A DNA stretch of 38,850 bases from Saprospiraceae bacterium (lineage in GTDB: Bacteria > Bacteroidota > Bacteroidia > Chitinophagales > Saprospiraceae). The notes beneath the pieces are model-generated. The model had not been told where the DNA came from. It made no database searches and worked only from the letters and a program-made list of their open reading frames with translations. The stretch is taken from assembly GCA_020628085.1 (NCBI GenBank), contig JAHDFQ010000006.1, forward strand, positions 5,375 to 44,224, given 5' to 3'. Numbering within the stretch: the stretch's first letter is position 1; each line of letters begins with the position of its first letter. Shown one piece after another: positions 1 to 38,850 of this stretch. Position numbers and translations under genes: made by a program.

Positions 1-36
1 CCTTCTTCTCTGCCTTCTTCTCTGCCTTCTTCTCTA
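1..36. repeat. 12-nt tandem repeat coding for REEG units in the Rpn gene
   Basis: Three consecutive 12-nt units (CCTTCTTCTCTG, the last ending A) lie at 1-12, 13-24 and 25-36. They encode Arg-Glu-Glu-Gly repeats on the minus strand. Such charged tails are common in Rpn-type proteins and may change length by slippage. The array may continue beyond the window. Confidence 0.9.
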
Positions 37-746
37 GAAGTATCTATGACATTTTGAATGTCTCGATAGTGCTTTAAACTTTCTTCGTATGCTTCTCTTT
101 CTTTTCGAGAAAATTTAGCAATTTCTGCTGCTTCAAATAACTTCGTGAAAATTCTATCTTGTAATTTTTGAGGACGATCTTGTAATATAGAAAGATGCGT
201 AAAGACATACATCCATTTATCAAAATGTGTTTCTAGTTCTTCTTCCTTTTTTTTAAATTTAGGAAGTTCTAAATAGACAAATTTCAACTTTTCATAGAAA
301 ACTTCACCTCTTTGATCTTTCAACTCAACAATATGTAAAAATTCGTCTTCCTCTTTATGGTCATCAAAAATAAAATCCAATATACCAACAGAATAAACAG
401 GTTGTAATTGGTAATTCCAATGGTTCTTTTTCCCTTGCTCTTGTATTGGGAAAGAAGCATAAAATACACTTCTGTCTTTAAAGTAATTCTGTTTTGCTTT
501 CTGCATTTCTACTATAAATCGCTCTCCTTCGTCACCAATACAATATAGATCGAAAATAGCGTTTCTATCCAGTTTTGTCAAGCCTTTCTTTTCTCCTGAT
601 GTATACGATAAATCTTTAATTTTTCTATCAGGAAGTATTTGATTTAAGAAATCAATTAACAGTACTTTATTGGGTTCTGTTCCAAATAACTTTTTGAAAC
701 CGAAATCTGTAAGTGGATTAATATATTTTCCTTCCTGTTCAATCAT
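1..746 (-). CDS. Rpn-family PD-(D/E)XK nuclease / transposase-like protein, C-terminus cut by the window edge
   Basis: Read on the minus strand from an ATG at 746, this open frame runs off the left edge and shows 248 residues. It starts MIEQEGKYINPLTDFGFKKL, the usual N-terminus of the Rpn/PD-(D/E)XK_2 family (recombination-promoting nucleases, often annotated as putative transposases). The core has Asp66 in a FDLY strand and E80-M-Q82, matching the D...(D/E)XQ active-site variant of this family. The C-terminal end turns into REEG repeats from a 12-nt tandem repeat. A second gene of the same family enters at the right edge (38561 onward) on the same strand. Family knowledge: Rpn proteins cleave DNA and are associated with RecA-independent recombination; the role here is inferred. 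The gene is incomplete only because of the window boundary, with no internal stop seen. Confidence 0.9.
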   Translation of the reverse strand, partial: MIEQEGKYINPLTDFGFKKLFGTEPNKVLLIDFLNQILPDRKIKDLSYTSGEKKGLTKLDRNAIFDLYCIGDEGERFIVEMQKAKQNYFKDRSVFYASFPIQEQGKKNHWNYQLQPVYSVGILDFIFDDHKEEDEFLHIVELKDQRGEVFYEKLKFVYLELPKFKKKEEELETHFDKWMYVFTHLSILQDRPQKLQDRIFTKLFEAAEIAKFSRKEREAYEESLKHYRDIQNVIDTSREEGREEGREE

Positions 747-1071
747 ATTATTGTTGTTTAAAATAGCTTTTCCCAACTATTCTACTGTAATTTTTATACA
801 TTGACAAAGACTTGATTCACACAAAAATAATCATTTGTATCGTTAAATCCAACAATTCAAACGAACACATACAACAAAATGTTTTTAAATATAAGTATTG
901 ACACAAAAATATAGCTTTAAAAAGATGTCATACTAAAAGTTTTTAGTAACTTATCCGACTTATTATTGGTTTCATAATAGGAAAATAAAGTACAGTAACA
1001 TTTATGTCGTAATAACATACAAATACTACAAAAGTCCAAAGGCTATTGTACCATAAATAAACAACTCAAAT
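747..1071. other. Intergenic region between divergent Rpn and aminopeptidase genes
   Basis: These 325 AT-rich bases separate two divergent genes, so both promoters should lie here. A plausible Bacteroidota promoter for the minus-strand Rpn gene is listed separately. I found no convincing TAnnTTTG core for the plus-strand aminopeptidase, and no RNA gene or inverted repeat worth naming. Confidence 0.6.
822..852 (-). promoter_or_regulatory. Predicted Bacteroidota-type promoter for the left Rpn gene
   Basis: On the minus strand a TATTTTTG box (822-829), matching the Bacteroidota -7 consensus TAnnTTTG, is preceded after exactly 20 bases by TTG (850-852), matching the -33 element. It lies about 75 bases upstream of the ATG at 746. 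Confidence 0.45.
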
Positions 1072-2457
1072 ATGTTCTCAAAAGAAATATACAACCAACG
1101 CAGAAGCGTACTCGGAAAAGCATTATACTCTGGACTCCTTCTTTTTTTAGGAAATGACGAAATGGGGATGAATTGTAAAGACAATACCTATCATTTTCGT
1201 CAAGATAGTAGCTTTCTCTATTACTTTGGATTAGATCAACCAAATTTAGCGGCTGTCATGGATTTAGACGAAGGGAAGTCGATTATTTTTGGTGATGAAA
1301 TGAGCGTGGAGTATATCGTTTGGATGGGTGCGCAGCCAACGATTGCCGAACAAGCAGCACAAGTTGGTGTTTTAGAAACTCAACCTTATGATGAGCTAGA
1401 GGCTTATTTACAAAAAGCTGCCAGTCGTCCCATTCATTATTTGCCGCCTTATCGAGCAAATCATACCATTAAATTACATCAATTACTAGGGAAACCCTTA
1501 AATGTAGTATCTAATCATGCTTCGGTAGAATTGATTCAAGCCATTGTACAGCAACGCTCAGTCAAATCAGCAGAGGAAATTGCAGAAATGGAAAAAGCGG
1601 TTAATGTTACTGGACAAATGCACATACAAGCGATGCGACAAGCTAAAGCAGGTATGAAAGAAGCAGAACTAGCTGGTTTGGTAGAAGGTATGGCGGTTGC
1701 TTCGGGTGGTAATCTGGCATATCCCGTGATTATGACCGTCAATGGGCAGACCTTACACAATCATTATCATGGCAATACGCTACAATCAGGACAAATGGTT
1801 TTGGGTGATTATGGTGCAGAAACGGGTTTGCATTACGCAGGCGATATTACTAGAACGTTTCCTGTGGACAAGACTTTTACATCTCGTCAAAAAGATATTT
1901 ATAACTTGGTTTTAAAAGCAGAGGTCGATTGTATTGAAGCACTAAAACCAGATATGCTATACCGAGATATGCACCTCAAATCAGCTAAGATCATACTCGA
2001 CGGACTGAAAACTCTTGGACTAACTAAAGGTAATATGGACGATGCTTTAGAAGCAGGTGCCTACGGTCTGTTTTTTCCACATGGTCTTGGGCATCAAATT
2101 GGTTTAGATGTACACGATATGGAAAATTTGGGTGAAAATTATGTTGGTTATCGAAATGGAATTGAACGTAGTAAACTATTTGGTTTGAAATCGCTCCGTC
2201 TAGCTAAAGAACTCAAAACAGGCTATGTACTGACCGTAGAACCAGGTATTTATTTTATTCCAGAACTCATCGATCAATGGAAAGTGGAAGGGCGTTTTAA
2301 AGAATTTATCAACTATGATGCAGTCGAAAAATATAAAGATTTTAGTGGTATTCGTATCGAAGATAATATTTTGATTACGGAAACAGGTTATCGTATTTTG
2401 GGTGAACCAATACCAAAAACAGTGAAAGAAGTGGAGGCGTTGAGAGCGGAAGTTTAG
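1072..2457 (+). CDS. pepP: Xaa-Pro aminopeptidase (M24 family, aminopeptidase P)
   Basis: This 461-residue protein is a cytosolic metallopeptidase that removes an N-terminal residue preceding proline. The N-terminal creatinase-type domain (about 1-160) contains the typical HFRQDSSFLYYFGLDQPN segment. The C-terminal pita-bread domain carries the expected dimetal ligands: D247 (GDYGAE), D258 (GDITRTF), H341 in HGLGHQIG, E390 in VEPGIY and E430 in GIRIED, with H348 in DVHD. All five ligands are present and the length is normal, so it should be active. No signal peptide is seen. It stands alone, divergent from the Rpn gene and followed by a 414-base gap. The assignment to aminopeptidase P rather than prolidase rests on the overall architecture and is likely but not certain. 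Confidence 0.93.
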   Translation: MFSKEIYNQRRSVLGKALYSGLLLFLGNDEMGMNCKDNTYHFRQDSSFLYYFGLDQPNLAAVMDLDEGKSIIFGDEMSVEYIVWMGAQPTIAEQAAQVGVLETQPYDELEAYLQKAASRPIHYLPPYRANHTIKLHQLLGKPLNVVSNHASVELIQAIVQQRSVKSAEEIAEMEKAVNVTGQMHIQAMRQAKAGMKEAELAGLVEGMAVASGGNLAYPVIMTVNGQTLHNHYHGNTLQSGQMVLGDYGAETGLHYAGDITRTFPVDKTFTSRQKDIYNLVLKAEVDCIEALKPDMLYRDMHLKSAKIILDGLKTLGLTKGNMDDALEAGAYGLFFPHGLGHQIGLDVHDMENLGENYVGYRNGIERSKLFGLKSLRLAKELKTGYVLTVEPGIYFIPELIDQWKVEGRFKEFINYDAVEKYKDFSGIRIEDNILITETGYRILGEPIPKTVKEVEALRAEV

Positions 2458-2871
2458 TTTATATAAATAAGATTATTATTTTGTGTTATAAGAATAACAT
2501 ACTGAATTATCCATTTAATGATTTCGACTTGCAAATACTACTTGTTCTCAATTTTAACACTTTAGTCATTAAAAAAATAAAATTCCACTTAATTATTGAT
2601 TTAAAAAATTTATCTTTACTGTATAGATATCTCACCAAAGAGAATTTTTTCTATAGAAAATGTTGAATAACCGTTGATAAGAGACGGCGTGATTTATCAT
2701 TCTAGAATCCTACCAAAATTTAGTAATTTTTTCATCCATTGCTAAAAAAAACCACTAATACTACTTATAAAAATTCAGAAAACACATTATTCAAACTCTA
2801 CTGAAACCCTACAAATATAAACATGTGACTTCTTTCGTGTTATATTTTTAAAAAACCAAAATACAATCTCT
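2458..2871. other. AT-rich intergenic region upstream of the giant adhesin gene
   Basis: These 414 bases hold no gene that I accept. One short open frame (2481-2666) is low-complexity, AT-driven and without family resemblance. A TATATTTT sequence shortly before the adhesin ATG resembles a -7 box with one mismatch but has no clear -33 partner. No clear terminator for the aminopeptidase gene was recognised. Confidence 0.5.
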
Positions 2872-5800
2872 ATGCTTAAATTTATACCAACGTTGTTTGG
2901 TATTGTGTCTTTAGTATTGCTTTGCTGTATGCCAGTAACCAATATTACTGCTCAAACCACTGTTACCATAGGAACAGGTACTTCTAGTAATTATTTTTAT
3001 GGTCCAATTTATCGTTCTTCAGCAAGTTCTAGTTTTGATTATTCCAGATATCATCATATTTTCACAGCTACTGAACTTCAAGCTGCAGGAATTGTCCCTG
3101 GCTCTACTATTTCAGATATTGCTTGGAATAGAATGTCTGATTTTGTACTTACAGGCGGAGATGCCACTTTAAAAATTTATGTTAAAAATTCTTCTGCAAC
3201 GGTTGCTGTAAACGATACTTGGGCTAACCTTATTGCAGGTTCTACCCTTGTAATAGATGATATCTTAAATACGACTAATAACTTACCTGCTACCACAGGT
3301 TATTGGACTCTTAATTTCTCTAGCCCTTTTGTATATGGAGGAGGCTCTCTTGAAATAAGTGTCGATTGGGATTGCTCTGCAATAACAGGAAGTCCAACTA
3401 CTGGTGATTTTGACTGGGAATATGGCGATGTAGGAGCTACATTAACTGCTTATAACAATGATAGTTCTCAACCCACAAGTACGGATACAGAAAGTTCTAA
3501 TAGACCTAACACACAGTTTACTTTTACGGCTCCAGCTTGTCCAGGGCCTACAGGTTTAGCTGTAACAAATATCACAGGTACTACAGCTGATTTAAGTTGG
3601 AATACTGCCTCAGGAGCTACTACTTATAATTGGATCGTTGTTCCTGCTGGTGCAGGGTCTGGAGCAACACCTATTGCCAATGGTTCGACTAGTTCAACTT
3701 CAGATGTAGCTACTGGGCTTAGTGTAACAACTCCTTATGATTTGTATGTTCAATCAGATTGTGGTGGAGGTACACTTAGTCTATTCTCTGGACCATTTTC
3801 TTTTATCACTGGTTGTTCTAGCGCACTTTCAGGTACTTATACCATTGGTGGTGCTAGCCCTGATTACGCCACATTCGGAGATGCTGTTACGGAATTGGTA
3901 CTTTGTGGTATTAGTAGTGCCGTAACATTTGATGTTGCTGCTGGCACTTACACAGAAACAATTAATATCCCAGAAATTGTGGGTTCAAGTGCTACAAATA
4001 CTATAACCTTCGATGGTGCAGGTGCAGCTAATCTTGACTATTTAACAGGGAGTACCCAAAACGCTATCGTTTTACTAGAGGGTGCAGACTATATTACGTT
4101 TAAAAATCTAACGTTTAACCACAGTAATACTACGGATGCGTGGGGCTTCAGGATAGTCAATGAATCGGATTATGTTACTATTGAAAACAATACTTTCAAC
4201 ATGGGTACTGGTACTTCTGATGTATGTGCCATTTTAGCTTCAGGTTCAGCTACCTCTATGTTTACAGAAGGAATGCATTGTAACTTTCTAACGATAGTCG
4301 GTAATACTATCAATGATGGTACAGACGGTGTTCACCTCGAAGGAGCTACTTCTTCTGTCGCTGATTGGATCAACACTGTGGTGGTTGCTGAGAATACGAT
4401 GAATGATATTCATGGAGCAGGTCTTTATATGGATCAAATAGATAACTTAACTGTAGAAAGAAATACCATTAATGCTGATGGAGATACCTCTGCAGATGGT
4501 TTGTCCACTTTTGATATTATAAATTTTAATTTTAGCTATAACTACATTACAGCGACAGATGACGGTATCTATATTTCAGATGGAAACTTTGATGACACTC
4601 CAGTAGGTAACTCTTCGGTTTTTAATAATATGATTTACAGTTCATCAGGTAGTGCTTTATATTTCTTAGATGTGGATCTGACCAATATTTATTTCAATAC
4701 ATTAGTTACAACTTCTACCAGCACAAGTGACTATGCTTTCTATACCGCAGATGATTTGACTGTTGATTTTAGAAATAATATTTGTTTTGCAGATGCAGGA
4801 GAAGCTTTTTACTCAACAGTTGACTTAACCAATTATACCATTGACCACAATATTTATTATGGTACTGGAACAGTTTTGATAGATGCAGGAACCAATGCAC
4901 ACGCAACACTTGCCGATTGGCAAACAGACCAGCCTACTTATAATGTCAATTCATTAGAAGGTGATCCCGGATTTACGGGTATTCCTAATCTATTCCTTAT
5001 TGGAACACTGGCAGATGGTGCTGCTACACCAATTGGCACAATAGAAGATGATATTGAAGGAGATGATAGAGATGGTACAGCACCTGATATAGGTGCAGAT
5101 GAATATGATATACCTACTTGTTTTCCTCCTAATGCATTGACAGTTAGCAATATTACACCCACTTCAGCAGACTTAGGATGGACAGATACGAATTCTCCCG
5201 CAGCTACCTTATGGGATGTAGAAATTGTTCTTGCAGGTAATACTCCTACAGGCACTCCTACCGCTGCTGGTGTAAGTAATCCTTATTCAGCTACTGGCTT
5301 AACAGATAATACAAATTATGAATACTATGTGAGAGCAGATTGTGGTGGTTCTGGTATTAGTCCTTGGGCCGGGCCATTTGCTTTTGAAACGCCTTGTTTA
5401 CCACTTTCGGCACCTTATATAGAATCCTTTGATGCTACTTCAGCCCCAGCTTGCTGGACACAATCTGCAACATCAGGAGGTCCATGGGTATTTGGAACAC
5501 CTGGTTTTACTTGGAACACAACTGGATGTACTGCTAGTACTCCAGCAGATAATACTGGAAATGGCGGAAATTATGCCGCTTTGGATCTTTCTGGAAGTGG
5601 AGCAACTATTGATGTTGGAGTTATTCTTACAATGCCAATAATTGACGTGTCGTCATTAAGTGTACCTTATTTGGAATTCTACCATTACATGTGTGCAACC
5701 GGATATTCTCCATTAAACGAAACGTATATAGAAGCTTACGATGGAACAGCTTGGTCACAAGTGGGCTCAATCATTGCGGGTAGTGCTTCTTGGGAAGAAT

Positions 5801-8800
5801 TTGGTTTCAATCTATCCTCTTTTATATATGGTACAAACTTAGTACAAATTAGGTTTAGAGCTGAAAAAGGAGCTAGTAGTGACAGTTTTTATGGAGATAT
5901 TGCTATTGATGATGTCTCTATTGATGAAGCACCTTCTTGTATTGATCCTACTAACTTAACTGCTAGTAACTTAACTGCTAATAGTGCTGATCTAAGTTGG
6001 ATAGAAAACGGAACAGCTACGGCTTGGGATGTAGAAATTGTTCCTGCTGGCACAACCCCTACTGGTACAGCAACTGCTGCTGCTGTAGGAAATCCATATA
6101 CAGCTACTGGATTGACTCCCGTAACTACTTATGAATATTATGTCAGAGCTGATTGTGGTGATGACGATTACAGTGCTTGGGTAGGTCCTTTTGAATTTAC
6201 GACCGTTTGTACGTTTACATTGGCTGGTACATATACAATTGGCGCAACTGGAGCTGATTATGTGGATTTTTCAGCTGCTATTACAGATATGCGACAATGC
6301 GGAATTACAGCACCGGTTATCTTTAATGTAGATCCTGGAACTTATGTAGATACACTTTATATTCCTGAAATTATTGGTAATGATGCAACTAATACGATTA
6401 CTTTCGATGGTATGGGTGCTGCTAATATTGATTACCTAAGCGCTGCTGATCAAAATGCTATCGTTCTTTTAGACGGAGTAGATTATATTACTTTTAAAAA
6501 TCTAACGTTTAACCACAGCAATACTACGGATGCATGGGGTGTTAGAATGATTAACGAATCTGATTATGTAACTATTGAAAACAATATTTTCAATATGGGT
6601 ACGGGTACTTCTGATGTTACAGCGGTATTAGCCTCAGGTTCTGCTACTGCTCAATTTACTGAAGGAAATCATTGTAACTTCTTGACAGTAACAGGTAATA
6701 CTATCAATGATGGTACAGATGGCGTTCACTTAGAAGGACGAACAGATGCTGCTGACTTAATGCAAGGTGTTACCATTTCTGATAATACAATGAACGGACT
6801 ACGCACAGCAGGTATCTACCTTGATAATCAAACCAACTTGAATATTACGGGCAATACCATTAATGCAGACGGAGATGCTAGTTCTGATGGTATTTACTTA
6901 CTAGATATTGTTGATTTTATGATTTCTTACAATACTATTAGTGCAACAGATGACGGAACTTATATTTCAGATGGAAACTTTGATGACACTCCAGTGAGTA
7001 ACTCTTCAGTTTTTAATAATATGATTTACAGTTCATCAGGTAGTACCTTATATTTCTTAGATGTAGATTTGACCAATGTTTATTTCAATACATTAGTTAC
7101 CACTTCTACCAGCACAACTGAATATGCTTTTTATACCGCAGATGATTTTGCGGTTGATTTTAGAAATAATATCTGTTTTGCAGATGCAGGAGAAGCTTTC
7201 TACACAACGGTAGACTTGACCAATTATACGATTGACCATAATATCTACTACGGTACTGGAACTGTTTTGATAGATGCAGGAACCAATGCACATGCAACGC
7301 TTGCCGATTGGCAAACAGATCAACCTGCTTATAATGTCAATTCACTAGAAGGGGATCCTGAATTTGTTGGAATTCCAGATTTACATTTAATAGGGACTCT
7401 AGCCGATGGTGCTGCTACGGTAATAGCTACTGTATCAGATGACATAGACGGAGACGCTAGAGATGCTTCTACCCCTGATATAGGTGCAGACGAATATGAT
7501 GTACCAACCTGTTTACCTGTGTCGGCACTTACTGCAAGTAATATTACGTCGATGAGTGCAGATTTAGGCTGGACAGAAAATAATACACCTGCATCTATGA
7601 TGTGGAATATTGAGTGGGGAACAGCAGGATTCAGTCAGGGCTCAGGTACTGTCGTAGCTGCAAGTACTAATCCTTACAATCTTTCTGGTTTAACACCTAG
7701 TACAAATTATGAATTTTATGTTCAATCCGATTGTGGTGGCGGTGACCTTAGTTTATGGGTAGGTCCTTTTGCTTTTACTACAGAATGTGCTCCTGTAACT
7801 ACTTACCCTGCTTGTACTGACTTTACTTCTAACCCTCCTAATATTTGTTGGAATGAAGCAGGTGATGGTGAAGTAGCGGCTGGCCCTACTGGTCTTGGAG
7901 CTTCTGATTGGAGAGCTAATCGTTCCTACCAAAATAGTGTGGGCGCTACAGTTAATAGTAACGCTATAAATTTATATCAATCTGTTGATCGTGAATGGCT
8001 ATTATCTGAGTCCTATGATTTATCTATTGGTGGTTCTTACCAATTAGTAACAGAGGTGGCAGTAACAAATTACTCATTTTCAGGAACAACTACTACAGAC
8101 GATACAATGGGAAGTGATGATGAAGTTCAGTTATTAATGAGTACTGATAATGGTGCTACATGGACAACGCTCACGACATGGAATGCCACTAACGAACCAG
8201 CTGTAGATGGAACAATATATATAGAAGATTTGACTGCTCAAACAGGAGTTGTACAATTTGCATTCTGGGCAAGTGATGGAACTACTGATGATGTAGAAGA
8301 TTATGATTTCCATGTAGGTGTATTTTGTGTTGCAGAAATCCTTGCCGCTACTGCTGTTGAGGCTAGCCCTGAAACCTGTGCAGGAGACGACGGTTCCGCA
8401 ATGGCATCTGCAACAGGTGGAGTAACCCCATATACTTACTTGTGGGATGATGCTACTGCTCAAATGACCGCAACGGCTACAGGTTTAGCTGCTGGTATGT
8501 ATAATGTGATAGTAACTGATGCAATCGGTTCTACTGCTACTGCTAGTGTGATGGTTACAGACGGTTGTACTGCTGATCCTTGTGTAGATGGTTATGAAGC
8601 AGGCAATCAATTAACAGGTATGCTAGATATGAATGCAGATTATGAAACAGATCAAGGTATTGATTCAGACCAGATTATTGGAATGACAACCCCTGCTATT
8701 GGTGTCGATTATGATGCAGGTATTGACATTGATTTATTGCCTGGTTTTGAAGTGAAGTTAGGTGTTGAATTCGATGCTTTCATAGATGGTTGTGCTGGTG

Positions 8801-8832
8801 GCACTAGTGATGGTGCTGGTGGTAACCAATAA
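2872..8832 (+). CDS. Giant secreted multidomain adhesin: Fn3, parallel beta-helix, jelly-roll, SprB-like and 3-coathanger-stack domains
   Basis: The 1986-residue product begins with a signal peptide (about 1-28, ending ITAQ). A beta-sandwich N-domain follows (about 30-215). Then the order is Fn3 (223-316), right-handed beta-helix with many NTIN/NTF turns (320-738), Fn3 (749-843), MAM-like jelly roll (844-1022), Fn3 (1024-1112), beta-helix (1116-1540), Fn3 (1546-1639) and jelly roll (1644-1820). A SprB-type repeat (1823-1898, with YTYLW and GLAAGMYNVIVTDA) follows. The last ~80 residues (YDAGIDIDLLPGFEVKLG) resemble the 3-coathanger-stack domain common in Saprospiria. No standard type IX sorting domain is recognisable, so the export and anchoring route is inferred. 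Beta-helices suggest carbohydrate binding or cleavage, but I see no identifiable lyase active site, so adhesin is the safer call. A strong terminator follows; the gene is monocistronic. Confidence 0.88.
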   Translation: MLKFIPTLFGIVSLVLLCCMPVTNITAQTTVTIGTGTSSNYFYGPIYRSSASSSFDYSRYHHIFTATELQAAGIVPGSTISDIAWNRMSDFVLTGGDATLKIYVKNSSATVAVNDTWANLIAGSTLVIDDILNTTNNLPATTGYWTLNFSSPFVYGGGSLEISVDWDCSAITGSPTTGDFDWEYGDVGATLTAYNNDSSQPTSTDTESSNRPNTQFTFTAPACPGPTGLAVTNITGTTADLSWNTASGATTYNWIVVPAGAGSGATPIANGSTSSTSDVATGLSVTTPYDLYVQSDCGGGTLSLFSGPFSFITGCSSALSGTYTIGGASPDYATFGDAVTELVLCGISSAVTFDVAAGTYTETINIPEIVGSSATNTITFDGAGAANLDYLTGSTQNAIVLLEGADYITFKNLTFNHSNTTDAWGFRIVNESDYVTIENNTFNMGTGTSDVCAILASGSATSMFTEGMHCNFLTIVGNTINDGTDGVHLEGATSSVADWINTVVVAENTMNDIHGAGLYMDQIDNLTVERNTINADGDTSADGLSTFDIINFNFSYNYITATDDGIYISDGNFDDTPVGNSSVFNNMIYSSSGSALYFLDVDLTNIYFNTLVTTSTSTSDYAFYTADDLTVDFRNNICFADAGEAFYSTVDLTNYTIDHNIYYGTGTVLIDAGTNAHATLADWQTDQPTYNVNSLEGDPGFTGIPNLFLIGTLADGAATPIGTIEDDIEGDDRDGTAPDIGADEYDIPTCFPPNALTVSNITPTSADLGWTDTNSPAATLWDVEIVLAGNTPTGTPTAAGVSNPYSATGLTDNTNYEYYVRADCGGSGISPWAGPFAFETPCLPLSAPYIESFDATSAPACWTQSATSGGPWVFGTPGFTWNTTGCTASTPADNTGNGGNYAALDLSGSGATIDVGVILTMPIIDVSSLSVPYLEFYHYMCATGYSPLNETYIEAYDGTAWSQVGSIIAGSASWEEFGFNLSSFIYGTNLVQIRFRAEKGASSDSFYGDIAIDDVSIDEAPSCIDPTNLTASNLTANSADLSWIENGTATAWDVEIVPAGTTPTGTATAAAVGNPYTATGLTPVTTYEYYVRADCGDDDYSAWVGPFEFTTVCTFTLAGTYTIGATGADYVDFSAAITDMRQCGITAPVIFNVDPGTYVDTLYIPEIIGNDATNTITFDGMGAANIDYLSAADQNAIVLLDGVDYITFKNLTFNHSNTTDAWGVRMINESDYVTIENNIFNMGTGTSDVTAVLASGSATAQFTEGNHCNFLTVTGNTINDGTDGVHLEGRTDAADLMQGVTISDNTMNGLRTAGIYLDNQTNLNITGNTINADGDASSDGIYLLDIVDFMISYNTISATDDGTYISDGNFDDTPVSNSSVFNNMIYSSSGSTLYFLDVDLTNVYFNTLVTTSTSTTEYAFYTADDFAVDFRNNICFADAGEAFYTTVDLTNYTIDHNIYYGTGTVLIDAGTNAHATLADWQTDQPAYNVNSLEGDPEFVGIPDLHLIGTLADGAATVIATVSDDIDGDARDASTPDIGADEYDVPTCLPVSALTASNITSMSADLGWTENNTPASMMWNIEWGTAGFSQGSGTVVAASTNPYNLSGLTPSTNYEFYVQSDCGGGDLSLWVGPFAFTTECAPVTTYPACTDFTSNPPNICWNEAGDGEVAAGPTGLGASDWRANRSYQNSVGATVNSNAINLYQSVDREWLLSESYDLSIGGSYQLVTEVAVTNYSFSGTTTTDDTMGSDDEVQLLMSTDNGATWTTLTTWNATNEPAVDGTIYIEDLTAQTGVVQFAFWASDGTTDDVEDYDFHVGVFCVAEILAATAVEASPETCAGDDGSAMASATGGVTPYTYLWDDATAQMTATATGLAAGMYNVIVTDAIGSTATASVMVTDGCTADPCVDGYEAGNQLTGMLDMNADYETDQGIDSDQIIGMTTPAIGVDYDAGIDIDLLPGFEVKLGVEFDAFIDGCAGGTSDGAGGNQ
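3538..8330 (+). repeat. Two tandem ~2.4-kb blocks (Fn3-helix-Fn3-jelly roll) within the adhesin gene
   Basis: Equivalent domain starts are displaced by 2391-2403 bases: Fn3 3538 and 5941, Fn3 5116 and 7507, jelly roll 5401 and 7801. The beta-helix copies keep long exact DNA matches, for example 4570-4604 with 6961-6995 (35 bases). The Fn3 and especially the jelly-roll copies have diverged much more. Confidence 0.9.
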
Positions 8833-8854
8833 AGAATAGTATAAGTTGGAATAA

Positions 8855-8925
8855 GCCAGTTTAGCCACTGGCTAAATTATGTAAAAGGGCGATTTACAAA
8901 AGTGTAAATCGCCCTATTTTATTTT
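8855..8925 (+). terminator. Rho-independent terminator of the adhesin gene, preceded by a small hairpin
   Basis: GGGCGATTTACA (8887-8898) pairs perfectly with TGTAAATCGCCC (8903-8914) around a 4-base loop, followed by a T-rich tail (8915-8925). Just before it TTAGCC (8861-8866) can pair with GGCTAA (8870-8875), or GCCAGT (8855-8860) with ACTGGC (8867-8872); these two small folds exclude each other. Confidence 0.9.
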
Positions 8926-9198
8926 CAATCTGAAACAAATATCTATACTCCTTGCTTACGAACAGGAAAAGAGTAATCTAAAAAAGCGTTTCTTTCTAAA
9001 CCAGTAGTAACGAAAATACATTTTATAAATATGAATCAATCTTTCTAAAACTCAAAAATTCTTATTAATTTAAGGAAACTAGAACGCTAGCAATAATTAA
9101 ACATCAAAACTTTTTTTATAGACAAATACTATTCTAACAATTGAAAGCAACGCAGATTTCTGAATCGTGAAAAAAGCAAATGAATCAAAAGTAAAAAC
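8926..9198. other. Intergenic region after the adhesin terminator
   Basis: Together with the terminator region, about 366 bases separate the adhesin from the next gene. Beyond the terminator the sequence is AT-rich with no recognised promoter core, RNA gene or repeat. Confidence 0.5.
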
Positions 9199-9672
9199 AT
9201 GATATATTCAAACATCTCTTCGCATCTAAAAACAATATTGTTTGGACTGTGTTTTCTATTATTTACCCTAATCATTTTCGTACAAGGCACAACAATCCAA
9301 ACCGATCGAGAGCTAGTACAAAGTGCTATCGAAGATTATGTATTGGCTTTGTATAATGCCGAACCAGAACGAATTGAAAGAAGCGTAGATACCACTTTGC
9401 ATAAAATAGGGTACTACGACTATGATGGACAATCATATTATCATGTGCCCATGACCTATCAGCAATTGTATGATTTATCAGCTACTTGGAATATAAATGG
9501 CGATCAGGCGAATACAGATAGTCCCAAAAAAATTGATATTTATGAAGTTAATGATAAAACAGCTTCTGCGAAATTGACAGCACAGTGGGGCATTGATTTT
9601 ATGCACCTAAGCAAGTCCGAGACTGGAAAATGGAAAATCATGAATATTATGTGGCAATCAGCTCCAAGATAA
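9199..9672 (+). CDS. Exported NTF2-like (putative lumazine-binding type) protein
   Basis: This 157-residue protein has an N-terminal hydrophobic segment (about 12-30, LKTILFGLCFLLFTLIIFVQG) that is probably a signal peptide or anchor. An SnoaL/NTF2-type cone fold follows: helix (DRELVQSAIEDYVLALYNAEPERIERSVDTTLHKIGY), then strands with YDLSATWN and the terminal GKWKIMNIMWQ strand. This pattern matches the putative lumazine-binding branch (PF12893-like), whose members in Bacteroidota mostly have no proven function. The pocket is a general small-molecule site, so no substrate is proposed. It lies 27 bases upstream of the GNAT gene and could be co-transcribed with it. Confidence 0.75.
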   Translation: MIYSNISSHLKTILFGLCFLLFTLIIFVQGTTIQTDRELVQSAIEDYVLALYNAEPERIERSVDTTLHKIGYYDYDGQSYYHVPMTYQQLYDLSATWNINGDQANTDSPKKIDIYEVNDKTASAKLTAQWGIDFMHLSKSETGKWKIMNIMWQSAPR

Positions 9673-9699
9673 ATAACAATATTAAAATCCATAAACAAA

Positions 9700-9993
9700 A
9701 TGAATTATACGCTAGTCAATAATGAAGCCGCTAAACAATATGAATTTGACGTAGATGGCAAAATTGCAAAAATTGAATACATTCGGACAACCGATAAAAT
9801 TTTTTTGACACATACCGAGGTGCCCGTAGGCTTAGAAGGAAAAGGCATTGGTTCTGCTTTGGTAAAAGCCGTGTTGGAAGATGTCAAAAAAAAAGATTTG
9901 ATTTTAGTTCCCCTTTGTCCTTTTGTAGCAGCTTACATAAAGCGACACCCAGAGTGGAAAACATTGGTATTAAAAGGCGTAAAAATAGATTAA
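9700..9993 (+). CDS. Short GNAT-family N-acetyltransferase (YidJ/Gcn5-related type)
   Basis: The 97-residue protein is a minimal GNAT fold of the Acetyltransf_CG type. The acetyl-CoA pyrophosphate loop reads LEGKGIGSALV (about 45-55), followed by the helix VKAVLEDVKKK and the PLCPFVAAYIKRHPEW segment that is highly conserved in this small subfamily. Normal family length is 90-105 residues, so it is complete. Substrates of this branch are generally unknown. The stop is one base before the ATG of the iron-sulfur gene, so the two are almost surely in one operon. Confidence 0.88.
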   Translation: MNYTLVNNEAAKQYEFDVDGKIAKIEYIRTTDKIFLTHTEVPVGLEGKGIGSALVKAVLEDVKKKDLILVPLCPFVAAYIKRHPEWKTLVLKGVKID

Positions 9994-9994
9994 T

Positions 9995-10426
9995 ATGAGT
10001 AAAAAAGACGTAGTTAAAGAGTATAGCAACGGTGAGTTAACTGTTGTTTGGAAACCTGCTAAATGTTTTCATGCTAAGGTGTGTATAAATATGCTTCCAG
10101 AAGTATATGACCCTAAAGCTAAACCTTGGATCAAACCAAATAATGCTAGCACAGAGGCTTTAAAGGCTCAAATTGATAAATGTCCATCGGGTGCGTTGAG
10201 CTATTATACCAATGATGCTAGTGAAGATAAGGTAGATGCTTCTCCTGAAACCAAAGTAGAAATGTTGAAAAATGGGCCGTTATTGGTGTATGGAACCTTA
10301 AATATTAGTGATTTGGATGGAAATATCGAAACTAAGGAAGATAAAACGGCTTTTTGTCGTTGCGGACATTCCAACAACAAACCTTATTGCGATGGCTCAC
10401 ACGCAAAATCTAATTTTGAAGGATAA
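9995..10426 (+). CDS. Fer4_19 plus CDGSH iron-sulfur protein
   Basis: This 143-residue protein joins two iron-sulfur modules. The N-terminal half (about 1-75) is a divergent Fer4_19 domain with Cys24, Cys30 and Cys63 (WKPAKCFHAKVC, IDKCPSGAL). The C-terminal half carries a CDGSH motif, CRCGHSNNKPYCDGSH, giving the 3Cys-1His 2Fe-2S ligands C121, C123, C132 and H136. Both modules look intact. This fusion is known in bacteria and probably serves electron transfer or redox sensing in the cytosol. Its partners are unknown. It is sandwiched between the GNAT gene (1-base gap) and the ACT gene (8-base gap), which indicates co-expression. Confidence 0.9.
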   Translation: MSKKDVVKEYSNGELTVVWKPAKCFHAKVCINMLPEVYDPKAKPWIKPNNASTEALKAQIDKCPSGALSYYTNDASEDKVDASPETKVEMLKNGPLLVYGTLNISDLDGNIETKEDKTAFCRCGHSNNKPYCDGSHAKSNFEG

Positions 10427-10434
10427 TCCGTAAT

Positions 10435-10851
10435 ATGGCTAAACTAACAGGTGTCACCAATCTCCAACAGCTCATTGCCAATATGGAACCCGTCTTGAAC
10501 GAGGGCGAATATGTTTTTGCGATCGTAACGAGTTTAGAGGGAATTCCAAGAAATAGCACCATTTGCGAGATTCAAGAAAAAGAAGGAACGACACTTATCC
10601 TATCAAAGGTAAATGCAGAAAAACTCGGGTTATCCTTTGAATATATTGCGGCTTGGATCACGCTGAATATTCATTCTTCTTTGGAAGCTGTGGGACTAAC
10701 AGCAGCCTTTGCAACGGAATTAGGTAACCATAATATTAGTTGTAATGTCGTAGCGGGTTATTACCACGATCATATTTTTGTAGACATTAAAGATGCCCAA
10801 AAAGCGATGGAGGTACTATGGGAAATGACTAAATCAGATTTAGTGAAATGA
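10435..10851 (+). CDS. Tandem ACT-domain protein (ACT_3/ACT_7 type)
   Basis: The 138-residue protein has an N-terminal ACT_3-like half (LNEGEYVFAIVTSLEG, residues about 20-36) and a C-terminal ACT_7-like half (SLEAVGLTAAFATELGNHNISCNVVAGYYHDHIFV, about 82-117). Proteins of this shape are free-standing regulatory ACT proteins that may bind amino acids; no ligand can be assigned from sequence. It follows the iron-sulfur gene by 8 bases and is the last gene of the set. Its end is convergent with the DUF1572 gene 29 bases away. The last bases of the gene (10842-10857) are repeated exactly on the far side of that neighbour. Confidence 0.85.
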   Translation: MAKLTGVTNLQQLIANMEPVLNEGEYVFAIVTSLEGIPRNSTICEIQEKEGTTLILSKVNAEKLGLSFEYIAAWITLNIHSSLEAVGLTAAFATELGNHNISCNVVAGYYHDHIFVDIKDAQKAMEVLWEMTKSDLVK

Positions 10852-10857
10852 TGACTC
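10842..10857 (+). repeat. 16-nt direct repeat, left copy
   Basis: AGTGAAATGATGACTC occurs here, overlapping the stop of the ACT gene, and again identically at 11473-11488. The two copies bracket the DUF1572 gene. Confidence 0.85.
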
Positions 10858-10880
10858 ATGCTATCATTCCATTTATAATC

Positions 10881-11447
10881 CTACTCTTTATTCAAAAACT
10901 CATCCGTAAAATGTTCACGTCGTTTTTCTTGTGCAAACTTATCAGTATTATAAGCGATCGAACCACCACGAGGAATAGACAAACTTTGCCAATTATCACT
11001 AGCAATAATTCGAGCCAGAAACACCAGTTGTCCAACATGATAACTATAATGTGCTAACTGCCGATTGATTGCTTCTGTAATAGTATGCCCTTGATTTCGG
11101 ATATAAATGAGTTCTTCTAAATCATCGTCTTGAAGTGGTTTGAGTGCATCGAAAAGGCATTCCCAACCTGCTTCCCATTTATCAATCAACTCCGTTCTTG
11201 ATTTAATGTTATTATCAAACTCTGCTTCTCTCTGCCGCCATTCCTTTTCTCCATCTTCTGTTCTAAAATTTGTCCAGCGAGATAGCATATTGCCCCAAAG
11301 ATGTTTGACAATAGATGCCATGCTATTGCTTTCGGGAGTTATTTGCCAAAATAATTGTTCATCAGGTACTTGCGCTATCGCTTTTTCACCCAGTGATTTG
11401 TAGTATTCAAATTGTCGTTGAATGGAAGAAAGGTAGGAATGGGACAT
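10881..11447 (-). CDS. DUF1572 (DinB-like) family protein
   Basis: I take the start at 11447 (MSHSYLSSIQ) rather than the longer frame from 11543, because that upstream extension overlaps a hairpin region and has no family resemblance. The 188-residue protein is a four-helix DinB-superfamily member of the DUF1572 type. His49 (VKHLWGN), His133 and His137 (LAHYSYHVGQLV) fit the three-histidine metal site of the superfamily. The C-terminus has the RGGS segment typical of DUF1572. Some DinB-like proteins are thiol-dependent transferases; the reaction here is unknown. The gene is convergent with the ACT gene and downstream of the TlpA-like gene on the same strand. Confidence 0.85.
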   Translation of the reverse strand: MSHSYLSSIQRQFEYYKSLGEKAIAQVPDEQLFWQITPESNSMASIVKHLWGNMLSRWTNFRTEDGEKEWRQREAEFDNNIKSRTELIDKWEAGWECLFDALKPLQDDDLEELIYIRNQGHTITEAINRQLAHYSYHVGQLVFLARIIASDNWQSLSIPRGGSIAYNTDKFAQEKRREHFTDEFLNKE

Positions 11448-11472
11448 AATCTTTTTATTGTAATGAATATAA

Positions 11473-11503
11473 AGTGAAATGATGACTCTAGTCACCATTT
11501 CAC
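11473..11503 (-). repeat. 13-bp stem hairpin containing the right copy of the 16-nt direct repeat
   Basis: GTGAAATGATGAC (11474-11486) pairs with GTCACCATTTCAC (11491-11503) with one mismatch and a 4-base loop. The left arm is the second copy of the repeat seen at 10842-10857. On the minus strand it is followed by TTTATATT, so it could also act as a terminator between the TlpA-like and DUF1572 genes. Confidence 0.7.
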
Positions 11504-11504
11504 T

Positions 11505-11584
11505 ACACAAAAACAAAACCCCTTGCGCTTTGGTTAAACACAAGAGGTTTGCAATGTTTGTTTATACACGCTCTTAAAAAGAGC
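11505..11584 (-). terminator. Terminator region of the TlpA-like gene
   Basis: Reading on the minus strand, a 6-bp hairpin (GCTCTT/AAGAGC, 11570-11584) comes first. Then AAACCTCTTG (11541-11550) pairs with CAAGGGGTTT (11516-11525) with one mismatch, followed by TTTTGTTTTTG. This fits an imperfect intrinsic terminator. Confidence 0.6.
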
Positions 11585-11602
11585 TATCTGAATAGCAGCA
11601 GT

Positions 11603-12103
11603 TTACTTCTCTGCTAGTTCTTTGATTTTATCTTCCAACTCGTACTCATCACCAGGTACATAGCCCGAATGTGAGTAAACAATCACACCATCTTGATCAA
11701 TCACAAATGTCTGTGGTACAGTTTGAAAGTTTAATGCCTTTTGTAATTCCTGATTGGCATCTGATAAAATCGTATATTCCCAACCTTTTGTATTCACCAT
11801 TCCTGGTACTTTTGCCAAAGCACGCTGCGTGTCAATCGTCACCGCCACCAACTCCATATCATACTCCTCTACCCAATCAGGATAAATATCTGCAATAGCG
11901 TCTAGCTCTTTTTTACAAGGAGAACACCAAGTCGCCCAAAAACTCAATACCGTTATTTTTCCATTGTTTGCAAAATCTTGAATATTTACGGTTTTACCAT
12001 CTAAAGTTTTTACAGGAATACTAGGAACATCACGCTGCGCAAAAAGAGTGGTGGAAAGTACTAAACCAGCCATCAAGGCAAAACATTTCAAAAGACTATT
12101 CAT
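11603..12103 (-). CDS. TlpA-type exported thioredoxin-like protein
   Basis: The 166-residue protein has a signal peptide (about 1-22, MNSLLKCFALMAGLVLSTTLFAQ) and one AhpC-TSA/redoxin fold. The active site is WATWCSPCKKE with Cys60 and Cys63; the cis-proline loop is TVPQTFVID. It should act in the periplasm as a thiol-disulfide oxidoreductase. It lies divergent from the DUF6029 and Omp28-like genes (429-base gap). Omp28-like proteins also carry a CXXC redox-type motif, so a shared role in folding or handling of exported proteins is plausible, but this is inference from neighbourhood. Confidence 0.9.
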   Translation of the reverse strand: MNSLLKCFALMAGLVLSTTLFAQRDVPSIPVKTLDGKTVNIQDFANNGKITVLSFWATWCSPCKKELDAIADIYPDWVEEYDMELVAVTIDTQRALAKVPGMVNTKGWEYTILSDANQELQKALNFQTVPQTFVIDQDGVIVYSHSGYVPGDEYELEDKIKELAEK

Positions 12104-12532
12104 TATATACGATCTTTTATAAATTTTAATAAAAATAAGTGTTAAAAGTAGTTGCTTTCATTATTTGGTTCATAGCTATCTAAGAAGTTCACCAAAAAAT
12201 CATTCGCAATCTTTATCAATTTAAATGCTTATTCTTTTTATGATGAACAACATTATAAGACAAGCAAATAGATAAAAGCATTTTCCCGACAAAAATAACC
12301 GCAAAAAACTAGAAGAAAAAGTATTTTTACGTTTAGTTTTGGTTGGTATTTGACTCAAATTACTACTATTTTGAACTCAATGCTCGAATTTAGACTTGGT
12401 TTAACTAATTTTTAACCAAGCTTGTTCAATTGGTTATCAAAATTATAAAACAAACGAAACAAAAATCAATTTTATATCAGATCAGTTAATTGGATTAACC
12501 AACCATCTACTGCTCCAACTTTTAATAAGTTT
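12104..12532. other. Divergent intergenic region between tlpA-like and DUF6029 genes
   Basis: These 429 AT-rich bases should hold the promoters of both flanking genes. I found no clear TAnnTTTG core. One inverted repeat, CTTGGTT (12395-12401) with AACCAAG (12414-12420), lies about 115 bases before the DUF6029 ATG and could be an operator, but this is weak. No RNA gene was recognised. Confidence 0.5.
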
Positions 12533-14230
12533 ATGAATCATTTTCCAAACATTCGATTTCAAGCAGTATTGCTGCTATTCACATTGACTACTTGTTCTTT
12601 ATTGCATGCTCAACAAAATAATAATGGTGGCGGTAGGCTGACAGGTAATCTAGAACTCAACGCTAATTTCTTTCAACGAGATACGCTGATTGGTGCAGCC
12701 AATACCCCTCAATATGACCGCCAGCTATTTGGTGGTGAATCTTGGTTGAACATGAATTATAACAATTGGGGTTTTGATATTGGTGTTCGATTTGATTTTT
12801 TCCACAATTCAAATATCATCAATCCACAAGGTTCATTCAATGGACAGGGTGTGGGTCGCTGGTACATTCGTAAAAAAGTAGATAAACTAGGCGTCGAAAT
12901 AGGCTATATCTACGATCAAATTGGTAGTGGTATTATTTACAGAGCTTTTGAAGAACGTCCACTAGCAATTGATAATGCTTTGTATGGTGGTAAATTGACT
13001 TATGATATTGCGCCCAATTGGCAGATTAAAGGCTTTATGGGCAAACAGAAACAACAATTTGGATTGTATGATTCTGTTATCAAAGGAGCAAGTATTGACG
13101 GATTTATTGCTATTGATTCGTCTGGCTTGACCTTAGCACCTGGTATTGGTGCAGTAAATAGAACACTAGATGATGCTACTATGAACTTGCTAGCAGCCGA
13201 CATTCGTACCTATCATAGTATTAATAGTGATTTTGTTTTTGAACCAAAGTACAACGTACATGCTTTTAGTATATATAATAATTTGACTTATAAAGGGTTT
13301 AATTGGTATGTAGAAGCAGCTTATAAAACACCAGAGGCTCTTGAAAATGTAATTGATACTATTCCAGTCACTTTCATAAACGAAGCTGGAACGGCTATTT
13401 ACACCAGTTTGAGTTATACTCAAAAAGGGTTGGGCATTACAGCTGAATATAAGCGAAATGAAAATTTTGTATTCAGAACTCGCCCACAAGAACAACTAAA
13501 CAGAGGTTTGGTTAACTTTTTGCCCCCTTTAACAAGAGTGAATACATATAGAATGACGGCTCGATACAATGCCGCTACGCAATTTATGGGAGAGCAAGCC
13601 TACCAATTGGATATTACTTATGCACCCATCAAAAAGCTGTTAATTAATGGTAATTATTCTGATATTACTGATTTAGATAATCAACGTTTATACAAAGAAT
13701 ATTTATTAGAAATTACTTATAAATACAAACGAAAGTGGCAGTTGATTGCGGGCGTTCAACGACAAGTATATAACCAAGAATTGTATGAGGTGAAGCCGGG
13801 TGTACCCAACGTAGAAACAGTTACACCTTATGCTGAATTTCTGTATAAATTTACTCGTAAGAAGTCACTGCGTCTCGAAGCGCAAGTCATGACGGTGGGT
13901 ACTTATATAGACCCAGAAACTCAAAAAAAGACCAGACACGATTATGGGAATTGGATTTTTGCCTTAGCAGAGTATAGCATTGCACCACACTGGACGCTTA
14001 CCGTTTCAGATATGTACAATGTTGTTCCAGGTAAAAATTCTCCTACGGATAGCAACGGAAAAAAATTAGCGATCCACTATCCTCGTTTTGACATATTTTA
14101 TACGAATAAAGCCAACCGATATTCGTTGAGCTATGTTAAACAAGTTGAAGGTGTGGTTTGTACAGGAGGAATTTGCCGTTTAGAACCTGCGTTTAGTGGT
14201 GTTAAAATGACGATAACTTCTTCGTTTTAA
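12533..14230 (+). CDS. DUF6029 family outer-membrane beta-barrel protein
   Basis: The 565-residue protein has a signal peptide (about 1-26, ending LLHAQ), a Gly/Asn linker and then alternating amphipathic strands rich in aromatic residues to the last residue (KMTITSSF, ending in Phe), typical of an outer-membrane barrel. The pattern GRLTGNLELNANFFQRD, GGESWLNMNYNNWGFDIGVRFDFF and IGYIYDQIGSGIIYRAFEERPL matches the DUF6029 family of Bacteroidota. Function is unknown. An Omp28-like lipoprotein lies downstream and the two may be one transcription unit, interrupted by a 170-bp MITE-like element that begins 10 bases after this stop codon. Confidence 0.85.
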   Translation: MNHFPNIRFQAVLLLFTLTTCSLLHAQQNNNGGGRLTGNLELNANFFQRDTLIGAANTPQYDRQLFGGESWLNMNYNNWGFDIGVRFDFFHNSNIINPQGSFNGQGVGRWYIRKKVDKLGVEIGYIYDQIGSGIIYRAFEERPLAIDNALYGGKLTYDIAPNWQIKGFMGKQKQQFGLYDSVIKGASIDGFIAIDSSGLTLAPGIGAVNRTLDDATMNLLAADIRTYHSINSDFVFEPKYNVHAFSIYNNLTYKGFNWYVEAAYKTPEALENVIDTIPVTFINEAGTAIYTSLSYTQKGLGITAEYKRNENFVFRTRPQEQLNRGLVNFLPPLTRVNTYRMTARYNAATQFMGEQAYQLDITYAPIKKLLINGNYSDITDLDNQRLYKEYLLEITYKYKRKWQLIAGVQRQVYNQELYEVKPGVPNVETVTPYAEFLYKFTRKKSLRLEAQVMTVGTYIDPETQKKTRHDYGNWIFALAEYSIAPHWTLTVSDMYNVVPGKNSPTDSNGKKLAIHYPRFDIFYTNKANRYSLSYVKQVEGVVCTGGICRLEPAFSGVKMTITSSF

Positions 14231-14418
14231 TTAGAATATTACTAGACCCGACAAAAAAATATTTTCTTAATATGTTAGCCACAGAGACGCTGAGATACAG
14301 AGGAAAATACAAAGAAAACCTAAGAACTCTGCGACCCTGCGTGCAGCAGGCAAGTTTGTGCCTCTGTAGCAAATCATATGAGTATTTTCTATTTTTGTTG
14401 GGTTGAGTATTAGAATAT
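14231..14418. mobile_element. MITE-like element with 18-bp terminal inverted repeats and 9-bp target duplication
   Basis: A 170-bp body (14240-14409) starts TACTAGACCCGACAAAAA and ends TTTTTGTTGGGTTGAGTA, which are inverted repeats matching at 15 of 18 positions. It is flanked by the identical 9-mer TTAGAATAT at 14231-14239 and 14410-14418, as expected for a target-site duplication. Inside is a second inverted pair, GCCACAGAG (14278-14286) with CTCTGTAGC (14362-14370), belonging to the CACAGAG/CTCTGTG intergenic repeats widespread in Bacteroidota. It contains no ORF, so any transposase must act in trans. The two features are seen directly; mobility is inferred. Confidence 0.7.
14336..14354. 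repeat. GC-rich 19-mer repeat, copy 1
   Basis: CCTGCGTGCAGCAGGCAAG lies inside the MITE-like element and matches 17 of 19 bases with 23709-23727. It is a partly decayed palindrome compared with the second copy and stands out as GC-rich. Confidence 0.75.
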
Positions 14419-14442
14419 ATAAAGCTTATAATAATTTAGATT

Positions 14443-15300
14443 ATGAAAAACTTGATTTATTTCCTGTTCGCCTTTGCCCTTTTATCAACGGGCTGTGAAG
14501 AAATTCCACCAGACGTTTCACCTCCAAATGGTGGTAATAATTCTGAAGAAATTGACGTCAATTTAGAAGATCAACCACGTCAAGTATTGATTGAAGAATT
14601 TACAGGTGTACGTTGTGTCAACTGCCCTGAGGGTAGTGAACAACTAGAGACGATGCTTAATACCTATGGCAATCAATTAGTGGCGGTTTCTATTCATGCG
14701 GGCTTCTTTTCGCCACCACATAATGAGAGTTTATATGATTTTAGAACCGATGATGGAACAGCTATATTAAATTATTTGGAACAACCTATTGGTTTTCCAA
14801 CGGCAGTTGTGGATCGTAAGTTATTTCAAGGAGAAGCTAGTTTACAAATTGCGCAAAGTACTTGGAATGGTCATGTGGATGAACAATTGGTAGAAGAACC
14901 AAAGATAAAAATTGGAATTGATCCGACATTTAGTATGACAGATCGAAACCTAACGGTTGATTTGACATTTTTACCAACTGAAAATCTCAGTAATGAGGAT
15001 TTACGTTATACTGTTATGATTACAGAAAATAATATTGTCGATTATCAAACTATCCCAGTACAAGGTGATATTCCAGATTATAATCATAAACACGTTTTTC
15101 GAGATGTGATTACCACAAATTTCGATGGTGATCCTATTACAGAAGATATTTTGGACGGATTTTCTTTTGAAAAAAGTATCAATTATACCCTTCCCGAAAA
15201 TTGGGATGAAAATGAATGTACCGTTATTGCTTTTGTACATTATTCAAGCAATAATAACAAGGAAGTTCTACAAGCGGCTGAAGTAGATTTGGTGAACTGA
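14443..15300 (+). CDS. Omp28-related lipoprotein with thioredoxin-like CXXC
   Basis: The 285-residue protein starts with a lipoprotein signal (LLSTGC, Cys18 as lipidated residue), followed by an acidic/Asn-rich linker. The mature domain carries EEFTGVRCVNCPEG with Cys58 and Cys61, the thioredoxin-like motif of Omp28-related proteins (named after the Porphyromonas gingivalis protein). The segments VSIHAGFF and GFPTAVVDRK fit the same fold, with GFPTAV holding the cis-Pro position. The second half is a beta-rich domain. It probably sits in the outer membrane, periplasm- or surface-facing. Upstream is a DUF6029 barrel; a bidirectional terminator follows at 15343-15393. Confidence 0.87.
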   Translation: MKNLIYFLFAFALLSTGCEEIPPDVSPPNGGNNSEEIDVNLEDQPRQVLIEEFTGVRCVNCPEGSEQLETMLNTYGNQLVAVSIHAGFFSPPHNESLYDFRTDDGTAILNYLEQPIGFPTAVVDRKLFQGEASLQIAQSTWNGHVDEQLVEEPKIKIGIDPTFSMTDRNLTVDLTFLPTENLSNEDLRYTVMITENNIVDYQTIPVQGDIPDYNHKHVFRDVITTNFDGDPITEDILDGFSFEKSINYTLPENWDENECTVIAFVHYSSNNNKEVLQAAEVDLVN

Positions 15301-15342
15301 TCTAGCCTTCATTGCACATCACAATAGTTTATAATTTTTTAT

Positions 15343-15393
15343 AAAAAAAGCCTGTTCGTTCGTTTTCTAAAACGAGTTAACAGGCTTTTTTTA
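15343..15393 (+). terminator. Rho-independent terminator of the Omp28-like gene
   Basis: GCCTGTT (15350-15356) pairs with AACAGGC (15379-15385), with further pairing of CGTTTT to AAAACG in the stem. The hairpin is flanked by seven A and seven T residues, so it could work in both directions. Confidence 0.9.
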
Positions 15394-15481
15394 TCGAACA
15401 AACCATTCCTTGGACAGTTATAGGTGAGGTATCTATGTCTATTGACATAACGAGATTTTAAACCATATAACTCAATAACCA

Positions 15482-16237
15482 ATGAAAAATAAAACTATTA
15501 TTATTACAGGAGGAGCAGGTGAAATAGGTGTTGCCACAGCTAAATTATTCTTGAAAGCAAAATGCAATATTCTATTGGTAGATATTGATAAAAAACAATT
15601 AAACACCGTCAAAAAAGACATGAATAGTGATAAAGTAGCTATTTGTGTAGCAGATGTTACCAAGGAAGCCGATGTCAAAAAATATGTCAAGAAAGCCGAA
15701 AAGGAATTTGGTAGTATTGATATGTTTTTCAACAACGCAGGTATTGAAGGAGTCGTTACCCCCTTAACCGAACTCAAAGCAAAAGATTTCGATCAAGTTA
15801 TGCAAGTAAATGTATACGGTGTGGTATACGGCATGAAGCACGTGATGAAATCTATGAGTAAATCAGGTGGTGGAAGTATCGTTATTACTTCATCAGTTGC
15901 AGGTCTGCAAGGAACGGCAGGAATGATGCCTTATATTACCAGTAAACATGCCACTATCGGAGTAATGAGAACAGCAGCATTAGAAGGTGCTGATATGGGT
16001 ATCCGAGTCAATTCGGTACACCCAGGAGTGGTTGATTCTAGAATGATGGATTCTATCGAACAAGGTCTAGGTGGAGACGAAGCAGAATCCGTAAAGGAAG
16101 GTTTCAAGGCTCAAATCCCATTAGGAAAATACGCACAAGAAGACGAAATAGCAGATACCGTTTTCTTTTTACTAAGTAATAAAGCCCGATATACAACGGG
16201 TGCTACCTATGTTGTAGATGGTGGTTTAACTGCATAG
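15482..16237 (+). CDS. SDR-family NAD(P)-dependent oxidoreductase
   Basis: The 251-residue classical SDR has a Rossmann cofactor loop TGGAGEIG (9-16), NNAG (84-87), Asn110, Ser137/138, and the catalytic pair Tyr151 and Lys155 in YITSKHA. VDGG near the C-terminus is also typical. Asp35 after the second strand (LLVDID) suggests NAD rather than NADP. One deviation is Glu14 where most members have the second Gly of TGxxxGxG. The substrate cannot be read from sequence; the family includes glucose/ribitol-type and 3-oxoacyl reductases. It is monocistronic, between terminators at 15343 and 16245. Confidence 0.9.
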   Translation: MKNKTIIITGGAGEIGVATAKLFLKAKCNILLVDIDKKQLNTVKKDMNSDKVAICVADVTKEADVKKYVKKAEKEFGSIDMFFNNAGIEGVVTPLTELKAKDFDQVMQVNVYGVVYGMKHVMKSMSKSGGGSIVITSSVAGLQGTAGMMPYITSKHATIGVMRTAALEGADMGIRVNSVHPGVVDSRMMDSIEQGLGGDEAESVKEGFKAQIPLGKYAQEDEIADTVFFLLSNKARYTTGATYVVDGGLTA

Positions 16238-16244
16238 TTTTTCA

Positions 16245-16282
16245 AAAAATAGCCGTTTCCAGTACTGAAAACGGCTATTTTT
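16245..16282. terminator. Bidirectional terminator between SDR and DUF885 genes
   Basis: AAAAATAGCCGTTT (16245-16258) pairs perfectly with AAACGGCTATTTTT (16269-16282) around a 10-base loop. The A-run and T-run arms let it serve the plus-strand SDR and the minus-strand DUF885 gene, whose stop is only 3 bases away. Confidence 0.92.
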
Positions 16283-16284
16283 CA

Positions 16285-18039
16285 TCAATCTTTATACGAT
16301 TTGATCCAATCTCTTACTTGTTTTTCTAATATAAAAAGCGGGACAGAACCATTCTTCAAAATTAGATCATGAAAATCTCTGATATTAAAACGATTACCCA
16401 ATTTTGCTTCTGCTAACTGACGAAGTTCTCTAATTTTTAATTCTCCAATTTTGTAAGACAATGCCTGTGCGGGCCAACCAATATAGCGATCAATTTCAGT
16501 ATTGACTTCGTGCATTGAAAGTGCTGTATTAGAAGCCATAAAATCGACGGCTTCTTGGCGAGTCCAACCTTTAGCATGCATACCTACATCTACGACTAAT
16601 CGACACGCCCGCCACATCTCGTAGGTCATCCGTCCAAAACGAGTATATGGTGTCGTGTAAATACCCATCTCCTCTCCTAGCCATTCGCAGTATAACGCCC
16701 AACCTTCGCCGTAAGCACTTAAATAGGTTTGCGTTCTAAATGGTGGCAAACCTTCAATCTCTTCCGCTAAAGATATTTGCAAATGATGTCCAGGCACGGC
16801 TTCATGTAAGGTTAATGCTGGTAAAACATACAATGGACGAGCTGGCAAATTATAAGTGTTGACCCAATAAAAGCCTGCCCGATGCTCGGCTGCCGATCCT
16901 GTAGAATAACGTCCTGTCGTATATTTAGGCGCAATAGCTGCTGGCACCGCTTCTACACCATAAGATAATCGAGGTAATTTTCCGAAATACTGAGGTAAAA
17001 CACCATCAATTTTTTTAGAAAGATAGGATGCTTCTTTTAGTAAACATTCTGGTGTATCGCAATAAAACTGTTGATCCGTTCTCAAAAAGTTCAAAAATTC
17101 AGCAAAACTTCCATCATAGTTCACCTCCTTGATAACAGCCTCCATATCTTTCCGAATTCGAGCGACTTCTTGTTGTCCGAGTTCAAAAATTTCATCAGCG
17201 GTCATATCTAAAGTAGAATAATAATTGACTCGTTGCTGATAGTATTCTTTCCCCTTTGGTAGATTTGTAGCTCCTAACGTCGTTCGAGCAGCAGGTCGAT
17301 ATTCATTCTTTATGAAATCACTAAACATTTTATATCCAGCAATTATGCTCGTATCAATAGCTGCCCAAGCCGCATCACGGATTTGATGTTTCTCTTTTTC
17401 TGTAAAAGTAGTTGGCATATTTTTAAACGGCGTAGCAAAATAGCTGTCTGATGGATTATCAACCACATGCGGATCAATCCCACTTTCATAATTATCAAGT
17501 ATGATCCGTGGCAAGGTCATCCCTTTTTGGATACCTAGCCGCATGAGTTCAATATGCTGAGTTGCAAATGATTTGAAGTAGGCCAATTGCTCTATATATG
17601 CTTCAAACTCTTCTATGGTTTCTGGTTTTGTCCGCCCTACCAAGTACACATAATCAATATGAAATCCACTATCCGAATCTATTGGAATCAAATAGGTTTC
17701 AAACTCTATTTGGGCTATCGCATCTTCCACAATAAATCGGAACATATCATAACTCACCTGATCTGTTTCGTCTAATTTTGACCTATTAATGGCGTTTATT
17801 TCTGTCAAAATCCCCTTCCATCCTTCCAAAAAAGCCAACTGTCCTTCTACTGAAATCGGTGAAATTCCATTCGACCAATCACAAGGCACTAACATTTTAT
17901 TGGTAGTTTTCCGAAATTCTCGCTCTTTTTTAAAAATTTTATACAGTTTCTCAGATTCATTAGTTTGAGCTTGCACCACACTAATTAAACTACTGATTAT
18001 CAACATAATAAAAACCAACTTACATCTATCTAATAACAT
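16285..18039 (-). CDS. DUF885 family exported metallopeptidase-like protein
   Basis: The 584-residue protein has a signal peptide (about 1-25, ending VVQAQ) and a long helical body. The key motif is LHEAVPGHHLQ with H412-E413 and H418-H419, the HExxxGHH hallmark of DUF885, followed by YGEGWALYCEWLGEE that supplies the third acidic ligand. The arrangement resembles M2/M3-type zinc peptidases, and characterised relatives are peptidases, so a periplasmic or secreted peptidase is likely. Length is normal (550-600). The upstream region (18040-18155) leads directly into the inverted-repeat array of the four-helix-bundle cassette. Confidence 0.88.
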   Translation of the reverse strand: MLLDRCKLVFIMLIISSLISVVQAQTNESEKLYKIFKKEREFRKTTNKMLVPCDWSNGISPISVEGQLAFLEGWKGILTEINAINRSKLDETDQVSYDMFRFIVEDAIAQIEFETYLIPIDSDSGFHIDYVYLVGRTKPETIEEFEAYIEQLAYFKSFATQHIELMRLGIQKGMTLPRIILDNYESGIDPHVVDNPSDSYFATPFKNMPTTFTEKEKHQIRDAAWAAIDTSIIAGYKMFSDFIKNEYRPAARTTLGATNLPKGKEYYQQRVNYYSTLDMTADEIFELGQQEVARIRKDMEAVIKEVNYDGSFAEFLNFLRTDQQFYCDTPECLLKEASYLSKKIDGVLPQYFGKLPRLSYGVEAVPAAIAPKYTTGRYSTGSAAEHRAGFYWVNTYNLPARPLYVLPALTLHEAVPGHHLQISLAEEIEGLPPFRTQTYLSAYGEGWALYCEWLGEEMGIYTTPYTRFGRMTYEMWRACRLVVDVGMHAKGWTRQEAVDFMASNTALSMHEVNTEIDRYIGWPAQALSYKIGELKIRELRQLAEAKLGNRFNIRDFHDLILKNGSVPLFILEKQVRDWIKSYKD

Positions 18040-18145
18040 ATTTCAACCTGTTTTATTCGTTTACAAATGCTTACAATTAATTACAAACGAAATTAAACGT
18101 TTATTTCCCGACTCTGGCTTGGAGTTGCCCGTAGTTTTGCATTGT

Positions 18146-18153
18146 CAAATTTA
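18146..18153 (-). promoter_or_regulatory. Possible -7 element of the DUF885 gene
   Basis: On the minus strand TAAATTTG matches the Bacteroidota TAnnTTTG core about 107 bases upstream of the DUF885 ATG. The expected -33 position falls within the repeat array starting at 18156, where no well-spaced TTG is seen, so this is weak. Confidence 0.3.
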
Positions 18154-18155
18154 TT

Positions 18156-18213
18156 AAGTGTTCACGTGTTATTGTGCTCAAGTGTTCACGTGCTTTTACA
18201 CTTACGTGTTATT
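18156..18213. repeat. Left repeat arm of the four-helix-bundle cassette
   Basis: AAGTGTTCACGTG occurs at 18156-18168 and again at 18180-18192 (24-base spacing), with ACGTGTTATT at 18164-18173 and 18204-18213 and GTGCTCA at 18174-18180. The stretch 18173-18193, reverse complemented, matches 20 of 21 bases with 23817-23837 and nearly matches the right arm at 18701-18720. Confidence 0.85.
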
Positions 18214-18238
18214 TTTTATCTGTAATTAAATTATTAAT

Positions 18239-18616
18239 GTGAAAATAAGAAAATTTGAAGACTTAGAATGTTGGAAAGCGGCACGTGTGTTGGCAACCAG
18301 TACATACAAGTATAGTAATTATGGTAAAATATCAAAAGACTTTGATCTTAGAAATCAACTGAGACGAGCAGCTATATCTGTAATGAATAATATAGCAGAA
18401 GGTTTTAGGCGATATTCTCGAAAAGAGTTTAAACGTTTTTTAGATATCGCCCAAAGCTCGGCAGCCGAAGTAAAAAGTATGCTCTATATCATCGAAGATA
18501 TTGGATATATGAATTCTAAAGAACTTCATCACTTACATATACAAGTTGATAGAGCAAGAGCATTGTGTCTTGGGATGATAAAATATGTTAGCAGAACAAT
18601 TAAAAATAAATTATAA
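18239..18616 (+). CDS. Four-helix-bundle protein (S23/23S-rRNA IVS-encoded, Avd-like family)
   Basis: This 125-residue protein matches the TIGR02436-type four-helix-bundle family: FEDLECWKAARVLA, FDLRNQLRRAAISVMNNIAEGF, RKEFKRFLDIAQSSAAEVKS and a last helix about 85-120. The start is GTG (18239); the ATG two bases earlier is followed at once by a stop in its own frame. Relatives are encoded in 23S rRNA intervening sequences and, as Avd, in diversity-generating retroelements, where they bind nucleic acid and partners. No reverse transcriptase, variable repeat or rRNA is present here. Inverted repeat arrays bracket the gene (18156-18213 and 18627-18741), like an IVS stem with the ORF in the loop. 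It is inserted between the divergent DUF885 and ssb genes. Function is unknown. Confidence 0.9.
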   Translation: MKIRKFEDLECWKAARVLATSTYKYSNYGKISKDFDLRNQLRRAAISVMNNIAEGFRRYSRKEFKRFLDIAQSSAAEVKSMLYIIEDIGYMNSKELHHLHIQVDRARALCLGMIKYVSRTIKNKL

Positions 18617-18626
18617 AATATCATGG

Positions 18627-18741
18627 TACGTGAACACTCGAATGAGTCAGTACATGAACACTTTAAAAAAATAAATAATAAATCGCTCATGTTTAGCAAA
18701 ACGTGAACACATGAGCACATTCTTAACATGAACACGATACG
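18627..18741. repeat. Right repeat arm of the four-helix-bundle cassette
   Basis: Four related units, inverted relative to the left arm, lie at 18627 (TACGTGAACACTC), 18651 (TACATGAACACTT), 18700 (AACGTGAACACAT) and 18725 (AACATGAACACGA). ACGTGAACACATGAGCACAT (18701-18720) is repeated exactly at 23819-23838. Confidence 0.85.
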
Positions 18742-18761
18742 TTCATAAAACTTTAAATACG

Positions 18762-19136
18762 ATGAATAATTTACGAAACAAAGTGCAGTTGATTGGAAAA
18801 TTGGGAATGAATCCTGAAATGAGAACTTTCAACAATGGTCAGAAACTAGCGAGAGTATCTATTGCAACAAAGGATATTTTTAAAAATGCTAAAGGTGAAA
18901 AAGTAGTGGAGACACAGTGGCATCGCTTAGTGGCTTGGGGAAAAACAGCGGAGAATATGGAAGTCTTTTTGAAAAAAGGAAACGAAATTGCTGTAATGGG
19001 TCGTTTACAACACCGAAGTTATGAGGATAAAATGGGTAACAAACGAAATATCACAGAAATATCTGTCAATGAATTCATGTTGCTTTCTAGTGCTGCAAAA
19101 CAAGATAAAAATGTGGAAGCATCAGTAGCAGCATAG
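18762..19136 (+). CDS. ssb: Single-stranded DNA-binding protein without an acidic C-terminal tip
   Basis: The 124-residue protein is an OB-fold SSB: MNNLRNKVQLIGKLGMNPEMR, TQWHRLVAWGKTAENMEVFLKKGNEIAVMGRL and an ITEISVNEFMLL final strand. It ends with NVEASVAA and lacks both the glycine-rich linker and the DDDLPF-like tip that ordinary replication SSBs use to bind partners. It is therefore likely an accessory SSB paralogue, or one with a different partner interface. The ATG follows the right repeat arm of the four-helix-bundle cassette by 20 bases, so its promoter may lie in or across that element. It is convergent with the M1 peptidase gene. Confidence 0.93.
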   Translation: MNNLRNKVQLIGKLGMNPEMRTFNNGQKLARVSIATKDIFKNAKGEKVVETQWHRLVAWGKTAENMEVFLKKGNEIAVMGRLQHRSYEDKMGNKRNITEISVNEFMLLSSAAKQDKNVEASVAA

Positions 19137-19163
19137 GGAGCGTCATTGATACTATCGTCAACC

Positions 19164-19202
19164 AAAAAAATGGGGTGATTGAATATTGATCTCAATCACC
19201 CC
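19164..19202 (-). terminator. Terminator of the M1 peptidase gene
   Basis: GGGGTGATTGA (19172-19182) pairs perfectly with TCAATCACCCC (19192-19202). On the minus strand the hairpin is followed by ATTTTTTTGG, a proper U-tract, so it mainly terminates the minus-strand gene; ssb may share it as a hairpin without a U-run. Confidence 0.85.
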
Positions 19203-19232
19203 ACCATGTGAATGTTGATATAATATTAACGC

Positions 19233-21839
19233 TTAAAGCTGCTGATAAATCTGCTTCAATTGTCCGTTGGATTCTTTCTCTTTGATCATATTAATAATCT
19301 CATTGAGTTGATTCACTTTTTGAGTGTAGCGATTTCGATCCAAATCATTTGCCGAAGCTAATGCTCCTTGATATTCAGTTCTTAAATCAGCCATAGCTTT
19401 TGTCGCACCATATCGTCGCCAAGGAGATTGTGCCTGATCGACTGCCATTTCTTTTAAGAAACTTAACGCTCGTCCAATACTAGGATCGCTATCATTTACG
19501 GCTAAAAATAGGTAGTTTGCCATAAAACTAATGGCGTCATAACCATCTGTTTTAGAGGCATTTTTTTCAAAAAACTCCATTTTAGAAGGATCACCTGATT
19601 CTGTGTAAATCTCACTAATGGCAGCAATGATGGAACCGTTTTCACTCTTTTCTAACTTGGTTGCATAGTCTGCCGCAGCGGCTTTGTCAATGGCAGCAAC
19701 CCCCATTAGTCCTGACGCTTGTACCATTGGTGACGGATCATTTTCTAATGCTTTTTTCATAGCTGGCAAATACGATGAATCACCTGATTCTGCTAATTTC
19801 CCTAAAGCTGCAGCACGAACTTCTGAATGTTTATCATCAACCATTTTGGCATAAGTTGGCATCAAACCAGCGCTCACAGGTGATACATTTAGTGCTGCAC
19901 CACGAATGGCCCAAAACTTATCATTTAGGGCTGCCCTCATCACCGATTGTGCGCTTTCTGATGGGCTATCTTTTAATGCAATCATAGCTTCATAACGATC
20001 CATAAATTGAGGCGCGTTGAAGTATTGAAACACATATTGATCCTCTGTTTTATTGTCTTTTACTTCCCATAGTAATACTCGATCTGCATCAACGTTGACC
20101 AGTTGCGGTTGTTCAGTTACATCAAAAGTAAAGGTCTGTTTGCGTTCTGTCATTCGCACATCATATCGTCTTGGGGACGCTTTTCCAACATACACATCAA
20201 TGGCTAATGGCATTTCAAAAATTGCTGGCATTCGGTCAGGGTTCTGTATTTGTTCCATCATCACATTGATTTGCTTATTTTCTTCGTCGTAGCTGTAATC
20301 AATCGTAACATCAGGATGACCAGGTTCTAAATACCATTGGTTGAAAAACCAGTTTAAGTCTTGTCCCGTTACATCTTCAAATGCCATCCGCAATTCATCT
20401 ACTTCTACATCTGAATATTGATTGTCCATCAAATATTTATTCAAGCCAGCCCAAAAAGCATCATCGCCAATTTGGTTACGCAACATGTGTAAGACCAAGC
20501 CACCTTTATTATAACTGTGGGCATCAAACATATCCTCTTTATCATTATAGCCAAAGTGAATCAATGGATGGATTTTTTGACGAGATTCGCCTATGTAACC
20601 ATTCATTTCGGTTAATCGGTGATAGTCCGCTTCGTCTTTCCCGTATTTATGTTCTAACCATAAATATTCAGAATAATTTGCAAAACCTTCATTCAAGGTC
20701 AAGTTTGCCCAGCTTTCACAGGTAACCAAATCACCAAACCAATGATGGAACATTTCGTGTGCAACGATTTTATCATTGTTATCGTCAATCAATTCATTAG
20801 CATGACGCTGTACAAATTCTCCAAAAATAACCGCTGAGGTATTTTCCATTGCACCCGATACATAGTCTCGAACTACGATTTGAGAATATTTTGGCCAAGG
20901 ATATTTATACCCCGTTTTTTCTGAAAAGAAATCGAGCATTTCTAGCGTATTCGCAAAAATAGCACGCGCATCTTCTTCATAATCAGGTTCTACATAATAA
21001 TCGACCACCATATCGTTCCATTTGTCTTCGACCACAGCAAATTCTCCGACACCAATCATAAATAAATACGGAGCATGTGGCAAGTCCATTTTCCAATAAT
21101 CGGTACGAGTACCATCACTATTTTTGGTAGAAGATTGCTTGATACCATTGGATAGGGTTTTGTATTTATCCTGAACGGTAATGTACAATTCTTGCGTACA
21201 ACGCTCATTCGGTTTATCAATAGTTGGAAACCAACGAGAGTTACTCTCCGTCTCTCCCTGTGTCCAAATCTGCATGGGTTTGGTTGGGTCGCTGTTATCG
21301 TGGTTGATAAAAAACAGACCTTGATCGGACGTGATTGCTGCGCTACCACCTTTCTCATTACGTTCGGCAGGTTTTGCTACATAATCAACAAAAACTTCTA
21401 ATTCTTGATCTTTAGTATATTCTCGTCCTAGATCAATTTTTAGTTTGTAACCGTCATATTCATATTGGAGTGGTGATTTTGATTTAGCATCCAAAACACT
21501 ATTAATATCAAAATTCTTAGCATCCAATTCCAAGAAGCGATTGGCATAAAAATAAGGTTTTAATCGAAGGGTTGCTTTACCGATCACCCGTTGTTTTTCC
21601 CAGTCAAACCGCACATCTAATTTAGTGTGTAGGAGATCGTACATTTTGGTTGCTTCGGCATTATACACAGGCAGTTCAAAATCTTCTGGTGCTTTTTGAC
21701 TGTCTGTCTTAGGTGCAGAAATGACTAAGGTATCCAAGTTCCTTTCCTCGGATAAGGTGGCTTCCAGTGGAATTTTCTTGCTTTTACAAGCTGCAAATAG
21801 TAGCGATATGATGGCTACGAAATAAAGGGATTTATTCAT
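19233..21839 (-). CDS. M1-family metallopeptidase lipoprotein (aminopeptidase N-like) with HEAT-type C-terminus
   Basis: The 868-residue protein begins with a lipoprotein signal (SLLFAAC, Cys18). The M1 exopeptidase motif GAMEN is at 329-333 and the zinc site HEMFHHW at 361-367, with the third ligand Glu384 in LNEGFANYSEYLW. All catalytic residues are present. After about residue 600 the sequence becomes alpha-helical repeats of HEAT/ARM character (AMIALKDSPSESAQSVMRAAL, VRAAALGKLAESGD). It is thus a membrane-anchored aminopeptidase, probably periplasmic or surface-exposed, cleaving N-terminal residues from peptides. Length is normal for the Bacteroidota form. Convergent to ssb, with a terminator between. 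Confidence 0.93.
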   Translation of the reverse strand: MNKSLYFVAIISLLFAACKSKKIPLEATLSEERNLDTLVISAPKTDSQKAPEDFELPVYNAEATKMYDLLHTKLDVRFDWEKQRVIGKATLRLKPYFYANRFLELDAKNFDINSVLDAKSKSPLQYEYDGYKLKIDLGREYTKDQELEVFVDYVAKPAERNEKGGSAAITSDQGLFFINHDNSDPTKPMQIWTQGETESNSRWFPTIDKPNERCTQELYITVQDKYKTLSNGIKQSSTKNSDGTRTDYWKMDLPHAPYLFMIGVGEFAVVEDKWNDMVVDYYVEPDYEEDARAIFANTLEMLDFFSEKTGYKYPWPKYSQIVVRDYVSGAMENTSAVIFGEFVQRHANELIDDNNDKIVAHEMFHHWFGDLVTCESWANLTLNEGFANYSEYLWLEHKYGKDEADYHRLTEMNGYIGESRQKIHPLIHFGYNDKEDMFDAHSYNKGGLVLHMLRNQIGDDAFWAGLNKYLMDNQYSDVEVDELRMAFEDVTGQDLNWFFNQWYLEPGHPDVTIDYSYDEENKQINVMMEQIQNPDRMPAIFEMPLAIDVYVGKASPRRYDVRMTERKQTFTFDVTEQPQLVNVDADRVLLWEVKDNKTEDQYVFQYFNAPQFMDRYEAMIALKDSPSESAQSVMRAALNDKFWAIRGAALNVSPVSAGLMPTYAKMVDDKHSEVRAAALGKLAESGDSSYLPAMKKALENDPSPMVQASGLMGVAAIDKAAAADYATKLEKSENGSIIAAISEIYTESGDPSKMEFFEKNASKTDGYDAISFMANYLFLAVNDSDPSIGRALSFLKEMAVDQAQSPWRRYGATKAMADLRTEYQGALASANDLDRNRYTQKVNQLNEIINMIKEKESNGQLKQIYQQL

Positions 21840-21903
21840 TATTTTATGTTGTTTGTTATTTTTTGAATATTTGGTACTGATTGTATCGGGTTATATAATT
21901 TAT

Positions 21904-22518
21904 TTATGATCTACATTCTTTTTGGTAAGGAGATTTCATATTTACAAATTCTAGTACACTATCCAAGATAGAAATTGGATCATCTCCAAATACTCTTTGT
22001 TCGTAGTTCCACATAACTCTATTAGAAGTTTTTTCATAAATTTGAAAAGAAACCTTCGATTTTCTTTTAGGTGCTCTAAGTAATCCTAGACCTGTGGCGA
22101 AAGCAGCAGATAATGCTATTTCAGGATCTGGGTCTGTTAAGAAAAAATCAGAAAATATAATTTCATCAACCGCTAGGATAGAACAAATTTCTATAGGATT
22201 ATTGCTCGAGTTATTCTTTAACCTATTTGCTTCTAGTATTTCATTTGTACTTTCTATGTCTTTAATAATTATGTTTTCTCCTCGTCTAAAACTATCAAAA
22301 ATAATAGCCTGCATTTCAAAAGACTTTTCTTTTAATAGTTTTTTATAAGCTTCCATATCCTTTACCTTTCTATTTTCAATGTATAATTTGGGAGGAATAA
22401 TCGCGATTTTACGCTCATCACATGGATCAATTTTCCATGTAGTATTATGATATACCTTTCCGCAACCTACACTTATACAAGTCGTAACTATACAAAGTAA
22501 TATAAACTCTATTTTCAT
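21904..22518 (-). CDS. Predicted lipoprotein of unknown function
   Basis: The 204-residue protein has a lipoprotein signal peptide (TTCISVGCG, Cys19 likely lipidated). The mature part has alternating strands and helices, including RKIAIIPPKLYI (about 36-47), ILAVDEIIFSDFFLTDPDPE (about 112-131), a Gly/Ala-rich stretch and VSFQIYEKTSNRVMWNYE (about 155-172). This resembles CsgG/TolB-N-like lipoproteins such as GNA1162, in which a Rossmann-like half domain is followed by a MW-type strand, but similarity is by pattern only. No family name can be given with confidence. It lies 64 bases upstream of the M1 peptidase gene on the same strand and may be co-transcribed. Confidence 0.7.
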   Translation of the reverse strand: MKIEFILLCIVTTCISVGCGKVYHNTTWKIDPCDERKIAIIPPKLYIENRKVKDMEAYKKLLKEKSFEMQAIIFDSFRRGENIIIKDIESTNEILEANRLKNNSSNNPIEICSILAVDEIIFSDFFLTDPDPEIALSAAFATGLGLLRAPKRKSKVSFQIYEKTSNRVMWNYEQRVFGDDPISILDSVLEFVNMKSPYQKECRS

Positions 22519-22687
22519 ATTATTAATAAATCAAGTCTGACTATAAAATAAAAGGACGTGATCATTTCACCAATTCATCATATTCGAACTATTAAAAAGT
22601 TTATCATATATTAAAGCACTTTTTTAGATAATCATTACCAGAACTACATCGTTAATATAATATTTAGCAAAATAATGATTCCCTTTC

Positions 22688-23683
22688 CTACACCTTCAAC
22701 AACAATTTCCCCATTTTGTCACCATTAAACAAACGGAGTAAAGTTTCTGGGAAGGTTTCAATACCGTCCACAATAAATTCTTTGGAGTGGAGTTTGCCTT
22801 GCATCATCCAACCACCCATTTCCATGGCAGCCATGCGGTAATCTTTAGCGTAGTCCATGACGACCATACCTTGCATACGAGCCCGATTGACCAATAAGGA
22901 TAAATAGTTACTTGGCCCTTTGACAGGTGTTTCATTATTATACTGAGAAATAGCACCACAAATGACGATACGGGCGTGCATATTGATGCGTCCAAGAGCG
23001 GCGTCTAGGATTTCACCTCCAACATTATCAAAATACACATCAATACCTTTAGGACAAGTGCGTTTAATGGCTTTATGGATATTTTCGTTTTTGTAATCAA
23101 TGGCATCATCAAAACCGAGTGTATCGACTAGATATTTACATTTTTCTGCACCGCCAGCAATTCCGACGACTCGGCAGCCTTTGACTTTGGCAATTTGCCC
23201 AACGACCGAACCCACTGCACCTGCACCACCTGATACTAAAACAGTATCTCCTTCTTTTGGCTCACCTACATGTAACAAACCAAAATAAGCCGTCATTCCT
23301 GGCATTCCTAATACACCCAAAAACTTGGGTAATGGTGCTATACTTGGATCAACTTTGTGCGACATTTTTCCGTCTGAAACAGAATATTTTTGTACACCAC
23401 CCCAACCAGAAGCAAAGTCACCCACTTTGAATTTATCATTTTTGGATTCGATGACCTCGCCGACTGTCCCTGCTCGCATCACATCGCCCAAAGCTACTGG
23501 TGGAATGTAGGAACGAACATCTCGCATCCATCCTCGCATTGCTGGATCAAGAGAAATGTATTCGTTTTTGACCAAAAATTCGCCATCTTTTAGAATTGGC
23601 ATTTCGTTTTCTTCTATCGAAAAGTCACTCGCTTTTGGCATTCCTACTGGTCGAGCAATTAATTTGATTTGTGTATTTTTCAT
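22688..23683 (-). CDS. NADP-dependent medium-chain oxidoreductase (LTB4 12-hydroxydehydrogenase/curcumin reductase type)
   Basis: The 331-residue protein is a zinc-free MDR enzyme. The N-terminal GroES-like part includes the NEYISLDPAMRGWM segment that marks the PTGR/curcumin-reductase branch. The Rossmann loop is AGAVGS (154-159), followed by GCRVVGIAGG (169-178). NVGGEILDAAL and RIVICGAISQYNN are also typical. Such enzymes reduce alpha,beta-unsaturated ketones or aldehydes with NADPH in the cytosol. Length is normal. The 154 bases upstream hold the gene-less repeat element 23689-23840, so its promoter overlaps or lies within that repeat. Confidence 0.93.
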   Translation of the reverse strand: MKNTQIKLIARPVGMPKASDFSIEENEMPILKDGEFLVKNEYISLDPAMRGWMRDVRSYIPPVALGDVMRAGTVGEVIESKNDKFKVGDFASGWGGVQKYSVSDGKMSHKVDPSIAPLPKFLGVLGMPGMTAYFGLLHVGEPKEGDTVLVSGGAGAVGSVVGQIAKVKGCRVVGIAGGAEKCKYLVDTLGFDDAIDYKNENIHKAIKRTCPKGIDVYFDNVGGEILDAALGRINMHARIVICGAISQYNNETPVKGPSNYLSLLVNRARMQGMVVMDYAKDYRMAAMEMGGWMMQGKLHSKEFIVDGIETFPETLLRLFNGDKMGKLLLKV

Positions 23684-23688
23684 TTTCT

Positions 23689-23840
23689 AACGTGTTCGTG
23701 TGTTAACGCCTGCCTGCCGCAGGCAAGTGTGCATGTGTTCACGTGCGATTATTTAGATATGATCTATTCAGGTATTTACGTTTTTTGCTTTCATGTACAT
23801 TCAATTTTGTACTTGAGCACGTGAACACATGAGCACATCA
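23689..23840. repeat. Gene-less inverted-repeat element related to the four-helix-bundle cassette
   Basis: ATGTGTTCACGTGC (23733-23746) is the perfect inverted copy of GCACGTGAACACAT (23817-23830), separated by 70 bases without an ORF. The right arm includes ACGTGAACACATGAGCACAT (23819-23838), identical to 18701-18720. The left arm also contains CGTGTTCGTGTGTTAACG (23691-23708) and the GC-rich 19-mer (23709-23727). The element fills almost the entire space between two minus-strand genes, and its right end overlaps the stop codon of the DUF5916 gene. Confidence 0.85.
23709..23727. repeat. GC-rich 19-mer repeat, copy 2 (near-perfect palindrome)
   Basis: CCTGCCTGCCGCAGGCAAG contains TGCCTGC and GCAGGCA around a single C. 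It matches 14336-14354 at 17 of 19 bases. The motif is nested in the inverted-repeat element 23689-23840. Confidence 0.8.
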
Positions 23841-26312
23841 TTTATTTCCTGCTAAAGATAAGTAATCTAAAAAATAAATCACCTTTATGGATAAACTATT
23901 CCGTTGTGGTAATTCAAATAAACGATCCAGACCTGTTCCGTAGGAGTAGGTAATTTGATCAAATTCATTGTCGCTCCCGAAAATAGAGTTTTTCCAGATG
24001 ATAAAGATGTCGCTCCCAGGCGCAAATCGCCAACGATAGATAGCATCTATGTTAAAGGCGTTAAAGCTATTATCACTAAAGTCATTATAATCAGTTGGCA
24101 ATAGATTACCTACTTCACCCAGCAAATGTAAAGATTTGTAGGATACATTAGCCCAGTAGTGGCGGAGACGGAAACTCAGGGTCATTTTATTGTTGAAAGC
24201 ATAATTCGCTCGAATGGTATTTTCTAATGTTTTCCGATCTCGGCGACCAAAAATAATATCACCATCTTCCAACGTATCTACATAACCTACATCATTATTC
24301 CAATTGCCATATTCTGTTCCGACAATCATGGTAAACTTGTTATTGAAGCGAAAACGAGGTCGGATTTCAAAAGAATAGTTGACTCGATCGGTTTCATTGA
24401 CAAATCGAGAGCGTCCGCTAAAGTCTATGGCAAATCGTTTCCGATAATCAGTAGACGCCCAGAAGCCGTTCCACATCACTTCGGGTAGTTCATAATAACG
24501 AGAGAAATCTGCTGTACGAGGATCGAAATAATCCGCTAATGGTAAGAAGGATGTTCCAGCCCACATATTAATGTAGGTAAATGCTTTGGTACGCACCCAT
24601 GCTTCTCCCCAAATTTCAGCATTTCTAAATACGTTCGGTTTATCCAATCTGTTGTATTCAGCTCCGACGCTCCAACCTCCAGAATTAAAGTATTTCCAAA
24701 ATTCTTCATTGGTTCTAAAAGATACATTTGCACCCAATTGACGTTCATTTGGACTAAATAAAAAACCCAAATCATTTGGATCATAATCATAACTTTCTAC
24801 GTTGTAGAATAACTCACCTGTGTAATTTCCACTGGTTTTAGCAATACCGATATTATAAGCATGCCCTAAATCCGTTTCGTCTGTAAAATATTTTTGAGTG
24901 AGCGTTGCACTTCCAGAAACAGCGTATGAGTTGTCCTTATTACGGAGTGTCGTTTGTGCGGAAGTGACGTTGGCATCATAGTCTGAACCAGACCGCATGA
25001 CATTGGTATTCAACAGCGTAACAAAACTATTATTTTTGAGATTTTGATCTAGAACGAAAACGTTATAATTCGTCAATGTACTCGTCTGTACGGTTCGCCG
25101 ATTGCCTGTTTCCATATTTTCAATAATGGCTTCTGTCGGGCCAGCAATGGCGTTGAACACACCTATTCCTAATCCTTTTTTGGTTCGCCCAGATACCTTT
25201 GTAGCATTGTATAATTGTGTGGTGTAAGGATTTTCAATAATTTCTTCATTTTCTCCTAGATCGTCATCTGCTGCTCCATAGTTGATCGGTTGTCCACCAA
25301 TTCTTCTTGAATAAAAGAGATTTCCTTTATTGAATAACTCAATTCCTTCGGTAAAAAACTGTCGATTTTCGTCAAATTGAATTTCAAAAGCAGATAAATT
25401 TTGAACTTGATTATCAGAAATCGCTTCTCCAAAATCAGGAATTAAGGTCATATCTAAGGTGAACGCATCATTGATTCCGTACTTGATGTCCATTCCTGCA
25501 TTCCATGAAAAACCATTACTACTTTTGGGGTTTTCATTACTATCGAAGTAGTTTTCTGCATAACCTGCCACAAAAGGGGTGGCCGACAAACGAACAGGAG
25601 CTTTGATATTTTCAATCCCTTTTAAAACACCCGCCTGTTGTATAAAACCAGGCCCTTGCGGATCAACTTCATTCCAGAATAACTGTTCTCGATCACGGCG
25701 GATCATTCGACCAAAATTGATATTCCATTCTTGTATATCCTTATTTGGAAAACGTAGTGCTGCGTAAGGTAATCGCATTTCTACAATCCAGCCTTCATCT
25801 GTAAAAGCTACCTCACTTCCCCATACGGTATCCCAATTTCTGTCCCCTTGAAAGGCATTATTTGAACCACCATTACCACTCGAAGCAGAGTATAACATAT
25901 CTACTTGTACACCAGCAGCAGTCACGTAAAATCCTTGTGCATTTTGTCCGTCTTGATAGGCATTTATCATAATTCCAAACCAATCCGTATTATTAACATT
26001 ATCCCGTTCGCTCAATTCTTGTAAAATGGAATCGGGCTTCGTATCATATAGCATCGCTCCAATATAAACCGCCTGATCGTCATATAAAATCCGAATTTCA
26101 GATTTTTGGGATGGTTTACCGTTGGGAATTGGATCATTTTGAATAAAGTCGGTTGCAAAGGGAGCTATAGACCAGTCAATTTCATTGAGTTTTCCATCGA
26201 GTTTGATGCTTTGAGTTAATCGAGAAGCTTGAAGTTGTTTTTGAGGAGCTTGTGCTTTAGAGCTGAGCGCAAAGCATACGAATAATGCGGTATAAATGTA
26301 GAACAGTCGCAT
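23838..26312 (-). CDS. DUF5916 protein with N-terminal CBM9-like domain, outer-membrane barrel
   Basis: The 824-residue protein has a signal peptide (about 1-21, ending SSKAQA). A carbohydrate-binding-family-9-like sandwich follows (about 30-220, with IKLDGKLNEIDWSIA at 36-50 and DDQAVYIGAMLYDTKP). The rest is a DUF5916 beta-barrel-like domain of repeated amphipathic strands (YSFEIRPRFRFNNKFTMIVGTEY, NKMTLSFRLRHYWANVSYKSL). This combination is common and conserved in Bacteroidota; the role is unknown, with outer-membrane binding or transport suggested by the fold. The stop codon TGA overlaps the end of the repeat element 23689-23840 by the element's last bases, so the final codons may have been shaped by its insertion. 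Confidence 0.9.
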   Translation of the reverse strand: MRLFYIYTALFVCFALSSKAQAPQKQLQASRLTQSIKLDGKLNEIDWSIAPFATDFIQNDPIPNGKPSQKSEIRILYDDQAVYIGAMLYDTKPDSILQELSERDNVNNTDWFGIMINAYQDGQNAQGFYVTAAGVQVDMLYSASSGNGGSNNAFQGDRNWDTVWGSEVAFTDEGWIVEMRLPYAALRFPNKDIQEWNINFGRMIRRDREQLFWNEVDPQGPGFIQQAGVLKGIENIKAPVRLSATPFVAGYAENYFDSNENPKSSNGFSWNAGMDIKYGINDAFTLDMTLIPDFGEAISDNQVQNLSAFEIQFDENRQFFTEGIELFNKGNLFYSRRIGGQPINYGAADDDLGENEEIIENPYTTQLYNATKVSGRTKKGLGIGVFNAIAGPTEAIIENMETGNRRTVQTSTLTNYNVFVLDQNLKNNSFVTLLNTNVMRSGSDYDANVTSAQTTLRNKDNSYAVSGSATLTQKYFTDETDLGHAYNIGIAKTSGNYTGELFYNVESYDYDPNDLGFLFSPNERQLGANVSFRTNEEFWKYFNSGGWSVGAEYNRLDKPNVFRNAEIWGEAWVRTKAFTYINMWAGTSFLPLADYFDPRTADFSRYYELPEVMWNGFWASTDYRKRFAIDFSGRSRFVNETDRVNYSFEIRPRFRFNNKFTMIVGTEYGNWNNDVGYVDTLEDGDIIFGRRDRKTLENTIRANYAFNNKMTLSFRLRHYWANVSYKSLHLLGEVGNLLPTDYNDFSDNSFNAFNIDAIYRWRFAPGSDIFIIWKNSIFGSDNEFDQITYSYGTGLDRLFELPQRNSLSIKVIYFLDYLSLAGNK

Positions 26313-26479
26313 GGAATTGATATTTTACCAGAACTCAAATTATTGTTGTAATTTGAATTATTATTTTACTTGTCCAATATTGATTTTAATAGTATTAAGA
26401 ACAGCATGAACTTGCAAGGGTTGCACGAAAGATCACCTTTTGGCAGCTACTTTCTAAATTATTTCTATAAAAGGTGGGT

Positions 26480-27295
26480 TTAAGACGATGTAAATTCCTT
26501 TTTGAAAATTAACATATTATTTACGTGGAAATTGGTCATTACTTTTGGAAAATCGTAATGACTTAAAAAGGCTTTCAATGGAAATTCTTTTTGCTGTTCA
26601 ACACAATCTATCACATTATTGATGTATTCAAATGAGTTATTTATTCTTGCTTGAATTTCGTGTTTCAAAGCTGTATAATCTCCATGACCTGAAATTAATA
26701 ATAGATCAGATGTTTCATTTAAAATAGTAGCACAAATATCCAGCGTATCTATATATTCTTTCACTGAATGATAGATGTATGGAAACTCAATATTACTCAA
26801 ATAATCTCCTGCAAACCAGTAGTTATTAACGAGTGTAAAAATACCATCTTCATTGTGTCCACTAGCTAAATAAAAAATCAATTTTGTCGATCCAATCGTG
26901 AGTTCTTGACCATCTTCTGAAATTAAAACATCAACATTTGGATATACTATTGGATAATCTCGTTTGATATAATACTGGTCGTCAAAATCTCGAATTTGCT
27001 CCAAGATTGATTCCTTTTTAGAATTATCTTGAAATGCTCTGGAAGCAATAACCGTTGCATCTGGAAATGCTCCATATCCTATGATATGATCGTAATCGGA
27101 ATGGGTAAACAGTAAGTAAACTGGTTGGTCTCCTTTAACGGAATCTACGTATTCTACAATAGTTTGCACCTCTTTAGGCAGCCAGTTAGGATCAACTACT
27201 AAAACGAAGTCCGCCGTTTGCAAGACACTTGAAGTCGTTCTAAAGAGCGCACTTTCAAAAATGGTTAAGCATTGATCCTGATATTGAATAGTCAT
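26480..27295 (-). CDS. MBL-fold metallo-hydrolase
   Basis: The 271-residue protein has the metallo-beta-lactamase metal motif THSDYDH (H65, D67, D69, H70), then LASGHNEDG (His near 147), WFAGDYL (Asp near 163) and LLISGHGDY (His near 206), so the dinuclear metal site looks complete. No signal peptide is seen, placing it in the cytosol. The substrate is unknown; the fold covers glyoxalase II, lactonases and nucleases. It lies 12 bases downstream of the glycogen synthase gene on the same strand and is very probably co-transcribed with it. Confidence 0.88.
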   Translation of the reverse strand: MTIQYQDQCLTIFESALFRTTSSVLQTADFVLVVDPNWLPKEVQTIVEYVDSVKGDQPVYLLFTHSDYDHIIGYGAFPDATVIASRAFQDNSKKESILEQIRDFDDQYYIKRDYPIVYPNVDVLISEDGQELTIGSTKLIFYLASGHNEDGIFTLVNNYWFAGDYLSNIEFPYIYHSVKEYIDTLDICATILNETSDLLLISGHGDYTALKHEIQARINNSFEYINNVIDCVEQQKEFPLKAFLSHYDFPKVMTNFHVNNMLIFKKEFTSS

Positions 27296-27307
27296 TTGTG
27301 ATAGCTA

Positions 27308-28753
27308 CTACACCAATTCTTTGTATAAATTTTGATATTCTTGAGCTGAACGATCCCAAGAAAAATCAACTTGCATCCCTCGGTTTCTAACTGTTTTGAA
27401 AAAATCTTGATTGTCATACAACATAGCCGCTCTTCGGATAGCATTGAAGCAATCATGAACACTGAAATGATCGAATCGAATACCCGTTCCGTCTTCAAAA
27501 CCAATATCCTGAATGGTATCTTTTAAACCACCAATAGCTCGCACCACAGGAATTGTTCCATATCGTAAAGCATACATCTGATTGAGTCCGCAAGGCTCTA
27601 CTTTGGATGGCATCATAAGAAAATCTGAACCTGCATATAGTTGATGCGCAAGTCCTTCGTTATACTCTAATTTTGCATCAAAACGACCCGAATAATGATG
27701 TTTCATTTGAGCAAATACTTCATGTAAATGTGGGTCACCTGTTCCTAAAACAGCAAACGAACCGTTACCTCCTGCATTTAAGAAATTAGAAATGACTTCT
27801 GGCAATAATTGTGCGCCCTTCTCTCCTACCAGACGTCCAATAAAAGTAAACAAAGGTCGATTAGGATCAAGATTATATCGTTTTAAAATAGCAGCTTTAT
27901 TGGCTTTCTTAAATGTATCTACGCTTCGAGCTAGTTGTTTTTCAATCAAATGATCAGTTGCGGGATTCCAGACAGCCGTATCAATACCGTTTAGTATTCC
28001 AACAGATTTATGGCGTTCGTTATTCAACAACCAAGTCAATGAACCCGAATGATATTGTAACTCTTCCAGATATCCTTGTGAAACTGTTGTTACTTTCCAA
28101 GCACATTTCACTGCACAAGCCAATGGGCTTATCACTCCATTCCACTCTAATAAACCACCTGCCATCATTTCAAAAGGTGGTAGTAAGTGCATTTTGTTCC
28201 AACGAAAAGCACCTTGATATTCACCATTATGAATCGTAAAAACGGTAGGAATGTGACTTAATCCCATGTCTCTAAAATGAAATCCATATTTCATTAAAAA
28301 CGGAATCAATCCCGTATGATGATCGTGACAATGCACCACATCTGGTTTTTCTGCCCATGTTCCCATCCAATACAACACAGCCAGTTGAAAACAAATAGCA
28401 CGCTCCGTTTCGTCTTTATAGCCATACCCAGTATACGCATCCATATACACCCCTTCCCGATCATACTTCCCTGGAATATCAACTACATACAATGGAAAAC
28501 CCAAGTCTGCTTTCTCTCGGTAGGTTTGTTTTTGAATATTGAAGTAAACATTTTCTTGCCCTAATTGAATATGCCCTTGATGCACCACTGTCCAATGCTG
28601 TGCATGAATCCATTTCGTTTGATACTTGGGCATCACCACAGAAGCATCTGTTCCTATCTTATTTAAATATTTGGGTAATGCACCAGCCACATCGCCGAGT
28701 CCACCTGCTTTGGCTGCTGGATAACATTCTGCGCTTACATGTATTACTTTCAT
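27308..28753 (-). CDS. glgA: Glycogen synthase (ADP-glucose starch/glycogen glucosyltransferase, GT5)
   Basis: The 481-residue protein transfers glucose from ADP-glucose to a growing alpha-1,4-glucan. The N-terminal GT5 signature KAGGLGDV begins at Lys15, followed by HCHDHHTGLIPFL and FTIHNGEYQGAF. The C-terminal Rossmann domain has FIGRLVGEKGAQLLPE and KVEPCGLNQMYALRYGTIPVVRAIGGLKDT, which holds the acidic catalytic residue and the nucleotide-sugar site. Length and motif order are normal. The MBL hydrolase gene follows by 12 bases; the Fic gene precedes by 36 bases on the same strand. No other glycogen genes are present in the window. Confidence 0.96.
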   Translation of the reverse strand: MKVIHVSAECYPAAKAGGLGDVAGALPKYLNKIGTDASVVMPKYQTKWIHAQHWTVVHQGHIQLGQENVYFNIQKQTYREKADLGFPLYVVDIPGKYDREGVYMDAYTGYGYKDETERAICFQLAVLYWMGTWAEKPDVVHCHDHHTGLIPFLMKYGFHFRDMGLSHIPTVFTIHNGEYQGAFRWNKMHLLPPFEMMAGGLLEWNGVISPLACAVKCAWKVTTVSQGYLEELQYHSGSLTWLLNNERHKSVGILNGIDTAVWNPATDHLIEKQLARSVDTFKKANKAAILKRYNLDPNRPLFTFIGRLVGEKGAQLLPEVISNFLNAGGNGSFAVLGTGDPHLHEVFAQMKHHYSGRFDAKLEYNEGLAHQLYAGSDFLMMPSKVEPCGLNQMYALRYGTIPVVRAIGGLKDTIQDIGFEDGTGIRFDHFSVHDCFNAIRRAAMLYDNQDFFKTVRNRGMQVDFSWDRSAQEYQNLYKELV

Positions 28754-28789
28754 CTTGGTTGGTTTTATTTTGATGTGGATTGATTCCTT

Positions 28790-29554
28790 TTATTTTTTCA
28801 AACTATTGATTGTCATTAACAAAAAATCTAAGCTCTTTGTGTAGTCAAGCGTTTCGTACTCCAAACCTATTTTTCTAATATTATTATAATACGAATTTCG
28901 ATTAATGTAATAATTTTTCTCCAATTCAACAGCCACCGCTTCTTGTCCTAATTTCTCTATCAAGAACCATTTTTCTAGTAATCGAGCCGTCCTACCATTT
29001 CCATCTTGAAATGGATGAATTTTAACAAAAACCAAATGTATCAAAGCCGAATAGAAAAAAACGAGTTTCGTGTCTATCGAAATTTTGAGTAGATGATTAA
29101 CCTGACTAAAAAAAAGGGACAATTCATTCTGAACGGATCCCGGTTGGCAAGCAACATACTCAATTCTGTCTTCGTCATTTAGAACGTACATTGGATTGTT
29201 TCTGACTTTTCCTCTTTGGCTACTTGGCAGTAAATGATTACTTAATATTTTGTGTACTTCAAATACATGTTGCTCAGTAAACGGATTTTTCTGAATAAAC
29301 TGATAGGCTTTGAATAAATCTTCTGATTTTTTTGTGTAATCTGGATTATATTCAACATTCAAAAACTTGTGTTTGAAAAAGCTATCAAAATCAATATTCT
29401 CCCCTTCTATTTTAGAGGAATATACACTAGAAATAGAATTGTAAAAATCAAAATAATTAACAGGAAGTACTTCTTCTATCTTTGATTGCAAGTGAATCAA
29501 AGGATCAAAATCAATGGATTCCATAAAAGCATCTTCAAGTATATCATTTATCAT
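28790..29554 (-). CDS. Fic-family protein with intramolecular inhibitory motif
   Basis: The 254-residue protein has the complete Fic active site HPFQDGNGRTAR (H180-R191), so it should transfer AMP or a similar group to a hydroxyl side chain of a target protein. The N-terminal helix has S46-S-K-I-E50-G51, matching the (S/T)xxxE(G/N) inhibitory motif, so it is a class II (self-inhibited) Fic protein. No separate antitoxin gene is adjacent. C-terminal helices resemble the short Fic/DOC-like proteins of Bacteroidota without a DNA-binding domain. It precedes glgA by 36 bases; functional linkage is uncertain. Confidence 0.92.
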   Translation of the reverse strand: MINDILEDAFMESIDFDPLIHLQSKIEEVLPVNYFDFYNSISSVYSSKIEGENIDFDSFFKHKFLNVEYNPDYTKKSEDLFKAYQFIQKNPFTEQHVFEVHKILSNHLLPSSQRGKVRNNPMYVLNDEDRIEYVACQPGSVQNELSLFFSQVNHLLKISIDTKLVFFYSALIHLVFVKIHPFQDGNGRTARLLEKWFLIEKLGQEAVAVELEKNYYINRNSYYNNIRKIGLEYETLDYTKSLDFLLMTINSLKK

Positions 29555-29581
29555 TTTCTAACAACTTCTTGATACAAAAAA

Positions 29582-29749
29582 TCAACTAAACGAGGTCTCA
29601 ATATAAAACCAAATGTCTCGTCGGTTTTTGTAAATGAGTACAACTGCCGCTATGGCTGCAAAAATAAGAATCAATCGAATATTTCGTTGGTGTAAATCCA
29701 AACGTTCTCTACGAGTTTTGTAATTTCGTTTTCTACTTTGGTATGCCAT
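29582..29749 (-). CDS. Small basic single-pass membrane protein
   Basis: I place the start at 29749 (MAYQSRKRNYKTRRERLD) because a promoter core TATCTTTG lies 34 bases upstream; the ATG at 29770 would add seven residues (MILIHLI) with no basic start. The 55-residue product has a strongly basic N-terminus (about 1-22), one transmembrane helix (IRLILIFAAIAAVVLIYK) and a short tail. The positive N-terminus suggests the N-side is cytoplasmic. No family is recognised. It lies 27 bases upstream of the Fic gene and could be in one operon with it. Confidence 0.65.
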   Translation of the reverse strand: MAYQSRKRNYKTRRERLDLHQRNIRLILIFAAIAAVVLIYKNRRDIWFYIETSFS

Positions 29750-29782
29750 AATAAGATGGATTAATATCAAAAAATATTACTG

Positions 29783-29790
29783 CAAAGATA
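29783..29790 (-). promoter_or_regulatory. Promoter -7 element for the small membrane protein gene
   Basis: TATCTTTGCA on the minus strand (core 29783-29790) is a perfect Bacteroidota TAnnTTTG box 34 bases before the chosen ATG. The -33 region lacks a clear TTG. It overlaps the 5' region of the divergent TonB receptor gene. Confidence 0.5.
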
Positions 29791-29841
29791 CATAAATAAA
29801 CGATGCCCTTCTTTAAAGCAGATTTAAATAAAAACTCAAAT

Positions 29842-32202
29842 ATGAAAAGCAGTTTTAATATCAACAATACATTTCTTTTTCACTATAAATTTGTCTGGGT
29901 GATTCTACTCATTCTAATCGGTAAAATTGGAATAGCACAAATAAATACGCAGACACTTAGAGGAACAGTAACCGATCAAGATAATCAGGAAGCGTTGGTA
30001 GGTGTGAATATTCAGGTGCTAAAACTGGATAATATTGGAACGACAACCGATCAAGATGGAACATTTCGATTGGAGGACATGCCTGTTGGTCGATACCAAA
30101 TACAGGCGACTTATGTGGGTTACAAAACTGTATTATTCCCCGAAGTAGTTCTAGTAGCTGGTAAAGAGACTATTTTGAATATTGAAATGCAAGAAAGCAG
30201 TAGCGACCTTGAAACGGTTGAAGTTCGAGCAACTGCTCAAACGATTTCGACTAATGCGGTACCATTAGGTATACACACACTAACGATTGACGAAGTACGA
30301 CGTTTTCCAGCGACGTTCAATGATCCTGCTCGATTGGCAGTGAGTGTGGCAGGTGTGGTCAATGATAACGATCAGGCTAACGGCATTTCGGTACGTGGAA
30401 ATTCGCCCGCCAATATGGTTTGGCGATTAGAAGGTTTAGATATTGTGAATCCTAACCATTTGAGTAATGCAGGGACGTTTAGTGATCGACCAACGGCGAG
30501 TGGTGGCGGTGTCAATATTTTGAGTGCGCAACTTTTGGGAACATCCAATTTTTTAAAAGGAGCTTTCCCTGTGGGTTACGGAAATGCGCTTTCGGGGATT
30601 ATGGATATGAACTTTCGGACGGGTAATAATCAGCAACGAGAATATACGATGGAATTTGGTTTGTTAGGTGTGGATTTGTCTACAGAAGGCCCATTTTCAA
30701 CTTCTAGTGATGCGTCTTATTTGGTCAACTATAGATATTCTTTTGTAGGTATTCTGGATTTATTGGGTGTTTCTTTTGGTGGAGAAGCCATTTCCTTTCA
30801 AGACCTTTCATTTAATATTCATATTCCTACTAAAAAAGGGACACTTGGATTTTTTGGAATCGGTGGTATTAGTAAAAATGAGTTTACGGCAGAGCGTGAT
30901 ACTAGTCTTTGGGAGTTTCAGAAAGATAATCAAGATATTTTATATCAGAATAAAATGGGGGCAGTTGGTGTTACATACGACATGACGATCAACAGTCAAT
31001 GGTCTTTAGAATCAGCAGTAGCTTTGTCAACCTTAGAAGTCAGTAGAACCAGTAATTTGCTAATGGACGATCTGACGATTGAGTCTTTATATGAACAAGA
31101 TCAATTAGACGAGCAAAAAATCGCATTTCAAACCTTTTTTAATTATAAATTAGATACTCAAAATAGGTTTAAAATTGGTGTAAATGCTACTCAATATAGC
31201 TTTAGCCAAAGTCGTATTTTTAATTTCTTAGAAACAATTCCTCAAAATGCTAACAGTGGATTATTGCTACAACCGTTTGCAAATTGGCAATATAAAAAAG
31301 CGAATTGGGTGATCAATACAGGGTTACAATACAGTTATTTCAGTTTAAATGAATCGAGTGTGCTTGAACCGAGAGCATCTATTCGATACAACTTAGATGC
31401 TCGAAAATATCTGGCGGCTTCATACGGTTTGCACAGTCAGTTGCAACGTCCACAGGTGTATTCAAGTGGTTTTGAAAACGATCAATTAGATTTTACAAAA
31501 GCACATCATGTATCGTTGGGTTATCATCAATATTTGAACAACACGACTAAGTTTTCGGCGGAAGCCTACTATCAATCACTTTTCGATGTTCCAATCATCA
31601 ATGATTCAATTCGTACTTTTTCAACCATCAATTTAATCGATCAAAATATTAATGCAACTCTAACCAATGCAGGAACAGGTACGAATTATGGACTAGAACT
31701 AAGTTTACAACGGTATATTCAAAACGGATTTTATTATTTAGTAAATACTTCGCTTTATCGTTCCTTGTATGTAGCTGGTGATGGCGTGGAGCGTTCTACT
31801 CGTTTTGATGGAAATTATATATTAAATATAACTTCTGGAAAAGAATGGACAAAAACGAAAAAAGGAAAGAATAAAACATGGGGCGTTAATGCTCGATTGA
31901 CTTACTTAGGTGGGTATCGAGACAGTCCTATTGACGTAGCAGCTTCGCGTGAAAATAGAACAACTACTTACGTAGAAAAGGAGGCTTTTTCGATACAACA
32001 AGATCCTTATTTTAAATTAGATGTTCGATTATATTATAAAAAAAGCAAGGGTAATCGCAGTAGTATGATTGCTTTAGATTTACAAAATGCGACAAGTCAG
32101 GAAAATGTAGCGTTCTCGTATTATGACACACAGCAAGAAAGGGTGGTAATTCAAAATCAATTGGGTTTAATTCCTAATTTGAGTTATCGGATACAGTTTT
32201 AA
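29842..32202 (+). CDS. TonB-dependent receptor with N-terminal carboxypeptidase-regulatory-like domain
   Basis: I use the start at 29842 (MKSSFNINN), which puts the signal peptide (VWVILLILIGKIGIAQ) near the N-terminus; an upstream ATG at 29803 would add 13 residues. The product of 786 residues has a carboxypeptidase-regulatory-like domain (LRGTVTDQDNQEALVGVNI to about 125), then a plug with DEVRRFPATFNDPARLAVSVAGV and RGNSPANMVWRLEGLDI. A barrel of about 22 strands ends in SYRIQF, with a terminal Phe. It transports an unidentified substrate across the outer membrane using TonB energy. It lacks a SusD partner and so is not a SusC-type pair. No Fur-like box was recognised. Confidence 0.9.
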   Translation: MKSSFNINNTFLFHYKFVWVILLILIGKIGIAQINTQTLRGTVTDQDNQEALVGVNIQVLKLDNIGTTTDQDGTFRLEDMPVGRYQIQATYVGYKTVLFPEVVLVAGKETILNIEMQESSSDLETVEVRATAQTISTNAVPLGIHTLTIDEVRRFPATFNDPARLAVSVAGVVNDNDQANGISVRGNSPANMVWRLEGLDIVNPNHLSNAGTFSDRPTASGGGVNILSAQLLGTSNFLKGAFPVGYGNALSGIMDMNFRTGNNQQREYTMEFGLLGVDLSTEGPFSTSSDASYLVNYRYSFVGILDLLGVSFGGEAISFQDLSFNIHIPTKKGTLGFFGIGGISKNEFTAERDTSLWEFQKDNQDILYQNKMGAVGVTYDMTINSQWSLESAVALSTLEVSRTSNLLMDDLTIESLYEQDQLDEQKIAFQTFFNYKLDTQNRFKIGVNATQYSFSQSRIFNFLETIPQNANSGLLLQPFANWQYKKANWVINTGLQYSYFSLNESSVLEPRASIRYNLDARKYLAASYGLHSQLQRPQVYSSGFENDQLDFTKAHHVSLGYHQYLNNTTKFSAEAYYQSLFDVPIINDSIRTFSTINLIDQNINATLTNAGTGTNYGLELSLQRYIQNGFYYLVNTSLYRSLYVAGDGVERSTRFDGNYILNITSGKEWTKTKKGKNKTWGVNARLTYLGGYRDSPIDVAASRENRTTTYVEKEAFSIQQDPYFKLDVRLYYKKSKGNRSSMIALDLQNATSQENVAFSYYDTQQERVVIQNQLGLIPNLSYRIQF

Positions 32203-32293
32203 TATAGATAATCTTAGAAAAAGATACAATTTAATCCAACGACTGCGTTAAATTCAAGAAGTAATCTAATTTTTAAATATTAAAAAATCATGT

Positions 32294-32301
32294 TACTTTT
32301 G
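32294..32301 (+). promoter_or_regulatory. Possible promoter core for the DUF2853 gene
   Basis: TACTTTTG matches TAnnTTTG and lies 79 bases upstream of the DUF2853 ATG. The -33 position (around 32271) is a T-run without a clear TTG. Confidence 0.35.
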
Positions 32302-32380
32302 ACTAATCAGACGTATCTAATTATTTTTTTATGCGTCTAACAGTATGCAAGATATTTTTTAATCAAAAAAAAGTTAAACC

Positions 32381-32722
32381 ATGAGTAAATTTCAAGAGGC
32401 AATAGACAAGTACCACAAAATGATGACTGAAAAAATGGGTATGAAAAACGTTGATGCCGATTTATTAAGAGCAGCTACAAAAGCCTGTGGACCATCTATT
32501 TACAACAATGACTCTAATAAAGTTTCATCCTCTGACGAGAAAGAATTAGACCGTGTACGCCAAAACTTCATTAAAAAGAAGTTGGAAATTAACGATGAAG
32601 AAAAAGCTGAGAATGCCATTAAAGCAGTCGTAGAGAAATTTCAAGGTAGCCGAACAAAATATCGTGCTATTTTCTATTACTTGTTGGCTCAAGAATTAGA
32701 TAGTACAGACAAACTTATGTAG
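32381..32722 (+). CDS. DUF2853 family protein
   Basis: The 113-residue protein matches the DUF2853 family: KYHKMMTEKMGMKNVDADLLRAATKACGPSIYNNDSNKVSSSD near the start and KKLEINDEEKAENAIKAVVEKF, YRAIFYYLLAQEL near the end. Family members are small, cytosolic, mostly helical proteins of unknown function. It stands alone between the TonB receptor and a strong hairpin terminator at 32760-32796. Confidence 0.9.
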   Translation: MSKFQEAIDKYHKMMTEKMGMKNVDADLLRAATKACGPSIYNNDSNKVSSSDEKELDRVRQNFIKKKLEINDEEKAENAIKAVVEKFQGSRTKYRAIFYYLLAQELDSTDKLM

Positions 32723-32759
32723 TCTTCTTTTACAACTTTACATAATTTTAAGATCATAT

Positions 32760-32800
32760 AAAGGTCTCTTTGAAAGGTACTTTCAAAGAGACCTTTTGTG
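32760..32800. terminator. Strong bidirectional hairpin terminator after DUF2853
   Basis: A perfect 17-bp stem (AAAGGTCTCTTTGAAAG at 32760-32776 with CTTTCAAAGAGACCTTT at 32780-32796) closes on a 3-base loop. T- and A-runs at either end let it serve DUF2853 and the convergent GxxExxY gene. Confidence 0.88.
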
Positions 32801-32820
32801 GTTCTAGAGATGTTAGTCTG

Positions 32821-33204
32821 TTAATAAGATTTTTTCAAATTTCGATTATATACTCTTCTAAATTCAAGGCTGGTTGATCCAAAATTAATCAGCAATCCAT
32901 CCGCAATATTATAGGCTTCACAATAATTGATGGCTTGAGCTAAATGTACTTTTTCGATTTTTTCAACTGCTTTTAACTCTAGCATGACCATATTTTCGAC
33001 AAAAAAGTCAACTCGCCTTGTTCCTATTTGTGTTTCTTTATAATATATGTGCATTTCCATTTCTCGCATATATGCAAGCCCTACATCTTTAAATTCTATT
33101 TCTAATGCTCTTTGATAAATCACTTCTTGAAAACCATTTCCTAAAGTATTGTGAATATTCATGGCGCAACCAATAATAGAATGTGTTAGCTTATCTATGT
33201 GCAT
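32821..33204 (-). CDS. GxxExxY-family protein (PD-(D/E)XK-like)
   Basis: The 127-residue protein carries the family hallmark GFQEVIY (G24, E27, Y30) and, further on, RRVDFFVENMVMLELKA with D66 and E76-L-K78, a PD-(D/E)XK nuclease-like core. The first helix TLSIIGCAMNIHNTLGNG-type segment and AINYCEAYNI are also typical. Members of this family are abundant in Bacteroidota and often sit in repeat-rich intergenic spots; function is not established. Here the upstream 320 bases contain three copies of an ACAGAGATTTT repeat. It is convergent with DUF2853. Confidence 0.92.
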   Translation of the reverse strand: MHIDKLTHSIIGCAMNIHNTLGNGFQEVIYQRALEIEFKDVGLAYMREMEMHIYYKETQIGTRRVDFFVENMVMLELKAVEKIEKVHLAQAINYCEAYNIADGLLINFGSTSLEFRRVYNRNLKKSY

Positions 33205-33233
33205 ATTGTTTTTGTTTATATTCTCCTGTCAGA

Positions 33234-33276
33234 ACAGAGATTTTATATGATTTTAGGATGGTCAGGATTTTTACAG
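33234..33276. repeat. ACAGAGATTTT repeat, copy A
   Basis: The unit contains ACAGAGATTTT, TGATTTT, GGATGGTCA and GATTT. It is a direct copy of unit B (33381-33424), differing at a few positions. Confidence 0.8.
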
Positions 33277-33376
33277 TTTTTTATTTCTCAAAATACACTT
33301 TTTCTGGCGTAAAACCCATGACTTATCTTACGAATATCTAATAATCCTGTACCGCAAATTCTATACTCTTCATCAT

Positions 33377-33424
33377 CAGGACAGAGATTTTGTTTGATTT
33401 TTGGATGGTCAAGATTTATAATTC
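33377..33424. repeat. ACAGAGATTTT repeat, copy B
   Basis: Direct copy of A. CAGGACAGAGATTTT (33377-33391) is the perfect inverted partner of 33506-33520 in copy C. Confidence 0.85.
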
Positions 33425-33476
33425 TTGAATGTAAAAAATATGATTTTTCTGTTTCAGAAAACAATATTTCCTCTAT

Positions 33477-33520
33477 AAAATCATGTCGTATCCTGTAAAT
33501 CCTCAAAAATCTCTGTCCTG
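33477..33520. repeat. ACAGAGATTTT repeat, copy C, inverted
   Basis: The reverse complement begins CAGGACAGAGATTTT and continues with GAGGATTTACAGGAT. With copy B it encloses 33377-33520 between perfect 15-bp inverted ends. It stops 4 bases before the end of the SNF2 coding region. Confidence 0.85.
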
Positions 33521-33524
33521 CGCC

Positions 33525-36500
33525 CTACTCCAATTTGACCAATTCCCTCAACTCCCCATTTGACAAGTCCCCGATCCATTTTTCACCCGTAGAAACAGCT
33601 AGGTTGGCGAGTTCCTTTTTTTCTTGCAGTAGTTGATTGATTTTTTCTTCAAAAGTAGCTTGTGTGATAAAACGATGTACGAGAACATTATTTTTTTGTC
33701 CAATTCGATAGGCACGGTCGGTGGCTTGGGCTTCTACGGCGGGATTCCACCAAAGATCGTAGTGAATGACGTTGCTGGCAGCCGTCAGGTTGAGTCCTGT
33801 CCCGCCTGCTTTAAGTGATAAAATCATGATGCGTGTGGCACGATTGTTTTGAAAATCATCCACCATTTCGTCTCGTCCTTTTCGGCTGACGCCACCATGC
33901 AAAAATGGAATTTCTAAATCAAATTGGGCTTCTAGCAGCTTGACTAGAATACGCCCCATTTCTTGGTATTGGGTAAAGATCAAGGTCTTTTCACCATTTA
34001 CTTGAATGTCTTTTAAGAGATCAAACAGTAACATAGTTTTTCCCGAAAGGGCGACATCATCACTACCTTTTTTGAGAAATTGACGTGGGTGATTACAAAT
34101 TTGTTTGAGTGCCGTGAGGAGTTTGAGCACCATACCTCGTCGTTGCATCCCATCTGCTTGATCGATGCGTTCCATGGTGGTTTCGACGATGTTTTGATAG
34201 ATCGCTGTTTGTTCTGGCGTGAGGTGGCAGTATTGGTCTTTTTCGATTTTATCAGGTAAATCTTTAATGATCGTTTTGTCAGATTTGAGTCGGCGGAGAA
34301 TGAAAGGCTCTGTAATTTTACGAAATTTATCGAGTTGTTCTTGATCTCGTTCTAGTTCAATAGGTTTGGCAAAATTATCTTTGAATTTAGAAATCGTACC
34401 GAGATAACCTTTATTAGAAAAGTCAAAAATACTCCAATATTCACTCAATCGGTTTTCGACGGGTGTTCCACTCATGGCTATTTTGATGGGTGCTTTGATC
34501 TTTTTGACGGCTTTGGTTTGTGCGGTAGTTGGGTTTTTGATATTTTGAGCTTCGTCGATAGCAACCAGTAACCATTTTTGTTTATTGAGTATAGTCGTTT
34601 CGCTCCGAACAACACCGTAAGTCGTAATCAAAACATCGGCTTCTTTGAGCGGTTCTAGGCTTCGATTACTGCCATGATAAATATGTGTAGTCAGGTCGGG
34701 TGCAAATTTTCGGATTTCCTTTTGCCAATTGGTCAACAGTGTTGTTGGAACAATAATGAGTGCTTTTTGCTTGTTGAATGCTCCTTCTTCTTTTAGTTTG
34801 AGTAAAGTCGTAATAACTTGGAGCGTTTTCCCCAATCCCATGTCGTCAGCAATCAAACTTCCAAAACCAATCGTAGCATTTTTATACAACCAATTATAAC
34901 CACTCAATTGGTATGGACGAAGCGTCGCTTTAAGTCCTTTAGGCGGCGCAACGGGTTCTGTTTCGAGCAGTTGATCCATGAGTTGTTGTACTTTATTACT
35001 CAATGCAATTTTTGCACCTTTATAATCTTCTGATAAGGCAACTTGAAGCATTTCATTAGCTGATAGTTCTGGTGGATTTTTGAGTTTTTCGATGAGGGCT
35101 TGTAGTTCTTTTTCATCAAAAAAAACATATTGATCGTTGAGTTTGACAATACCCGAAAACTTATCCACCATTTTCATAAACTCTTGTTGAGATAGATGCT
35201 GGTCACCAATAGCTATATTCCAATCAAATTGGAGCATTCCGTCTAGGTTAACGAGCGACTCTTTTTGAACGATCCCTGTTTCTTCATCATCCGTAGTCAC
35301 TTTCATGGATACTTGTGGACGCATCAATTTTTGTAGGGCTTTGGGTAGTAATACCTTAATTCCAAATAGACGAATCGTCGGTAAAATTTTAAATAAAATA
35401 TGCACAAACTCTTCGGAATTAAAATACAAAGGTTCTCGTCCTTTGGAGGCCACCAGATCGCCAATTTGCGGAAAATAATCCGATAGCATGGATATATCAC
35501 GCAGCACATCCAACCGTTGATTTTGGTAGGTATCTTCTTCTAAAAAAGTTTCTAAATCAACGGGTGCGCTCAAAGCATTATTGGTATCTTGAACCGCAAT
35601 GTTGACCTCAAATCCATCATCCATATCGTTGACTTGAATAACGGGTACAATGTCTTTTTTACCAATAAAAAACTTGTTAAGCCACAACTGAATCGCTGAC
35701 GGATATTCTTTAGATTCGTAATCTTGAAACGCGACGATTGCTCCGTTGAAAAACAAGTGACCAATTTCATGTTCTGCAAATTTGCGATCCATGTTGTGGT
35801 TGGTTTGCACCAAATGATTAATAAAAAAAGATAAAACCGTTGCTAAATAATCTACTTCTAAAGGTTCGTAAATCTCTTTACCTCGTTTATAAAACAGTAC
35901 ATTTCGAGGCATTAAAGCACCTACCTTTTCGACAACTTGTTGCACCGAAGGGTTAAGAGTTGCAGGAATCCAGCGCACCTGATAACGCTTTGTGCCAACA
36001 CCTAATAATTGGGGCAAATATGCCGATTGTTGCACCAGTTTCAATGCCAATTGATATATTAAATATAAACCCTTTACATGTGGCGCATACTTTGATAATT
36101 CGCTAAAAGGTAGATGTTCTAAAAACTCAACTAAGTCCTTTTCATCACTAAAACTATTAATAGATTTTCCTTTTGCATCTCGAAGTGTTGCTTTTAGAAA
36201 ATCTGCTTCTTCGTCTAGTAAAATTTCTATTTCTTCAATTATATCGATATTAATCTGGAGTTCATTTTCTCTATCAACTGTTCGTTTACTGACGGATTTA
36301 GCTATATTTTTATACCCTTGTTCTAATAGCTTTTTAAAATCACCTCGTGGGTAAAAAACTGGATTGTCAGACAAAATCGTCAATAGATTTTCTCGACAAT
36401 CGGGTATATTTGAAAAGTCTAAGTGCTTGAAAATACTTTCATTCCATTCAAAGATATATTTATCGAAAGAATACGGTTGTTGGAGGTCTTCAATATCCAA

Positions 36501-37043
36501 AATAGCCACCTTCTCCTGCCCTGCTACAGCATAACCGATACCTTCTAAGCCTTTAAACAAATCAAAATCGTGGAGTAAAAAAACGAGAAACGGATTTTTA
36601 TCAATTTCATTAATCATCATATACAACACGGCTGCCATGTGCTTGCACGGCACGGCATGATCGGGACAAGAACAACTACCTTTGATATCTCGCCAGGAGT
36701 TTGGAAATAGATCAATATTTGCTCTACGGCACATATCCATCAATTCTCTAGGAAGATTTCTATTAAGTAATTTGGACAAATACAGCGGATTAGAGGTAAT
36801 GATCTGAATGATTTTAGCTTTCTCATTAGAGGTAAATGCAGGAATGGTAAATTTCACATTATAAGGTCGATAGCTTGAACCCTTGACCTTAGCCGTAATA
36901 TAGTTATTCTTGATTTCTATATCATAGGCTAAACCTTTATTAGCGTAGGTTTTTCCACGAGGAAGACGGTTTGAATAGTCAATATTGTTGAGTGCATTGA
37001 GCCATTGTTGTCCCCACCAAGTTGTTCCGTATTTTTTTCTCAT
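33525..37043 (-). CDS. SWIM zinc-finger SNF2-family DNA-dependent ATPase (DEAD/DEAH helicase-like)
   Basis: The 1172-residue protein has a SWIM zinc finger near the N-terminus (CSCPDHAVPCKH, Cys124, Cys126, Cys133, His135). A long middle region follows, including a bacterial SNF2-associated domain. The SNF2 motor begins with motif I DDMGLGKT (D733-T740), then DEAQ (D830-Q833). The C-terminal helicase lobe has IFTQYQEMG, FLHGGVSRKGRDEMV, SLKAGGTGLNLTAAS and DLWWNPAVEAQATDRAYRIGQ. It likely remodels protein-DNA or protein-RNA complexes with ATP, like RapA-type enzymes, but the target is unknown. Length and order are typical of the bacterial SWIM-SNF2 group. The stop codon TAG is nearly in contact with repeat copy C. 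Confidence 0.95.
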   Translation of the reverse strand: MRKKYGTTWWGQQWLNALNNIDYSNRLPRGKTYANKGLAYDIEIKNNYITAKVKGSSYRPYNVKFTIPAFTSNEKAKIIQIITSNPLYLSKLLNRNLPRELMDMCRRANIDLFPNSWRDIKGSCSCPDHAVPCKHMAAVLYMMINEIDKNPFLVFLLHDFDLFKGLEGIGYAVAGQEKVAILDIEDLQQPYSFDKYIFEWNESIFKHLDFSNIPDCRENLLTILSDNPVFYPRGDFKKLLEQGYKNIAKSVSKRTVDRENELQINIDIIEEIEILLDEEADFLKATLRDAKGKSINSFSDEKDLVEFLEHLPFSELSKYAPHVKGLYLIYQLALKLVQQSAYLPQLLGVGTKRYQVRWIPATLNPSVQQVVEKVGALMPRNVLFYKRGKEIYEPLEVDYLATVLSFFINHLVQTNHNMDRKFAEHEIGHLFFNGAIVAFQDYESKEYPSAIQLWLNKFFIGKKDIVPVIQVNDMDDGFEVNIAVQDTNNALSAPVDLETFLEEDTYQNQRLDVLRDISMLSDYFPQIGDLVASKGREPLYFNSEEFVHILFKILPTIRLFGIKVLLPKALQKLMRPQVSMKVTTDDEETGIVQKESLVNLDGMLQFDWNIAIGDQHLSQQEFMKMVDKFSGIVKLNDQYVFFDEKELQALIEKLKNPPELSANEMLQVALSEDYKGAKIALSNKVQQLMDQLLETEPVAPPKGLKATLRPYQLSGYNWLYKNATIGFGSLIADDMGLGKTLQVITTLLKLKEEGAFNKQKALIIVPTTLLTNWQKEIRKFAPDLTTHIYHGSNRSLEPLKEADVLITTYGVVRSETTILNKQKWLLVAIDEAQNIKNPTTAQTKAVKKIKAPIKIAMSGTPVENRLSEYWSIFDFSNKGYLGTISKFKDNFAKPIELERDQEQLDKFRKITEPFILRRLKSDKTIIKDLPDKIEKDQYCHLTPEQTAIYQNIVETTMERIDQADGMQRRGMVLKLLTALKQICNHPRQFLKKGSDDVALSGKTMLLFDLLKDIQVNGEKTLIFTQYQEMGRILVKLLEAQFDLEIPFLHGGVSRKGRDEMVDDFQNNRATRIMILSLKAGGTGLNLTAASNVIHYDLWWNPAVEAQATDRAYRIGQKNNVLVHRFITQATFEEKINQLLQEKKELANLAVSTGEKWIGDLSNGELRELVKLE

Positions 37044-37170
37044 CCGACTTTTTCTATTTTAGAAAGCCAATTTACAGCTTTTAGAGATTCATTACAAATT
37101 ACATTAGCCACAGCGTTCCCAACTTTACTTACCCTTTTTCCGTTACCTTTTAGTACATATAATCATATCA

Positions 37171-38328
37171 ATGAAAGGAACGATTCAAATTGCTCGATTT
37201 GCTAATATTCCAGTGCTGCTGCACTGGTCGTTTGGCTTGGTATTGTTGTATGTAATGTATGCAGCTATGGCAGAAACGGGTGATTGGTTGAGTATGCTGT
37301 GGATTTTGGGTATCGTGCTAACTATTTTCGTATGTGTCGTTCTACATGAATATGGTCATGCACTGATGGCTCGACAGTTTGGGGTTAGAACTCGAGACAT
37401 TATTTTGTCACCGATCGGTGGTGTAGCTAGGTTAGAGTATTTACCTGAAAAACCATCGCAAGAATTATGGATTGCACTGGCAGGCCCCTTTGTCAATATT
37501 GTTATTGCGCTTTTACTATCGCCCTATTTTTTATTGGTGGCAGATAGTTGGCAAGTTTGCACTGATATTGTTAGTCTTTTTCTAGAGTCTTTCAATGTTA
37601 TTTCTGAGCGTTCTTATCAAGACAATGATACCTTACTGACTCCGATTCACTCATTAGGACATTTCTTTGTTCCTGTTGTTATTGGTATGAATCTCATTCT
37701 CGCTATTTTCAATATGCTACCTGCTTTTCCGATGGATGGTGGACGGGTGTTACGAGCACTTTTTTCCTTTCAGTTATCACGTTTACGAGCGACTATGATA
37801 GCGACGTTACTTGGTTGGATTTCAGCTATTTTTTTTATCTACAAAGGTATTAATGATCCAAACCCTGTATTGATTGTGATCGGTATTTTCGTATTTTTTG
37901 CTGCTTATCAAGAATATCAAATGGTACGACGAGATACGGTACTCAATAGTTATAAAGTTCGAGATATTATTAGAACGGATTTTACAAAGATCCCCACATC
38001 AGAGACCATGCAATCTGTTATTGACACATATAAAAGAGGGCAAGAAGATAGCTTTGTAGTGGTCGACCTATTGGATAGAATAGTGGGCGTATTACCCGAA
38101 TCTGTTATTAAAAAAGCTACCAAACAATCATCATTTGATTTGGTCGAACAATATCAGCAGGTAAGGTTTGAAACTATCTCTCCGAATGAATCACTTAAAT
38201 GGTTGTTTCATAAAATGCAAACGAGAGGATATTATATTTTACCTGTCTATGAATCTGGTGAGATTATAGGCGTGGTCGATCGGAAAGGGTTTAGTGATTT
38301 TTTGATCGAAAAGAGAAAATTATTTTAA
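37171..38328 (+). CDS. Site-2 protease (M50) with CBS-domain pair
   Basis: The 385-residue integral membrane protease has several hydrophobic helices and the zinc motif HEYGH (H59-H63). The third ligand region NMLPAFPMDGGRVLRAL matches the NPDG-type motif of M50 proteases, with Asp as ligand. Two CBS motifs make up the C-terminal third (about 265-385), a known architecture whose CBS pair may sense nucleotides. Site-2 proteases cut transmembrane helices in regulated intramembrane proteolysis. The last bases (38325-38328) overlap the end of the opposing 77-residue gene. It is divergent from the SNF2 gene across a 127-base gap. Confidence 0.93.
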   Translation: MKGTIQIARFANIPVLLHWSFGLVLLYVMYAAMAETGDWLSMLWILGIVLTIFVCVVLHEYGHALMARQFGVRTRDIILSPIGGVARLEYLPEKPSQELWIALAGPFVNIVIALLLSPYFLLVADSWQVCTDIVSLFLESFNVISERSYQDNDTLLTPIHSLGHFFVPVVIGMNLILAIFNMLPAFPMDGGRVLRALFSFQLSRLRATMIATLLGWISAIFFIYKGINDPNPVLIVIGIFVFFAAYQEYQMVRRDTVLNSYKVRDIIRTDFTKIPTSETMQSVIDTYKRGQEDSFVVVDLLDRIVGVLPESVIKKATKQSSFDLVEQYQQVRFETISPNESLKWLFHKMQTRGYYILPVYESGEIIGVVDRKGFSDFLIEKRKLF

Positions 38329-38558
38329 AACTGCGTCATTTTATCACGGCATTTTTCACAGTTTCCTAAGTGAGCGATGAGGTGCTCATAATCGGGTTGT
38401 CCTTCTTTCAACCTTCCTTCTCGATATTCATTCATAACTTCATCCTCTACACATTTTCGGTGTCGCCAAACTAATTCTAGCCGTTTTAACACAATGTAAA
38501 ACATTCCTAAACCTAACGTTCCAAAAATAATTTCCGCTAATCCAATTTGAGCTTCCAT
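38325..38558 (-). CDS. Small membrane protein with HX3CX2C zinc-binding motif
   Basis: The 77-residue product has one N-terminal transmembrane helix (about 8-24, AEIIFGTLGLGMFYIVL) followed by basic residues (KRLELVWRHRK), which suggests a cytoplasmic C-terminal part. The tail contains H63-LGN-C67-EK-C70, exactly the HX3CX2C zinc motif of anti-sigma factors of the ZAS type, but no sigma-factor gene is adjacent and the topology is opposite to usual (TM first). Its start is 2 bases after the stop of the Rpn gene, so the two are co-transcribed, and its stop overlaps that of the site-2 protease gene. No family is recognised; the function is unknown. Confidence 0.7.
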   Translation of the reverse strand: MEAQIGLAEIIFGTLGLGMFYIVLKRLELVWRHRKCVEDEVMNEYREGRLKEGQPDYEHLIAHLGNCEKCRDKMTQF

Positions 38559-38560
38559 TC

Positions 38561-38850
38561 CTATAATTGATCTATTTGCTCTTTGGTAAGTCCCGTTGAT
38601 TTCATAATGACTTCTATTGAAAATCCATCAGATTTTAATGCTTTTGCCACTTCTATTTTTCCTTCAATTTTACCCTCTTCTCTGCCCTCTATTCGACCTT
38701 CTATCATTCCTTCTTCTCTCGAAGTGTCTACTACATTTTTTATATCTCGGTAATACTTCAAACTTTCCTCATAAGCATCTCGCTCTACAGGTGAAAACTT
38801 GGCAATTTCAGCAGCTTCAAATAACTTTTTAAAAATTCTATCTTGTAATT
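38561..38850 (-). CDS. Second Rpn-family protein, N-terminus beyond the window edge
   Basis: This frame continues past the right edge and shows the last 96 residues. It contains LFEAAEIAKF, YEESLKYYRDIKNVVDTSREEG, a charged tail (MIEGRIEGREEGKIEGKIE) and a C-terminal helix with TGLTKEQIDQL, the normal end of Rpn/PD-(D/E)XK transposase-like proteins. The start is off-window. It is a paralogue of the left-edge gene on the same strand: LFEAAEIAKFS and the VIDTSREEG region are nearly the same, but many synonymous changes show they are not recent copies. The nuclease core itself is not visible. Confidence 0.88.
   Translation of the reverse strand, partial: LQDRIFKKLFEAAEIAKFSPVERDAYEESLKYYRDIKNVVDTSREEGMIEGRIEGREEGKIEGKIEVAKALKSDGFSIEVIMKSTGLTKEQIDQL

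What the first reader, a model, noticed from the sequence alone, without database searches (positions are those of the whole stretch)
18156..18741. Four-helix-bundle gene in an inverted-repeat cassette, resembling a 23S IVS outside rRNA
Seen: the gene at 18239-18616 is bracketed by repeat arrays. The left arm has AAGTGTTCACGTG twice (18156, 18180); the right arm has the inverted units at 18627, 18651, 18700 and 18725. The stretch 18173-18193 is almost the reverse complement of 18701-18720, so the transcript can fold with the ORF in the loop. Known: IVS elements in 23S rRNA carry exactly such an ORF (S23/four-helix bundle) between pairing flanks. Inference: this is a self-contained IVS-like cassette that lives in intergenic DNA and may be mobilised or processed like an RNA element. 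It has split a divergent promoter region (DUF885/ssb).
Basis: partly seen in the sequence, partly recalled or inferred. Interest (0 to 1): 0.62.

Follow-up and report, generated by a model that had tools for sequence, protein, structure and literature searches.

The report
S23 gene bracketed by repeat hairpin
A small gene of the family best known from insertions inside ribosomal RNA sits in ordinary intergenic DNA between two mirror-image arrays of 7-8-letter repeats, and this arrangement recurs around most copies of the gene family examined in more than a dozen bacterial phyla, which suggests that the scattered short repeats of bacteria and this gene belong to one overlooked type of element.

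Summary
The gene at 18239-18616 is a 23S_rRNA_IVP / four-helix-bundle (4HB) protein, bracketed by inverted copies of an 8-bp-period repeat (GTGTTCAC). The RNA folds with the ORF in the loop (z = -4.1).

The repeat is a genome-wide family: 37 hits against 1 for the reversed control, mostly gene-less intergenic hairpins. A congener (G002) has a conserved ssb promoter followed by a 111-nt leader; here the leader is 612 nt and holds the cassette.

The arrangement is general. Inverted arms flank 53% of 72 4HB genes in this order (2% of controls), 10 of 14 plasmid-borne copies (mostly cyanobacterial), and 50 of 78 copies from more than a dozen phyla (5.6% of intergenic control genes; p ~ 1e-19). The arms are tandem arrays of period 7-8; the 5' arm is G-rich in 79 of 84, often with an AGTT/GGTT core. 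Units differ between copies. 4HB copy number correlates with array density (rho 0.57).

Best reading: an IVS-like cassette outside rRNA, whose gene-less relatives include dispersed short-repeat hairpins. Mobility and protein-repeat recognition are inferred, not shown. I found no open-access paper that makes this link.

The parts
18132..18139 (+). TAGTTTTG, a match to the Bacteroidota -7 promoter element TANNTTTG, inside a block (about 18063-18149) conserved upstream of ssb in G002
   Evidence: Alignment with L193: TTTGCATTGTCAAA and upstream motifs conserved; similar ATCTTTGCAtcGTC in other ssb leaders. The consensus itself is from general knowledge.
18154..18210 (+). Left (5') arm: array with GTGTTCAC-type units; exact AAGTGTTCACGTG at 18156 and 18180
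   Evidence: TRF row 18154-18210, period 24 (3 x 8); the repeat finder D1 and I1/I2/I6
18239..18616 (+). Four-helix-bundle / S23 / 23S_rRNA_IVP protein, 125 aa, GTG start, net charge +12
   Evidence: PF05635 E 2.7e-31, TIGR02436 E 1.9e-29; solved relative 2GSC XCC0516 E 1.4e-13; charge
18625..18676 (-). Right (3') arm, inner part: inverted units at 18628 and 18652; pairs with 18149-18194 in the best RNA fold
18698..18741 (-). Right (3') arm, outer part: inverted units at 18701 and 18726
   Evidence: (I6); 17 of 18 complementary to 18173-18190
18762..19136 (+). ssb (single-strand DNA-binding protein), whose leader holds the cassette
   Evidence: PF00436 E 2e-29; leader 612 nt here against 111 nt in G002
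23689..23839 (.). Gene-less hairpin of the same repeat family (forward unit 23735, inverted unit 23819), between an oxidoreductase-like gene and an 824-aa gene

Best explanation
The stretch 18154-18741 is one unit: a minimal IVS-like cassette made of a gene for a small basic four-helix-bundle (S23-family) protein between two inverted arrays of short (7-9 bp) repeats. It lies in the 5' leader of ssb, so it is probably transcribed with ssb and folds with the ORF in the hairpin loop. The gene and its arms recur as a unit across many bacterial phyla (shown). The same repeats occur in the genome as gene-less hairpins, which I take to be non-autonomous relatives, as REPINs are to RAYT transposases (dispersal shown, relation inferred). 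Inferred mechanism: the 4HB protein, which forms pentameric rings in its solved relative, binds the tandem G/T-rich core (AGTT/GGTT-like) of the arms as RNA or single-stranded DNA and helps host enzymes to copy or insert the hairpin into transcribed intergenic spots; RNase III-type trimming of the transcript would keep the host mRNA usable.
For: Inverted-arm score >= 30 in 53% of 72 4HB genes of the order against 2% of 151 control genes in the same loci (p = 3.6e-18); in 10 of 14 plasmid copies, mostly cyanobacterial; in 50 of 78 copies from more than a dozen phyla, against 4.3% of 304 neighbouring genes and 5.6% of 124 neighbours with intergenic gaps on both sides (odds ratio 30, p = 9.7e-20). 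Best period 7 in 51, 8 in 30 and 9 in 5 of 88 arms; 5' arm G-rich in 79 of 84; AGTT in 30 of 88 5' arms against 3 on the opposite strand. 48 of 50 5' arms are more periodic than shuffles. Arms hug the ORF (median gaps 21 and 14 nt). Different 4HB copies in one genome carry different units (G003, G026), and more similar proteins carry more similar arms (Mantel 0/500). Units are dispersed: G000 37, G001 133, G026 93, G003 39, G005 345 hits, with 0-2 for reversed controls. 4HB copy number correlates with array density in 32 genomes (rho 0.57, p = 6e-4). Hairpin polarity is always forward-then-inverted, 19 of 19 clusters with both. Short ssb leader in G002. RNA fold z = -4.1.
Against: No transposition event, target-site duplication or excision product was observed. 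The 4HB family has no known catalytic site. 36-47% of 4HB genes have no detectable arms by this test, including two of the four copies in this genome. G002 is a same-genus but diverged comparison and its gene upstream of ssb differs, so it is not a clean empty site; G001 has an assembly gap exactly there. Most arrays carry no 4HB gene, and some genomes with 4HB genes (G034, G045, G054, G006) show neither arms around the copies tested nor arrays in their samples beyond rare ones.
Confidence: 0.6

Rival explanations
1. The arrays are host intergenic hairpins with an origin of their own (slippage, hairpin repair), and 4HB genes merely land in or tolerate such spots: the arrays are target sites, not parts of the element.
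For: Gene-less arrays far outnumber 4HB genes. The cysD-cysN junction carries GTGTTCAC hairpins in G000 and G001 but other arrays in G002, G005 and G008, as expected of spots that attract or grow arrays. 4HB copies without arms are found mainly in genomes whose samples had no arrays (G034, G045, G054, G006).
Against: Some copies have arms although 20-40 kb samples of their genomes showed no array (G008 L103, G055 L041, G057 L052 and L092, G004 L079; the samples are small). Copies in one genome have different units. Arms hug the ORF. Copy number and array density rise together.
Confidence: 0.22
2. The arms are cis-acting binding sites or mRNA stabilisers of the 4HB gene (autoregulation, comparable with the ring protein TRAP on its tandem triplets); nothing moves.
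For: Tandem units (median about 4.4) beside a gene whose solved relative is a pentameric ring (pentamer per PMC4990558); transcript hairpin.
Against: Does not explain dispersal of hundreds of gene-less copies, or 4HB genes set between genes of unrelated operons (nrdB/nrdA, cas10/cmr3, cas6/cas4).
Confidence: 0.12
3. A Y1 (RAYT-type) transposase mobilises the repeats as in REP/REPIN systems, and the 4HB gene is a passenger.
For: Y1_Tnp genes occur in 29 of 37 relatives, and 6 of 20 tested have inverted flanking palindromes.
Against: Those palindromes are not tandem arrays (arrays beside 1 of 20). None of the three weak Y1 matches in G000 lies on a contig with the GTGTTCAC motif.
Confidence: 0.04
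4. The inverted arms are chance or low-complexity similarity.
For: Short arms; A+T-rich DNA.
Against: Shuffle and neighbour controls.
Confidence: 0.01

Closest known systems
Intervening sequences (IVS) of 23S rRNA with an S23p ORF (Coxiella, Leptospira)
   Same: Same protein family; ORF in the loop of a stem made by terminal inverted repeats; the Coxiella IVS even has three tandem heptamers (GACAGAT) upstream of its ORF (PMC4990558).
   Different: Not in rRNA; arms are tandem arrays of 7-9 bp units; gene-less relatives dispersed in the genome; RNase III cleavage not shown.
Short heptamer arrays: STRR of cyanobacteria, GGGAATC of Xanthomonas and GGGGA(T/C)T of Nostoc (PMC4692102), TAACTGA of Beggiatoaceae, Cyanobacteria and Bacteroidetes (PMC4679880)
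   Same: Intergenic arrays of 7-bp units; in Xanthomonas 70-75 pairs lie in convergent orientation, the polarity seen here; similar spread over Cyanobacteria and Bacteroidetes.
   Different: Neither paper's main text mentions S23 or four-helix-bundle genes; TAACTGA spread is described as having no evident mechanism.
REPIN/RAYT
   Same: One gene flanked by inverted short repeats plus many gene-less inverted pairs in the same genome.
   Different: No Y1 transposase; tandem arrays instead of single palindromes; unit differs per gene copy.
Avd of diversity-generating retroelements
   Same: Homologous four-helix-bundle fold that works with a reverse transcriptase (PMC10053308).
   Different: No RT found beside the cassette; the single RVT_1 match in this genome lies on another contig.

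Membership tests
23S_rRNA_IVP / four-helix-bundle protein family (PF05635, TIGR02436) | Profile match over the curated cut-off | tested here: met
   108.4 bits against 33.8; 102 against 24
23S rRNA IVS element | Lies inside a 23S rRNA gene | tested here: not met
   No Rfam match in the window; it lies in the ssb leader
23S rRNA IVS element | Terminal complementary sequences form a stem with the ORF in the loop | tested here: met
   42 pairs join the arms; z -4.09
23S rRNA IVS element | Excised from the transcript by RNase III | not testable with these tools
REPIN/RAYT | Y1 (TnpA_REP) transposase encoded between the repeats | tested here: not met
   Gene is PF05635; Y1 matches of G000 lie on contigs without the motif
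REPIN/RAYT | Dispersed gene-less inverted pairs of the same repeat | tested here: met
STRR / heptamer arrays | Tandem units of 7 bp (here 8) dispersed in intergenic DNA | tested here: met
   37 hits against 1 control; period 7 or 8 in 81 of 88 arms of the wider set; the window's own array is degenerate
Diversity-generating retroelement | RT, template repeat and variable repeat beside an Avd gene | tested here: not met
   Neighbours are DUF885 and ssb; the only RVT_1 match in the genome is on contig C134
Mobile element in general | Empty and filled versions of one site | tested here: inconclusive
   ssb leader 111 nt in G002 against 612 nt here, but the upstream neighbour differs; G001 has an N gap at the site

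The most novel reading that the evidence does not exclude
The four-helix-bundle genes and the short 7-9 bp repeat arrays scattered through bacterial genomes (STRR, Xanthomonas and Beggiatoaceae heptamers included) are one cross-phylum class of mobile element. Its ring-shaped protein recognises its own tandem G/T-rich units, giving transposition-like spread without a recognisable transposase, and rRNA IVSs are a special case of it.
Probability: 0.38. Interest if true: 0.93.

Novelty: new variant of a known kind. Interest (0 to 1): 0.82.

Why it matters
Two old puzzles may be one: what S23/23S_rRNA_IVP genes do (they have also been listed as cas-locus genes, PMC3936711), and how short heptamer arrays arise and spread in Cyanobacteria, Xanthomonas, Beggiatoaceae and Bacteroidota. 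The link gives a candidate protein, a candidate recognition core and simple tests. It also suggests that some 'cas-associated' copies are inserts in operons.

Tried and rejected
RAYT/Y1 transposase as the driver: palindromes but not tandem arrays beside Y1 genes, and no Y1 on motif contigs. A clean empty site in G001: blocked by an N gap. 4HB relics in gene-less hairpins of G000: none convincing. Scans with diverse 4HB alignments failed for lack of conserved stretches; a narrower alignment worked. L004 and L102 (G001) hold the same 4HB type (77% protein identity) but no flanking homology was found, so they are not shown to be the same site. A strict array detector misses the degenerate GTGTTCAC arrays of G000, so the density correlation undercounts such genomes. 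Literature searches found no paper linking the gene family to the arrays; only open-access PMC papers were searched.

Full report
What is there. The window (G000:C142:5375-44224) holds, between a DUF885 gene on the minus strand and ssb on the plus strand, a 125-aa gene at 18239-18616 that matches PF05635 (23S_rRNA_IVP, 108 bits) and TIGR02436 (four helix bundle protein) well over their cut-offs. Its only solved relative found by sequence is 2GSC, Xanthomonas XCC0516, which the literature describes as a pentameric ring (PMC4990558). The transcript 18146-18760 folds better than all shuffles (z -4.09). In the best fold the left arm pairs with the inner right-hand units (18625-18676); the outer units (18698-18741) offer alternative registers.

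The arms belong to a dispersed family. AAGTGTTCACGTG with at most one mismatch occurs 37 times in the genome, against 1 for the reversed control. The places are intergenic arrays of 8-bp-period units, typically a GTGTTCAC-rich arm, a short loop, and the inverse arm. A second one lies in this window at 23689-23839. Where both orientations occur in one cluster the order is always forward then inverted: 10 of 10 in G000, 7 of 7 in G001, 2 of 2 for another family in G026. Many contigs end, or hold N gaps, at these arrays. The family has 133 hits in G001, but about 1 in G002 of the same genus and almost none in four other genera.

Where the cassette sits. In G002 the ssb orthologue is preceded by a block that aligns with 18063-18149 here, including TTTGCATTGTCAAA and, here, a TAGTTTTG match to the Bacteroidota -7 element; related blocks precede other ssb homologues. 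From the end of that block to the ssb start codon there are 111 nt in G002 and 612 nt here. So the cassette has probably been inserted into the ssb 5' leader, just after the predicted transcription start (inference), and not into the promoter. Two limits: in G002 the upstream gene is not DUF885, and in G001, where the order DUF885-ssb-M1 peptidase is kept, an assembly gap covers exactly this place.

The arrangement is general. (a) In this order, I compared 250 nt upstream with the reverse complement of 250 nt downstream for 72 distinct 4HB genes: 53% score 30 or more, against 2% of 151 other genes in the same loci (p = 3.6e-18). The arms are tandem arrays, and the unit differs between genomes and between copies in one genome (G003: GGTTTCAG, a CGGGGAAAT/CGAGTATCT type, and TTATATTG; G026: GGTTAGA, AGTTAGCA, GGTGGAT). 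(b) On named plasmids, 10 of 14 copies have such arms: for example GGGAGTA arrays around a 4HB gene between the two ribonucleotide reductase genes of a Nostoc plasmid, and AGGGAAC arrays on a Nostoc sp. C052 plasmid. Other copies lie between cas6 and cas4 or cas10 and cmr3. (c) In 80 loci drawn from genomes of more than a dozen phyla, 50 of 78 testable copies have arms, against 5.6% of 124 neighbouring genes with intergenic gaps on both sides (odds ratio 30, p = 9.7e-20). Groups with arms include Acidobacteria 4 of 4, Planctomycetota 6 of 6, Bacteroidota and allies 18 of 26, Nitrospirae 3 of 4, Patescibacteria 3 of 5, Proteobacteria and Geobacter 4 of 6 and Cyanobacteria 2 of 2; Chloroflexota, Omnitrophota, Verrucomicrobia and Firmicutes are lower. 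No rRNA was found in any of these 80 loci.

Shared anatomy. Over 88 arms the best period is 7 (51), 8 (30) or 9 (5); median arm length is 34 nt. The 5' arm has more G than C in 79 of 84 cases. AGTT occurs in 30 of 88 5' arms against 3 on the other strand, GGTT in 23 against 1. A purine-rich 5' arm could partly reflect ribosome binding sites, but the arrays extend far beyond such a site and the gene-less hairpins show the same polarity. 48 of 50 5' arms are more periodic than shuffled sequence; the median is about 4.4 units. Protein similarity and arm similarity are weakly but clearly correlated (Spearman 0.15, 0 of 500 permutations); this fits either co-inheritance or co-evolution.

Dispersal tracks the gene. 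Units taken from 4HB arms occur elsewhere in their genomes (G026 93, G003 39, G005 345, G036 20 hits, the 4HB loci included; reversed controls 0). In samples of 20-60 kb from 32 genomes, array density rises with 4HB copy number (Spearman 0.57, p = 6e-4). The samples are small and the genomes related, so this is supportive only. The cysD-cysN junction carries GTGTTCAC hairpins in G000 and G001, other arrays in G002, G005 and G008, and none in several other genomes: certain transcribed junctions acquire arrays repeatedly.

How it most likely works. Shown: the gene-plus-inverted-array unit, its recurrence, its polarity, and the dispersal of gene-less pairs. Inferred: that the unit moves; that gene-less hairpins derive from it or use its protein; that the ring-shaped basic protein binds the tandem core; that the transcript is trimmed like an IVS. 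The comparisons with TRAP (a ring protein on tandem RNA triplets) and REPIN/RAYT are analogies. The main rival is that arrays are independent host features that 4HB genes exploit as sites; it gains some weight because 4HB copies without arms are found mainly in genomes whose samples had no arrays, and loses some because several copies have arms in genomes of that sort.

Known work. IVS elements share the gene family and the stem, and the Coxiella IVS has three heptamers upstream of its ORF; an old proposal already held that IVSs were mobile and that the ORF served mobility (discussed in PMC4990558). Heptamer arrays are known from Xanthomonas and Nostoc, with convergent pairs in Xanthomonas (PMC4692102), and from Beggiatoaceae, Cyanobacteria and Bacteroidetes, with horizontal spread suspected but 'no mechanism is evident' (PMC4679880); S23 is not mentioned in the main text of either. 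23S_rRNA_IVP genes have been listed as cas-locus genes (PMC3936711) and found at several rRNA insertion sites in CPR bacteria (PMC11270868). I found no paper joining the gene family to the arrays, within an open-access library only.

Limits. The 250-nt test misses long, degenerate or assembly-broken arms; start codons were assigned automatically; the 80 wide loci are the best hits to one subfamily profile; relatedness was not corrected for.

Noticed in passing
window 23689-23839: A second, gene-less hairpin of the same GTGTTCAC family with a short loop, including an inner GC-rich palindrome (gcctgcctgccgcaggc).
   Followed up: partly
L376-L388 (cysD-cysN junction in relatives): The same operon junction carries hairpin arrays of different repeat units in different genomes and none in others, as if it were a repeated landing spot.
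   Followed up: partly
L074 10991-11375 and 11605-11989 (G031): Two 4HB genes in direct tandem with identical profile scores, apparently a recent duplication.
   Followed up: no
L264, L265, L269 (cyanobacterial plasmids): Three plasmids of different genera carry a 4HB gene with nearly the same leader (ggagtcaggagtcagaataa or close to it), suggesting a shared element.
   Followed up: no
L270, L274: 4HB genes between cas6 and cas4, and between cas10 and cmr3, in cyanobacterial plasmids; L270 has strong array arms. Earlier reports of 23S_rRNA_IVP as a cas-linked gene may reflect insertions.
   Followed up: partly
L064 2646-3675 (G002): A 4HB domain in a 343-aa open frame, possibly a fusion protein.
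   Followed up: no
L345 3992-4037 and 4565-4610: Two Acido-Lenti-1 RNAs lie within about 1.3 kb downstream of a 4HB gene in a KSB1 MAG.
   Followed up: no
L005, L031, L196 and the contig ends of L010, L014, L020, L028: Assembly gaps and contig ends fall on these repeats, so their number in draft genomes is underestimated.
   Followed up: no
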